IMG/VR virus record: IMGVR_UViG_3300006917_000089
Coordinates: 1 to 31,778 of that record
Origin: a virus
DNA: 31,778 nt
Strand: one strand, 5' to 3'
The first letter of the stretch is position 1. The number at the start of each line of letters is the position of its first letter. The translations under genes and the position numbers were made by a program. Below the pieces are notes generated by a model. It was given only the letters and a program-made list of their open reading frames with translations. It was not told the origin of the DNA and ran no database searches. This document shows positions 1 through 31,778 of the stretch, piece after piece.

Positions 1-1
1 G

Positions 2-1216
2 ATTCAGGCCAGCATCGACCGCGAAGTTCGGCTGAACAAGGCGACCGTCACGGCTGACGAGGCAGACCAGTCGGCCGGCCGGCGCTCGGCGCCGTCTCAG
101 CCCGCGCATCGTGGCGGCGCTCCGGTGCAGCACGCGTCCGGCAAGGACCAGGAAATGGCGCTCCGCGGATGGTTGCTGCATGGCGCAGAAGAAGCCGAAG
201 TCAGGGACGAGCACCGGGACGCAGCGAAGCGCTGCGGCATCAACATCGGCAGCAAGACGATCTCGATGCGTCTGCCGAAACACGCGCTGCGCTCGCTGGC
301 GCCCGCGGACGTGGCGGAATGGGAGAAGCGCGCGGCCATCGGCGTCGGGTCGGGTTCGATCGGCGGCTACTCAGTGGCTGATTCGCCGATGGGCGCACTC
401 GAAAAGGCGCTGCTCGAGTTCGGCGGGATGCGTCAGGTGTCCACTGTCATCCGCACCGATAGCGGGTCTGACATGCCGATTCCGACCTCGGACGACACGT
501 CCAACAAGGGCGCGATCCTCGCGGAGAATACACAGGTATCCGAGGTGGACATCACCTTCGGCCAGCTGGTGCTCCAGGCTTACAAATACTCGAGCAAGAG
601 CGTGTTGGTCGCGGTCGAGTTCCTGCAGGATACGTCGATCGGCGCGGCCGACTTCATCGGTCGTGCGCTCGGCGAGCGCATCGCCCGTATCCAGAATGAC
701 CATTTCACGACCGGCACCGGCTCGAGCCAGCCCAATGGCCTCGTGACCGCGGCGACATCTTCGAGCGTGACGTTCTCCGGAACGGCCACGGTCACCTACG
801 ACAACCTGGTCGATCTGGTGCATTCGGTCGATCCGGCCTACCGCATGAACGGCCGGTTCATGTTCCACGACGGCGCCTTGAAGATGCTGAAGAAGGTCAA
901 GGTGCTCCAGTATTCTGGCGATACGGTAGGTGCGCCACTGTGGCAGCCGTCGATGGTGGCCGGTCAGCCGGATCTCGTGCTGGGCTTCCCCTACGTCATT
1001 AACCAGTCGATGACCACGCCGGCCACGTCGGTCAAGTCGATCCTGTTCGGCGACCTGTCGAAATACATCATCCGCGACTGCCGTGATATCACGCTGGTCC
1101 GGCTGGATGAGCGCTACGCCGACTATCACCAGGTGGGCTTCCTGGCCTTCGCGCGGTCGGACGGTGACTTGCTCGACGCCGGCACGCATCCAGTGAAATA
1201 CGGAACGCAGGCATAA
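2..1216 (+). CDS. HK97-fold major capsid protein (5' end cut by window)
   Basis: The frame is open from base 2 to the TAA at 1214-1216, giving about 404 visible residues with no start in the window, so the gene begins further left. A GTG at 125 is in frame but has charged, coil-like sequence before it, as in an HK97 delta/scaffold domain. The body reads like phage HK97-type capsid proteins: a GSGSIGGYSV stretch, then VSTVIRTDSGSDMPIPTSDD, an ENTQVSE segment resembling the E-loop region, and a long P-domain with ERIARIQNDHF and GTGSSQPNGL, the last being a very common capsid motif. The C-terminal part (DERYADYHQVGFLAFARSDG) also matches the family. It forms the icosahedral shell, probably after cleavage by a protease encoded to the left. 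It is followed by a hairpin and more head genes. Confidence 0.93.
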   Translation: MQASIDREVRLNKATVTADEADQSAGRRSAPSQPAHRGGAPVQHASGKDQEMALRGWLLHGAEEAEVRDEHRDAAKRCGINIGSKTISMRLPKHALRSLAPADVAEWEKRAAIGVGSGSIGGYSVADSPMGALEKALLEFGGMRQVSTVIRTDSGSDMPIPTSDDTSNKGAILAENTQVSEVDITFGQLVLQAYKYSSKSVLVAVEFLQDTSIGAADFIGRALGERIARIQNDHFTTGTGSSQPNGLVTAATSSSVTFSGTATVTYDNLVDLVHSVDPAYRMNGRFMFHDGALKMLKKVKVLQYSGDTVGAPLWQPSMVAGQPDLVLGFPYVINQSMTTPATSVKSILFGDLSKYIIRDCRDITLVRLDERYADYHQVGFLAFARSDGDLLDAGTHPVKYGTQA

Positions 1217-1226
1217 CACGGCAAAC

Positions 1227-1267
1227 GCGCGAGAGGGTCAGTATCGGCTCTCTCGCGCTGCCTTTTC
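1227..1267 (+). terminator. Hairpin after the capsid gene, probable intrinsic (partial) terminator
   Basis: A perfect 9-bp inverted repeat, GCGCGAGAG at 1227-1235 and CTCTCGCGC at 1250-1258, flanks a 14-nt loop and is followed by TGCCTTTTC with four T. It lies in the only sizeable gap in the head operon, directly after the capsid stop. Phages often place a leaky terminator or RNA-stabilising hairpin here to give capsid mRNA in excess over downstream genes; that role is inferred. Confidence 0.6.
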
Positions 1268-1285
1268 ACTCGAAGGAGACTTGCT

Positions 1286-1738
1286 GTGTTTATTACCGAT
1301 TACGCTAATCCGATTCAGGTCGCGACCGTGGCCGCTGGCGCCGCGGCGCAGACTGCCATCAGTTGCACGGCCGTCAACATGACAGGCTTCGATGGCTGTC
1401 TGTTTCTTGTGCCATTCGGCGCGATCGTCAGTGGTGCCGCCACGTCGATCAAGCTGACGCAGTGCGATACGGTCGGCGGGTCTTACGCGGACCTGACCGG
1501 CACGTCGCAGACCGTTGGCGACACGGACGATAATAAGACGTTCGTCGTTGACATTCAGCAGCCGGTCGAGCAGTTCTTGAAGCTGGAGATTTCTCGGGCG
1601 ACGCAGGATGCGACGGTCGGAGCGGTCATTGCGATTCCGTATCACAAGTCATCGCGCGGGACCGTGCTGCCAGTCGCAGGCACGAACGCGATCGGTGGCG
1701 TCGAGCGCTTCACGGCGCCGGCGGAAGGCACAGCCTAA
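1286..1738 (+). CDS. Small head protein of unknown role (possible decoration protein)
   Basis: This encodes 150 residues from a GTG preceded by AAGGAG at about 1274-1279, a good ribosome binding site. The sequence is rich in Ala, Thr, Val and Gly, without charge clusters, signal peptide or membrane segment, and looks like a beta-rich structural protein (for example SIKLTQCDTVGGSYADLTGT, then FVVDIQQPVEQFLKLEI). Its position between the major capsid gene and the connector genes is where siphoviruses keep decoration, head-fibre or minor head proteins. I do not recognise a specific family, so only a head-associated role is inferred. Confidence 0.7.
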   Translation: MFITDYANPIQVATVAAGAAAQTAISCTAVNMTGFDGCLFLVPFGAIVSGAATSIKLTQCDTVGGSYADLTGTSQTVGDTDDNKTFVVDIQQPVEQFLKLEISRATQDATVGAVIAIPYHKSSRGTVLPVAGTNAIGGVERFTAPAEGTA

Positions 1739-1739
1739 C

Positions 1740-2000
1740 GTGCGTATTCGCATTCTGCAAATCCTTGACTCCGGCGTGGACGGCTATCCGTTCATGCCGG
1801 GGCAAGTGGTGAACGTGAAGAATCCTCCCCCGTGGATGCTCGGCTACCTCGATGGCGAGAAGGCCGAGCGTCTACCGGACGAGGAACCCGTCGAGGTAAT
1901 ACCGGTGGCAATCGTGGCCGAAGAGGTTGCGGTTGCTCCGGCAGTTCCGGAAGTCGCTGTCATCAAACGAGGCAAACGTGAACGCACACGTCGCGATTAG
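1740..2000 (+). CDS. Short hypothetical head-region protein
   Basis: It encodes 86 residues from a GTG at 1740, just after the previous stop at 1736-1738. The frame stays open upstream to 1608, but that part would lie inside the preceding gene, so the GTG is preferred. The N-terminal half (GVDGYPFMPGQVVNVKNPP, then GYLDGEKAERLPDEEPVEV) reads like a compact beta domain. The second half is a Val/Ala/Glu/Pro stretch ending in a basic tail, KRGKRERTRRD. Similar short MPGQ-type proteins sit between capsid and connector genes in many phages. It overlaps the next gene by 23 bp. Function unknown. Confidence 0.65.
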   Translation: MRIRILQILDSGVDGYPFMPGQVVNVKNPPPWMLGYLDGEKAERLPDEEPVEVIPVAIVAEEVAVAPAVPEVAVIKRGKRERTRRD

Positions 2001-2580
2001 TGCGGTCCTGGTGACGGCTCCGACCTCTGAGCCGGTGACGCCGGAAGAGGCAAAGGCGCAGGCGCGCATCACGGGCGCGGATAGTGACGACCTCATCGCG
2101 AGCTACATCAAGACGGCGCGCGAAGAGGCTGAGGACTATCTGAACTACGGACTCTTGACGCAGACATGGCGCGCGGACCTGTCCGAGTTTGCCGAGGTGA
2201 TCCCGCTACCGCGTGCGATGAAGCTGCAAAGCATCACGCATGTGAAGTATTACGACTCAGACGGCACGCTACAGACGCTCTCGAGCACCTACTACGAGAC
2301 GGACACGGTATCGCGTCCGGCGCGGCTGGTGCGGGCGGCTGATATGTCCTGGCCATCGCTGCAGGCGGATCGACGCATCGGGCGCGTGCAGATCACGTAT
2401 GTCATCGGGTGGAGCTCCGCGGCGCTGGTGCCGGAACGCATCAAGAACGGCATCAAGATGTTCGTCTCCTATCTCGATGCGGATCGCGACGGCATGGACG
2501 TGCAGGCATCTGCGGCGCGTGTCTCAGCTGAGCGATGCTGGTCCGATCGGCTCTATGAACTGCCGGTGCTATGCGAGTAG
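1978..2580 (+). CDS. Head-tail connector protein (HK97 gp6 / YqbG-like)
   Basis: This encodes 200 residues from a GTG at 1978 with GAGG upstream; an earlier ATG at 1927 is in frame but deep inside the previous gene. The protein has the head-tail connector signature: PVTPEEAKAQARI at the N-terminus, then DDLIASYIKTAREEAEDYLNYGLLTQTW, followed by a two-strand region with PLPRAMKLQSITHVKYYDSDG, and late helices with ERIKNGIKMFVSYLDADRDG. Members form a 12- or 13-subunit ring below the portal. The neighbouring capsid and head-closure genes support this assignment. Confidence 0.88.
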   Translation: MNAHVAISAVLVTAPTSEPVTPEEAKAQARITGADSDDLIASYIKTAREEAEDYLNYGLLTQTWRADLSEFAEVIPLPRAMKLQSITHVKYYDSDGTLQTLSSTYYETDTVSRPARLVRAADMSWPSLQADRRIGRVQITYVIGWSSAALVPERIKNGIKMFVSYLDADRDGMDVQASAARVSAERCWSDRLYELPVLCE

Positions 2581-2888
2581 GGCGCTTCGCGAAATGCGTG
2601 CGGTTGTCACGGTCGCCGCAGACGAGCGGTGATAGCGACGGGTATTTCGAGGACCTGTCGCCGCCTGACTGGTGGTGTGCGATGCAGGCGCAAGGGCCAA
2701 CCGGAGAAGGCCGCGGGATGGAGTTCCTGATTACGGGTCGCTGGCATCCACAGATCACGATGGACACGCGGATTGTCTACAGCGATCCGGTGCTGAAGCG
2801 CGACCGGCAATTCTTCGTGCGGTCGTATCAGAACGTCGATGAACGCAACAAGGAACTGCAGTTGATTTGCGAGGAAGTGACGCCGTGA
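2571..2888 (+). CDS. Head closure / head-tail adaptor protein (SPP1 gp16-like)
   Basis: It encodes 105 residues and overlaps the connector gene by 10 bp. The sequence follows the phage head-tail joining pattern: a short RVGRFAKCVRLSR start, a loop with a WWCAM segment, a central strand EFLITGRWHPQITMDTRIVY, and a C-terminal strand FFVRSYQNVDERNKELQLIC. In this family the protein caps the connector ring and docks the tail. The order connector, closure, gp10-like protein is the standard siphovirus order. Confidence 0.83.
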   Translation: MRVGRFAKCVRLSRSPQTSGDSDGYFEDLSPPDWWCAMQAQGPTGEGRGMEFLITGRWHPQITMDTRIVYSDPVLKRDRQFFVRSYQNVDERNKELQLICEEVTP

Positions 2889-3304
2889 GCGTGCGGCTAA
2901 CGTTCAACGGACTCGACCAGTTTCGGCGCGCATTGCAGCAAGCGCCAGAGGAACTGCGTCGAGAGGCTGACGAGGTGATTCGCGAGACGGCTGCGGACGC
3001 GGCACGGTCAGTTGAGTCAGGCTATCCAGAAGGTCCGACGGGCAACCTCAAGCGCGGCGTGACGATGCAGCACAACTCGTCCAAGTTCGGCACGGTGGGC
3101 GTGGTGCGGAGTCGGGCGAAGCACGCCAGTATCTTTGAGCGCGGCACGGTGCAGAGGCAGACGCGACGCGGTGCGAATCGTGGGTCGATGCCGCAACCGC
3201 CAGAAGCGCAGCGCGCGATTCCGAAGTTCGTCAGGGCGAGACAGCGCATGATGTCGTCACTCATTGAGATTGTGCGGCAAGCCGGGTTCCAGGTGGACGC
3301 ATGA
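2885..3304 (+). CDS. HK97 gp10-like tail completion protein
   Basis: It encodes 139 residues from a GTG at 2885 that overlaps the previous stop as GTGA; the in-frame ATG at 2867 lies inside the previous gene. The N-terminus (LTFNGLDQFRRALQQAPEEL) and the central segment with GYPEGPTGNLKRG, then HASIFERGTVQRQTR, match the HK97 gp10 family, which has a conserved Y-P-TG-L(K/R)-S/G core and an (A/F)-E-GT motif. Members act at the head-tail joint or as tail terminators. In related phages the tail terminator and tail tube follow directly; here an unrelated three-gene cassette is interposed. Confidence 0.87.
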   Translation: MSVRLTFNGLDQFRRALQQAPEELRREADEVIRETAADAARSVESGYPEGPTGNLKRGVTMQHNSSKFGTVGVVRSRAKHASIFERGTVQRQTRRGANRGSMPQPPEAQRAIPKFVRARQRMMSSLIEIVRQAGFQVDA

Positions 3305-3855
3305 CGCCGTTCATCACGTTCTATACGCCGACGTATCGCCGGCCGCAAGCGCTCGCGCGCAACCTTGCCAGTGTGCAGGCGCAGACATGCGTGCGGGACA
3401 TCGAGCAGATCGTGATCCCGGATCATGTCGGGCTGGGCGTCGGCGGCATGTTCTCGCGCGTGCCCGACTATGCCGGCGCGGTGCATGGGCGGTATGTCGC
3501 ATTTCTCTGCGATGACGATGTGCTGGCTGGGCCGTCGGTGGTCGCAGAACTGCAGGGCGCGGCAGAAGCCGAAGGCTATCCAGAACTACTGGTTGTCCAG
3601 ACGAACAAGGGCGGCGCGGTGTGGCCGTCTGGTGACGCCTGGCCGCCTCGCATGGGCAGCATCGACCTGAATTGTGCAGTCGTCCGCCGAGATGTGTGGC
3701 TGGCGCATGTGCAGCATTACGGGCATCGGTATGAGGGCGACTACGATTTCATGCACGCGCTGTGGGTGTCGGGCGTCTATGCGGTGCCGGTAGACCTGCT
3801 GTTGACGATTGGCGCGGTGAGTCGCGGTGTCGCGGAGGTGGCGTGTGTGGATTGA
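3301..3855 (+). CDS. GT-A (family 2-like) glycosyltransferase, short form
   Basis: This encodes 184 residues and overlaps the gp10-like stop by ATGA. It starts with PFITFYTPTYRRPQALARNL, the classic family-2 opening (strand, T-P-T-R, then a helix), continues with VGGMFSRVPDYAGAVHGRY, and has the metal/nucleotide-sugar motif at residues 71-73 (DDD in CDDDVLAG). A later GDYDFMHALW provides acidic residues in the place of the catalytic base. No membrane segment is seen, so it should be cytosolic. It forms a tight cassette with the radical SAM and GT-B genes that follow. Donor and acceptor are unknown; a virion protein, host envelope or nucleic acid are possible acceptors. Confidence 0.8.
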   Translation: MTPFITFYTPTYRRPQALARNLASVQAQTCVRDIEQIVIPDHVGLGVGGMFSRVPDYAGAVHGRYVAFLCDDDVLAGPSVVAELQGAAEAEGYPELLVVQTNKGGAVWPSGDAWPPRMGSIDLNCAVVRRDVWLAHVQHYGHRYEGDYDFMHALWVSGVYAVPVDLLLTIGAVSRGVAEVACVD

Positions 3856-4906
3856 TCCGCGCGCCAAGACGCTGCGGCATATCGACCGGATTGCCGCATG
3901 GGACCGCGGCGAGTCGCCCGCGCCTGTGACGGTCGAATGGGATCTTTCGAATCGGTGCGTCTTGGGGTGCCAGGATTGCCACTTCGCGCACACGCACATC
4001 AAAGGGCCGTGGGCGGTTCGGGCGCGGCGGTTGCCGATGGCGTTTGAGTCTACGGGGGATCTCGCAGATGTCGCAGTGGTGCGGCGGACGCTGGATGAGT
4101 TCTCGACGTGCGGCGTGCGGTCGATTGTCTGGAGCGGTGGCGGGGAGCCAACGACTCATCCGCATTGGCTCGCGTGTGTGGAACATGCCGCGGCGGTTGG
4201 GCTCGAGCAGGGGATGTATACCTGCGGAGGGCTGCTGACGACAGAGACAGGGCGACGGCTCGCGCAGTTGGCATCATGGGTGGTCGTCTCGCTCGATGCG
4301 CCGGACGGGGCATCCTACGCGGCGGAAAAGGGTGTGCCGGCGGCACGGTTTGAGGCGGCGTGCGACGGACTGCGGTCGCTGGTTGGGCATAGGGCTGTGG
4401 TCGGGGCGTCGTTTCTTCTGCACGGCGAGAACGTGGAGCGCGCTCCGGAGATGCTGATGCTTGGGCGTCGGCTCGGGGCGACGTATACGACGTTTCGGCC
4501 GGCTGTGCGGACAGCTGCGGATCATCCGTCGGTATGCGTGGATGAGCGCTCGTGGATTTGGACTGAGCTTGACGACCTGGCGCTGATCGCCGGGGAGCCG
4601 GATGTCGAGATGGATCTGGCTCGGTTTGCGAACTATGCCGCGTGGCGTGAGCACGGGTATACGGACTGCCACGGCATTCAACTGCACACGACGATCACGC
4701 CTGACGGGCGGGTCTGGGTCTGTCCGCAACGGCGCGGGGTCACGGCGATCGGGGATGTGTCGCGCGAGTCGTTCGCGGCTGTCTGGGCGCGGCATCCGCG
4801 CACGTATCGCGTGGATGATGGGTGCCGGGCGCTGTGTCGGCTACATCCGGTCAATGAGACGCTGGCCGGTGTGCGAGCGCATCGTGTGCATGAGGCGTTT
4901 GTATGA
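3845..4906 (+). CDS. Radical SAM enzyme with C-terminal SPASM/twitch-like cysteines
   Basis: I prefer the GTG at 3845, which has GGAGG at 3834-3838 six bases upstream; a GTG at 3827 would add six residues. The 353-residue protein has the radical SAM cluster CX3CX2C at C38, C42 and C45 (NRCVLGCQDCHFAH), the SAM-binding GGGEP at 98-102, and a beta-alpha pattern through the first 230 residues. The C-terminus carries four more cysteines at about 275, 293, 327 and 331, around ITPDGRVWVCPQ and GCRALCR. This resembles the twitch/SPASM domains that hold an auxiliary Fe-S cluster, usually in enzymes that modify peptides or carbohydrates. It overlaps the GT-A gene by 11 bp and the GT-B gene by 4 bp. 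The substrate cannot be read from the sequence. Confidence 0.87.
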   Translation: MWIDPRAKTLRHIDRIAAWDRGESPAPVTVEWDLSNRCVLGCQDCHFAHTHIKGPWAVRARRLPMAFESTGDLADVAVVRRTLDEFSTCGVRSIVWSGGGEPTTHPHWLACVEHAAAVGLEQGMYTCGGLLTTETGRRLAQLASWVVVSLDAPDGASYAAEKGVPAARFEAACDGLRSLVGHRAVVGASFLLHGENVERAPEMLMLGRRLGATYTTFRPAVRTAADHPSVCVDERSWIWTELDDLALIAGEPDVEMDLARFANYAAWREHGYTDCHGIQLHTTITPDGRVWVCPQRRGVTAIGDVSRESFAAVWARHPRTYRVDDGCRALCRLHPVNETLAGVRAHRVHEAFV

Positions 4907-5997
4907 AGGTGTTACTCGCGCATCCGGGCGCGTCCTGGTCTACCGCGGACGTATTCGACGGACTCAACTACGGACTGCAGCAACTCGGCGTTGAAGTGCA
5001 GCACTATCGGCTTGATACGCGGCTCGAAGCGAGCGCGAATGCGCTACATGCGCTGTGGCGCAAACGGAAGAAGGCACAACCAGATCTGCCGAAGCCGAAC
5101 AACGTCGATATTGTTTATCACGCTGGCGTCGGTATTGTGGAAGCGGCGCTGCGCTGGCAGCCGGATGTCGTGCTGATCGTGTCGGCGATGTTCCTGCATC
5201 CGGATGTCGTGCTGATGCTGAAGCGGGCCCGGCAACGGGTGTGTGTGCTGTTTACCGAATCGCCGTATGACCACGCCGAGGAGCTTAAGATCGCGGCGAT
5301 GGTCGATGGTTGTTGGACGAACGAGCGCGCGTGCCTCCCCGACTTCCGCGCGGTGAACCCGCGGAGCGGATATCTCGCGCATGGGTGGCATCCGCTCAAG
5401 CACGGGCCGCATCCATTGGACCTAGGCGTCGGGGTGCGGGCGCATGATGTCGTGTTTGTCGGGTCGTTCTTCCCTGAGCGGGTTGAGTTTTTCAACGCGA
5501 TCGACTGGACAGGGATTGACCTGGGCATCTACGGCACATGGAAAGGCTTGGGCCTGAAGAAGCAAGTTCGCGCGTGCTGCTACGGCGACCAGATTGAGAA
5601 CGTCTACGCGAGCGCGTTGTATCGTGCGGCGAAGATCGGGCTCAATCTCTATCGGACGCGTGGGAGTAAGCGTCTACCGTTGACGCACGCGGACGGCCGG
5701 CGACTGGTGCCGGAGTCGTTGAGTCCGCGCGCGTATGAGCTTGCGGCGTGTGGTGCGTTCTCGATCTCAGAGGCTCGCGCCGAGGTGTCGGAAGTGTTCG
5801 GCGAGCGTGTGCCGACGTTCTCGACGGCGGCGGAGGCGTCCGTCTTAATGCGGACGTGGTTACAGGATGACTCGGGCCGTCGTCAGATGGCGGCGGAATT
5901 GCCGGCCTGTGTGGCCGAGGCGTCGTGGGTGGAGCGGGCCAAAACCGTGGCCGGCGACCTCCAACGGCTCATGATGACTCAGCCAATCGCCGCCTAG
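4903..5997 (+). CDS. GT-B glycosyltransferase, CgeB-like
   Basis: This encodes 364 residues and starts by ATGA overlap with the radical SAM gene. The N-terminal Rossmann half begins MKVLLAHPGASWSTADVFDGL and includes QPDVVLIVSAMFLHPDVV and the FTESPYD segment. The C-terminal donor-binding half includes the VFVGSFFPERVEFF strand-turn and a late stretch (SLSPRAYELAACGAFSISEAR) that is very close to the CgeB/Glyco_trans_1-type E-rich donor site. Length and layout fit that family. It ends 23 bp before the tail tube gene. It probably works with the upstream GT-A and radical SAM enzymes on one glycan or glycosylated product. Confidence 0.82.
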   Translation: MKVLLAHPGASWSTADVFDGLNYGLQQLGVEVQHYRLDTRLEASANALHALWRKRKKAQPDLPKPNNVDIVYHAGVGIVEAALRWQPDVVLIVSAMFLHPDVVLMLKRARQRVCVLFTESPYDHAEELKIAAMVDGCWTNERACLPDFRAVNPRSGYLAHGWHPLKHGPHPLDLGVGVRAHDVVFVGSFFPERVEFFNAIDWTGIDLGIYGTWKGLGLKKQVRACCYGDQIENVYASALYRAAKIGLNLYRTRGSKRLPLTHADGRRLVPESLSPRAYELAACGAFSISEARAEVSEVFGERVPTFSTAAEASVLMRTWLQDDSGRRQMAAELPACVAEASWVERAKTVAGDLQRLMMTQPIAA

Positions 5998-6020
5998 CGC
6001 GGCAACAGGAGTAGACGACG

Positions 6021-6416
6021 ATGGCAGCATACGCAGGACGTAAGGGCGTCATTTACATGAGCACGACAGGCTCGGGCACTGCCTCGAGTGTGATCAAGCT
6101 CAATCAGTGGACGATCAACCGCACGACCGACAAGATCGAAGTGACGGCGTTCGGTGACTCAAACAAGACCTACGTGCAGGGTCTGCCTGACCTGCAGGGC
6201 ACATTCTCCGGGTTCTGGGATGAGACGGAAGCGAAGCCGTTTACGGGCGCGACCTCGAGCGATGGCGTGAAGCTCTACCTCTACCCGTCGAGCGATGCGC
6301 CGACGAAGTATTGGTATGGGCCGGCGTGGCTCGACCTCTCGATGGACACGGGCGTGTCGGCAGCGGTCACCATTTCCGGGGCGTTCGCGGCCAATGGTTC
6401 GTGGAGCTGGAACTAA
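6021..6416 (+). CDS. Major tail tube protein
   Basis: It encodes 131 residues from an ATG preceded by a GGAG ribosome binding site. The sequence has the tail-tube pattern of short strands: AYAGRKGVIYMSTTGSG, IKLNQWTINRTTDKIEVTAFGD, then GLPDLQGTFSGFWDE, a Tyr-rich LYLYPSSDAPTKYWYGPAWL, and a final VTISGAFAANGSWSW. The N-terminal W-T-I-x-R-x-D-x-I-E-V-T-x-F-G-D run is characteristic of phage tube subunits. Hexamers stack around the tape measure protein to form the tube. The next genes (chaperone, tape measure) support this. Confidence 0.85.
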   Translation: MAAYAGRKGVIYMSTTGSGTASSVIKLNQWTINRTTDKIEVTAFGDSNKTYVQGLPDLQGTFSGFWDETEAKPFTGATSSDGVKLYLYPSSDAPTKYWYGPAWLDLSMDTGVSAAVTISGAFAANGSWSWN

Positions 6417-6423
6417 CGACTAG

Positions 6424-6690
6424 ATGGGCACACTGACGATCAAGGGCCGGGACGCGTTGCTGCGGTGGGGCTATCACACGGCAGCGACGCTATCGGCGTA
6501 TGAGATGACCGGCACGGGTGCGACGGCGACGGTGACCGCGAAGGTCGTCAGCGCTGACAACTTCAAGCTCCAGCAGCAGGGCTTGACGTTTCGCATCCCG
6601 CGCCAGAATGGGCCGCATTGGGATTACGCGGTTCAGTCGCTGCATGTCGCAGATACGACCGTGACGGTCACGGTCTTTCTGCAGGAGTAA
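6424..6690 (+). CDS. Small protein between tail tube and chaperone, unknown
   Basis: It encodes 88 residues starting 7 bp after the tube gene. It is beta-rich with no cysteines or membrane segment: TLTIKGRDALLRWGYHT, then TATVTAKVVSADNFKLQQQG and a final DTTVTVTVFLQE. The pattern suggests a small structural domain, perhaps a tube-associated or Ig-like accessory protein. I cannot assign it to a family. It ends 4 bp before the chaperone gene, so it is certainly part of the tail operon. Confidence 0.68.
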   Translation: MGTLTIKGRDALLRWGYHTAATLSAYEMTGTGATATVTAKVVSADNFKLQQQGLTFRIPRQNGPHWDYAVQSLHVADTTVTVTVFLQE

Positions 6691-6694
6691 TCAC

Positions 6695-7096
6695 ATGGGA
6701 CGGAATCGGTTTGTGCAGCCGCGCACGGTGCGGCTCGACCTCTCGGACGGCGACTGGATCGACGTGAAGCAGGAACTGAACGCGGGCGAGTATCGCGCGA
6801 TCATGGCGAGACAAATGAAGTCGATGATCATGGGCGAGAAAACAGAGCTCGACCCGGCACAAGTCGGGCTCGCGAAGGTCGTCGAGTATGTCGTCGATTG
6901 GTCGTTTGAAGACGGTGGCAAGAAGGTGCCGGTCAGCGAAGCGGCCATCATCGCTCTTGATGCGGATTCGTTCAACGAGATCCGCGACGCGGTGGACAAG
7001 CACGAAGTCGCAGTTGAGGCGGCGATGGAAGCCCGAAAAAACGGGCGGGCTGGCGAGAAGGCATCCTCTCTGATCTCGCCATCTGTCGCTGGATGA
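6695..7096 (+). CDS. Tail assembly chaperone, short form (gpG-like)
   Basis: This encodes 133 residues. An N-terminal beta segment (VRLDLSDGDWIDVKQELNAGEYRAIM) is followed by acidic helices (DADSFNEIRDAVDKHEVAVEAAMEA). That layout, and the position between tube and tape measure genes, is typical of lambda gpG-type chaperones that coat the tape measure protein during assembly. Near its 3' end it carries the heptamer A AAA AAC in the right phase for -1 slippage, so a fraction of ribosomes should make a longer fused form. Confidence 0.8.
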   Translation: MGRNRFVQPRTVRLDLSDGDWIDVKQELNAGEYRAIMARQMKSMIMGEKTELDPAQVGLAKVVEYVVDWSFEDGGKKVPVSEAAIIALDADSFNEIRDAVDKHEVAVEAAMEARKNGRAGEKASSLISPSVAG

Positions 7097-7191
7097 CCTG
7101 GACGCTCGACGACGTGCAGACACTCCCGCGTGATGTGTATGGCATCCTCGTCGAAGAAATGAACAAGGCATCAGCCAAAGAGAGGCAGTAA
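6695..7191 (+). CDS. Tail assembly chaperone, -1 frameshift fusion (gpGT-like)
   Basis: Reading 6695-7042 in the first frame and re-reading base 7042 in the -1 frame gives about 165 residues. The added part begins RAGWREGILSDLAICRW and ends VYGILVEEMNKASAKERQ. The extension is open for 49 codons to the TAA at 7189-7191, just 6 bp before the tape measure start. Its W-x-x-x-V-x-x-L-P-x-x-V-Y-x-x-L-x-E-E-M-N pattern is typical of the T part of GT chaperones, which recruits the tail tube protein. An alternative is that an ATG at 7093, overlapping the short-form stop as ATGA, starts a separate 32-residue protein. The slippery site and hairpin favour frameshifting, but both could occur. Confidence 0.75.
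7036..7080 (+). promoter_or_regulatory. Programmed -1 ribosomal frameshift signal
   Basis: A perfect X XXY YYZ heptamer, A AAA AAC, occupies 7036-7042 in the zero frame of the chaperone gene (codons CGA, AAA, AAC). Nine bases after it a 7-bp perfect stem, GGCGAGA at 7052-7058 pairing with TCTCGCC at 7074-7080, encloses a 15-nt loop. This spacing and structure are standard for -1 signals in siphovirus tail chaperone genes. Confidence 0.82.
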
Positions 7192-7197
7192 CCACAC

Positions 7198-9894
7198 ATG
7201 GCGATTACGGCGCGGTTCGCGGCGGATTTCTCGAGCTTCTATGCGGCAGTCGATAAGGCTGACGCGAAGCTGACTGATTTCACGCAAGGCGCGGGACGTG
7301 TCGAAAAAGCGCTCAATCGCATGGTGGATCAGTTCTCCGGGCGTCGTCTCATCCAAGAGGCGACGTTGATGGAGAAGGCCGTCGCGGAGATTGGCGGCGC
7401 GTCGAAACTCACGGCAGGAGAACTCGAGCGCGTATCATCGCGAGCGGCGGAAGCCGTCGAGAAGTTACGCGCGATGGGCGCCGATGTGCCGGCTGGACTG
7501 CAGAAGCTCGCAGGCGCAGCGCGTGATGCTGGCACCAGCACAGGCGGATGGCTCGACAAGCTGAAGTCCGTCAATGGTTTACTCGGAGGGCTCGGTATCG
7601 GTCTGTCCGTGGGCGCAGTGGTATCGTTCGGGAAAGCCATCCTCGATGACGCCGACGCGCTCACGAAGATGGCCGATAGAACGGGCATCTCTGTGACCGC
7701 GCTGCAGCGTTTGCAAGTCGCTGGCGATGACGCCGGGAACTCCATCGAGGACATGACCGGCGCGATCAATCAGCTGCAGAATCGGCTTGCATCTGGGGAT
7801 AAGTCAGCGTTCGGAGCCATCACGAAGCTAGGACTCGATCTCGACCAGATCAAGAATCTCAGGCCAGAGAATCAGTTTATTGCGATCTCCGATGCGCTGA
7901 GGCAGATGACAGATCCGGCGCAACAGGTCCAGGTGGCGATGGACCTGTTCGGGAAGCAGGGGGCCAACATCCTGCCGACGCTTAAGCGCGGATTTGATGA
8001 TCTGCGGGATTCGACGGTGGGGATGTCCGAGGATACCGTGAAAGTGCTGGACGATGCCGGCGACGCGCTCTCACGATGGTGGCGCACGACGAAGGGCATC
8101 ACGGCGGAAGCTGCGGTAGAACTCGCACGGTTCGCGAAGTCAGGGTTCAATCCGTCTCTGGTGCTCTCGGCTGGTATTCAGCGCGAGGCTGAACAGCAGT
8201 CAGCCGCGCTTGAAAAGGCGCTCGCGTCGGTGACGCGGCCGAAGTCGTTTGCGAATACGGTCAACGTCGGTATCGAGCTCAGCGAAGGCGACTTAAAGGC
8301 GTTCGACCGTGACATGGACGAAGCGCGGAAGCGCCTGGACGAGCAGCGTGAGGCGGCCAAGAATGCGGGGATCGCGCTGGCTGACTACCGCGGATACCTT
8401 CGCAGCGTGACGGAGACGGCGCGGCCATTCGGCGACATCATCGCGGAGATTGATGGTCGCGTGGTCGAAGGCGTGCGCTACTACGCGAGCAAGGGCGTGG
8501 CCGTCGAAAAGCTCGCGCGCATGTATGAGCTCACAGCGCCACAGGTCGATGCGCTGAATAGCCAACTCAAGATCGAGGCGCTTGTGGCGCAGGCCGCATC
8601 GCAGCAGATAGGCACGCTTCGAGAATCGTGGACTGGGCTCTTCGAGGGTTTGAAGTTAGACGTTCCAGAAAAGCGTGTCGTCTCATTTGGCAAGGTTGCG
8701 TCGGACGTGCTGAGTAAGCATTTGCCGACAGCTACACAGGTCTGGGCCGGGCGACTTGGTGGTCTTGGCGATCTATTCGGGAGCTTGCAAGGAAAGTGGT
8801 CAGAGTTCGCCGGCACGGTCGCGCGCGGCATTGAAGGAGTGCTCAATAAACTGGCGTCTGGGAACGTGTTCGGAGCGGTGGTCGCTGGTGTCACGGCTGC
8901 TGTTACCGCGATATCGCGTATCTGGAAAAAGGCCGAGCAAGAAGTCAATCCAGTTCGGCAGGCGTTTGTCGATGCAGCCGGCGGGCTGGGCGAACTGAAC
9001 CGACGCGCGCACGAAGCCGGCATGACGCTCGACCGTGTGCTCGACGCTAAGAATCCAGAGCAATACAAGCTAGCGATCGATGAACTCAATGCGGCGTTTG
9101 AGTTCCAAGATGCGGCGATGCGAACGCTCGATGAAGCCGTGAAACGCTACGGGTTCTCTCTCGAGGAACTTGGGCCCGCGCTCGCACGGCAGAGTCTCGA
9201 CAAGATCGCACAGGGACTCTTCCAAGACTTCAAGGTGTTGACTGGCGCAGGTATCGACGTGGATACCGTTATCGGCAAGATGGGCGCGTCGATCAATCAG
9301 TTTGTCGCGGATGCGCTGCGGACGGGCACAGAGATCCCTGCGGCGATGGCGCCGATGCTTCAGCGTATGGTTGAAATGGGGATGCTGACCGATGCGACGG
9401 GCGCCGTGATTACGGACCTCGGAGCGTCTGGTGTGACGTTCTCGGAGACGATGACGCAAGGATTTGCAAAGGTCGTCGATGCGGTCAAGCGGCTCACGGA
9501 TGCGATTGCGCGCGGGCTTGGGTTGGCGATTGAGAACATACCTGACCCGCAGATTGAGGGCCGCGTCTCATGGAAGATTGACCCGATACCGTCTGACGGG
9601 ATCGACCGCACGTATCAGCGCGATTGGGAACAACAGCCGATTCCAATGGCGAACGGCGGCGATTTCATGGTGAAGCGTCCAACGTTGTTTCTCGCTGGCG
9701 AGGCTGGGCCGGAGCGCGCGACGTTTACGCCGATTGGGAAAATGAGTTCCGAAGAGTCGCAGCAGGATAAGATGCCAACGGCGATACACGTTCACATCGG
9801 CGACCGTGAGATCGGAACGATTGCGATCGAAGACATCATGCGCGGAGGCAAGAATTTCGGGAAGTTCCGCGCGCTCGTGAGAAGGGTAGCGTAA
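7198..9894 (+). CDS. Tape measure protein
   Basis: At 898 residues this is the longest gene in the window, right after the chaperones. The N-terminal 120 residues are helical with heptad character. A hydrophobic Gly-rich segment follows (NGLLGGLGIGLSVGAVVSFG, residues about 125-145), then the TALQRLQVAGDDAGNSIEDM motif seen in many phage tape measures. A second hydrophobic stretch occurs near residues 550-575 (NVFGAVVAGVTAAVTAISRIW). The C-terminus has FMVKRPTLFLAGEAGPERAT, a recurrent tape-measure ending. By the usual rule of about 0.15 nm per residue the tail would be near 130 nm, which is inferred. It sets tail length and is delivered into the cell envelope at infection. Confidence 0.92.
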   Translation: MAITARFAADFSSFYAAVDKADAKLTDFTQGAGRVEKALNRMVDQFSGRRLIQEATLMEKAVAEIGGASKLTAGELERVSSRAAEAVEKLRAMGADVPAGLQKLAGAARDAGTSTGGWLDKLKSVNGLLGGLGIGLSVGAVVSFGKAILDDADALTKMADRTGISVTALQRLQVAGDDAGNSIEDMTGAINQLQNRLASGDKSAFGAITKLGLDLDQIKNLRPENQFIAISDALRQMTDPAQQVQVAMDLFGKQGANILPTLKRGFDDLRDSTVGMSEDTVKVLDDAGDALSRWWRTTKGITAEAAVELARFAKSGFNPSLVLSAGIQREAEQQSAALEKALASVTRPKSFANTVNVGIELSEGDLKAFDRDMDEARKRLDEQREAAKNAGIALADYRGYLRSVTETARPFGDIIAEIDGRVVEGVRYYASKGVAVEKLARMYELTAPQVDALNSQLKIEALVAQAASQQIGTLRESWTGLFEGLKLDVPEKRVVSFGKVASDVLSKHLPTATQVWAGRLGGLGDLFGSLQGKWSEFAGTVARGIEGVLNKLASGNVFGAVVAGVTAAVTAISRIWKKAEQEVNPVRQAFVDAAGGLGELNRRAHEAGMTLDRVLDAKNPEQYKLAIDELNAAFEFQDAAMRTLDEAVKRYGFSLEELGPALARQSLDKIAQGLFQDFKVLTGAGIDVDTVIGKMGASINQFVADALRTGTEIPAAMAPMLQRMVEMGMLTDATGAVITDLGASGVTFSETMTQGFAKVVDAVKRLTDAIARGLGLAIENIPDPQIEGRVSWKIDPIPSDGIDRTYQRDWEQQPIPMANGGDFMVKRPTLFLAGEAGPERATFTPIGKMSSEESQQDKMPTAIHVHIGDREIGTIAIEDIMRGGKNFGKFRALVRRVA

Positions 9895-10647
9895 ATGGCC
9901 GCTTACTATCTGCGTCCTGATGAAATGTGGCAGAGAGGCGGGACGGTCACGACGACGGCTGGGACTACAGATAGCGACTACACAGACGATTGGGTTGTGG
10001 ATGATCGTGCCAATCGTCCAGCGAAAGCCACGAGCGGAACAGTTACATGGTCGATCGCGTCAACGTCCGGGTCGATATCTGGCGTGGTTGTCGCTAATCA
10101 TAACATCGACGGGGCACGCACGATCACGATTGGCGGCGGCGCGTCTGCGACTGGTGCCGCTCCTGCGGCACGGCCTAATGGCATTCCATACAATGCATGG
10201 ATTCCGATTGTTCCTACGGCTGCTGGAGCTACGACGCTTACGGTGGGAGTGGCGAGCAATAGTGTGTCGGTTGTGATTGGGGAAGTTGTCGCTGGAGTAT
10301 TTCGGACGTTTCCGACGAATGGTCTACTCGTCAAAGAGACCTACAGCCGAAACCGGCGACTCGGGCCAGATGTTGGCGCGCTATCGGTGAGTCCATATGA
10401 CTCAGGAGTGGCGCAGCGGTCATGGGAGACATCCGCAGTGGCAACCGCGACGCAGCTTGATTTGCTGATGGCGTGGTTCGAGGCTCAGCGGAACTGGTCG
10501 AGATTTTCAGTCTTTGTGCCAGACTCTACCATTAATGATGCGGCTCTCGTATATCTAGACGAACCGGAATGGGAAGCATTAGGCACGACTGGTGGACATT
10601 ACAAGGTGAGATTGCCTATGGTAGAAGTTCCACGGGTGCGGTGGTAG
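9895..10647 (+). CDS. Distal tail-like protein
   Basis: It encodes 250 residues and starts immediately at the stop of the tape measure gene (TAAATG). The sequence is Thr/Gly/Val rich in its first 150 residues and then has Trp-rich strands (AWFEAQRNWSRFSVFVPD and LDEPEWEALG), ending in VRLPMVEVPRVRW. Position directly after the tape measure gene and the closing strand pattern fit a Dit-like or minor tail protein that joins the tube to the tip. Assignment is by position and shape, not by a clear motif. Confidence 0.6.
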   Translation: MAAYYLRPDEMWQRGGTVTTTAGTTDSDYTDDWVVDDRANRPAKATSGTVTWSIASTSGSISGVVVANHNIDGARTITIGGGASATGAAPAARPNGIPYNAWIPIVPTAAGATTLTVGVASNSVSVVIGEVVAGVFRTFPTNGLLVKETYSRNRRLGPDVGALSVSPYDSGVAQRSWETSAVATATQLDLLMAWFEAQRNWSRFSVFVPDSTINDAALVYLDEPEWEALGTTGGHYKVRLPMVEVPRVRW

Positions 10648-11502
10648 ATGCCGGCGAGTCAAACCACGACGCAAGTAGATACGCTCGGGGTAGCGATCGC
10701 CGCAGACGGCGCAGATCATTGGTTCGCGTTGACATCAACTGGCAGTGCTTTGAAGTATTACGTGGACGGGACGCTCATCGATAGCTTTTCGTTTGACATG
10801 CGCCAATTCAGAGAGCGCACGCTAGAGGACATGATCGGTCTTCGAGACACAGATACCGCGTCGTCTCTTGTGACCTACGCGAAACAGGAACGCATCTGGC
10901 AGCGCGCGCTGTCGTTGTCTGAGCTGTCGTTTGAGGCAGCGTCAGCGACTCCTGTCAGCACCACGGCTCTGATTTCCAATACTGGACTCGCTACGATAAG
11001 TGACCTAACCGACACCGTCTCAGGGCATGTCTTCTCTGTCGAGAGCGGGACAGGCGGGACGGACGACTCAGGCGGGTATATCCGTTTCAACAATTTCAAC
11101 GATAACATCTATCGGTCGGCGCCGTGGTTCGACGCATCTCGGGCGTTTACGATTTTCTTCCACAGCAAGATCACTGGCACGCATGTGCCGCCTGCGTATC
11201 ACAACCTACGGTGGTTGATGTCGTCCCATGCGTTCGCCGCGCCCTATATCTGGTTCGGGAATGAGCCTGACACCGGCCAGTCATATATCGTGCAGATTGT
11301 CGTGCTTGGCACAACAGATGCGCCTGAGCTTCCCATAGACACATCTGAGGAATGCTGCTGCACCTGTGATGGCGGAGGCGGCGGCGGGAACACGGGGCCG
11401 ATCTTGCCGACGGTTGATCCTGGGTGGACGCCAAGTTGCACAGGCGCAGGGGCAGTGCCGACTGCCGCTGACCTGACTACCGCTGAGGACTGGTCCGCGT
11501 GA
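10648..11502 (+). CDS. Tail appendage protein with LamG-like N-terminus and Cys/Gly-rich C-terminus
   Basis: This encodes 284 residues starting directly at the previous stop (TAGATG). The first 100 residues look like a LamG/concanavalin-like jelly roll: DGADHWFALTSTGSALKYYV, then DGTLIDSFSFD and RIWQRALSLSELSFEA, where W-x-R-A-L-S-x-x-E is the usual closing strand. A second domain with WFDASRAFTIFFHSKITG may be a similar fold. The end has an odd cluster, EECCCTCDGGGGGGNTG, where four cysteines precede a six-Gly linker. It probably forms part of the tail tip and may bind glycans; binding is inferred. Confidence 0.6.
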   Translation: MPASQTTTQVDTLGVAIAADGADHWFALTSTGSALKYYVDGTLIDSFSFDMRQFRERTLEDMIGLRDTDTASSLVTYAKQERIWQRALSLSELSFEAASATPVSTTALISNTGLATISDLTDTVSGHVFSVESGTGGTDDSGGYIRFNNFNDNIYRSAPWFDASRAFTIFFHSKITGTHVPPAYHNLRWLMSSHAFAAPYIWFGNEPDTGQSYIVQIVVLGTTDAPELPIDTSEECCCTCDGGGGGGNTGPILPTVDPGWTPSCTGAGAVPTAADLTTAEDWSA

Positions 11503-13700
11503 AGACGCCGTGTTTTCGCCTGACGTTGCGCCTCGCGAAGTATCCCGCGACTGAGGGCACGACCGTCTACCGCTGGAGTAGTCGGCCCTACGCTGATGCG
11601 TCGGCATGGTCCGATGGGCGCATCCTCAACATGGGCGAGATCACGCGGTCATGCACCGATCAGGATGGCAACTACGAAATCTCGCGCGTGTCCGTCGAAC
11701 TATCCGACGATGATGGACTCTTCCGCGGCCTGCTTGACGCGACAGCCACGAAGTATTGGATCGGGCGCGAAGCCTACATCGAGCTGTTGTCGGAAGCTGG
11801 GCGCTCGGCGGGCTCGACATGGAGGCCACTGTTCCGCGGCGTGATCTCATCGCTGCAAGTGCGCCCGAAGCATCGCGCGAGTCTGGAGATCAGCGACCTC
11901 GTAGGCAACCGGTTCTCAGCGTTTGACCTCGAGCGGACCATCGGCGTTGAGATCGGCGACGAGCATACGAACCTACCAGACGACTCGCGCGGGCGCATCT
12001 ATCCGATCATCGTCGGCGAGCACTCAGACATCGGCGCGTTGGATGTCAACGGCGAGAGCGCCGCAAAGGGTCTGCTTCCGGTCATCGATACTGGTGACTA
12101 CCGCATCGACGGATCGGACGAGCCTATAGGGTCCATTGGGCCGCCTGAGACCGTCACGGCCGTGCTGACTGGTCCAGGTAGCGGAACAGTTACACGGCAT
12201 TACGCGGTAGTTGCCGGCAATGCTTCTGGGCTGTCGCGTCTCTCAACAGTCGTGTCTGTCGCCGGCTGTCCCTCGCAATTCGATGCGACAACGTATGTCG
12301 CGATCAACTGGAGCGCGGTTGACGGCGCGACGTATTACCTCATCTGTGGGCGCTCACACAATCCACCGACAACATGGCTTGACGGTTCGGACGCGCCAGG
12401 GACGAGCTATAACGACGATGACGACCTCGACGTCGAGAAGCAGCTGCCAGACGTGCGCGTAGGCACGGCGGTGCCTGATGGTGTCTGGGGCCGCCTGCTC
12501 GTGTCAATCGGCGCGACGGACATCCATAAGGTCTACGCCTCGGACCTAGCAGACGGGGATACACCGAAGCGCGTCGCGCTCGGAGATGAACTTGATGGCG
12601 TCGAATATCTGACGCCTGATTCTGCTGACTGGCCACACGCGAATCCATACATCGAACTGACGCATCCGACGACCGGCGAGGTAATTCGCCAGACGGTGAT
12701 CTACGTGCGAGGGCCGCGGTTGACTGCGCACCGTGCCGGCTCTGTGACAATTGCTGTCAACGGCTGCGGCATGGAAGCGACCGGCGACGGCACCGGCAAT
12801 CTGGTCGATGAAGCATTTAAGCAAGGGCAGTTGTTCATCAATGAGCACATTCTGAAGAACGCCGGCACCGGCTACCGCTCCGGTGTGTATGGCCCACTTG
12901 AAGCGTTCGCGAACGGCGATAAGCAGTTGTGGACATCGAAATGGGCCGCGGCGCAAACAGTGACCGTCACGCGCATCGGTGGCACGGGCTACAAAGGTGC
13001 CTGGGCGATCTATGAGCCGATGACGGTGCGCGAGTGGGTGCGGCGGTTTTGCGTCACGTTCGACTGCCGGCTGTCGGTCAACAGCTTCGGCCAACTCTAT
13101 CCAGTGCTCATCGATGACACCGCGACGGCGACGACCGGGCGCCTGTATCGCGAGTTTGTCGAAGGCGTTGAAGTGGTCGATCAGCAGTTGGCGTATGACG
13201 AAATCGAGAACCGGATCGCGTATGTCTACGATTGGGACTCAGACGCTGCAGCCTACCGCGCGAAGGACCTGACCATCGAAGACGCGGAGAGTATCGCGGC
13301 GCACGTGCCAGGCGGCGTGATCGGGACGCCGAACGTGCGCGGCGTGCTGCAAAAGGACACACATGAACTGTTCTGCACACGAGACGCCGATACCGCATTT
13401 GATGCGATGGCGAGGCGGCTCACGCGCAACACGTATGTCCCGCTCTACGTGACGATCGAGCAGGATCTGATCGGCGTGGAAGATGACCTGGGCGACCAGA
13501 TCCGCATCACGCATCGAGAGGGTATCGGCTCAGGCGGTGACGTGGCGACGCCGTTCGTCGTGCTTCGTCATACGGTGATACCGGACGGGCAGATCGGCAC
13601 GAGACTCGTCTGCATCGACATGGATAGACTGCTAAACTTTGACATGAACATGACGCTCACCGGGCCTGAAATGACTGGCTCAGGGTTTACGATGCGATGA
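11499..13700 (+). CDS. Large tail-tip / baseplate hub protein
   Basis: This encodes 733 residues and overlaps the previous gene by GTGA. An N-terminal region with strand-rich GEITRSCTDQDGNYEISRVS and LFRGVISSLQVRPKHRASLE resembles hub (gp27/Tal-like) domains. Residues about 220-330 look like a fibronectin-III insertion (VTRHYAVVAGNASGLSRLS, then WSAVDGATYYLICGRS). The C-terminal half (VREWVRRFCVTFDCRLSVNS, GQLYPVLIDDTAT, EIENRIAYVYDWD) has the pattern of prophage tail-tip proteins. Position after the Dit-like genes supports a hub that ends the tube and carries the receptor-binding parts. Confidence 0.7.
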   Translation: MKTPCFRLTLRLAKYPATEGTTVYRWSSRPYADASAWSDGRILNMGEITRSCTDQDGNYEISRVSVELSDDDGLFRGLLDATATKYWIGREAYIELLSEAGRSAGSTWRPLFRGVISSLQVRPKHRASLEISDLVGNRFSAFDLERTIGVEIGDEHTNLPDDSRGRIYPIIVGEHSDIGALDVNGESAAKGLLPVIDTGDYRIDGSDEPIGSIGPPETVTAVLTGPGSGTVTRHYAVVAGNASGLSRLSTVVSVAGCPSQFDATTYVAINWSAVDGATYYLICGRSHNPPTTWLDGSDAPGTSYNDDDDLDVEKQLPDVRVGTAVPDGVWGRLLVSIGATDIHKVYASDLADGDTPKRVALGDELDGVEYLTPDSADWPHANPYIELTHPTTGEVIRQTVIYVRGPRLTAHRAGSVTIAVNGCGMEATGDGTGNLVDEAFKQGQLFINEHILKNAGTGYRSGVYGPLEAFANGDKQLWTSKWAAAQTVTVTRIGGTGYKGAWAIYEPMTVREWVRRFCVTFDCRLSVNSFGQLYPVLIDDTATATTGRLYREFVEGVEVVDQQLAYDEIENRIAYVYDWDSDAAAYRAKDLTIEDAESIAAHVPGGVIGTPNVRGVLQKDTHELFCTRDADTAFDAMARRLTRNTYVPLYVTIEQDLIGVEDDLGDQIRITHREGIGSGGDVATPFVVLRHTVIPDGQIGTRLVCIDMDRLLNFDMNMTLTGPEMTGSGFTMR

Positions 13701-14182
13701 GTGCTACGCGAACATTCACTGTTCTGAAAGCGTCGGCCTTCGTCAGTGGCGACGACTGGACCTATACCGTGGGCGACAATTGCCGGCAGGCGCTTGATCA
13801 GTCGGCCTATGTCGGCGGGTCGCCGCTTGACCTGGGTGGGTCGGACGATGTTGGCATCCTGTCGGCGTCCTATGTGCCGGTTGTCGGGTATCACGAACTC
13901 ACGCTCGACGCGGATACGCTCGGCGGATTGACGCTTGAGGCGGTCGTGTATTATCGCACAGAGAGCGCGTCAGGGTCGGTAACGGTGCGCGTGCGGAATA
14001 CGACAGACTCAACCACGGCGGCGACGGGCACGACCAGCACGTCAACGACATGGACGAAAGAGACACTGACGCTCACGCTTGCGAGCGGTGCGAAAGTCTA
14101 CCGGCTCGAGATTGTCGGCGGGAGTGCATCGTATGCCGTGTATGGCTACGGCGAGTTTAGACTGCGAAAGGTGGCCGCGTAA
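13697..14182 (+). CDS. Beta-sandwich tail appendage protein
   Basis: It encodes 161 residues starting by ATGA overlap with the hub gene. A first region (RTFTVLKASAFVSGDDWTYT) is followed by a Thr/Ser/Val-rich beta-sandwich (ESASGSVTVRVRNTTDSTT, then TWTKETLTLTLASGAKVYRLE and ASYAVYGYGEFRLRKVAA). The pattern of a jelly roll closing with an aromatic strand resembles carbohydrate-binding modules, but no catalytic residues are visible. It is likely a tail-tip or fibre component. It overlaps the next gene by one base (TAATG). Confidence 0.6.
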   Translation: MSATRTFTVLKASAFVSGDDWTYTVGDNCRQALDQSAYVGGSPLDLGGSDDVGILSASYVPVVGYHELTLDADTLGGLTLEAVVYYRTESASGSVTVRVRNTTDSTTAATGTTSTSTTWTKETLTLTLASGAKVYRLEIVGGSASYAVYGYGEFRLRKVAA

Positions 14183-14625
14183 TGGGCTATGAAATTCGGG
14201 CGCGGGACCACGGGCGCGAGCGCGTGATTGACGCGAACGGCGGATACTGGCAGCGCGGCTACCTGAGTGAGAATCTGACGCTCAGCACGGGCGGCACCAC
14301 GACCGACACAAGCGCAAATCTGCTGCCAGCGAATGCCATCATCGAAGCCGTTACGGCACGCATCACGACCACGATCACGACGGCGACGGACTGGAGCGTT
14401 GGCGATGCGACGACTGCGGCGCGGTTCTCATCGGCCAATGCGACGCTGACGAGCGGGACTACGAGTGTCGGGCTAAATCATCGGAAGGGCGGAGTCGCCA
14501 CGGATGCGGCCGGCCCGACGCAGACAAGCGCGGCAGCAGTTCGGATCACGACGACCGGCACGCCTGGCGCCGGAGCGATCCGGATTACAGTATTCTACTC
14601 ACAGTTCATCGCGCCAACGAGCTAG
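14182..14625 (+). CDS. Small tail fibre/spike-like structural protein
   Basis: This encodes 147 residues starting within TAATG. After a charged start (MGYEIRARDHGRERVIDANG) it becomes Thr/Ala/Gly-rich with regular strand spacing: LPANAIIEAVTARITTTITT, then TDWSVGDATTAARFSSANAT and a final GTPGAGAIRITVFYSQFIAP. This IEAVTARI...ITVFY arrangement occurs in phage tail-associated proteins with a small beta fold. It is the last clear tail gene of this block. Function beyond structure is unknown. Confidence 0.6.
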   Translation: MGYEIRARDHGRERVIDANGGYWQRGYLSENLTLSTGGTTTDTSANLLPANAIIEAVTARITTTITTATDWSVGDATTAARFSSANATLTSGTTSVGLNHRKGGVATDAAGPTQTSAAAVRITTTGTPGAGAIRITVFYSQFIAPTS

Positions 14626-14628
14626 ACC

Positions 14629-14766
14629 ATGATAGACGGACCTGTAACGGATGCGTGGACGCGCTATGCAGGCTTCTGGGGCGCGTTCCTAGTGCTCGCG
14701 GCTGGCTGGGGCATTATGGTGCTCGGGCTGCTCGCGGGCATTCTGTGGGCGCTTGTGAGACGGTAA
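14629..14766 (+). CDS. 45-residue single-pass membrane protein
   Basis: A short gene starts 3 bp after the preceding stop and reads MIDGPVTDAWTRYAGFWGAF followed by a hydrophobic stretch up to residue 42 and an ALVRR end. One membrane helix of about 22 residues with a basic C-terminus predicts N-out, C-in topology. It overlaps the next gene by one base (TAATG), which supports it being real. It could be a holin-like or superinfection-related microprotein; no family is recognised. Confidence 0.6.
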   Translation: MIDGPVTDAWTRYAGFWGAFLVLAAGWGIMVLGLLAGILWALVRR

Positions 14767-14960
14767 TGATTGCGCTGGCGTGTCGTCTCTGTGGGCATGT
14801 CGTGACGCCTGACGCGGCGGTGATTCCACAGCCCTGCCCATCGTGCCGGCGTGAAACGGTCTGGACGACGGCGCCCTCCACGGGTCTGATGAAAGCGCCG
14901 GCCATGTGGACCGACGAAGATTATCGCTTCCTGCGGTCGATCCGAATCCACGCCGACTGA
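14766..14960 (+). CDS. Small zinc-ribbon protein
   Basis: It encodes 64 residues starting in TAATG. Two CxxC pairs, CRLCGH at 6-9 and CPSC at 24-27, give a typical zinc ribbon. The C-terminus (AMWTDEDYRFLRSIRIHAD) is a short amphipathic helix often seen in phage and host microproteins. It is the last + strand gene before the hairpin and the control region. Molecular role unknown. Confidence 0.68.
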   Translation: MIALACRLCGHVVTPDAAVIPQPCPSCRRETVWTTAPSTGLMKAPAMWTDEDYRFLRSIRIHAD

Positions 14961-14966
14961 GCCCAG

Positions 14967-15000
14967 CCGATCACTCCCGACCGGGGCGTGATCGGTTCCC
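14967..15000 (+). terminator. Hairpin at the end of the tail operon
   Basis: CCGATCAC at 14967-14974 pairs with GTGATCGG at 14988-14995, and inner C/G bases can extend the stem. It lies 6 bp after the last tail gene and between it and the leftward gene ending at 15025, so it may stop transcription from both sides. The following TTCCC is a weak T-tract, so termination may be partial. Confidence 0.55.
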
Positions 15001-15024
15001 ATGAATGACCGGCTGGGGCCGCGC

Positions 15025-15271
15025 CTATGCGCGGCGGTCGCTGGCGAGTAGCGGATAGACCTGCCTCAGACAGAACCGGCACGCATAGTCTACATCGACA
15101 TCTGGATGCTGCTCGAGCGTCCGCGACGTGACATCATCGGCAGCGATGCGGGCTCGCCGAACAGTCGCCAATAGTTCCCCCGGCGGCATCCAAGTCGCGG
15201 CACGCCTTCGGGTAGTGCGTGAGCCAATGCGCCAACAACTCCAGTTCGTCCATGTCAAGCGGCTCATCCAT
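15025..15271 (-). pseudogene. Leftward small gene broken by a one-base frameshift in a poly-C tract
   Basis: This is the only convincing leftward coding region. From an ATG at 15271 one frame reads MDEPLDMDELELLAHWLTHY, then PKACRDLDAAGG, and soon meets a stop. The overlapping frame reads ELLATVRRARIAADDV, EQHPDVDVDYACRFCLRQVY, and stops at 15025. Each half looks like protein only in its own frame, and the switch falls at five C (15177-15181 on the + strand). Removing one base there joins both halves into one acidic, roughly 80-residue protein. It may be a true frameshift mutation, a sequencing or assembly indel, or a +1 recoding site. Product unknown; the C-terminal CRFC pair hints at metal binding. 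Confidence 0.55.
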
Positions 15272-15330
15272 GCGGACAGTCTACTGCTGGCCGTTTCCCG
15301 CGCAACAAAAATATTTTCAACCTAGGATTA

Positions 15331-15373
15331 AAGCGCTTGACACCACATTCCGATACGCATTATAGTTCTGGAT
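15331..15373 (+). promoter_or_regulatory. Strong sigma-70-type early promoter; mRNA probably leaderless
   Basis: TTGACA at 15337-15342 matches the -35 consensus exactly, and TATAGT at 15361-15366 matches the -10 in five of six bases, with an 18-bp spacer. The ATG of the XRE gene at 15374 lies only 7 bases after the -10, where the transcript itself should start. An 8-bp palindrome, AAGCGCTT at 15331-15338, overlaps the -35 and could be an operator. The preceding 15300-15330 stretch is AT-rich with AAAATATTTT. Confidence 0.72.
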
Positions 15374-15586
15374 ATGAAACGCATTTGGTTCCGCGACGCC
15401 CGTAAGCGGGCTGGACTGACGCAGGAGAAGCTAGCCGCGACGATTGCGAAGCGGCAAGACTACATCGCCAAGCTCGAGCGCGGCATCATCGAAGAGCCGG
15501 GCTACTCGGTTGGGCTCGCGCTGGCGTCTGAGCTTGGTATCGACCCTTACGCGCTCCGGTTCGGGCGCAGAGAGGACGCGGCGTAA
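15374..15586 (+). CDS. XRE-family helix-turn-helix regulator
   Basis: It encodes 70 residues. The HTH covers about residues 8-40: ARKRAGLTQEKLAATIAKRQ, then DYIAKLERG, the standard Cro/C1 pattern with L-T-Q-x-x-L-A and I-x-x-x-E-R-G. Only a short C-terminal part follows, so there is no separate oligomerisation domain as in lambda CI. It is the first gene of the long early operon and its ATG sits at the predicted transcription start, which suggests a leaderless message. It may repress its own promoter through the palindrome over the -35. It overlaps the next gene by one base. Confidence 0.85.
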   Translation: MKRIWFRDARKRAGLTQEKLAATIAKRQDYIAKLERGIIEEPGYSVGLALASELGIDPYALRFGRREDAA

Positions 15587-15786
15587 TGTTTGCTGATGTT
15601 TCCGACCGCGAGACGCAGACCTTCGACCGTGACGCGGCGCCGTGTCCCAGCGCGGAATGTGACTGCCCAGACTGCCGCGCTGCGTTCGACCAGCCGCGGT
15701 GCCTTTGGTGCCGCGAAGCGGTGCCGGTAGACCGCCAGTCTGATTACTGCTCGACGCAGTGCGCCATCGAAGCGGAGGGCATGTGA
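15586..15786 (+). CDS. Cys-rich small zinc-binding protein
   Basis: It encodes 66 residues, started in TAATG. Eight cysteines form a two-part pattern: CPSAECDCPDC at the centre and CLWCREA plus YCSTQC near the end, as in treble-clef or zinc-ribbon microproteins. The C-terminal WCREAVPVDRQSDYCSTQC motif resembles the DUF2116-type zinc ribbons that are common in phage genomes. It overlaps the next gene by GTGA. Role unknown; likely a nucleic-acid or protein adaptor in early infection. Confidence 0.72.
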   Translation: MFADVSDRETQTFDRDAAPCPSAECDCPDCRAAFDQPRCLWCREAVPVDRQSDYCSTQCAIEAEGM

Positions 15787-16064
15787 GCCGCTTTGGCGAT
15801 TTCCTGCGACGCGCGACGACTACGCAGCTATTGCGCTCAATGGTCGCTGATGCGGCACTCGATGGCGATTGCGTGTGCGGTATCCCGGTGCGAGCGCATC
15901 GTCTGGCGGATGGTCGCCAAGTGGACTGCACCGAAGCGGCGCGGCTGTTCGCGGCTGATGTGTTTCGCCGGCCGTCGGTCGTCTCGATGAGTGCCTATCG
16001 CCTCGGCCTAGAAGACCGGCTGGCGGGTGGGTTCTGCGAAGTTGACTCGGATGAGTGCGCCTAA
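15783..16064 (+). CDS. Hypothetical early protein with Cys pair
   Basis: It encodes 93 residues from a GTG that overlaps the previous stop; an ATG upstream at 15759 lies inside the preceding gene. The sequence SRFGDFLRRATTTQLLRSMV is helical, followed by CVCGIPVRAHRLADG, a short Cys-x-Cys region with a His (possible metal site with a later Cys), and an acidic end, EVDSDECA. The CVCG...H pattern resembles small phage proteins with a CxC-x-H knuckle. Function unknown. Confidence 0.6.
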   Translation: MSRFGDFLRRATTTQLLRSMVADAALDGDCVCGIPVRAHRLADGRQVDCTEAARLFAADVFRRPSVVSMSAYRLGLEDRLAGGFCEVDSDECA

Positions 16065-16076
16065 AGGGCTTAGGCT

Positions 16077-16259
16077 ATGAAAATAGAGCGCTACGACCTA
16101 ATTATCACGCGCGACGGGTATGTCAAGGACGAGGATGAACTCGTTAAGCACATGGAAGACGCGACAATGATTCTTGACGCGCATCTACGTGCGGCGCTCG
16201 AAGAACTTGACCAAGCAGGCTACTGTTTACAGATACGCACTGAAAGGACACGCCAATGA
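16077..16259 (+). CDS. Short acidic hypothetical protein
   Basis: It encodes 60 residues, acidic in the first two thirds (ERYDLIITRDGYVKDEDELV, then KHMEDATMILDAHLRAALEE). It is mostly helical with no Cys cluster or membrane segment. The codon bias and tight packing with neighbours support a real gene. The stop overlaps the next start as ATGA. No family recognised. Confidence 0.55.
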   Translation: MKIERYDLIITRDGYVKDEDELVKHMEDATMILDAHLRAALEELDQAGYCLQIRTERTRQ

Positions 16260-16342
16260 TGACCCGATACCGTCTCTACCGCTATACCGGATGGTCGCCG
16301 CTTCTGGCGCTGTTCGCGAGCCTGCGAGGGTGCCATGTCTGA
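16256..16342 (+). CDS. 28-residue hydrophobic/basic microprotein
   Basis: A tiny reading frame begins with ATGATG in ATGA overlap with the previous stop and ends with TGA at 16340-16342, overlapping the next gene start at 16335. It reads MMTRYRLYRYTGWSPLLALF and ends ASLRGCHV, so a basic aromatic start precedes a short hydrophobic helix. Its overlaps on both sides suggest translational coupling, but length alone gives little support. Confidence 0.4.
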   Translation: MMTRYRLYRYTGWSPLLALFASLRGCHV

Positions 16343-16610
16343 CAAGATCGTGCAGGCAGACCAATCGTGGAACGATAACGGCGTGATGCGTAGGGGATAT
16401 CAGCTACTGCGCGAAGAGAACAAGGCGCTCGCCGCCGAAGTGGTGCGGCTTGTGCGTCTTACTGACGCGATGCGCGCTACGATCGAGGAAACGCAGCAAG
16501 CGATCCGCGACATCAGCCGATACAACGCTGAGCAGCTGCACGAGGCGCGGTCGAAAACTAATGAGGGCTGGGTGAGGCCTGGTTTCGGGCTGGGCGTTTC
16601 GTCACAGTAG
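16335..16610 (+). CDS. Coiled-coil hypothetical protein
   Basis: It encodes 91 residues. Residues 20-70 form a long helix with heptad-type hydrophobics (GYQLLREENKALAAEVVRLV, RLTDAMRATIEETQQAIRDI), suggesting a dimeric coiled coil. The ends are Gly/Trp rich (EGWVRPGFGLGVSSQ). No enzyme motif is seen. It precedes a 66-bp gap with a hairpin. It may be a scaffold for early complexes, which is inferred only from its shape. Confidence 0.6.
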   Translation: MSDKIVQADQSWNDNGVMRRGYQLLREENKALAAEVVRLVRLTDAMRATIEETQQAIRDISRYNAEQLHEARSKTNEGWVRPGFGLGVSSQ

Positions 16611-16617
16611 ACAACAA

Positions 16618-16645
16618 GGGCCCGACTGCGGAGACAGCCGAGCCC
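16618..16645 (+). other. Intergenic RNA hairpin
   Basis: In the gap between the coiled-coil gene and the next gene, GGGCCCGACTG at 16618-16628 pairs with CAGCCGAGCCC at 16635-16645 with two mismatches and a 6-nt loop (CGGAGA). No T-tract follows, so it is not a standard terminator. It could protect or process the mRNA, or reduce read-through within the early operon. Confidence 0.4.
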
Positions 16646-16676
16646 ATCACGACACAGCGCAATGGAGGCGCTGCAC

Positions 16677-16952
16677 ATGACTGACTTCACTTTACCCGAA
16701 ATGCCGGCGTTCGTGTTCTCGGATTTCCTGCACGCCTCGTGGCTTGTGCTCGCCCAATTCTGGACTGGCGCCACGATTCTTTCCATTCTCGCTGTTATCG
16801 CGGCGATGATTCTGGCGCGGCGCACGCCATTGCAGCGTGACCTTGAGCAGATGCAGTATGACGCGATGGTGCGGCGCGCGAATCAGCAGGTTATGCGTGA
16901 AGCCTGGCTGCGGCGCAAGGCGCTGTTCGATGAGAAACGGAAGGATGCGTGA
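16677..16952 (+). CDS. Single-pass membrane protein with basic helical tail
   Basis: The ATG at 16677 has GGAGG eight bases upstream and is preferred over the in-frame ATG at 16662, which contains that site. The 91-residue protein has an acidic/aromatic start (TDFTLPEMPAFVFSDFLHAS), a membrane helix at about residues 20-44 (ATILSILAVIAAMILA), and a charged cytoplasmic helix to the end (LEQMQYDAMVRRANQQVMRE). Topology is likely N-out/C-in by the positive-inside rule. Function unknown. Confidence 0.65.
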   Translation: MTDFTLPEMPAFVFSDFLHASWLVLAQFWTGATILSILAVIAAMILARRTPLQRDLEQMQYDAMVRRANQQVMREAWLRRKALFDEKRKDA

Positions 16953-17161
16953 TGCAGCGACAACTACACGATGCATTGACGCTCAAAGCCGCGGAGTGTC
17001 TGCGGGCACTGGATGCTTTCCGCTACGTCGCGATGATGGCGGATACGACTGAAGATGTGGCCGAGATCATCGGCACGATTCAACTGATCGAGGCGCGAGC
17101 GCAGCAGGCGCGAGCGGCGGCAACAGCCTGGATTCGGGCAGAGATGAAGGTGAGCGCATGA
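16952..17161 (+). CDS. Short helical hypothetical protein
   Basis: It encodes 69 residues from the ATG in TGATG (a GTG one codon earlier is also in frame). It is strongly helical and Ala-rich: LHDALTLKAAECLRALDAFR, then DTTEDVAEIIGTIQLIEARA and a basic end. No motif identifies it. It sits directly upstream of the annealase gene and overlaps it by ATGA, so it is coexpressed with the recombination genes. Confidence 0.6.
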   Translation: MQRQLHDALTLKAAECLRALDAFRYVAMMADTTEDVAEIIGTIQLIEARAQQARAAATAWIRAEMKVSA

Positions 17162-17778
17162 CCGTTTACGAAGCAATCGCTGCAGTGTCGGCAGACCTGG
17201 CCAAGACAGGTATCGCCAAGACACGCGCGAATCAGTCGCAGCATTACCAGTTCCGGGGCATCGATGAAGTGCTGAACGCGCTGGCGCCGTTGCTCGCGAA
17301 GCACGGGCTAGTGATTGTGCCGCGCATGATCAGTCGCAGCGTCACGGAGCACGTATCGAAGGGTGGCGGCGTGCTGTTCAAGGTGGTCGTAGAAGCGGAG
17401 TTCGATTTCGTGTCTGCGTCTCACGCCGATCGCAGTATGCACATCGCGCGCACGTTTGGTGAAGCGATGGACTCGGCCGACAAGGCGACAAACAAGGCGA
17501 TGAGCGCAGCCTACAAATACGCCGCGTTCCTGACGTTCTGTATCCCGCTCGAAGGCATGGCGCAAGATGCGGACGCGGAGACTCCGGAAGTCGTGGCGAA
17601 AGCGCCGGCAGGATACGACGACTGGCTGGCGGATCTCGAGTCGCTGGCCGGCGAAGGCGTAGACGCACTCAAGGCGGCATGGGACGGTTCGAAGATCGAC
17701 TACCGTAAGTGGCTGGTCGAGACAGACCGCGCGAAGTGGGACGCGATGAAGAAGCGCGCGGCGCAGGTGTCGGCATGA
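17158..17778 (+). CDS. Erf-family single-strand annealing protein
   Basis: It encodes 206 residues. The ERF signature is clear: YQFRGIDEVLNALAPLLAKH followed by GLVIVP, a beta-hairpin with GGGVLFKVVVEAEFDFVSAS, and DSADKATNKAMSAAYKYA, which is the conserved (K/R)-A-x-S-x-A-x-K-Y core. The C-terminal 60 residues are a less conserved acidic/Trp-rich tail. Erf-type proteins form rings that anneal complementary single strands, promoting circularisation or recombination. It is followed by a nucleotidyltransferase and an exonuclease, the usual partner of an annealase. Confidence 0.9.
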   Translation: MTVYEAIAAVSADLAKTGIAKTRANQSQHYQFRGIDEVLNALAPLLAKHGLVIVPRMISRSVTEHVSKGGGVLFKVVVEAEFDFVSASHADRSMHIARTFGEAMDSADKATNKAMSAAYKYAAFLTFCIPLEGMAQDADAETPEVVAKAPAGYDDWLADLESLAGEGVDALKAAWDGSKIDYRKWLVETDRAKWDAMKKRAAQVSA

Positions 17779-18335
17779 GTGCTCCGATGTCAAGACTGAG
17801 AGACGCGCACCAAGCTTTCTCCGGCCTACTAAGCGGTATGGGACGTGTCGTGATCGCTGGCGGCGCGGTTCGAGACGCTTTGATGTGGCATAACGATCCG
17901 AAGGACTACGACGTATTCGTTCTAGGTCAATCGGTAGATGCTCAGACATTGAAGCAGATGGCAGATCTCGTTACGCCTCACTTCGATGGAGTGCCACCGG
18001 CGTTAGAGTTTCATACGAGCGAGCCTTTTCTGGCGTGTTCTGTTATGTGGAATGGCACGATGGTGCAAGTGTTGGCGTCTGAGTTCACGACAGAGGACGA
18101 ACTGATCGATTCGTTCGACTGGCATGTGTCGCGTTTCTCGTTCGATGGTGAGCGAGTTACGACGCCAGAGGACATTGCGACGATCGGTCGCAACAAGCCG
18201 CTGCTGCTGCGAAAGGTCACGTTTCCACTGTCAACGCTGCGGCGAGGGTTTCGATTTAGCGAGCGGTTTGGGATGGAATTTCGTCACGAGGACGTCATGG
18301 CTCTATGCCGGCAAGTCGTAGAGTCGAAGTCATGA
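17775..18335 (+). CDS. Nucleotidyltransferase, CCA-adding/poly(A) polymerase head-domain-like
   Basis: It encodes 186 residues from the ATG overlapping the Erf stop; an upstream in-frame ATG at 17709 lies inside the Erf gene. The head motif VIAGGAVRDALMWHNDPKDY followed by DVFVLG has the GG at 29-30, RD at 33-34 and the metal-binding D44-x-D46, as in class II CCA-adding and poly(A) polymerases. The usual RNA-binding second half is missing, since the family is normally over 350 residues. This is therefore a short, head-domain-only nucleotidyltransferase of unknown substrate. It lies between two recombination genes. Confidence 0.8.
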   Translation: MSAPMSRLRDAHQAFSGLLSGMGRVVIAGGAVRDALMWHNDPKDYDVFVLGQSVDAQTLKQMADLVTPHFDGVPPALEFHTSEPFLACSVMWNGTMVQVLASEFTTEDELIDSFDWHVSRFSFDGERVTTPEDIATIGRNKPLLLRKVTFPLSTLRRGFRFSERFGMEFRHEDVMALCRQVVESKS

Positions 18336-19009
18336 GGCCATTCGACATTCTCGACATCGATCAGCGCTCAGACGCCTGGCTGGCCGCTCGCTGCGGTCGG
18401 CTGACTGGCTCAGTGGCGCACGAAGCCTTCGCCAAGACGAAGAGCGGCTGGGCGGCATCACGGCGCAATCTGATCATGCGGCTGGTGCTCGAGCGCATCG
18501 CCGGAAAGCCGCAAGGCTCTGACTTCGTGTCGCCAGCGATGCAGGCCGGCATCGACCGGGAACCGCTCGCTATTGCGGCGTATGAGGCTGCGACTGGCGA
18601 GATGGTGCAGCGGTGCGGGTTCGTCGCTCATCGCGTGCTGATGGCTGGGTGCTCACCGGACGGCTATCTGGGCGACTTCGAGACGCTGCTCTCGATCAAG
18701 TGCCGGCAGGCGTTCGCTCATTTCGAGTTCGTCCGCAAGGGCACGATTCCAGTAGCGTCGCTCACGCAGATGCAGCACGAGTGCTGGGTGACTGGCGCGC
18801 GTCGCGCGGTCTACTGCTCGTATAATCCGGACTTCCCTGAGCGGCTACAGCTGGTGCATACCGTCGTGACGTTCGACGATGATCAGATGGCCGACTACAA
18901 CTCGGCGGCGCTGACATTCCTCGGCGAAGTAGACCGCGAATACGACGCCATGATGACACTGTGCGATCTGGCTGGGCGACTCGCCGCGGCCGTTCTGGAG
19001 GCGAAATGA
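18332..19009 (+). CDS. YqaJ / lambda-exonuclease-like recombination nuclease
   Basis: It encodes 225 residues from the ATG at 18332 (ATGA overlap). Family features in order: LDIDQRSDAWLAARCGRLTG, residues about 7-26, the start of the YqaJ fold; GIDREPLAIAAYEAATG with catalytic-type E77; GCSPDGYLGDFETLLSIKCR with D110 and K123; and SLTQMQHECWVTGARRAVY with the conserved Q-x-Q. The usual (E/D)-x-K is S121-I-K123 here, so the acidic residue is replaced or taken over by a neighbour such as E117. It should be the 5'-3' exonuclease partner of the Erf annealase. Confidence 0.87.
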   Translation: MRPFDILDIDQRSDAWLAARCGRLTGSVAHEAFAKTKSGWAASRRNLIMRLVLERIAGKPQGSDFVSPAMQAGIDREPLAIAAYEAATGEMVQRCGFVAHRVLMAGCSPDGYLGDFETLLSIKCRQAFAHFEFVRKGTIPVASLTQMQHECWVTGARRAVYCSYNPDFPERLQLVHTVVTFDDDQMADYNSAALTFLGEVDREYDAMMTLCDLAGRLAAAVLEAK

Positions 19010-19200
19010 AGAGACTGAAACGATTGACGCGCCACGAAGAAATCATCAGGGCTATCGATGTGGCAAGCCGCGCGATCGACCGTGTTTATAGACACCCTGC
19101 CGCAACGGTGGCAGACAAGCGGGCCATTTTGGGCGTGCTCTTCGCGCTACACATCGATGGCGGCGCAGGTCTGCAACTCGAGCGACGCGAGGTGAAGTAA
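19006..19200 (+). CDS. Short basic hypothetical protein in the recombination operon
   Basis: It encodes 64 residues, overlapping the nuclease gene by ATGA and the next gene by TAATG. The sequence is helical and basic (MKRLKRLTRHEEIIRAIDVA, then SRAIDRVYRHPAATVADKR). No motif for an enzyme or metal site. The double overlap supports a real, co-translated gene. Function unknown. Confidence 0.6.
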   Translation: MKRLKRLTRHEEIIRAIDVASRAIDRVYRHPAATVADKRAILGVLFALHIDGGAGLQLERREVK

Positions 19201-19463
19201 TGAGCGACAAGATCTACGCACCAATCAACGTGAAGGCGCGCGATGGGCGCTTTGGGCAAGAGTTCCGCATCTCGTTCAACGTCGAGAAAATGCTGGCCTT
19301 CATCAAGCAGCATCAGACCGCGAAGGGCTACGTCAATCTGTCGATGACGGCGCGGCGCGAAGTCTCGAAGTTCGGCGAGACTCACAGCGTCGTGGTTGAC
19401 ACCTGGGAGCCGAATCAATCGCGGCGTGCTGAGCCGGTCAGCGGAGACGATGTGCCGTGGTAG
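19200..19463 (+). CDS. Putative single-stranded DNA-binding protein
   Basis: It encodes 87 residues. A compact beta-alpha-beta body (KIYAPINVKARDGRFGQEFR, then ISFNVEKMLAFIKQHQTAKG and GYVNLSMTARREVSKFGETH) ends in an acidic tip, SGDDVPW, resembling the DDxPF tail by which SSB proteins recruit partners. The final residue is Trp instead of the usual Phe. Together with its place directly after the annealase/exonuclease block, this suggests an SSB-like protein, but it is smaller than a normal OB-fold SSB. Tail similarity is seen; function is inferred. Confidence 0.55.
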   Translation: MSDKIYAPINVKARDGRFGQEFRISFNVEKMLAFIKQHQTAKGYVNLSMTARREVSKFGETHSVVVDTWEPNQSRRAEPVSGDDVPW

Positions 19464-19885
19464 CAGTGCCGGTGTTCCACGGGCGCGTCTCGACTGATGC
19501 GGCGCTACGGCTCGAGCCGTCAGAGGCATCGAAGCGTAAGGCGTGGCTCTCGCATCTGGTCGGCCGCGACGTGGAGATTACGATCCGCGACAAGCGGCAG
19601 CGGCGCAGCATCGACCAAAACAATTGGGTCTGGGGCATTGCGTATCCGGTCATCGCTGAGGCGCTCGGCTATGACGAACACGAGCACGAGCAGCTGCACT
19701 ACGCGCTGCTCGGCGAATGCTACGGCACAGCCTACGATCAGCGGTTCGGGCGCGAACTGCCGCGCGTGAGTTCATCGAAGCTGAACACGAAGCAGTTCTC
19801 GGAATACATGGAATGGTTGGTCCGATGGGCGGCGACGGAGCACGGCATTGTCGTGCCGCTGCCTGGTGAAAGCGAGGCGGCATGA
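19457..19885 (+). CDS. NinB-like recombination protein
   Basis: It encodes 142 residues from a GTG overlapping the previous stop by 7 bp. The N-terminal part (FHGRVSTDAALRLEPSEASK) leads to RDKRQRRSIDQNNWVWGIAY, reminiscent of the R-x-x-x-Q-N-x-x-x-W motif of NinB/Orf recombination mediators, then HEQLHYALLGECYGTAYD and a C-terminal helix with FSEYMEWLVRWAATEHG. NinB-type proteins load recombinase on SSB-coated DNA and often sit next to SSB, as here. Length (about 140) agrees with the family. Confidence 0.6.
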   Translation: MVAVPVFHGRVSTDAALRLEPSEASKRKAWLSHLVGRDVEITIRDKRQRRSIDQNNWVWGIAYPVIAEALGYDEHEHEQLHYALLGECYGTAYDQRFGRELPRVSSSKLNTKQFSEYMEWLVRWAATEHGIVVPLPGESEAA

Positions 19886-19998
19886 TCTGCCGCAACTGCG
19901 AGAAGGCAATCAGGCACATGCTGAACAAGCGGCGGGTCTACTGCTCTCGACGCTGCCGCTCACAGTATGCGGCGCTGGGGCGAAAGGTGACGCGATGA
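19882..19998 (+). CDS. 38-residue zinc-finger microprotein
   Basis: A tiny gene linked on both sides by ATGA overlaps. It reads MICRNCEKAIRHMLNKRRVY then CSRRCRSQYAALGRKVTR. The CxxC and CxxxC pairs spaced by about 17 residues suit one zinc ion, and the protein is strongly basic, so nucleic-acid binding is plausible. Too short for family assignment. Confidence 0.55.
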   Translation: MICRNCEKAIRHMLNKRRVYCSRRCRSQYAALGRKVTR

Positions 19999-20645
19999 AG
20001 CCGTATTACGAGCACGGTGGCATCACGATCTATCACGGTGACTGCCGCGATGTGATCGCAGAGTGGTGCCCGATACACGGGATGCCGCCGTTGTTTGACC
20101 TCATGTTGACGGACCCGCCATACGGTCACGGCGAGAAGTGGTCCGGCGGGACGTGGGCGTCGAATCCGATCTACGCGCGGGCCTTCCAGTGGGATGCCCA
20201 GCCGGCGAGTCCAGACACCATCGCGACAGTGTTACGGTTGGCTCATGCGTCGATCATCTGGGGTGGCAACTACTATCGTATGGAGCCGTCACGGTGTTGG
20301 TTGGCATGGGTGAAAACGTCCCGCATGCCGACGATGGCGGATTTCGAGCTAGCGTGGACCGACATCGATAAGCCCAGCAAGCTCTACATGGCGAATCGAA
20401 ATGCAGACGGACGCCGAGAGCATCCGACACAAAAGCCGGTCGATCTGATGAAGTGGTGTATCGCGCAAGTGCCTGGTGTTCGAACGATAGTTGATCCGTT
20501 TATGGGGTCAGGGACAACGCTACGGGCCGCGAAAGATAGCGGTCTATCGGCTATAGGGATCGACCGTGATGAGCACTACTGCGAGATAGCCGCGCGGCGG
20601 CTACAGCAAGAGACACTAGCGTTAGATGGTGAGGTGACGCTGTGA
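19995..20645 (+). CDS. DNA methyltransferase (N4-cytosine/N6-adenine type)
   Basis: It encodes 216 residues from the ATG in ATGA overlap. Motif IV DPPY lies at residues 40-43 (DLMLTDPPYGHG) and motif I FMGSGTT near 169-175 (IVDPFMGSGTTLRAA). This IV-before-I order is that of the beta class. The middle contains HPTQKPVDLMKWCI, the common linker motif before motif I. No restriction enzyme is beside it, so it is an orphan methyltransferase that may protect phage DNA from host restriction. Methylated base and site cannot be read from sequence. Confidence 0.9.
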   Translation: MKPYYEHGGITIYHGDCRDVIAEWCPIHGMPPLFDLMLTDPPYGHGEKWSGGTWASNPIYARAFQWDAQPASPDTIATVLRLAHASIIWGGNYYRMEPSRCWLAWVKTSRMPTMADFELAWTDIDKPSKLYMANRNADGRREHPTQKPVDLMKWCIAQVPGVRTIVDPFMGSGTTLRAAKDSGLSAIGIDRDEHYCEIAARRLQQETLALDGEVTL

Positions 20646-21070
20646 GCTTACACGGCCTCCCAACACTCGGAGAGCTCAACCGCCAGCGTCGCGCTCAGCC
20701 GAAGGCGAATATGACCTCTCGACTGACTGAGAAATCCGATAGCCGCAAGGTCGAGAAGAAGCAAGAACGGCTCTGGCGCGAAGCGGTCTGGGCTCGCGAC
20801 GGCGGGAAGTGCCGATGGTGTCGCCGGCATGTCGTGAAGTCGCTGGCACTGCTGCCTGAGCGAGGAGAGTGCCATCACGTGACGCCTCGGGAGCACCGCG
20901 CGACACGATGGGACGCGCGCAACGGCGTGCTGGTCTGCGCGGCTTGCCATCAAAGGCTTACCGGCGCAGTCGGTGGCGAGAAGGCCGTTATCATCGCTGG
21001 CCGCACGTTCTCACTCGATGGCCGCGAATATCCGGACGCAAGCGGTCCGATAAACTTCAAGGTGCTGTGA
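20642..21070 (+). CDS. HNH endonuclease
   Basis: It encodes 142 residues from a GTG overlapping the methyltransferase stop. The core is a typical HNH fold: RDGGKCRWCRRHVV with the first CxxC, GECHHVTPREHRATRW with the catalytic HH, and NGVLVCAACHQRLTG with the second CxxC and final His. The N-terminal 45 residues are basic. HNH enzymes in recombination operons are often junction- or site-specific nucleases or homing enzymes. It lies within a continuous operon and does not interrupt a gene. Confidence 0.83.
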   Translation: MSLHGLPTLGELNRQRRAQPKANMTSRLTEKSDSRKVEKKQERLWREAVWARDGGKCRWCRRHVVKSLALLPERGECHHVTPREHRATRWDARNGVLVCAACHQRLTGAVGGEKAVIIAGRTFSLDGREYPDASGPINFKVL

Positions 21071-21174
21071 TGACGCTCTGGATTGATACCTCTGTCGCCT
21101 ATACCGGCCTGATTCTCGCGGCGGTGTGCTGGCTCGGCGTGCTATTCGCGCGGCACACGGAGCGGAAGAAATGA
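21070..21174 (+). CDS. 34-residue membrane microprotein
   Basis: It starts in TGATG with the HNH stop and ends in ATGA with the next gene. It reads MTLWIDTSVAYTGLILAAVC, then WLGVLFARHTERKK. One membrane helix of about 20 residues with a basic C-terminus is predicted. Both overlaps support expression. Function unknown. Confidence 0.55.
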   Translation: MTLWIDTSVAYTGLILAAVCWLGVLFARHTERKK

Positions 21175-21494
21175 CGCAGCAGACCTCGTTGCCATTCGCG
21201 GCGCGCGTTGAACGCTATCGGCCTCTCGTCGCACCGATGATCGGCTACCTGCGCGGGCGCGGCTGGGCGAAGTCGCGCGAGCTCGAGCAGCGCTTCGGCG
21301 TCACGGATCGCGTCGTCAGGGCGGTCGCGTCGATGTCGGACGGACAGGTTATCAGCGGCCAGAAAGGCTACGCGCTGCTGTCAGATGCGACGGTGGCGGA
21401 AGCGAACCACGCGGCAGACTGGCTGCTGCATCAAGCGAAGGAAATGACGGAGCGCGCGTATCGCATCAGGCAGGCGATTCATCGGCGCGCGTAA
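21171..21494 (+). CDS. Winged-helix-like DNA-binding protein
   Basis: It encodes 107 residues from the ATG overlapping the previous stop. The central region (MIGYLRGRGWAKSRELEQRF, then GVTDRVVRAVASMSDGQV) has helix-turn-helix character with a following wing-like ISGQKGYALLSDA. The C-terminus is an amphipathic helix ending QAIHRRA. Proteins of this form are found in phage replication regions, where they bind origin or promoter DNA. The ligand is unknown. Confidence 0.6.
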   Translation: MTQQTSLPFAARVERYRPLVAPMIGYLRGRGWAKSRELEQRFGVTDRVVRAVASMSDGQVISGQKGYALLSDATVAEANHAADWLLHQAKEMTERAYRIRQAIHRRA

Positions 21495-21510
21495 TTCATC
21501 AGAGGGCGTA

Positions 21511-21717
21511 ATGTGTCAATCATTAACGTTGGCATCAGTGGCGCAGTTTCTAGGCTGGCCGAACGGGATGTCGGATGAAGAGGTGTTTCAATTCATTGTC
21601 GAGCGTGAGCGCTTACTACGGCTCGTGCAAAGACTTCTAGAAACGCATCTCAGCGACGCTGCAACCGCTGAAGGTGCGATACGAGACAGGATCGAAGCAA
21701 TCCACCGGCGCGCGTGA
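21511..21717 (+). CDS. Short helical hypothetical protein
   Basis: It encodes 68 residues after a GAGGG ribosome binding site. It reads as two helices: SDEEVFQFIVERERLLRLVQ, then RLLETHLSDAATAEGAIRDR. Its last residues (EAIHRRA) echo those of the previous gene (QAIHRRA), which may be a small duplication or shared tail. No functional motif. The base composition here is lower in GC than most of the operon. Confidence 0.55.
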   Translation: MCQSLTLASVAQFLGWPNGMSDEEVFQFIVERERLLRLVQRLLETHLSDAATAEGAIRDRIEAIHRRA

Positions 21718-21825
21718 CTTTCAGATTGAGTTTGCAAGCTCGGATGTGCTAGCGTTGTGAGTCGGGATACGGCAGCGCGCAAACGCTACCGCATCCCTCA
21801 TCATCAACACCTAGTGAGAGGCGTG

Positions 21826-22062
21826 ATGGCTGACAGCATTTTACCGCAAGACCATTCCATAGACAATCTCAAGCGCGATCTCGGGCTGTCGATTGACATG
21901 CTCGACGTGGACTATCTAAGGAAAGTTGCGTCCGTATTGCTCAGAACTGGGAGTGCTCCTGACGCCTACAGACTGGACGAATTATCGGACGAATTACAGA
22001 TAGCCATTCGGGATATAGGTGTTCTCAGGGCGGCGCTGCATCTCAATGATGAGGTGCGGTAA
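21826..22062 (+). CDS. Acidic hypothetical protein
   Basis: The ATG at 21826 has GAGAGG just upstream and gives 78 residues; a GTG at 21757 would add 23 residues of basic sequence without a good ribosome binding site. The protein is acidic and helical (DNLKRDLGLSIDMLDVDYLR, then DELSDELQIAIRDIGVLRAA). It overlaps the next gene by TAATG. No family recognised. Confidence 0.55.
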   Translation: MADSILPQDHSIDNLKRDLGLSIDMLDVDYLRKVASVLLRTGSAPDAYRLDELSDELQIAIRDIGVLRAALHLNDEVR

Positions 22063-22250
22063 TGGCGAATCAACTGGAGCAGCTGAGCAAGCGGATCACA
22101 GACAAGATTTTAGCTAGGCTACACGACTTTGACACGGTGAGCGTGTCGCTGATTGCTCTCGATGAGGACGACTCAGAGGCATTACGGCGCACCATCGCAA
22201 ACGCCATCGAAGATGAGCTCTACTCAGAGTCGCAGCGAGGCGACGAGTAA
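22062..22250 (+). CDS. Short hypothetical protein upstream of the initiator
   Basis: It encodes 62 residues with TAATG overlaps on both sides. The sequence is mostly helical (LEQLSKRITDKILARLHDFD, then ALDEDDSEALRRTIANAIED) and acidic at the end. It could assist the replication initiator that follows, but nothing in the sequence shows how. Function unknown. Confidence 0.55.
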   Translation: MANQLEQLSKRITDKILARLHDFDTVSVSLIALDEDDSEALRRTIANAIEDELYSESQRGDE

Positions 22251-23023
22251 TGGCCAGGACACGTCTGCTCTCGCCTGGATTCTTCCTAAACGAGGCGCTG
22301 TGCGACCTCCACCCGCTCACCCGAATCCTGTTTCAGGGGTTGTGGGTGCTCGCGGATCGCGAAGGCAGGCTCAAGGATCGCCCTAGGCGGATCAAGCACG
22401 AGGTTCTGCCGTATGACGACCATGACGCGGACAGGGCTCTGTACGACCTAGGTTGTGCCGGGTTCGTGACTCGCTATAGCGTAAATGGCGAGAACTACAT
22501 TCAAATCAACAACTTCCAGAAATATCAGAAGCCTCATCAACGTGAGGCTGAGTCGTCTATTCCGGCTCCTGATGCGGTGGGTAGTGTAAGGCACGACCTA
22601 GGTAGTGCTCAGCCCGGTAAAGGCAATGTCGAGCCATCGCCAAGGTGTTCGGTTTCTGTTTCTGTTTCTGATCCTGTTTCTGTTTCTGATCGGGACGAAC
22701 AGCGGCCCGCGCTGGCGCGAGCGAAGCCACGGACAGCTGGAGGTTCAGGCAAGAACTTCGGCCGAGTGTTCCTGCATCGGTGGCAGATCGACCAATTGAT
22801 CGACCGTCTCGGGGAATTGTCTGACACATTTCTGCTCGACGAATGGGTCGATGGACTGAACGAGAAGCTCGCCGGCAAGGCACTCCCTCGAGATATCTGG
22901 CCGTGGGTGCAGGACGAATTCCAAGCCGAGATTACGCGGCGCAGCTTGCCTACTGCTAAGGCTGCGAACGGCGTGGATCTCGAGCTTGTCAAGTCGCTGA
23001 TTGAACGGGACGGCCGGCCATGA
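22250..23023 (+). CDS. Replication initiator / replisome organiser with N-terminal winged helix
   Basis: It encodes 257 residues. The first 90 (LSPGFFLNEALCDLHPLTRI, then GLWVLADREGRLKDRPRRIK and YIQINNFQKYQKPHQRE) match the winged-helix N-terminus common to phage DnaD/O-like initiators, which bind the origin. Residues about 105-165 are a low-complexity linker (SVSVSVSD, PVSVSD) encoded by tandem repeats. A C-terminal helical domain from about 165 (KNFGRVFLHRWQIDQLIDRL) ends the protein, and may contact helicase or its loader. It has ATGA overlap with the next gene. Like lambda O, the gene may contain its own origin (see repeats). Confidence 0.72.
   Translation: MARTRLLSPGFFLNEALCDLHPLTRILFQGLWVLADREGRLKDRPRRIKHEVLPYDDHDADRALYDLGCAGFVTRYSVNGENYIQINNFQKYQKPHQREAESSIPAPDAVGSVRHDLGSAQPGKGNVEPSPRCSVSVSVSDPVSVSDRDEQRPALARAKPRTAGGSGKNFGRVFLHRWQIDQLIDRLGELSDTFLLDEWVDGLNEKLAGKALPRDIWPWVQDEFQAEITRRSLPTAKAANGVDLELVKSLIERDGRP
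22376..22608 (+). repeat. CCTAGG-centred dyad repeats, candidate initiator-binding sites
   Basis: Within the initiator gene, GATC-NN-CCTAGG-NN-GATC occurs at 22376-22393. GTACG-ACCTAGGT-TGTGC at 22441-22458 and GCACG-ACCTAGGT-AGTGC at 22591-22608 share a 15-of-16 identical core (22443-22458 and 22593-22608). All three are 18-bp dyads around the same palindrome. They could be initiator binding sites of an origin. CCTAGG also occurs elsewhere at a level chance could explain, so only the clustering and the repeated core count. Confidence 0.4.
22652..22693 (+). repeat. Tandem GTTTCT / 18-bp direct repeats inside the initiator gene
   Basis: GTTTCT units run from 22652 to 22687, interrupted once by GATCCT, and an exact 18-bp unit starting CTGTTTCTG occurs back to back at 22656-22673 and 22674-22691. 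They encode the Ser-Val-rich linker. The lower GC and tandem order resemble the iterons inside lambda gene O, so this is a candidate origin or DNA-unwinding element. Confidence 0.55.
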
Positions 23024-23577
23024 CCTCTCAAGAAGTGACCGCATTTTCGGAGATTTTCAACGGGCTCGCGCGCATGTTGATGACGCGTCGATTCGACGAC
23101 GGCGAGCGCGAGCGGATGATTTCTGACTACTTCCGGGCGCTGCGGAGCTATCAGCTCGACGGTGTGCGCGCGGCTGCGGAGGTCCTGGCGCAGCGGGCGA
23201 AACACTTCCCGAAGCCGGTCGAATGGATTGAAGCGATTCCGCGCACAGACCGCTACGCCGACGTGCCGGTGATGGCCGACAAGGACGCGCGCGAGCATCG
23301 GCGGGCTCACGCGATGGGCTATGAGTCGGAGCCGTGTGACTGCCATTCATGCCGCTCGGCGAATGTCGCGCACCTTCCGCTGCGGTTCGTGCCGGACTTG
23401 CACGAGGACGAAACAATCGCGATGAAAGACCCTGACGGCGGGCGGGTCATCACCTGTGGGCACTGGGCACACGGGCAGGAATTGCGTCGCTGGTATGACG
23501 CGAAGAGCCAGTGTTTCACGGCTGCGGCCGATAGCCTTCAGCGCGGAGCGATGCGTCTGATTGGGAGGCGACCATGA
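23020..23577 (+). CDS. Putative helicase loader (G39P/P-like)
   Basis: It encodes 185 residues and overlaps the initiator gene. The N-terminal helical domain (FNGLARMLMTRRFDDGERER, then DYFRALRSYQLDGVRAAAEV and HFPKPVEWIEAIP) follows the pattern of helicase-loader/inhibitor proteins such as G39P, where Y-F-x-A-L-x-x-Y and F-P-x-x recur. A central CDCHSC pair suggests a metal knuckle, and the rest is variable. Order initiator then loader matches phage replication modules. No ATPase (Walker) motif is seen, so it is not a DnaC-type loader. Confidence 0.5.
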   Translation: MTSQEVTAFSEIFNGLARMLMTRRFDDGERERMISDYFRALRSYQLDGVRAAAEVLAQRAKHFPKPVEWIEAIPRTDRYADVPVMADKDAREHRRAHAMGYESEPCDCHSCRSANVAHLPLRFVPDLHEDETIAMKDPDGGRVITCGHWAHGQELRRWYDAKSQCFTAAADSLQRGAMRLIGRRP

Positions 23578-23765
23578 AGGCCACACCGGGACGTGTGGCG
23601 CTCTCCGCTGAGCGTCGTTGCTGGTTGTGCCGGCGTCCAATTACGCGCGAGGGGCAGCGCGGGCCGCTGCGGACACATCCGATCTGTCGGAGGCTGAACG
23701 ATGCCGGGATGCGGCAATCTCAGATTCGCGAGCGGGTGTCGCGGTTGATGGAGGAGGTGAAGTGA
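23574..23765 (+). CDS. Small zinc-binding hypothetical protein
   Basis: It encodes 63 residues, overlapping both neighbours (ATGA, TGATG). A CWLCRRPI pair at 16-19 with a later THPICRRLND gives a possible three- or four-ligand zinc site. Two helices follow (MRQSQIRERVSRLMEEVK). Basic character suits nucleic-acid contact. Function unknown. Confidence 0.58.
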   Translation: MKATPGRVALSAERRCWLCRRPITREGQRGPLRTHPICRRLNDAGMRQSQIRERVSRLMEEVK

Positions 23766-24241
23766 TGGCATGCGGAGATACGTCTCCAGCTGGATTCGCT
23801 GGGCATTGGCGCGAGTGGCACAGAGGACACGGGTGCGAGCTTGACCCGAACAGGTGTGGCGTGATGGCTGAAGAGAATCCGGCAGTAGACGCTATTGAAG
23901 TTGGCGGCACCTACATGGATCGCAGCATCGCGGACTTCCAGCGAGCGTGTTTTGTGACAATCAGTGCCGAGCAGCGGAATGTATCACCAGATACCGCGCT
24001 CATCGCTCTGCTCTGTGATGCCGTCAGGTGCTCACGCGAGTTGAGCATGGCCGCAGCGAGGGCGATGGATGAAGACTCTGCCTCCCTCAAAGCCCAACTC
24101 GCCGCCGCTCAAGAACGAGAGCGCATCTTGACGGATGGGCTGTGCGACCTCCGCGACATGCTGGAATCCGACTGCGATCCGTCAGCGATCGTCACAGGCA
24201 TTGTGGGCGCGCTTGCGAATGCCAAGGCGGTGAAGCCGTGA
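23765..24241 (+). CDS. Hypothetical early protein with helical core
   Basis: It encodes 158 residues from the ATG in TGATG; a longer in-frame reading upstream lies inside other genes. A short Cys/His start (GHWREWHRGHGCELDPNRCG) could bind metal. The rest is helical: MDRSIADFQRACFVTISAEQ, then a coiled-coil-like ASLKAQLAAAQERERILTDG. An alternative start at 23864 (ATGGCTGAAG) would remove the Cys/His part. No family recognised. Confidence 0.55.
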   Translation: MACGDTSPAGFAGHWREWHRGHGCELDPNRCGVMAEENPAVDAIEVGGTYMDRSIADFQRACFVTISAEQRNVSPDTALIALLCDAVRCSRELSMAAARAMDEDSASLKAQLAAAQERERILTDGLCDLRDMLESDCDPSAIVTGIVGALANAKAVKP

Positions 24242-24423
24242 AGGCTAGGTATTGCGGGATGTGCGACAAGTGGCTGCCGAAGAAGCACCGAGAGTGCCCA
24301 GCGTGCGGTGCCGAAACTTCTAAAATCGTCGAATTTTGCGCCGCATGTGACAGGGAAGGGGCCACAGCCGGAGGAGACACGAGCGGAAATCATACCTGCA
24401 AGAAAGAGTCGGTGAAGCCGTGA
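24238..24423 (+). CDS. Zinc-finger microprotein with CxxC pairs
   Basis: It encodes 61 residues from a GTG in GTGA overlap. Three CxxC pairs (YCGMC, ECPAC, FCAAC) and a terminal Cys make two zinc sites likely. This rubredoxin/zinc-ribbon-like layout is common in phage early genes. The end reaches the next start with GTGA overlap. Role unknown. Confidence 0.65.
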   Translation: MKARYCGMCDKWLPKKHRECPACGAETSKIVEFCAACDREGATAGGDTSGNHTCKKESVKP

Positions 24424-24701
24424 AGCCAGCCTATGCCCGTCACAGGCCAGACACGACCGCGAAGGCACTTTCAGCCTACGCCGTCCAGTGCGGGCTCACC
24501 ATTATCGACGTGGGCCATCCATTCGACGCGCTGGCGGTTTACGGCGACGTGCAGAAAGCTGTTGACTGGAAGACGCCAGGCGGGACACTAACCGATAGCC
24601 AGGCTAAGCTCGTGGCTCGCGGGCTGCGGCTGCGATTTGTGAGCACACCAGAGCAGGTGGATGCGCTCGCTGCGGAAATGAAACGCGACGCGAGCCGGTA
24701 G
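24420..24701 (+). CDS. PD-(D/E)XK mini-nuclease (VRR-NUC-like)
   Basis: It encodes 93 residues from a GTG in GTGA overlap. The sequence fits the restriction-endonuclease core: TAKALSAYAVQCGLTIIDVG (helix-strand), HPFDALAVYGDVQKAVDWKT with D in the first catalytic place and D-W-K replacing the usual E-x-K, GGTLTDSQAKLVARGLRLRF where T-x-x-Q is a VRR-NUC signature, and a final strand plus helix (TPEQVDALAAEM). VRR-NUC proteins cleave branched DNA such as Holliday junctions, consistent with the recombination genes nearby. Confidence 0.65.
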   Translation: MKPAYARHRPDTTAKALSAYAVQCGLTIIDVGHPFDALAVYGDVQKAVDWKTPGGTLTDSQAKLVARGLRLRFVSTPEQVDALAAEMKRDASR

Positions 24702-24710
24702 GAGGACCAC

Positions 24711-24935
24711 ATGGAAACGCCGGACACGAACGACCACATTTTCCAGACTGGCCGAATTCCGCGCCAGGATGCCCCAGGACGCGCGATTGGCTCGTGGTGG
24801 CTGTTAGCCCCACGGGACGGGTTTACGTCGCGCGCACGGGCGCTACAGGCCGAAATGAGCCGCACGCCGGAAGGCCGCATGGTCGGTATGGGCGCCACGG
24901 TCGGCTGGGGGCCGCGCATCGGGGCGACCAGGTGA
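24711..24935 (+). CDS. Short hypothetical protein with strong ribosome binding site
   Basis: It encodes 74 residues with AGGAGG just upstream of the ATG, one of the best sites in the operon. The sequence is Gly/Arg rich with WWLLAPRDGFTSRARALQAE in the middle and GMGATVGWGPRIGATR at the end. No recognised motif. It ends in GTGA overlap with the next gene. Confidence 0.55.
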   Translation: METPDTNDHIFQTGRIPRQDAPGRAIGSWWLLAPRDGFTSRARALQAEMSRTPEGRMVGMGATVGWGPRIGATR

Positions 24936-25102
24936 GCGACTACCTACGGGCGTGGCGAGCTCGGCAGCGGGCGCGGGGGCGGTGCGTCGCCTGTCTCGCG
25001 CGGGCTGAGTTGGGGCGGAAAATGTGCGCGCTGCATCTCTATAAGGCGCGCGTGAACAAGGCGCGGCGGGTCGGCAAGCCGTTGCCGGAGATGGTAAAAT
25101 GA
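24932..25102 (+). CDS. Basic zinc-knuckle microprotein
   Basis: It encodes 56 residues from a GTG in GTGA overlap. A CVACLARAELGRKMCALHLY segment (C-x2-C-x10-C-x2-H) provides a plausible zinc site in a very basic protein (ARQRARGR at the start, NKARRVGK later). Nucleic-acid binding is likely; no family recognised. Confidence 0.6.
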   Translation: MSDYLRAWRARQRARGRCVACLARAELGRKMCALHLYKARVNKARRVGKPLPEMVK

Positions 25103-25200
25103 CGACGCAGGATTGTCAAAATTGCGAGAAATTGCGCGCGGAAATCGCGCTTTTGATGCGCACCATTAAGATGCTGACAGACCTTAAGGCCGGCCAATGA
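25099..25200 (+). CDS. 33-residue helical microprotein with CxxC
   Basis: It lies between ATGA overlaps on both sides. It reads MTTQDCQNCEKLRAEIALLM, then a second helix with KMLTDLKAGQ. A single CxxC before an amphipathic helix is typical of tiny phage proteins that dimerise around one zinc. Evidence is mainly its coupling to neighbours. Confidence 0.5.
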   Translation: MTTQDCQNCEKLRAEIALLMRTIKMLTDLKAGQ

Positions 25201-25340
25201 CGAACGCTGAAATCGCCATGCGCGACGACTTCGAGGAACGAGCCGCCATCATGGAATACGAGGCGGGGTTGCCGCGCGTCGAAGCGGAGCGATTGGCGCG
25301 TCAACTCGCAGCGCAGCGTGGTCGCCAGGAGAAGAAATGA
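25197..25340 (+). CDS. 47-residue conserved-type phage microprotein
   Basis: It encodes MTNAEIAMRDDFEERAAIME, then YEAGLPRVEAERLARQL and a basic end. The D-E-E-R-A-A-I-x-E-Y-E-A-G-L-x-R-x-E-A-E pattern is widespread in phage small proteins located near replication genes, although its function is not known. Overlaps with both neighbours by ATGA. Confidence 0.6.
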   Translation: MTNAEIAMRDDFEERAAIMEYEAGLPRVEAERLARQLAAQRGRQEKK

Positions 25341-25591
25341 TCCGACGCTGGTGGCAATTCTTTAGATGGTCCCGACAGTCCGGCGGCTGGCGTGTTGTGC
25401 GTAGGCAGAATGGCACCTGTGAGGTGCGATGGTCGGTGCCCTACGGCGCGGACTGGTATTTCTACCTACCTGATCAATGGTCGGACTATCACGAGGCGTT
25501 ATGTGCCGTGCAGCAACTAAACGGCCGGCGGTTGCGTCCTGCGGAATTAGCGCCATGTCGTGAGCTATTCCCTGGCCCATTGTCAACCTAG
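25337..25591 (+). CDS. Trp-rich hypothetical protein
   Basis: It encodes 84 residues, ATGA-coupled to the previous gene, with many Trp and Arg (RRWWQFFRWSRQSGGWRVVR, then EVRWSVPYGADWYFYLPDQW). The core reads as several short beta strands. It is the last gene of the early operon before the promoter gap. No family recognised. Confidence 0.55.
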   Translation: MIRRWWQFFRWSRQSGGWRVVRRQNGTCEVRWSVPYGADWYFYLPDQWSDYHEALCAVQQLNGRRLRPAELAPCRELFPGPLST

Positions 25592-25695
25592 TTGTGTCCT
25601 AAATGATACGCAATTAAGCATGATTCTGTTCTTTGCCGGTCGCGGGCACATGGCATAATTAAGGCGATGCTGTCAACCTCTGGCGTGGGCGTGCC
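25592..25695 (+). promoter_or_regulatory. Promoter region for the membrane/secreted-protein block
   Basis: This 104-bp gap is AT-richer than the surroundings. Possible sigma-70 elements are TTGTCA (25580-25585) with AATGAT (25602-25607), 16-bp spacer, and TTGCCG (25633-25638) with TAATTA (25656-25661), 17-bp spacer. TGGCA at 25651-25655 with GGC near 25663-25665 also gives the GG-N10-GC spacing of a sigma-54 promoter, though the -12 part reads AGGC in place of TTGC. Which one works cannot be decided here. Confidence 0.45.
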
Positions 25696-26040
25696 ATGAC
25701 GGAAATCGACCTCGGGGCGTCCTCGCACACGCCGCAGTCGTCTGAAGACGGCGCGTGGAAGACGTGGACGCTTGGCGCAATTCTTACCGCGCTGCTGGGT
25801 TTAGCTGGCACATGGGGCGCATCGGTGCAAGAGCGCATTGTGTCAGCGGAGCGTGATAGCCAGTTGACGCGCGAGCGGCTATCGAACATTGAAGCGCGGG
25901 CCGACAGTATCCAGCGTCAGATTGACGCAAACGTGATCGACCTCAAGGAAGCCGTTCGGCGTATTGATAACAAACTCGACCGCATTATTGAAGGTGATCG
26001 GAATGGTTACGTTAACGGCGCGCGGCGCTTTGATCGCTAA
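25696..26040 (+). CDS. Membrane-anchored coiled-coil protein (possible lysis accessory)
   Basis: It encodes 114 residues. After an acidic 20-residue start comes a membrane helix at about 22-43 (WTLGAILTALLGLAGTWGAS), then a long coiled coil (RIVSAERDSQLTRERLSNIE, QRQIDANVIDLKEAVRRIDN). This N-terminal-anchor plus coiled-coil layout resembles phage holin-associated or spanin-like proteins, and the location after the promoter gap would suit a lysis cassette. No endolysin is visible nearby, so the role is uncertain. Its end overlaps the next gene by 38 bp. Confidence 0.62.
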   Translation: MTEIDLGASSHTPQSSEDGAWKTWTLGAILTALLGLAGTWGASVQERIVSAERDSQLTRERLSNIEARADSIQRQIDANVIDLKEAVRRIDNKLDRIIEGDRNGYVNGARRFDR

Positions 26041-26722
26041 ATACCTCGGGCTTCTGCTGTGTTTGTCGTTGCCCATGTCTGCCGCGGCGGGGCCTGTGAA
26101 CCTCATCACGAACAGCGACTTTTCAGGGGGCTACGTCGGCTTCACGACGGATTACATCTTTACGGCCGATGGCGGCGCAGACGATGACCTGTGGGATCCT
26201 GGCGTGTTTGGTATTGATGACACGGCTGCGGGCCGGCATCCGTATTGGGTGACGACTGGCGACCACACATCAGGCTCTGGTGCCATGATGCTCGTGAACG
26301 GACAAACGGCGTCGGCGTCTACCGTCTGGAAGCAGTCGGTGTCTGTGGCGCCCGATACGACATACTTCTTCGAGGCGTGGGCGATGGATCTGTGCTGCAA
26401 TGCGCTCATGCCGGTGCCGTTTGAGCCGCCCAGCTTGTCGTTCTGGATTAATGGGTTTCAGGTCGGGTCGTCGCTGACGGGTTCGACTGGCGCATGGTCC
26501 GGACTGTCGAATACCTGGAACTCGGCGAGTGCTTCATTGGCGACGCTAGAGATTCGGAATGGTTCGACCATCTACTCAGGGAACGATTTTGCGCTTGATG
26601 ACTTATTCCTCGGCACTGAGTCCAGCTTAAACCCGGCTCCTGAGCCGGCATCGATGCTGTTGCTCGGCACCGGGCTGATTGGCGTGGCGCGTGCGGCTCG
26701 AGCTCGGCGGAGGCGTGCGTAA
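26003..26722 (+). CDS. Secreted PEP-CTERM protein with carbohydrate-binding-like domain
   Basis: The ATG at 26003 has AAGG about 8 bases upstream and gives 239 residues; a TTG at 25964 is the only earlier start. A signal peptide (basic start, hydrophobic YLGLLLCLSLPMSA, cleavage after AAA about residue 29) is followed by NLITNSDFSGGYVGF and a beta-sandwich typical of carbohydrate-binding jelly rolls (VWKQSVSVAPDTTYFFEAWA, then SLSFWINGFQVGSSL). The C-terminus is a textbook PEP-CTERM signal: PEP at about 213-215, a hydrophobic helix (MLLLGTGLIGVA), and an Arg cluster (RARRRR). Host exosortase should sort it at the inner membrane. Such proteins are host surface/EPS proteins, so a phage copy is unexpected. 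Confidence 0.88.
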   Translation: MVTLTARGALIAKYLGLLLCLSLPMSAAAGPVNLITNSDFSGGYVGFTTDYIFTADGGADDDLWDPGVFGIDDTAAGRHPYWVTTGDHTSGSGAMMLVNGQTASASTVWKQSVSVAPDTTYFFEAWAMDLCCNALMPVPFEPPSLSFWINGFQVGSSLTGSTGAWSGLSNTWNSASASLATLEIRNGSTIYSGNDFALDDLFLGTESSLNPAPEPASMLLLGTGLIGVARAARARRRRA

Positions 26723-26751
26723 AATGCCTGTGATTTTCGGTCTATCGGCGT

Positions 26752-27198
26752 ATGATTGGGCTGTCAATGTATGTGTGGCCGTGGGCGAGTGGTATGCCGC
26801 GCATGTGGGCTGGTATTGGGGCTAGGCTCGCGCTAGTCGCGGCGTGCCTCTGCTGGTCTACGCCGGCATGGGCTGATGAGGCGAACGACCGCAAGGCGGC
26901 TGGTATTCTGCTGGCTGGATTCGGGTTTGCGGCGTCGGTCGATATGCTCCAGACATCCTACTGCCTCGGCGCGCACACCTGCACGGAAGCGAATCCGCTG
27001 CTCGGCCGCGGCATCAACAAGTTCGGCGTTGTGCCTGGCTTGTCGATTAAGGGCGCTGTGCATACCGCGTCGATCTACCTGCTCGCTCGGCATCGCGCGA
27101 AAGCGCCGCGGGCGGTCAAATGGGCCGCGCTCGGGCTGCTCGCCGCGCAAACCGCCGTGGATGTCCACAACTACCGGCAAATGCGAGGTGTGCGATGA
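26752..27198 (+). CDS. Multi-pass membrane protein, DUF5658-like
   Basis: It encodes 148 residues. A signal-like or first membrane segment (GARLALVAACLCWSTPAWAD) ends at A-W-A about residue 41, so later ATGs (26794 or 26803) could be the real start. The mature part has KAAGILLAGFGFAASVDMLQ, then TEANPLLGRGINKFGVVPGL and two more helices. The D-x-x-x-T...E-x-N-P-L-L pattern resembles DUF5658-type inner membrane proteins. It overlaps the next gene by ATGA. Possibly a host-modifying moron gene. Confidence 0.62.
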   Translation: MIGLSMYVWPWASGMPRMWAGIGARLALVAACLCWSTPAWADEANDRKAAGILLAGFGFAASVDMLQTSYCLGAHTCTEANPLLGRGINKFGVVPGLSIKGAVHTASIYLLARHRAKAPRAVKWAALGLLAAQTAVDVHNYRQMRGVR

Positions 27199-27866
27199 TC
27201 CGCGCGTTGCTCGTGTTGGCGTTGCTTGTGCTGCCGTCGCCGGCTTTCGCGCAACCGTCTGCGATTCGCGATGCGCTCACGGCATCACGCGTGCTCTATC
27301 CAACGCCGATGAGCCCATCCCAAGTGTCCGAGATGCTATCCCGCGGACTCGCTGGACAGAGTGGATGGGCGCTCCTGCGCAAGGATGGCGGCTCTACGTG
27401 TCCGACTCCATACACTGGCATCCGTGTCTCCTGTGACTGGATCATCGACGTGCCTGGTGGCTGGGGATACGACGTGATCGCCGATGTGGAGGGCTCTGGA
27501 CGGCTCACGTGGAGCGACGGCGTGCCGAACGGTGTCGGCATCCAGACGGTTGCGCCGTGGCCTGTCGGCGTGCCACAGCAGCCGCAGACGCCCATCGGCG
27601 GCGCTGTGACGCCTGATGTGATTCGCGCGATTGTGTCGTCTGAAGTTGATAAGATCTACGCGCAGAACGAGCGCATCTTTGCGGCGCTCACGCAGTTGGA
27701 CGACCTGAACACGAATGCGATCCTCGGGCGACTCAACACGATTCAGGAAGACATCAATAATCCGGGTTGGTTTAAGCGGGTCGTCAGTAATCGCTATGTG
27801 CAGATCATCGCGGCCGGCGTAGCGGCGTATTTCTCGCGTGAGATGTTGAGCAATCAGAAGCCGTGA
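27195..27866 (+). CDS. Secreted/periplasmic protein with coiled-coil end, unknown
   Basis: It encodes 223 residues from the ATG in ATGA overlap. A clear signal peptide (MIRALLVLALLVLPSPAFAQ, cleavage after AFA) is followed by a domain with two Cys (GSTCPTPYTGIRVSCDWIID) that could form a disulphide. The C-terminal 90 residues are helical (EVDKIYAQNERIFAALTQLD) with a weak hydrophobic end (YVQIIAAGVAAYFS) that may anchor it. Two-part structure hints at a spanin or envelope protein. No lysozyme-type active site is present. Confidence 0.62.
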   Translation: MIRALLVLALLVLPSPAFAQPSAIRDALTASRVLYPTPMSPSQVSEMLSRGLAGQSGWALLRKDGGSTCPTPYTGIRVSCDWIIDVPGGWGYDVIADVEGSGRLTWSDGVPNGVGIQTVAPWPVGVPQQPQTPIGGAVTPDVIRAIVSSEVDKIYAQNERIFAALTQLDDLNTNAILGRLNTIQEDINNPGWFKRVVSNRYVQIIAAGVAAYFSREMLSNQKP

Positions 27867-28129
27867 ACGGCGCGGATGTGCACTGGTTACGGGTGCGGTG
27901 GAAGTGGCCAATGAGTGAACCGACAACGCCGACCTTCTCGACGGCGACATTCGCGGCATTGCTCGCGGCGTGGTGGCCTGTCGCTGATCCATTTCTGGTG
28001 GCGCTCGGGGCGTGGATGCAGTCGCACTCTGTCATCGTGTTCCCAGAAGGCTATAGCATGACGTTACGCGCGGCGCTCGAAGCGCTGGTAACGGCGCTGG
28101 CGATCCGCTGGCACATGGGGCAGCGGTGA
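27863..28129 (+). CDS. Small membrane protein, holin-like
   Basis: It encodes 88 residues from a GTG in GTGA overlap; an ATG at 27911 would give a shorter form starting SEPTTPTFSTATF. Two hydrophobic segments (FAALLAAWWPVADPFLVALG and LRAALEALVTALAIRW) are joined by a polar loop, as in class II holins. It lies in the membrane-protein block where lysis genes would be expected. No sequence motif proves this, so holin is a guess by topology. Confidence 0.55.
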   Translation: MNGADVHWLRVRWKWPMSEPTTPTFSTATFAALLAAWWPVADPFLVALGAWMQSHSVIVFPEGYSMTLRAALEALVTALAIRWHMGQR

Positions 28130-28203
28130 CATGCGTAATGGCTGCGGTCGTGGTGATCGTTGTGATGCTGGCGATCAATGTGGACGCTTGGCGGCATCGG
28201 TAG
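28126..28203 (+). CDS. 25-residue membrane microprotein
   Basis: It starts with GTG in GTGA overlap and reads MTCVMAAVVVIVVMLAINVD then AWRHR. Nearly the whole chain is one membrane helix with a basic end. The overlap and an AGGAG following for the next gene support it, but the length makes it tentative. Confidence 0.4.
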   Translation: MTCVMAAVVVIVVMLAINVDAWRHR

Positions 28204-28217
28204 GAGTGTCATAGGCT

Positions 28218-29291
28218 ATGTCAGCACCGACGATCATCGATGTTAATCTCGGCGCCGGCCTGACCATCGGCACGACCACAATCACGGGCGGAACAGACGG
28301 CCGCATCCTGCGTAATAGCTCTGGCGTGGTGGGGGAATACACCCTGACGGGGAGCGGGACGGTTGTGGCGATGCAGACAAGCCCAACACTGACCGGGCCA
28401 GTCATCATCAATGAGGCTGTTGGGTCGAGCGGGCTCACCATCACGGGGGCTACTCAGACAACAAGTCAGCCAGCACTAAACATCACGCAGACGTGGAATG
28501 CTGGAGCGGTTACGTTTACGGGAGCCGCAATCAATACAACAAAGACAGCATGTGCTGACGCATCGAGACAATTGGTTATTCAGGATGCTGGGGTAGACCG
28601 GATTTGTTTCTCTGGCGGCAACTCGAATTACCCGTGGATTGGCATTGCAGCAGGAACAGAACTAGAATTTCGTGCAATTAATCGCGCGAATACAGCAATG
28701 GTGAATGCCGCCTATTTCCAGGCGGGCACCGGGCTATGGACGGCATCCGAATTTAGGATGGGGTCGATCAATTACAGCTCTGGGGATCTATTTATAAAAC
28801 GGGCGGCAGCTGCAACTCTCCAGATGGGCACCGACATCAACGGCGCCGCAGTCGCCCAAACACTTCGGGCCTGCAACGGCATCACTGGCACGGACAAGGC
28901 TGGAGCGAACTTCACCATCCAATCCGGCACGGGCACAGGCGCAGGCGCGGTCAGCAGCCTGATCTTCAAAACGCCTGCTGTGCTCGGCACGGGCACGACA
29001 GCCCAGACAGCCACGACTCGGTTGACGCTGGTGGAAGGCTCAGCTACCTTCACGACGCCAACGGTGAAAGCCGCATCTGACACCGCGATTCCTGCGGGCG
29101 GCACGGCAGGCACGGGCTACACCTTCAGCAGCACTGCAAACTATGGCGTGTTCTTTGGCTCTGGCGCTCCGACGCTTAGCGCGGCGAAGGGGTCGCTGTA
29201 TCTCCGCTCGGACGGGAGCGGCACGACCGACCGCGCCTACATCAACACCGACGGGTCCACCACCTGGACCGCGCTTACCACCGTCGCATAA
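28218..29291 (+). CDS. Tail fibre / receptor-binding protein
   Basis: It encodes 357 residues after a GGAG site. The sequence is Thr/Gly/Ala/Ser-rich with repeated short strands (TIIDVNLGAGLTIGTTTITG, LTGPVIINEAVGSSG, later FTIQSGTGTGAGAVSSLIFK). The C-terminus (GSLYLRSDGSGTTDRAYINT, then DGSTTWTALTTVA) is a very common ending of phage fibres and appendage proteins. The middle (about 28440-28800) is visibly lower in GC. It likely forms a trimeric fibre that binds the host surface. Confidence 0.75.
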   Translation: MSAPTIIDVNLGAGLTIGTTTITGGTDGRILRNSSGVVGEYTLTGSGTVVAMQTSPTLTGPVIINEAVGSSGLTITGATQTTSQPALNITQTWNAGAVTFTGAAINTTKTACADASRQLVIQDAGVDRICFSGGNSNYPWIGIAAGTELEFRAINRANTAMVNAAYFQAGTGLWTASEFRMGSINYSSGDLFIKRAAAATLQMGTDINGAAVAQTLRACNGITGTDKAGANFTIQSGTGTGAGAVSSLIFKTPAVLGTGTTAQTATTRLTLVEGSATFTTPTVKAASDTAIPAGGTAGTGYTFSSTANYGVFFGSGAPTLSAAKGSLYLRSDGSGTTDRAYINTDGSTTWTALTTVA

Positions 29292-29301
29292 AGGAGCATC
29301 G

Positions 29302-29532
29302 ATGCCAGCGACCTACTCGATCGACATCACGGCCAGCGATAAGGAAGAACTCGGCATCCAGTGGGCGAAGGACAGCTACAACGCGCGCGAGGTCGCCGCG
29401 AATCCTAACTTCGTGGCGCTGACCGCCAAGCAATTCCTGAAGCAGCACCTGAACGATTACGTGCTGGATTTGAAGAAAGCCTACAAGCAGAAGCTGCGCG
29501 ACGACGCTGCGAACGCGGTAAACTTCGACTAG
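29302..29532 (+). CDS. Small protein after the fibre gene
   Basis: It encodes 76 residues from an ATG with AAGGAG at 29291-29296. It is helical in the second half (LTAKQFLKQHLNDYVLDLKK) and charged, with no membrane or Cys motif. Location between a fibre gene and an appendage gene suggests a structural or assembly role (for example a fibre chaperone), which is inferred. Confidence 0.58.
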   Translation: MPATYSIDITASDKEELGIQWAKDSYNAREVAANPNFVALTAKQFLKQHLNDYVLDLKKAYKQKLRDDAANAVNFD

Positions 29533-29542
29533 GACGGAGACG

Positions 29543-29809
29543 ATGGGAAAAGCCGCACGATTTAAGCTCGCCCAGAACGACGAAGCGCCTCAGACGACGG
29601 TGCTCGACACGGCGGATCTGGAGTATCTTCGCAAGGTGTATCAGGACGCTGCGGACGCGCAAGCCGCGGCGCGATGGGTGCTTAGGGCCGCTGAGCCCGC
29701 CAAAAACGCCTTCGATTCGGTCATCACGCATCTGCGCGAGAAGCACAAGCTTAGGCCGAACGATACGATCGACATCCAGACCGGAGCGATTACCCGAAAG
29801 GCTGAGTAA
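29543..29809 (+). CDS. Helical hypothetical protein in the appendage block
   Basis: It encodes 88 residues. Its middle is a charged helix (LDTADLEYLRKVYQDAADAQ, then AARWVLRAAEPAKNAFDSVI), followed by RPNDTIDIQTGAITRKAE. Similar short helical proteins precede tail-appendage genes in other phages. It overlaps the next gene by TAATG. No family recognised. Confidence 0.58.
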   Translation: MGKAARFKLAQNDEAPQTTVLDTADLEYLRKVYQDAADAQAAARWVLRAAEPAKNAFDSVITHLREKHKLRPNDTIDIQTGAITRKAE

Positions 29810-30711
29810 TGGCTGACTACGCACTTGGTAGCACGTTCGATGTGAAATTCGCGACGCGGTCAGCCGGTGCCATGACTGCGCTCTCGGGTGGCACAGTCGT
29901 GGCCTATCCGGACAACTCGACCACGGAAGTCACGGGTGGCATTACGCTCACGGCAGACATTGATGCCGTAACGGGCCTGAACAACGTGCGAGTGGTCGCC
30001 ACGTCCGGCAACGGCTATGCGGCTGGCAGCAATTACACGCTCGTGCTGAGTGCGGGCACGGTCGGCGGCACATCGGTGGTCGGGACGCCGGTTGGGGAGT
30101 TTTCGCTCGAAGCGGAAAGCGCATTACGTCCGGCCACAGCTGGGCGCACGGCGGCGATTGATGCATCCGGACAGGTCACGGTCGGCGCGATGGCTGCGGA
30201 TACGCTCACAGCGTCTGCGCTTGCGGCGTCCGCGGTCACAGAGATCCAGTCGGGACTCAGCACGCTTGACGCGGCAGGGATTCGGACGGCTGTAGGGCTC
30301 GCATCGGCGAACCTCGATACGCAGATCGGCGACTTGCCGACGAATGCTGAGCTCACAGCCGCGCTCGCGAGTGCTGATGATGCGGTCCTGGCGGCGATCG
30401 CGGCGCTCAATAACCTCTCCAGCGCTGGCGCACAGGCTGCAGCGGCAGCGGCTCTGACGGCTTACGGTGCGGCGCTCACGTCTGATATTCCAACCACGGC
30501 GCAGATTGCGGATAAGGTGCTCGGCCGCAACCTAGCTGGATCGTCTGATGGCGGGCGCACGGTCAAGGATGCGCTGCGGACGCTCCGGAACAAGGTCAAC
30601 ATCGACGCGACGACCGTGACGGTCTACCAAGAGGACGACACGACGACCGCATGGTCAGGTGTGGCGACGCGGGCAGACCTTGACGCCTTACAGACAGTGG
30701 ACCCGAGCTAA
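29809..30711 (+). CDS. Tail/appendage structural protein with Ig-like N-terminus
   Basis: It encodes 300 residues. The first 100 look like an Ig/beta-sandwich domain (DVKFATRSAGAMTALSGGTV, NNVRVVATSGNGYAAGSNYT). An Ala-rich helical region follows (SALAASAVTEIQSGLSTLDA). The end (KVLGRNLAGSSDGGRTVKDA, then TVYQEDDTTTAWSGVATRAD) is a recurrent ending of phage virion-associated proteins. The helical middle suggests a trimeric stalk. It overlaps the next gene by TAATG. Confidence 0.65.
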   Translation: MADYALGSTFDVKFATRSAGAMTALSGGTVVAYPDNSTTEVTGGITLTADIDAVTGLNNVRVVATSGNGYAAGSNYTLVLSAGTVGGTSVVGTPVGEFSLEAESALRPATAGRTAAIDASGQVTVGAMAADTLTASALAASAVTEIQSGLSTLDAAGIRTAVGLASANLDTQIGDLPTNAELTAALASADDAVLAAIAALNNLSSAGAQAAAAAALTAYGAALTSDIPTTAQIADKVLGRNLAGSSDGGRTVKDALRTLRNKVNIDATTVTVYQEDDTTTAWSGVATRADLDALQTVDPS

Positions 30712-30881
30712 TGTGGCTGTTTCGCTGGTTCTCTCGGCGGCGTTCCACCGGCGCGACGTTGCCGGACATCATCTTCGCGACGCTGCGGAACCGCACACCA
30801 CGCTACACTCTCGACCCGCGGCACGCTGATAGCGTCCTGCGCTCGCGCGTGGCATCCTATACGCTGAGGTATCGAGGCTGA
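30711..30881 (+). CDS. Short basic aromatic protein
   Basis: It encodes 56 residues joined to both neighbours by one-base overlaps. It begins MWLFRWFSRRRSTGATLPDI and is Arg-rich throughout (TPRYTLDPRHADSVLRSRVA). Small proteins of this kind occur near appendage genes. Function unknown. Confidence 0.55.
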   Translation: MWLFRWFSRRRSTGATLPDIIFATLRNRTPRYTLDPRHADSVLRSRVASYTLRYRG

Positions 30882-31216
30882 TGGCCGCAAAACTACTCGA
30901 AATGACCGAAGGCTGGAGCGCGGAGATTGGGCCGATTCAGGCGCTCTCGGATGGTGTCGGATTCGCCCTGACCGACTACACCTGCACGGCTATCGTGACG
31001 GATTCGGCTCGAGCCACGGTCACAAGCGCGGCCACAGTCCGTAAGCACAGCGACCAGACGACCTATCCCGGTTATTGGTATTTCACGCCGGACCCGACGA
31101 AGTGGCTCACGACCGGCAGTCCCTACTACATCCATCTGAAGCTCGTAGACGGCTCGAGCAAGGTGGCATTCTTCCCTAACGGGGAAGCGATGCAGGTCAT
31201 TGTTAACAAGCCATGA
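30881..31216 (+). CDS. Ig-like virion appendage protein
   Basis: It encodes 111 residues starting in TGATG. Short strands read as an immunoglobulin-like domain: GWSAEIGPIQALSDGVGFAL, then TDYTCTAIVTDSARATVTSA and a Tyr/Trp-rich GYWYFTPDPTKWLTTGSPYY, closing with HLKLVDGSSKVAFFPNGEAM. Such domains occur as the N-terminal part of upper-baseplate and similar appendage proteins. It overlaps the HNH gene by ATGA. Confidence 0.62.
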   Translation: MAAKLLEMTEGWSAEIGPIQALSDGVGFALTDYTCTAIVTDSARATVTSAATVRKHSDQTTYPGYWYFTPDPTKWLTTGSPYYIHLKLVDGSSKVAFFPNGEAMQVIVNKP

Positions 31217-31533
31217 GCCCGATTTGCCTTGAGCCTGGCTGTCCAGCGCTGGTGCCGAGAGGTCGATGCAAGGCGCACCAGAAGCCAGACATCCGCCAGA
31301 ATGCCGATGTGCGGACGCTGTATCATACGCCGCAGTGGGAGGCGCTCAAGCGTCAGGTGCGGGCTGATGAGCCGTGGTGCCGCGCGTGCCTTACTGCTGG
31401 CGTAACCGTCCCAGGGACACAGACAGACCATATCGAGCCGCATCGGGGTTCACTGGCGCTGTTCTGGGACCGATGCAACCTACAGAACCTGTGCGCTGAG
31501 TGTCACGCGCGCAAGACGAGGCAAGGACTGTGA
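31213..31533 (+). CDS. HNH endonuclease of the terminase/packaging type
   Basis: It encodes 106 residues. A Cys-rich start (CLEPGCPALVPRGRCKAHQK) precedes LYHTPQWEALKRQVRADEPW, then CRACLTAGV, DHIEPHRGSLALFWDRCNLQ and LCAECHARKTR. This W-x-x-L-x-x-x-x-L-x-x-x-P-x-C-x-x-C, D-H-I-x-P-H-R-G, N-L-x-x-L-C-x-x-C-H-x-x-K layout is the standard phage HNH nuclease found beside terminase genes and needed for cos cleavage in HK97-like phages. It suggests terminase genes lie just beyond the right edge. Confidence 0.9.
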   Translation: MSPICLEPGCPALVPRGRCKAHQKPDIRQNADVRTLYHTPQWEALKRQVRADEPWCRACLTAGVTVPGTQTDHIEPHRGSLALFWDRCNLQNLCAECHARKTRQGL

Positions 31534-31736
31534 CGACCGCCTATCAACCAATCACTATAGGAACCGCCATCGTCTGGTGTGCCTGCGGTGCGGTGTTAGT
31601 GGCTGAGCGTTACGTTGATGCAGTGGCGCTCCTTGACGAGCACCAGTGTAGTCTCGGATGCCCGATGCTACCGCACAACACGGCACGCACAGCGCGTATG
31701 ATGAGCAGCGAATACGAGACGCCTGTAAATGACTGA
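31530..31736 (+). CDS. Small hypothetical protein with CxC and Cys-rich end
   Basis: It encodes 68 residues from a GTG in GTGA overlap with the HNH gene. It reads TYQPITIGTAIVWCACGAVL type strands (starting AYQPITIGTA), then VDAVALLDEHQCSLGCPMLP with two further Cys, so a zinc site of CAC plus CSLGC is plausible. Located between HNH and what may be a terminase gene. Function unknown. Confidence 0.58.
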   Translation: MTTAYQPITIGTAIVWCACGAVLVAERYVDAVALLDEHQCSLGCPMLPHNTARTARMMSSEYETPVND

Positions 31737-31778
31737 CCAGGGGGGATATATCGCCTCTGTAAGCTCACGTCGTCAAAC
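31729..31778 (+). CDS. 5' end of a further gene, cut by window (possibly terminase small subunit)
   Basis: An ATG at 31729 overlaps the previous stop by 8 bp and opens a frame, MTDQGGYIASVSSRRQ, that continues to the window edge. Sixteen residues are too few to identify it. Position right after the HNH nuclease is where terminase small subunit genes lie, so that is a positional guess. Confidence 0.4.
   Translation, partial: MTDQGGYIASVSSRRQ

Follow-up and report, generated by a model that had tools for sequence, protein, structure and literature searches.

We asked why the head-to-tail operon of a phage carries genes for two glycosyltransferases and a radical SAM enzyme between a gp10-like gene and the tail tube gene. 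The window, that is, the whole stretch of DNA analyzed (31,778 nucleotides), is an IMG/VR virus record from a soil/water group of uncultured phages. As the original prediction had read from the sequence, the genes for GTA, rSAM, and GTB are intact overlapping open reading frames with the gp10-like gene on the 5' side and the tail tube gene on the 3' side (Table 1), and this reading is borne out by Pfam matches and by catalytic and cluster residues conserved in relatives. The gp10/GTA and rSAM/GTB junctions are ATGA overlaps, which suggests coupled translation. GTA and rSAM overlap by 11 to 29 bases, depending on the rSAM start chosen, the alternative start being a GTG at position 3845; the tube gene has a purine-rich start region of its own. 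No genes for a nucleotide-sugar source are encoded near the cassette, and the host must therefore supply the nucleotide sugar. A search for the trio in other phage genomes, proposed together with the prediction, found it in identical order in about 20 further IMG/VR contigs, indicating that the arrangement is not due to chance. Also as anticipated, no phage system with this trio was described among the phage records and literature searched.

Table 1. Genes of the locus, with positions in the window
Feature	Coordinates	Strand	Evidence and remarks
gp10-like neck/tail-completion gene	2867..3304	+	PF04883 1.5e-4, phrog_5 1.1e-14; upstream border of variable slot
GTA, putative small GT-A-type glycosyltransferase, 184 aa	3301..3855	+	weak PF00535; PglI (9jma) profile match; D41, D71-D73 invariant
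rSAM, 359 aa	3827..4906	+	PF04055 and PF13186; model; 7 Cys invariant
GTB, CgeB-like GT-B, 364 aa	4903..5997	+	Glyco_trans_1_2/CgeB-type PF13524, 6e-16; model; adjoins tail tube
Major tail (tail tube) protein	6021..6416	+	phrog_1407 6e-13; proposed acceptor

The structure of GTB was modeled from 35 sequences (pLDDT 94), and the model has a GT-B fold of the retaining GT4 type, with BshA as the best match (Z 26.9, 3.2 Å over 321 residues). The EX7E motif falls at E271/E279, where E279 is invariant and E271 is kept in at least 90% of the alignment; the E-x7-E pattern as searched was present in 94 of the 101 GTB relatives. A PDB sequence search with GTB gave no match, and its relatives there were found by the fold search alone. 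BshA, MshA, PglA, and CgeB-like PF13524 proteins have the fold and EX7E in common with GTB at 12 to 16% identity, and GTB differs from these GT4-type GT-B enzymes in the acceptor proposed for it, a virion protein. For GTA, the Glycos_transf_2 match was weak (0.008) and was the only one in Pfam. Its GT2 matches were confined to the N-terminal part, the acidic residues listed in Table 1 were invariant in an 11-row alignment, and the PglI match came from a profile search against the PDB (1.5e-5). Neither GTA nor GTB had relatives in 50,697 phage records (E 1e-3), and the literature search found nothing on CgeB together with phage tails.

The fold search with GTB also returned T4 AGT (Z 21.9), and some phage glycosyltransferases are reported to decorate DNA (Pyle 2024, via PMC12619734); the glycosyltransferases and rSAM might hypermodify phage DNA bases. 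However, neither the window nor 22 long relatives, a set in which many records are fragments, contained a base-hydroxylating enzyme, either as a TET/JBP match over the cut-off or as a thymidylate-synthase-type hydroxymethylase (PF00303). The genes also lie in the head-tail operon and are tied to the tube, and we give DNA modification hardly any weight.

To place the trio among its relatives, IMG/VR was searched with rSAM, GTB, GTA, and tube as queries, and the genes were mapped at each locus. The common order was connector, head closure, gp10-like gene, a slot of changing content, GTB, tube, p88, p133, and tape measure, with GTB directly before the tube at a gap of typically 5 to 30 bases. This linkage was two-way: loci selected by GTB adjoin a tube gene, and loci selected by tube adjoin GTB. 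The sole real exception in the tube-selected set was a contig that starts inside the tube gene (L125), and at three tube loci scored as having no GTB, the gene is present but overlaps a tube ORF that was called too long. The scan was then widened to more distant tubes with upstream DNA, scored in bits against the tube family of the window. GTB was found beside 25 of 25 tubes scoring at least 150 bits and beside all 3 at about 140 bits, and beside none of those at or below 120 bits, the nearest of which mostly have a tail terminator upstream instead. In DSL-LC06 and Roseobacter phage CRP-811, there is no glycosyltransferase, and the tube gene is immediately preceded by the terminator region. 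Across the lineage of the window, GTB thus accompanies the tail tube without exception.

The slot preceding GTB was filled in several ways. It held GTA with rSAM, other GT2 families, methyltransferases (TylF and Methyltransf_11/24/25), a B12-type radical SAM enzyme (accompanied by three glycosyltransferases in L023), or a PF11367 terminator, which stands alone or with a methyltransferase in the relatives that have it there. GT2 enzymes, methyltransferases, rSAM, and B12-type radical SAM enzymes are what one would expect of a slot that serves to elaborate a glycan. The GTA and rSAM pair is thus one of several alternative fillings ahead of a fixed core of GTB and tube. In the GTB tree (FastTree, with one third of the inner forks weak), the 15 rSAM carriers were scattered, which required approximately 10 or more state changes. 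All 44 rSAM loci, several of which can belong to one contig, also had GTA, indicating that the pair moves as a unit before the fixed core; a GTA match without rSAM was seen at two loci. The correlation of gene distances was uninformative, with r values of 0.58 for GTA and rSAM versus 0.48 to 0.64 for the pairs with GTB. The trio as a whole was rejected as an inseparable unit, as most relatives have GTB without GTA and rSAM. The original prediction of one inserted cassette is corrected slightly by this: GTA and rSAM are what varies in the slot, and GTB belongs with the tail tube. The fast turnover of the slot without loss of GTB suggests that GTB is important for the tube as such.

The slot was said to be a place usually taken by the tail terminator, and relatives do carry PF11367 there. 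The mutual exclusion of terminator and GT-A enzymes in the slot is strong, and a strict form of it was rejected, with 29 loci having a terminator only, 33 a glycosyltransferase only, 3 both, and 5 neither. PF11367 had no match in the window, and no terminator of this family was detected in the trio phages, except for one match elsewhere in a single contig (L017). Such tails need a terminator, so that of the trio phages has probably diverged beyond recognition or been relocated.

In our interpretation, with a rough probability of 0.55, the locus is a module for virion glycosylation whose target is the tail tube. The genes, their conservation, the constant tie of GTB to the tube, the exchange of the slot, and the folds are shown by the analysis, and we infer which protein and residue accept the sugar, which sugar is used, what rSAM does, and what the phage gains. 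The predicted placement of a glycan-modifying cassette within the structural operon is supported. For the acceptor residues, 100 tubes from GTB-containing loci were compared with 44 tubes from loci lacking GTB. Ser or Thr was present in 83% versus 2% at S14, 89% versus 2% at T16, 93% versus 0% at T36, and 90% versus 9% at T95. At S79, the values were 95% versus 27%, and 95% versus 14% for Ser alone. In the GTB-containing group, 5% of the tubes have D or A at site 79, and 17% have neither Ser nor Thr at site 14. As the groups resemble a pair of sister lineages, the comparison amounts to one contrast and not to many independent ones, and the differences may be plain divergence of one lineage. 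Judged from these alignments, the S14-T16 loop, T36, S79, and T95 are candidate glycosylation sites of the tube.

The acceptor might instead be another virion protein of the operon, such as p88, a neck protein, or a tail-tip protein, with the gene order reflecting co-expression with the tail genes. Both p88 and p133 are also kept beside the tube in most relatives, and p88, encoded directly after the tube gene and co-conserved with it, could be an alternative acceptor. Furthermore, two loci have an additional copy of GTB, located ahead of the gp10-like gene in one (L010) and after or near the capsid gene in the other (L070), which indicates that GTB is able to associate with structural genes besides the tube. 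However, the presence of GTB splits exactly by tube similarity, and almost every locus has GTB immediately in front of the tube; we consider another acceptor in the virion unlikely.

The original prediction had left the target between a virion protein and the host surface. The linkage of GTB to the tube favors the virion protein, namely the tail tube, over the host surface. A role at the host surface would mean that the enzymes remodel a host glycan, as in seroconversion or superinfection exclusion, and are merely carried in the late operon. The alteration of host O-antigen by phage glycosyltransferases is well documented, surface polysaccharide loci typically encode CgeB-like and GT2 enzymes, and the distant cellular relatives of GTB lie, by inspection, in polysaccharide-type clusters. 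Nevertheless, no flippase, membrane glycosyltransferase, or polymerase was seen in the slot, co-expression with tail genes would come late for exclusion, and the universal tie to one tail-tube lineage would be left unexplained. We therefore regard host-surface remodeling as quite unlikely.

The matches of rSAM to Radical_SAM PF04055 (7e-11, above the cut-off) and SPASM PF13186 (6e-6, 26.9 bits versus a cut-off of 21.5) are accompanied by a CX3CX2C motif at C44/C48/C51 and by the C-terminal pairs C281-X17-C299 and C333-X3-C337. Exactly these seven cysteines were invariant in 15 of 15 rows, and the remaining cysteines vary. PF04055, the CX3CX2C motif, and the core fold place rSAM in the radical SAM superfamily, and PF13186 with the four C-terminal cysteines of an auxiliary-cluster domain places it in the SPASM/twitch subfamily. 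The full seven-cysteine SPASM set is absent; four C-terminal cysteines suggest one auxiliary cluster, and rSAM is expected to carry a single SPASM/twitch-like auxiliary Fe-S cluster. The AlphaFold model (15 sequences, pLDDT 81, with residues 43-50 and 58-68 of the modeled chain below 50) matched DesII and BlsE (both Z 23.3), SkfB (21.8), SuiB (20.3), viperins (about 19-20), and BtrN (15.5). The auxiliary-cluster domain foreseen from the sequence was thus recovered, and the structure prediction suggested for it gave a DesII/BlsE-like fold.

DesII and BlsE act on sugar nucleotides, and SkfB and SuiB are RiPP/peptide maturases. In the fold search, the sugar enzymes were ahead of the peptide maturases by a small margin, and a profile search of PDB sequences placed PqqE and BlsE at the top. 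The scores of rSAM with the NCBIfam BlsE and DesII models were far below the cut-off. DesII, BlsE, and BtrN have the fold in common with rSAM at only 13 to 17% identity, and they belong to antibiotic pathways and not to phages. Among phages, a relative in podophage MW202801 (27% identity, 97% coverage) lies in a glycan cluster after the capsid gene, and a relative in Synechococcus phage S9220M01 has heptose genes, a methyltransferase, and a glycosyltransferase as neighbors. The constant pairing with GTA, the DesII/BlsE-like fold, the glycan-type neighborhoods of its phage relatives, and a sugar aminotransferase gene before GTB and tube in a MAG contig together favor a sugar rather than a peptide as the substrate of rSAM. 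Alternatively, rSAM could modify a tail peptide by RiPP-like Calpha epimerization or cross-linking, with the glycosyltransferases acting separately. SPASM-group radical SAM enzymes mostly have peptide substrates, commonly as peptide maturases, and SkfB and SuiB are close folds. This is countered by the fact that rSAM always occurs with GTA and is swapped for GT2 enzymes and methyltransferases, by the glycan clusters around both phage relatives, and by the sugar-nucleotide enzymes among its best folds; we rate this alternative highly unlikely.

If the tube is the acceptor, GTB, produced just before the tube subunit in the same operon, would move a sugar from a nucleotide sugar to a Ser or Thr of the tube, with S79, the S14-T16 loop, T36, and T95 as the best candidate targets. 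GTA would add a further sugar in this phage. Known radical SAM sugar chemistry includes epimerization, dehydration, and oxidation, and the 5'-deoxyadenosyl radical of rSAM could likewise epimerize, dehydrate, or oxidize a carbon of the sugar, before transfer as a nucleotide sugar or afterward as part of the glycan, with the auxiliary Fe-S cluster as an electron sink or substrate anchor. A swap of the slot would then alter the outer chemistry of the tail and leave tube and GTB untouched, presumably as an escape from something that recognizes tails. The fuller proposal, that tail-tube glycosylation is obligatory and combines an inseparable dedicated glycosyltransferase with a modular slot that can include a glycan-editing rSAM, yielding a radical-edited virion glycan, is a tentative one that we rate slightly short of even odds. 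If true, tail glycosylation would be a fixed and not an optional feature of an uncultured phage group common in metagenomes, with an exchangeable tail-glycan chemistry for which protein, enzyme, and residues are named for testing, and a radical SAM enzyme would act on a virus's own glycan. This raises the question of what in soil and water selects for varied sugars on phage tails.

Compared with known systems, the closest likeness in acceptor is to mycobacteriophages such as Che8 (gp110), Corndog (gp38), and Myrna, whose capsid and tail tube are reported to be glycosylated by phage glycosyltransferases (Freeman 2023, via PMC12363180 and PMC12619734). Phage-encoded enzymes are common to both, with capsid and tail tube as acceptors there and the tube proposed here. 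In gene arrangement, the locus differs from what is reported of those phages: GTB is locked to the tube gene lineage-wide and follows an exchangeable slot able to hold rSAM. Glycosylation of capsid and tail tube by phage enzymes is thus known, and the lock between glycosyltransferase and tube, the exchangeable slot, and the presence of rSAM in it are new. The island of MW202801, with genes for rSAM, GT2, PhyH, a methyltransferase, a NodB-like deacetylase, and a glycosyltransferase, resembles the locus in having a homologous SPASM-type rSAM beside glycosyltransferases within structural genes, but it adjoins the capsid gene and not the tail tube. Its glycosyltransferases were compared with GTA and GTB as single sequences, and no homology was detected.

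GTB and tube also occur in a MAG contig labeled Propionibacteriaceae. This may be a binning error, and the label conflicts with a PEP-CTERM hint on the host; the literature search found nothing on PEP-CTERM in phage genomes. In a MAG contig, a DegT/DnrJ sugar aminotransferase gene lies directly 5' of GTB and tube.

Neither the window (1-31778) nor the related contigs carrying the trio of GT-A, radical SAM, and CgeB-like GT-B (GTB) genes yielded a PF11367-type tail terminator, despite the siphovirus-like character of the phage. Those relatives in which this terminator was recognised carry it in the position between the gp10-like gene and GTB. At this position, the related locus L023 carried three genes of the GT2 family along with one for a B12-binding radical SAM enzyme, whose predicted radical chemistry is unlike that of the trio's enzyme. 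In L071, L083, L059, L087, and L047, the terminator occupied the position and a GT2 gene of the same kind was located farther upstream, before the gp10-like gene, possibly marking a second glycan slot. Second GTB copies were found 3' of the capsid gene in L070 and immediately 5' of the gp10-like gene in L010, and perhaps serve another acceptor.

In a human gut phage contig (L019), a radical SAM gene adjoined GT-A-like and ParB-like genes, all located 5' of the terminase genes. The first two are a putative further glycosyltransferase/radical SAM pair.

Features of the window and related loci
Feature	Locus	Position	Strand	Evidence
Predicted secreted protein, C-terminal PEP-CTERM sorting signal	window	25964-26722	+	PF07589 over cut-off
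Replication initiator	window	22250-23023		
Recombination and methylation block	window	17158-20645		
GT2/B12-binding radical SAM genes	L023	2149-5799		
Radical SAM/GT-A-like/ParB-like genes	L019	5059-6939		
Second GTB copy	L070	1793-2902		
Second GTB copy	L010	1-816		

The PEP-CTERM protein of the window was the sole example among 23 related contigs. It suggests an exosortase-bearing, Gram-negative, EPS-forming host and a phage product routed to the host envelope. The window also encodes a replication initiator, and an N6/N4 DNA methylase that shares one block with two recombination proteins, an ERF-family recombinase and a RecE/YqaJ exonuclease.
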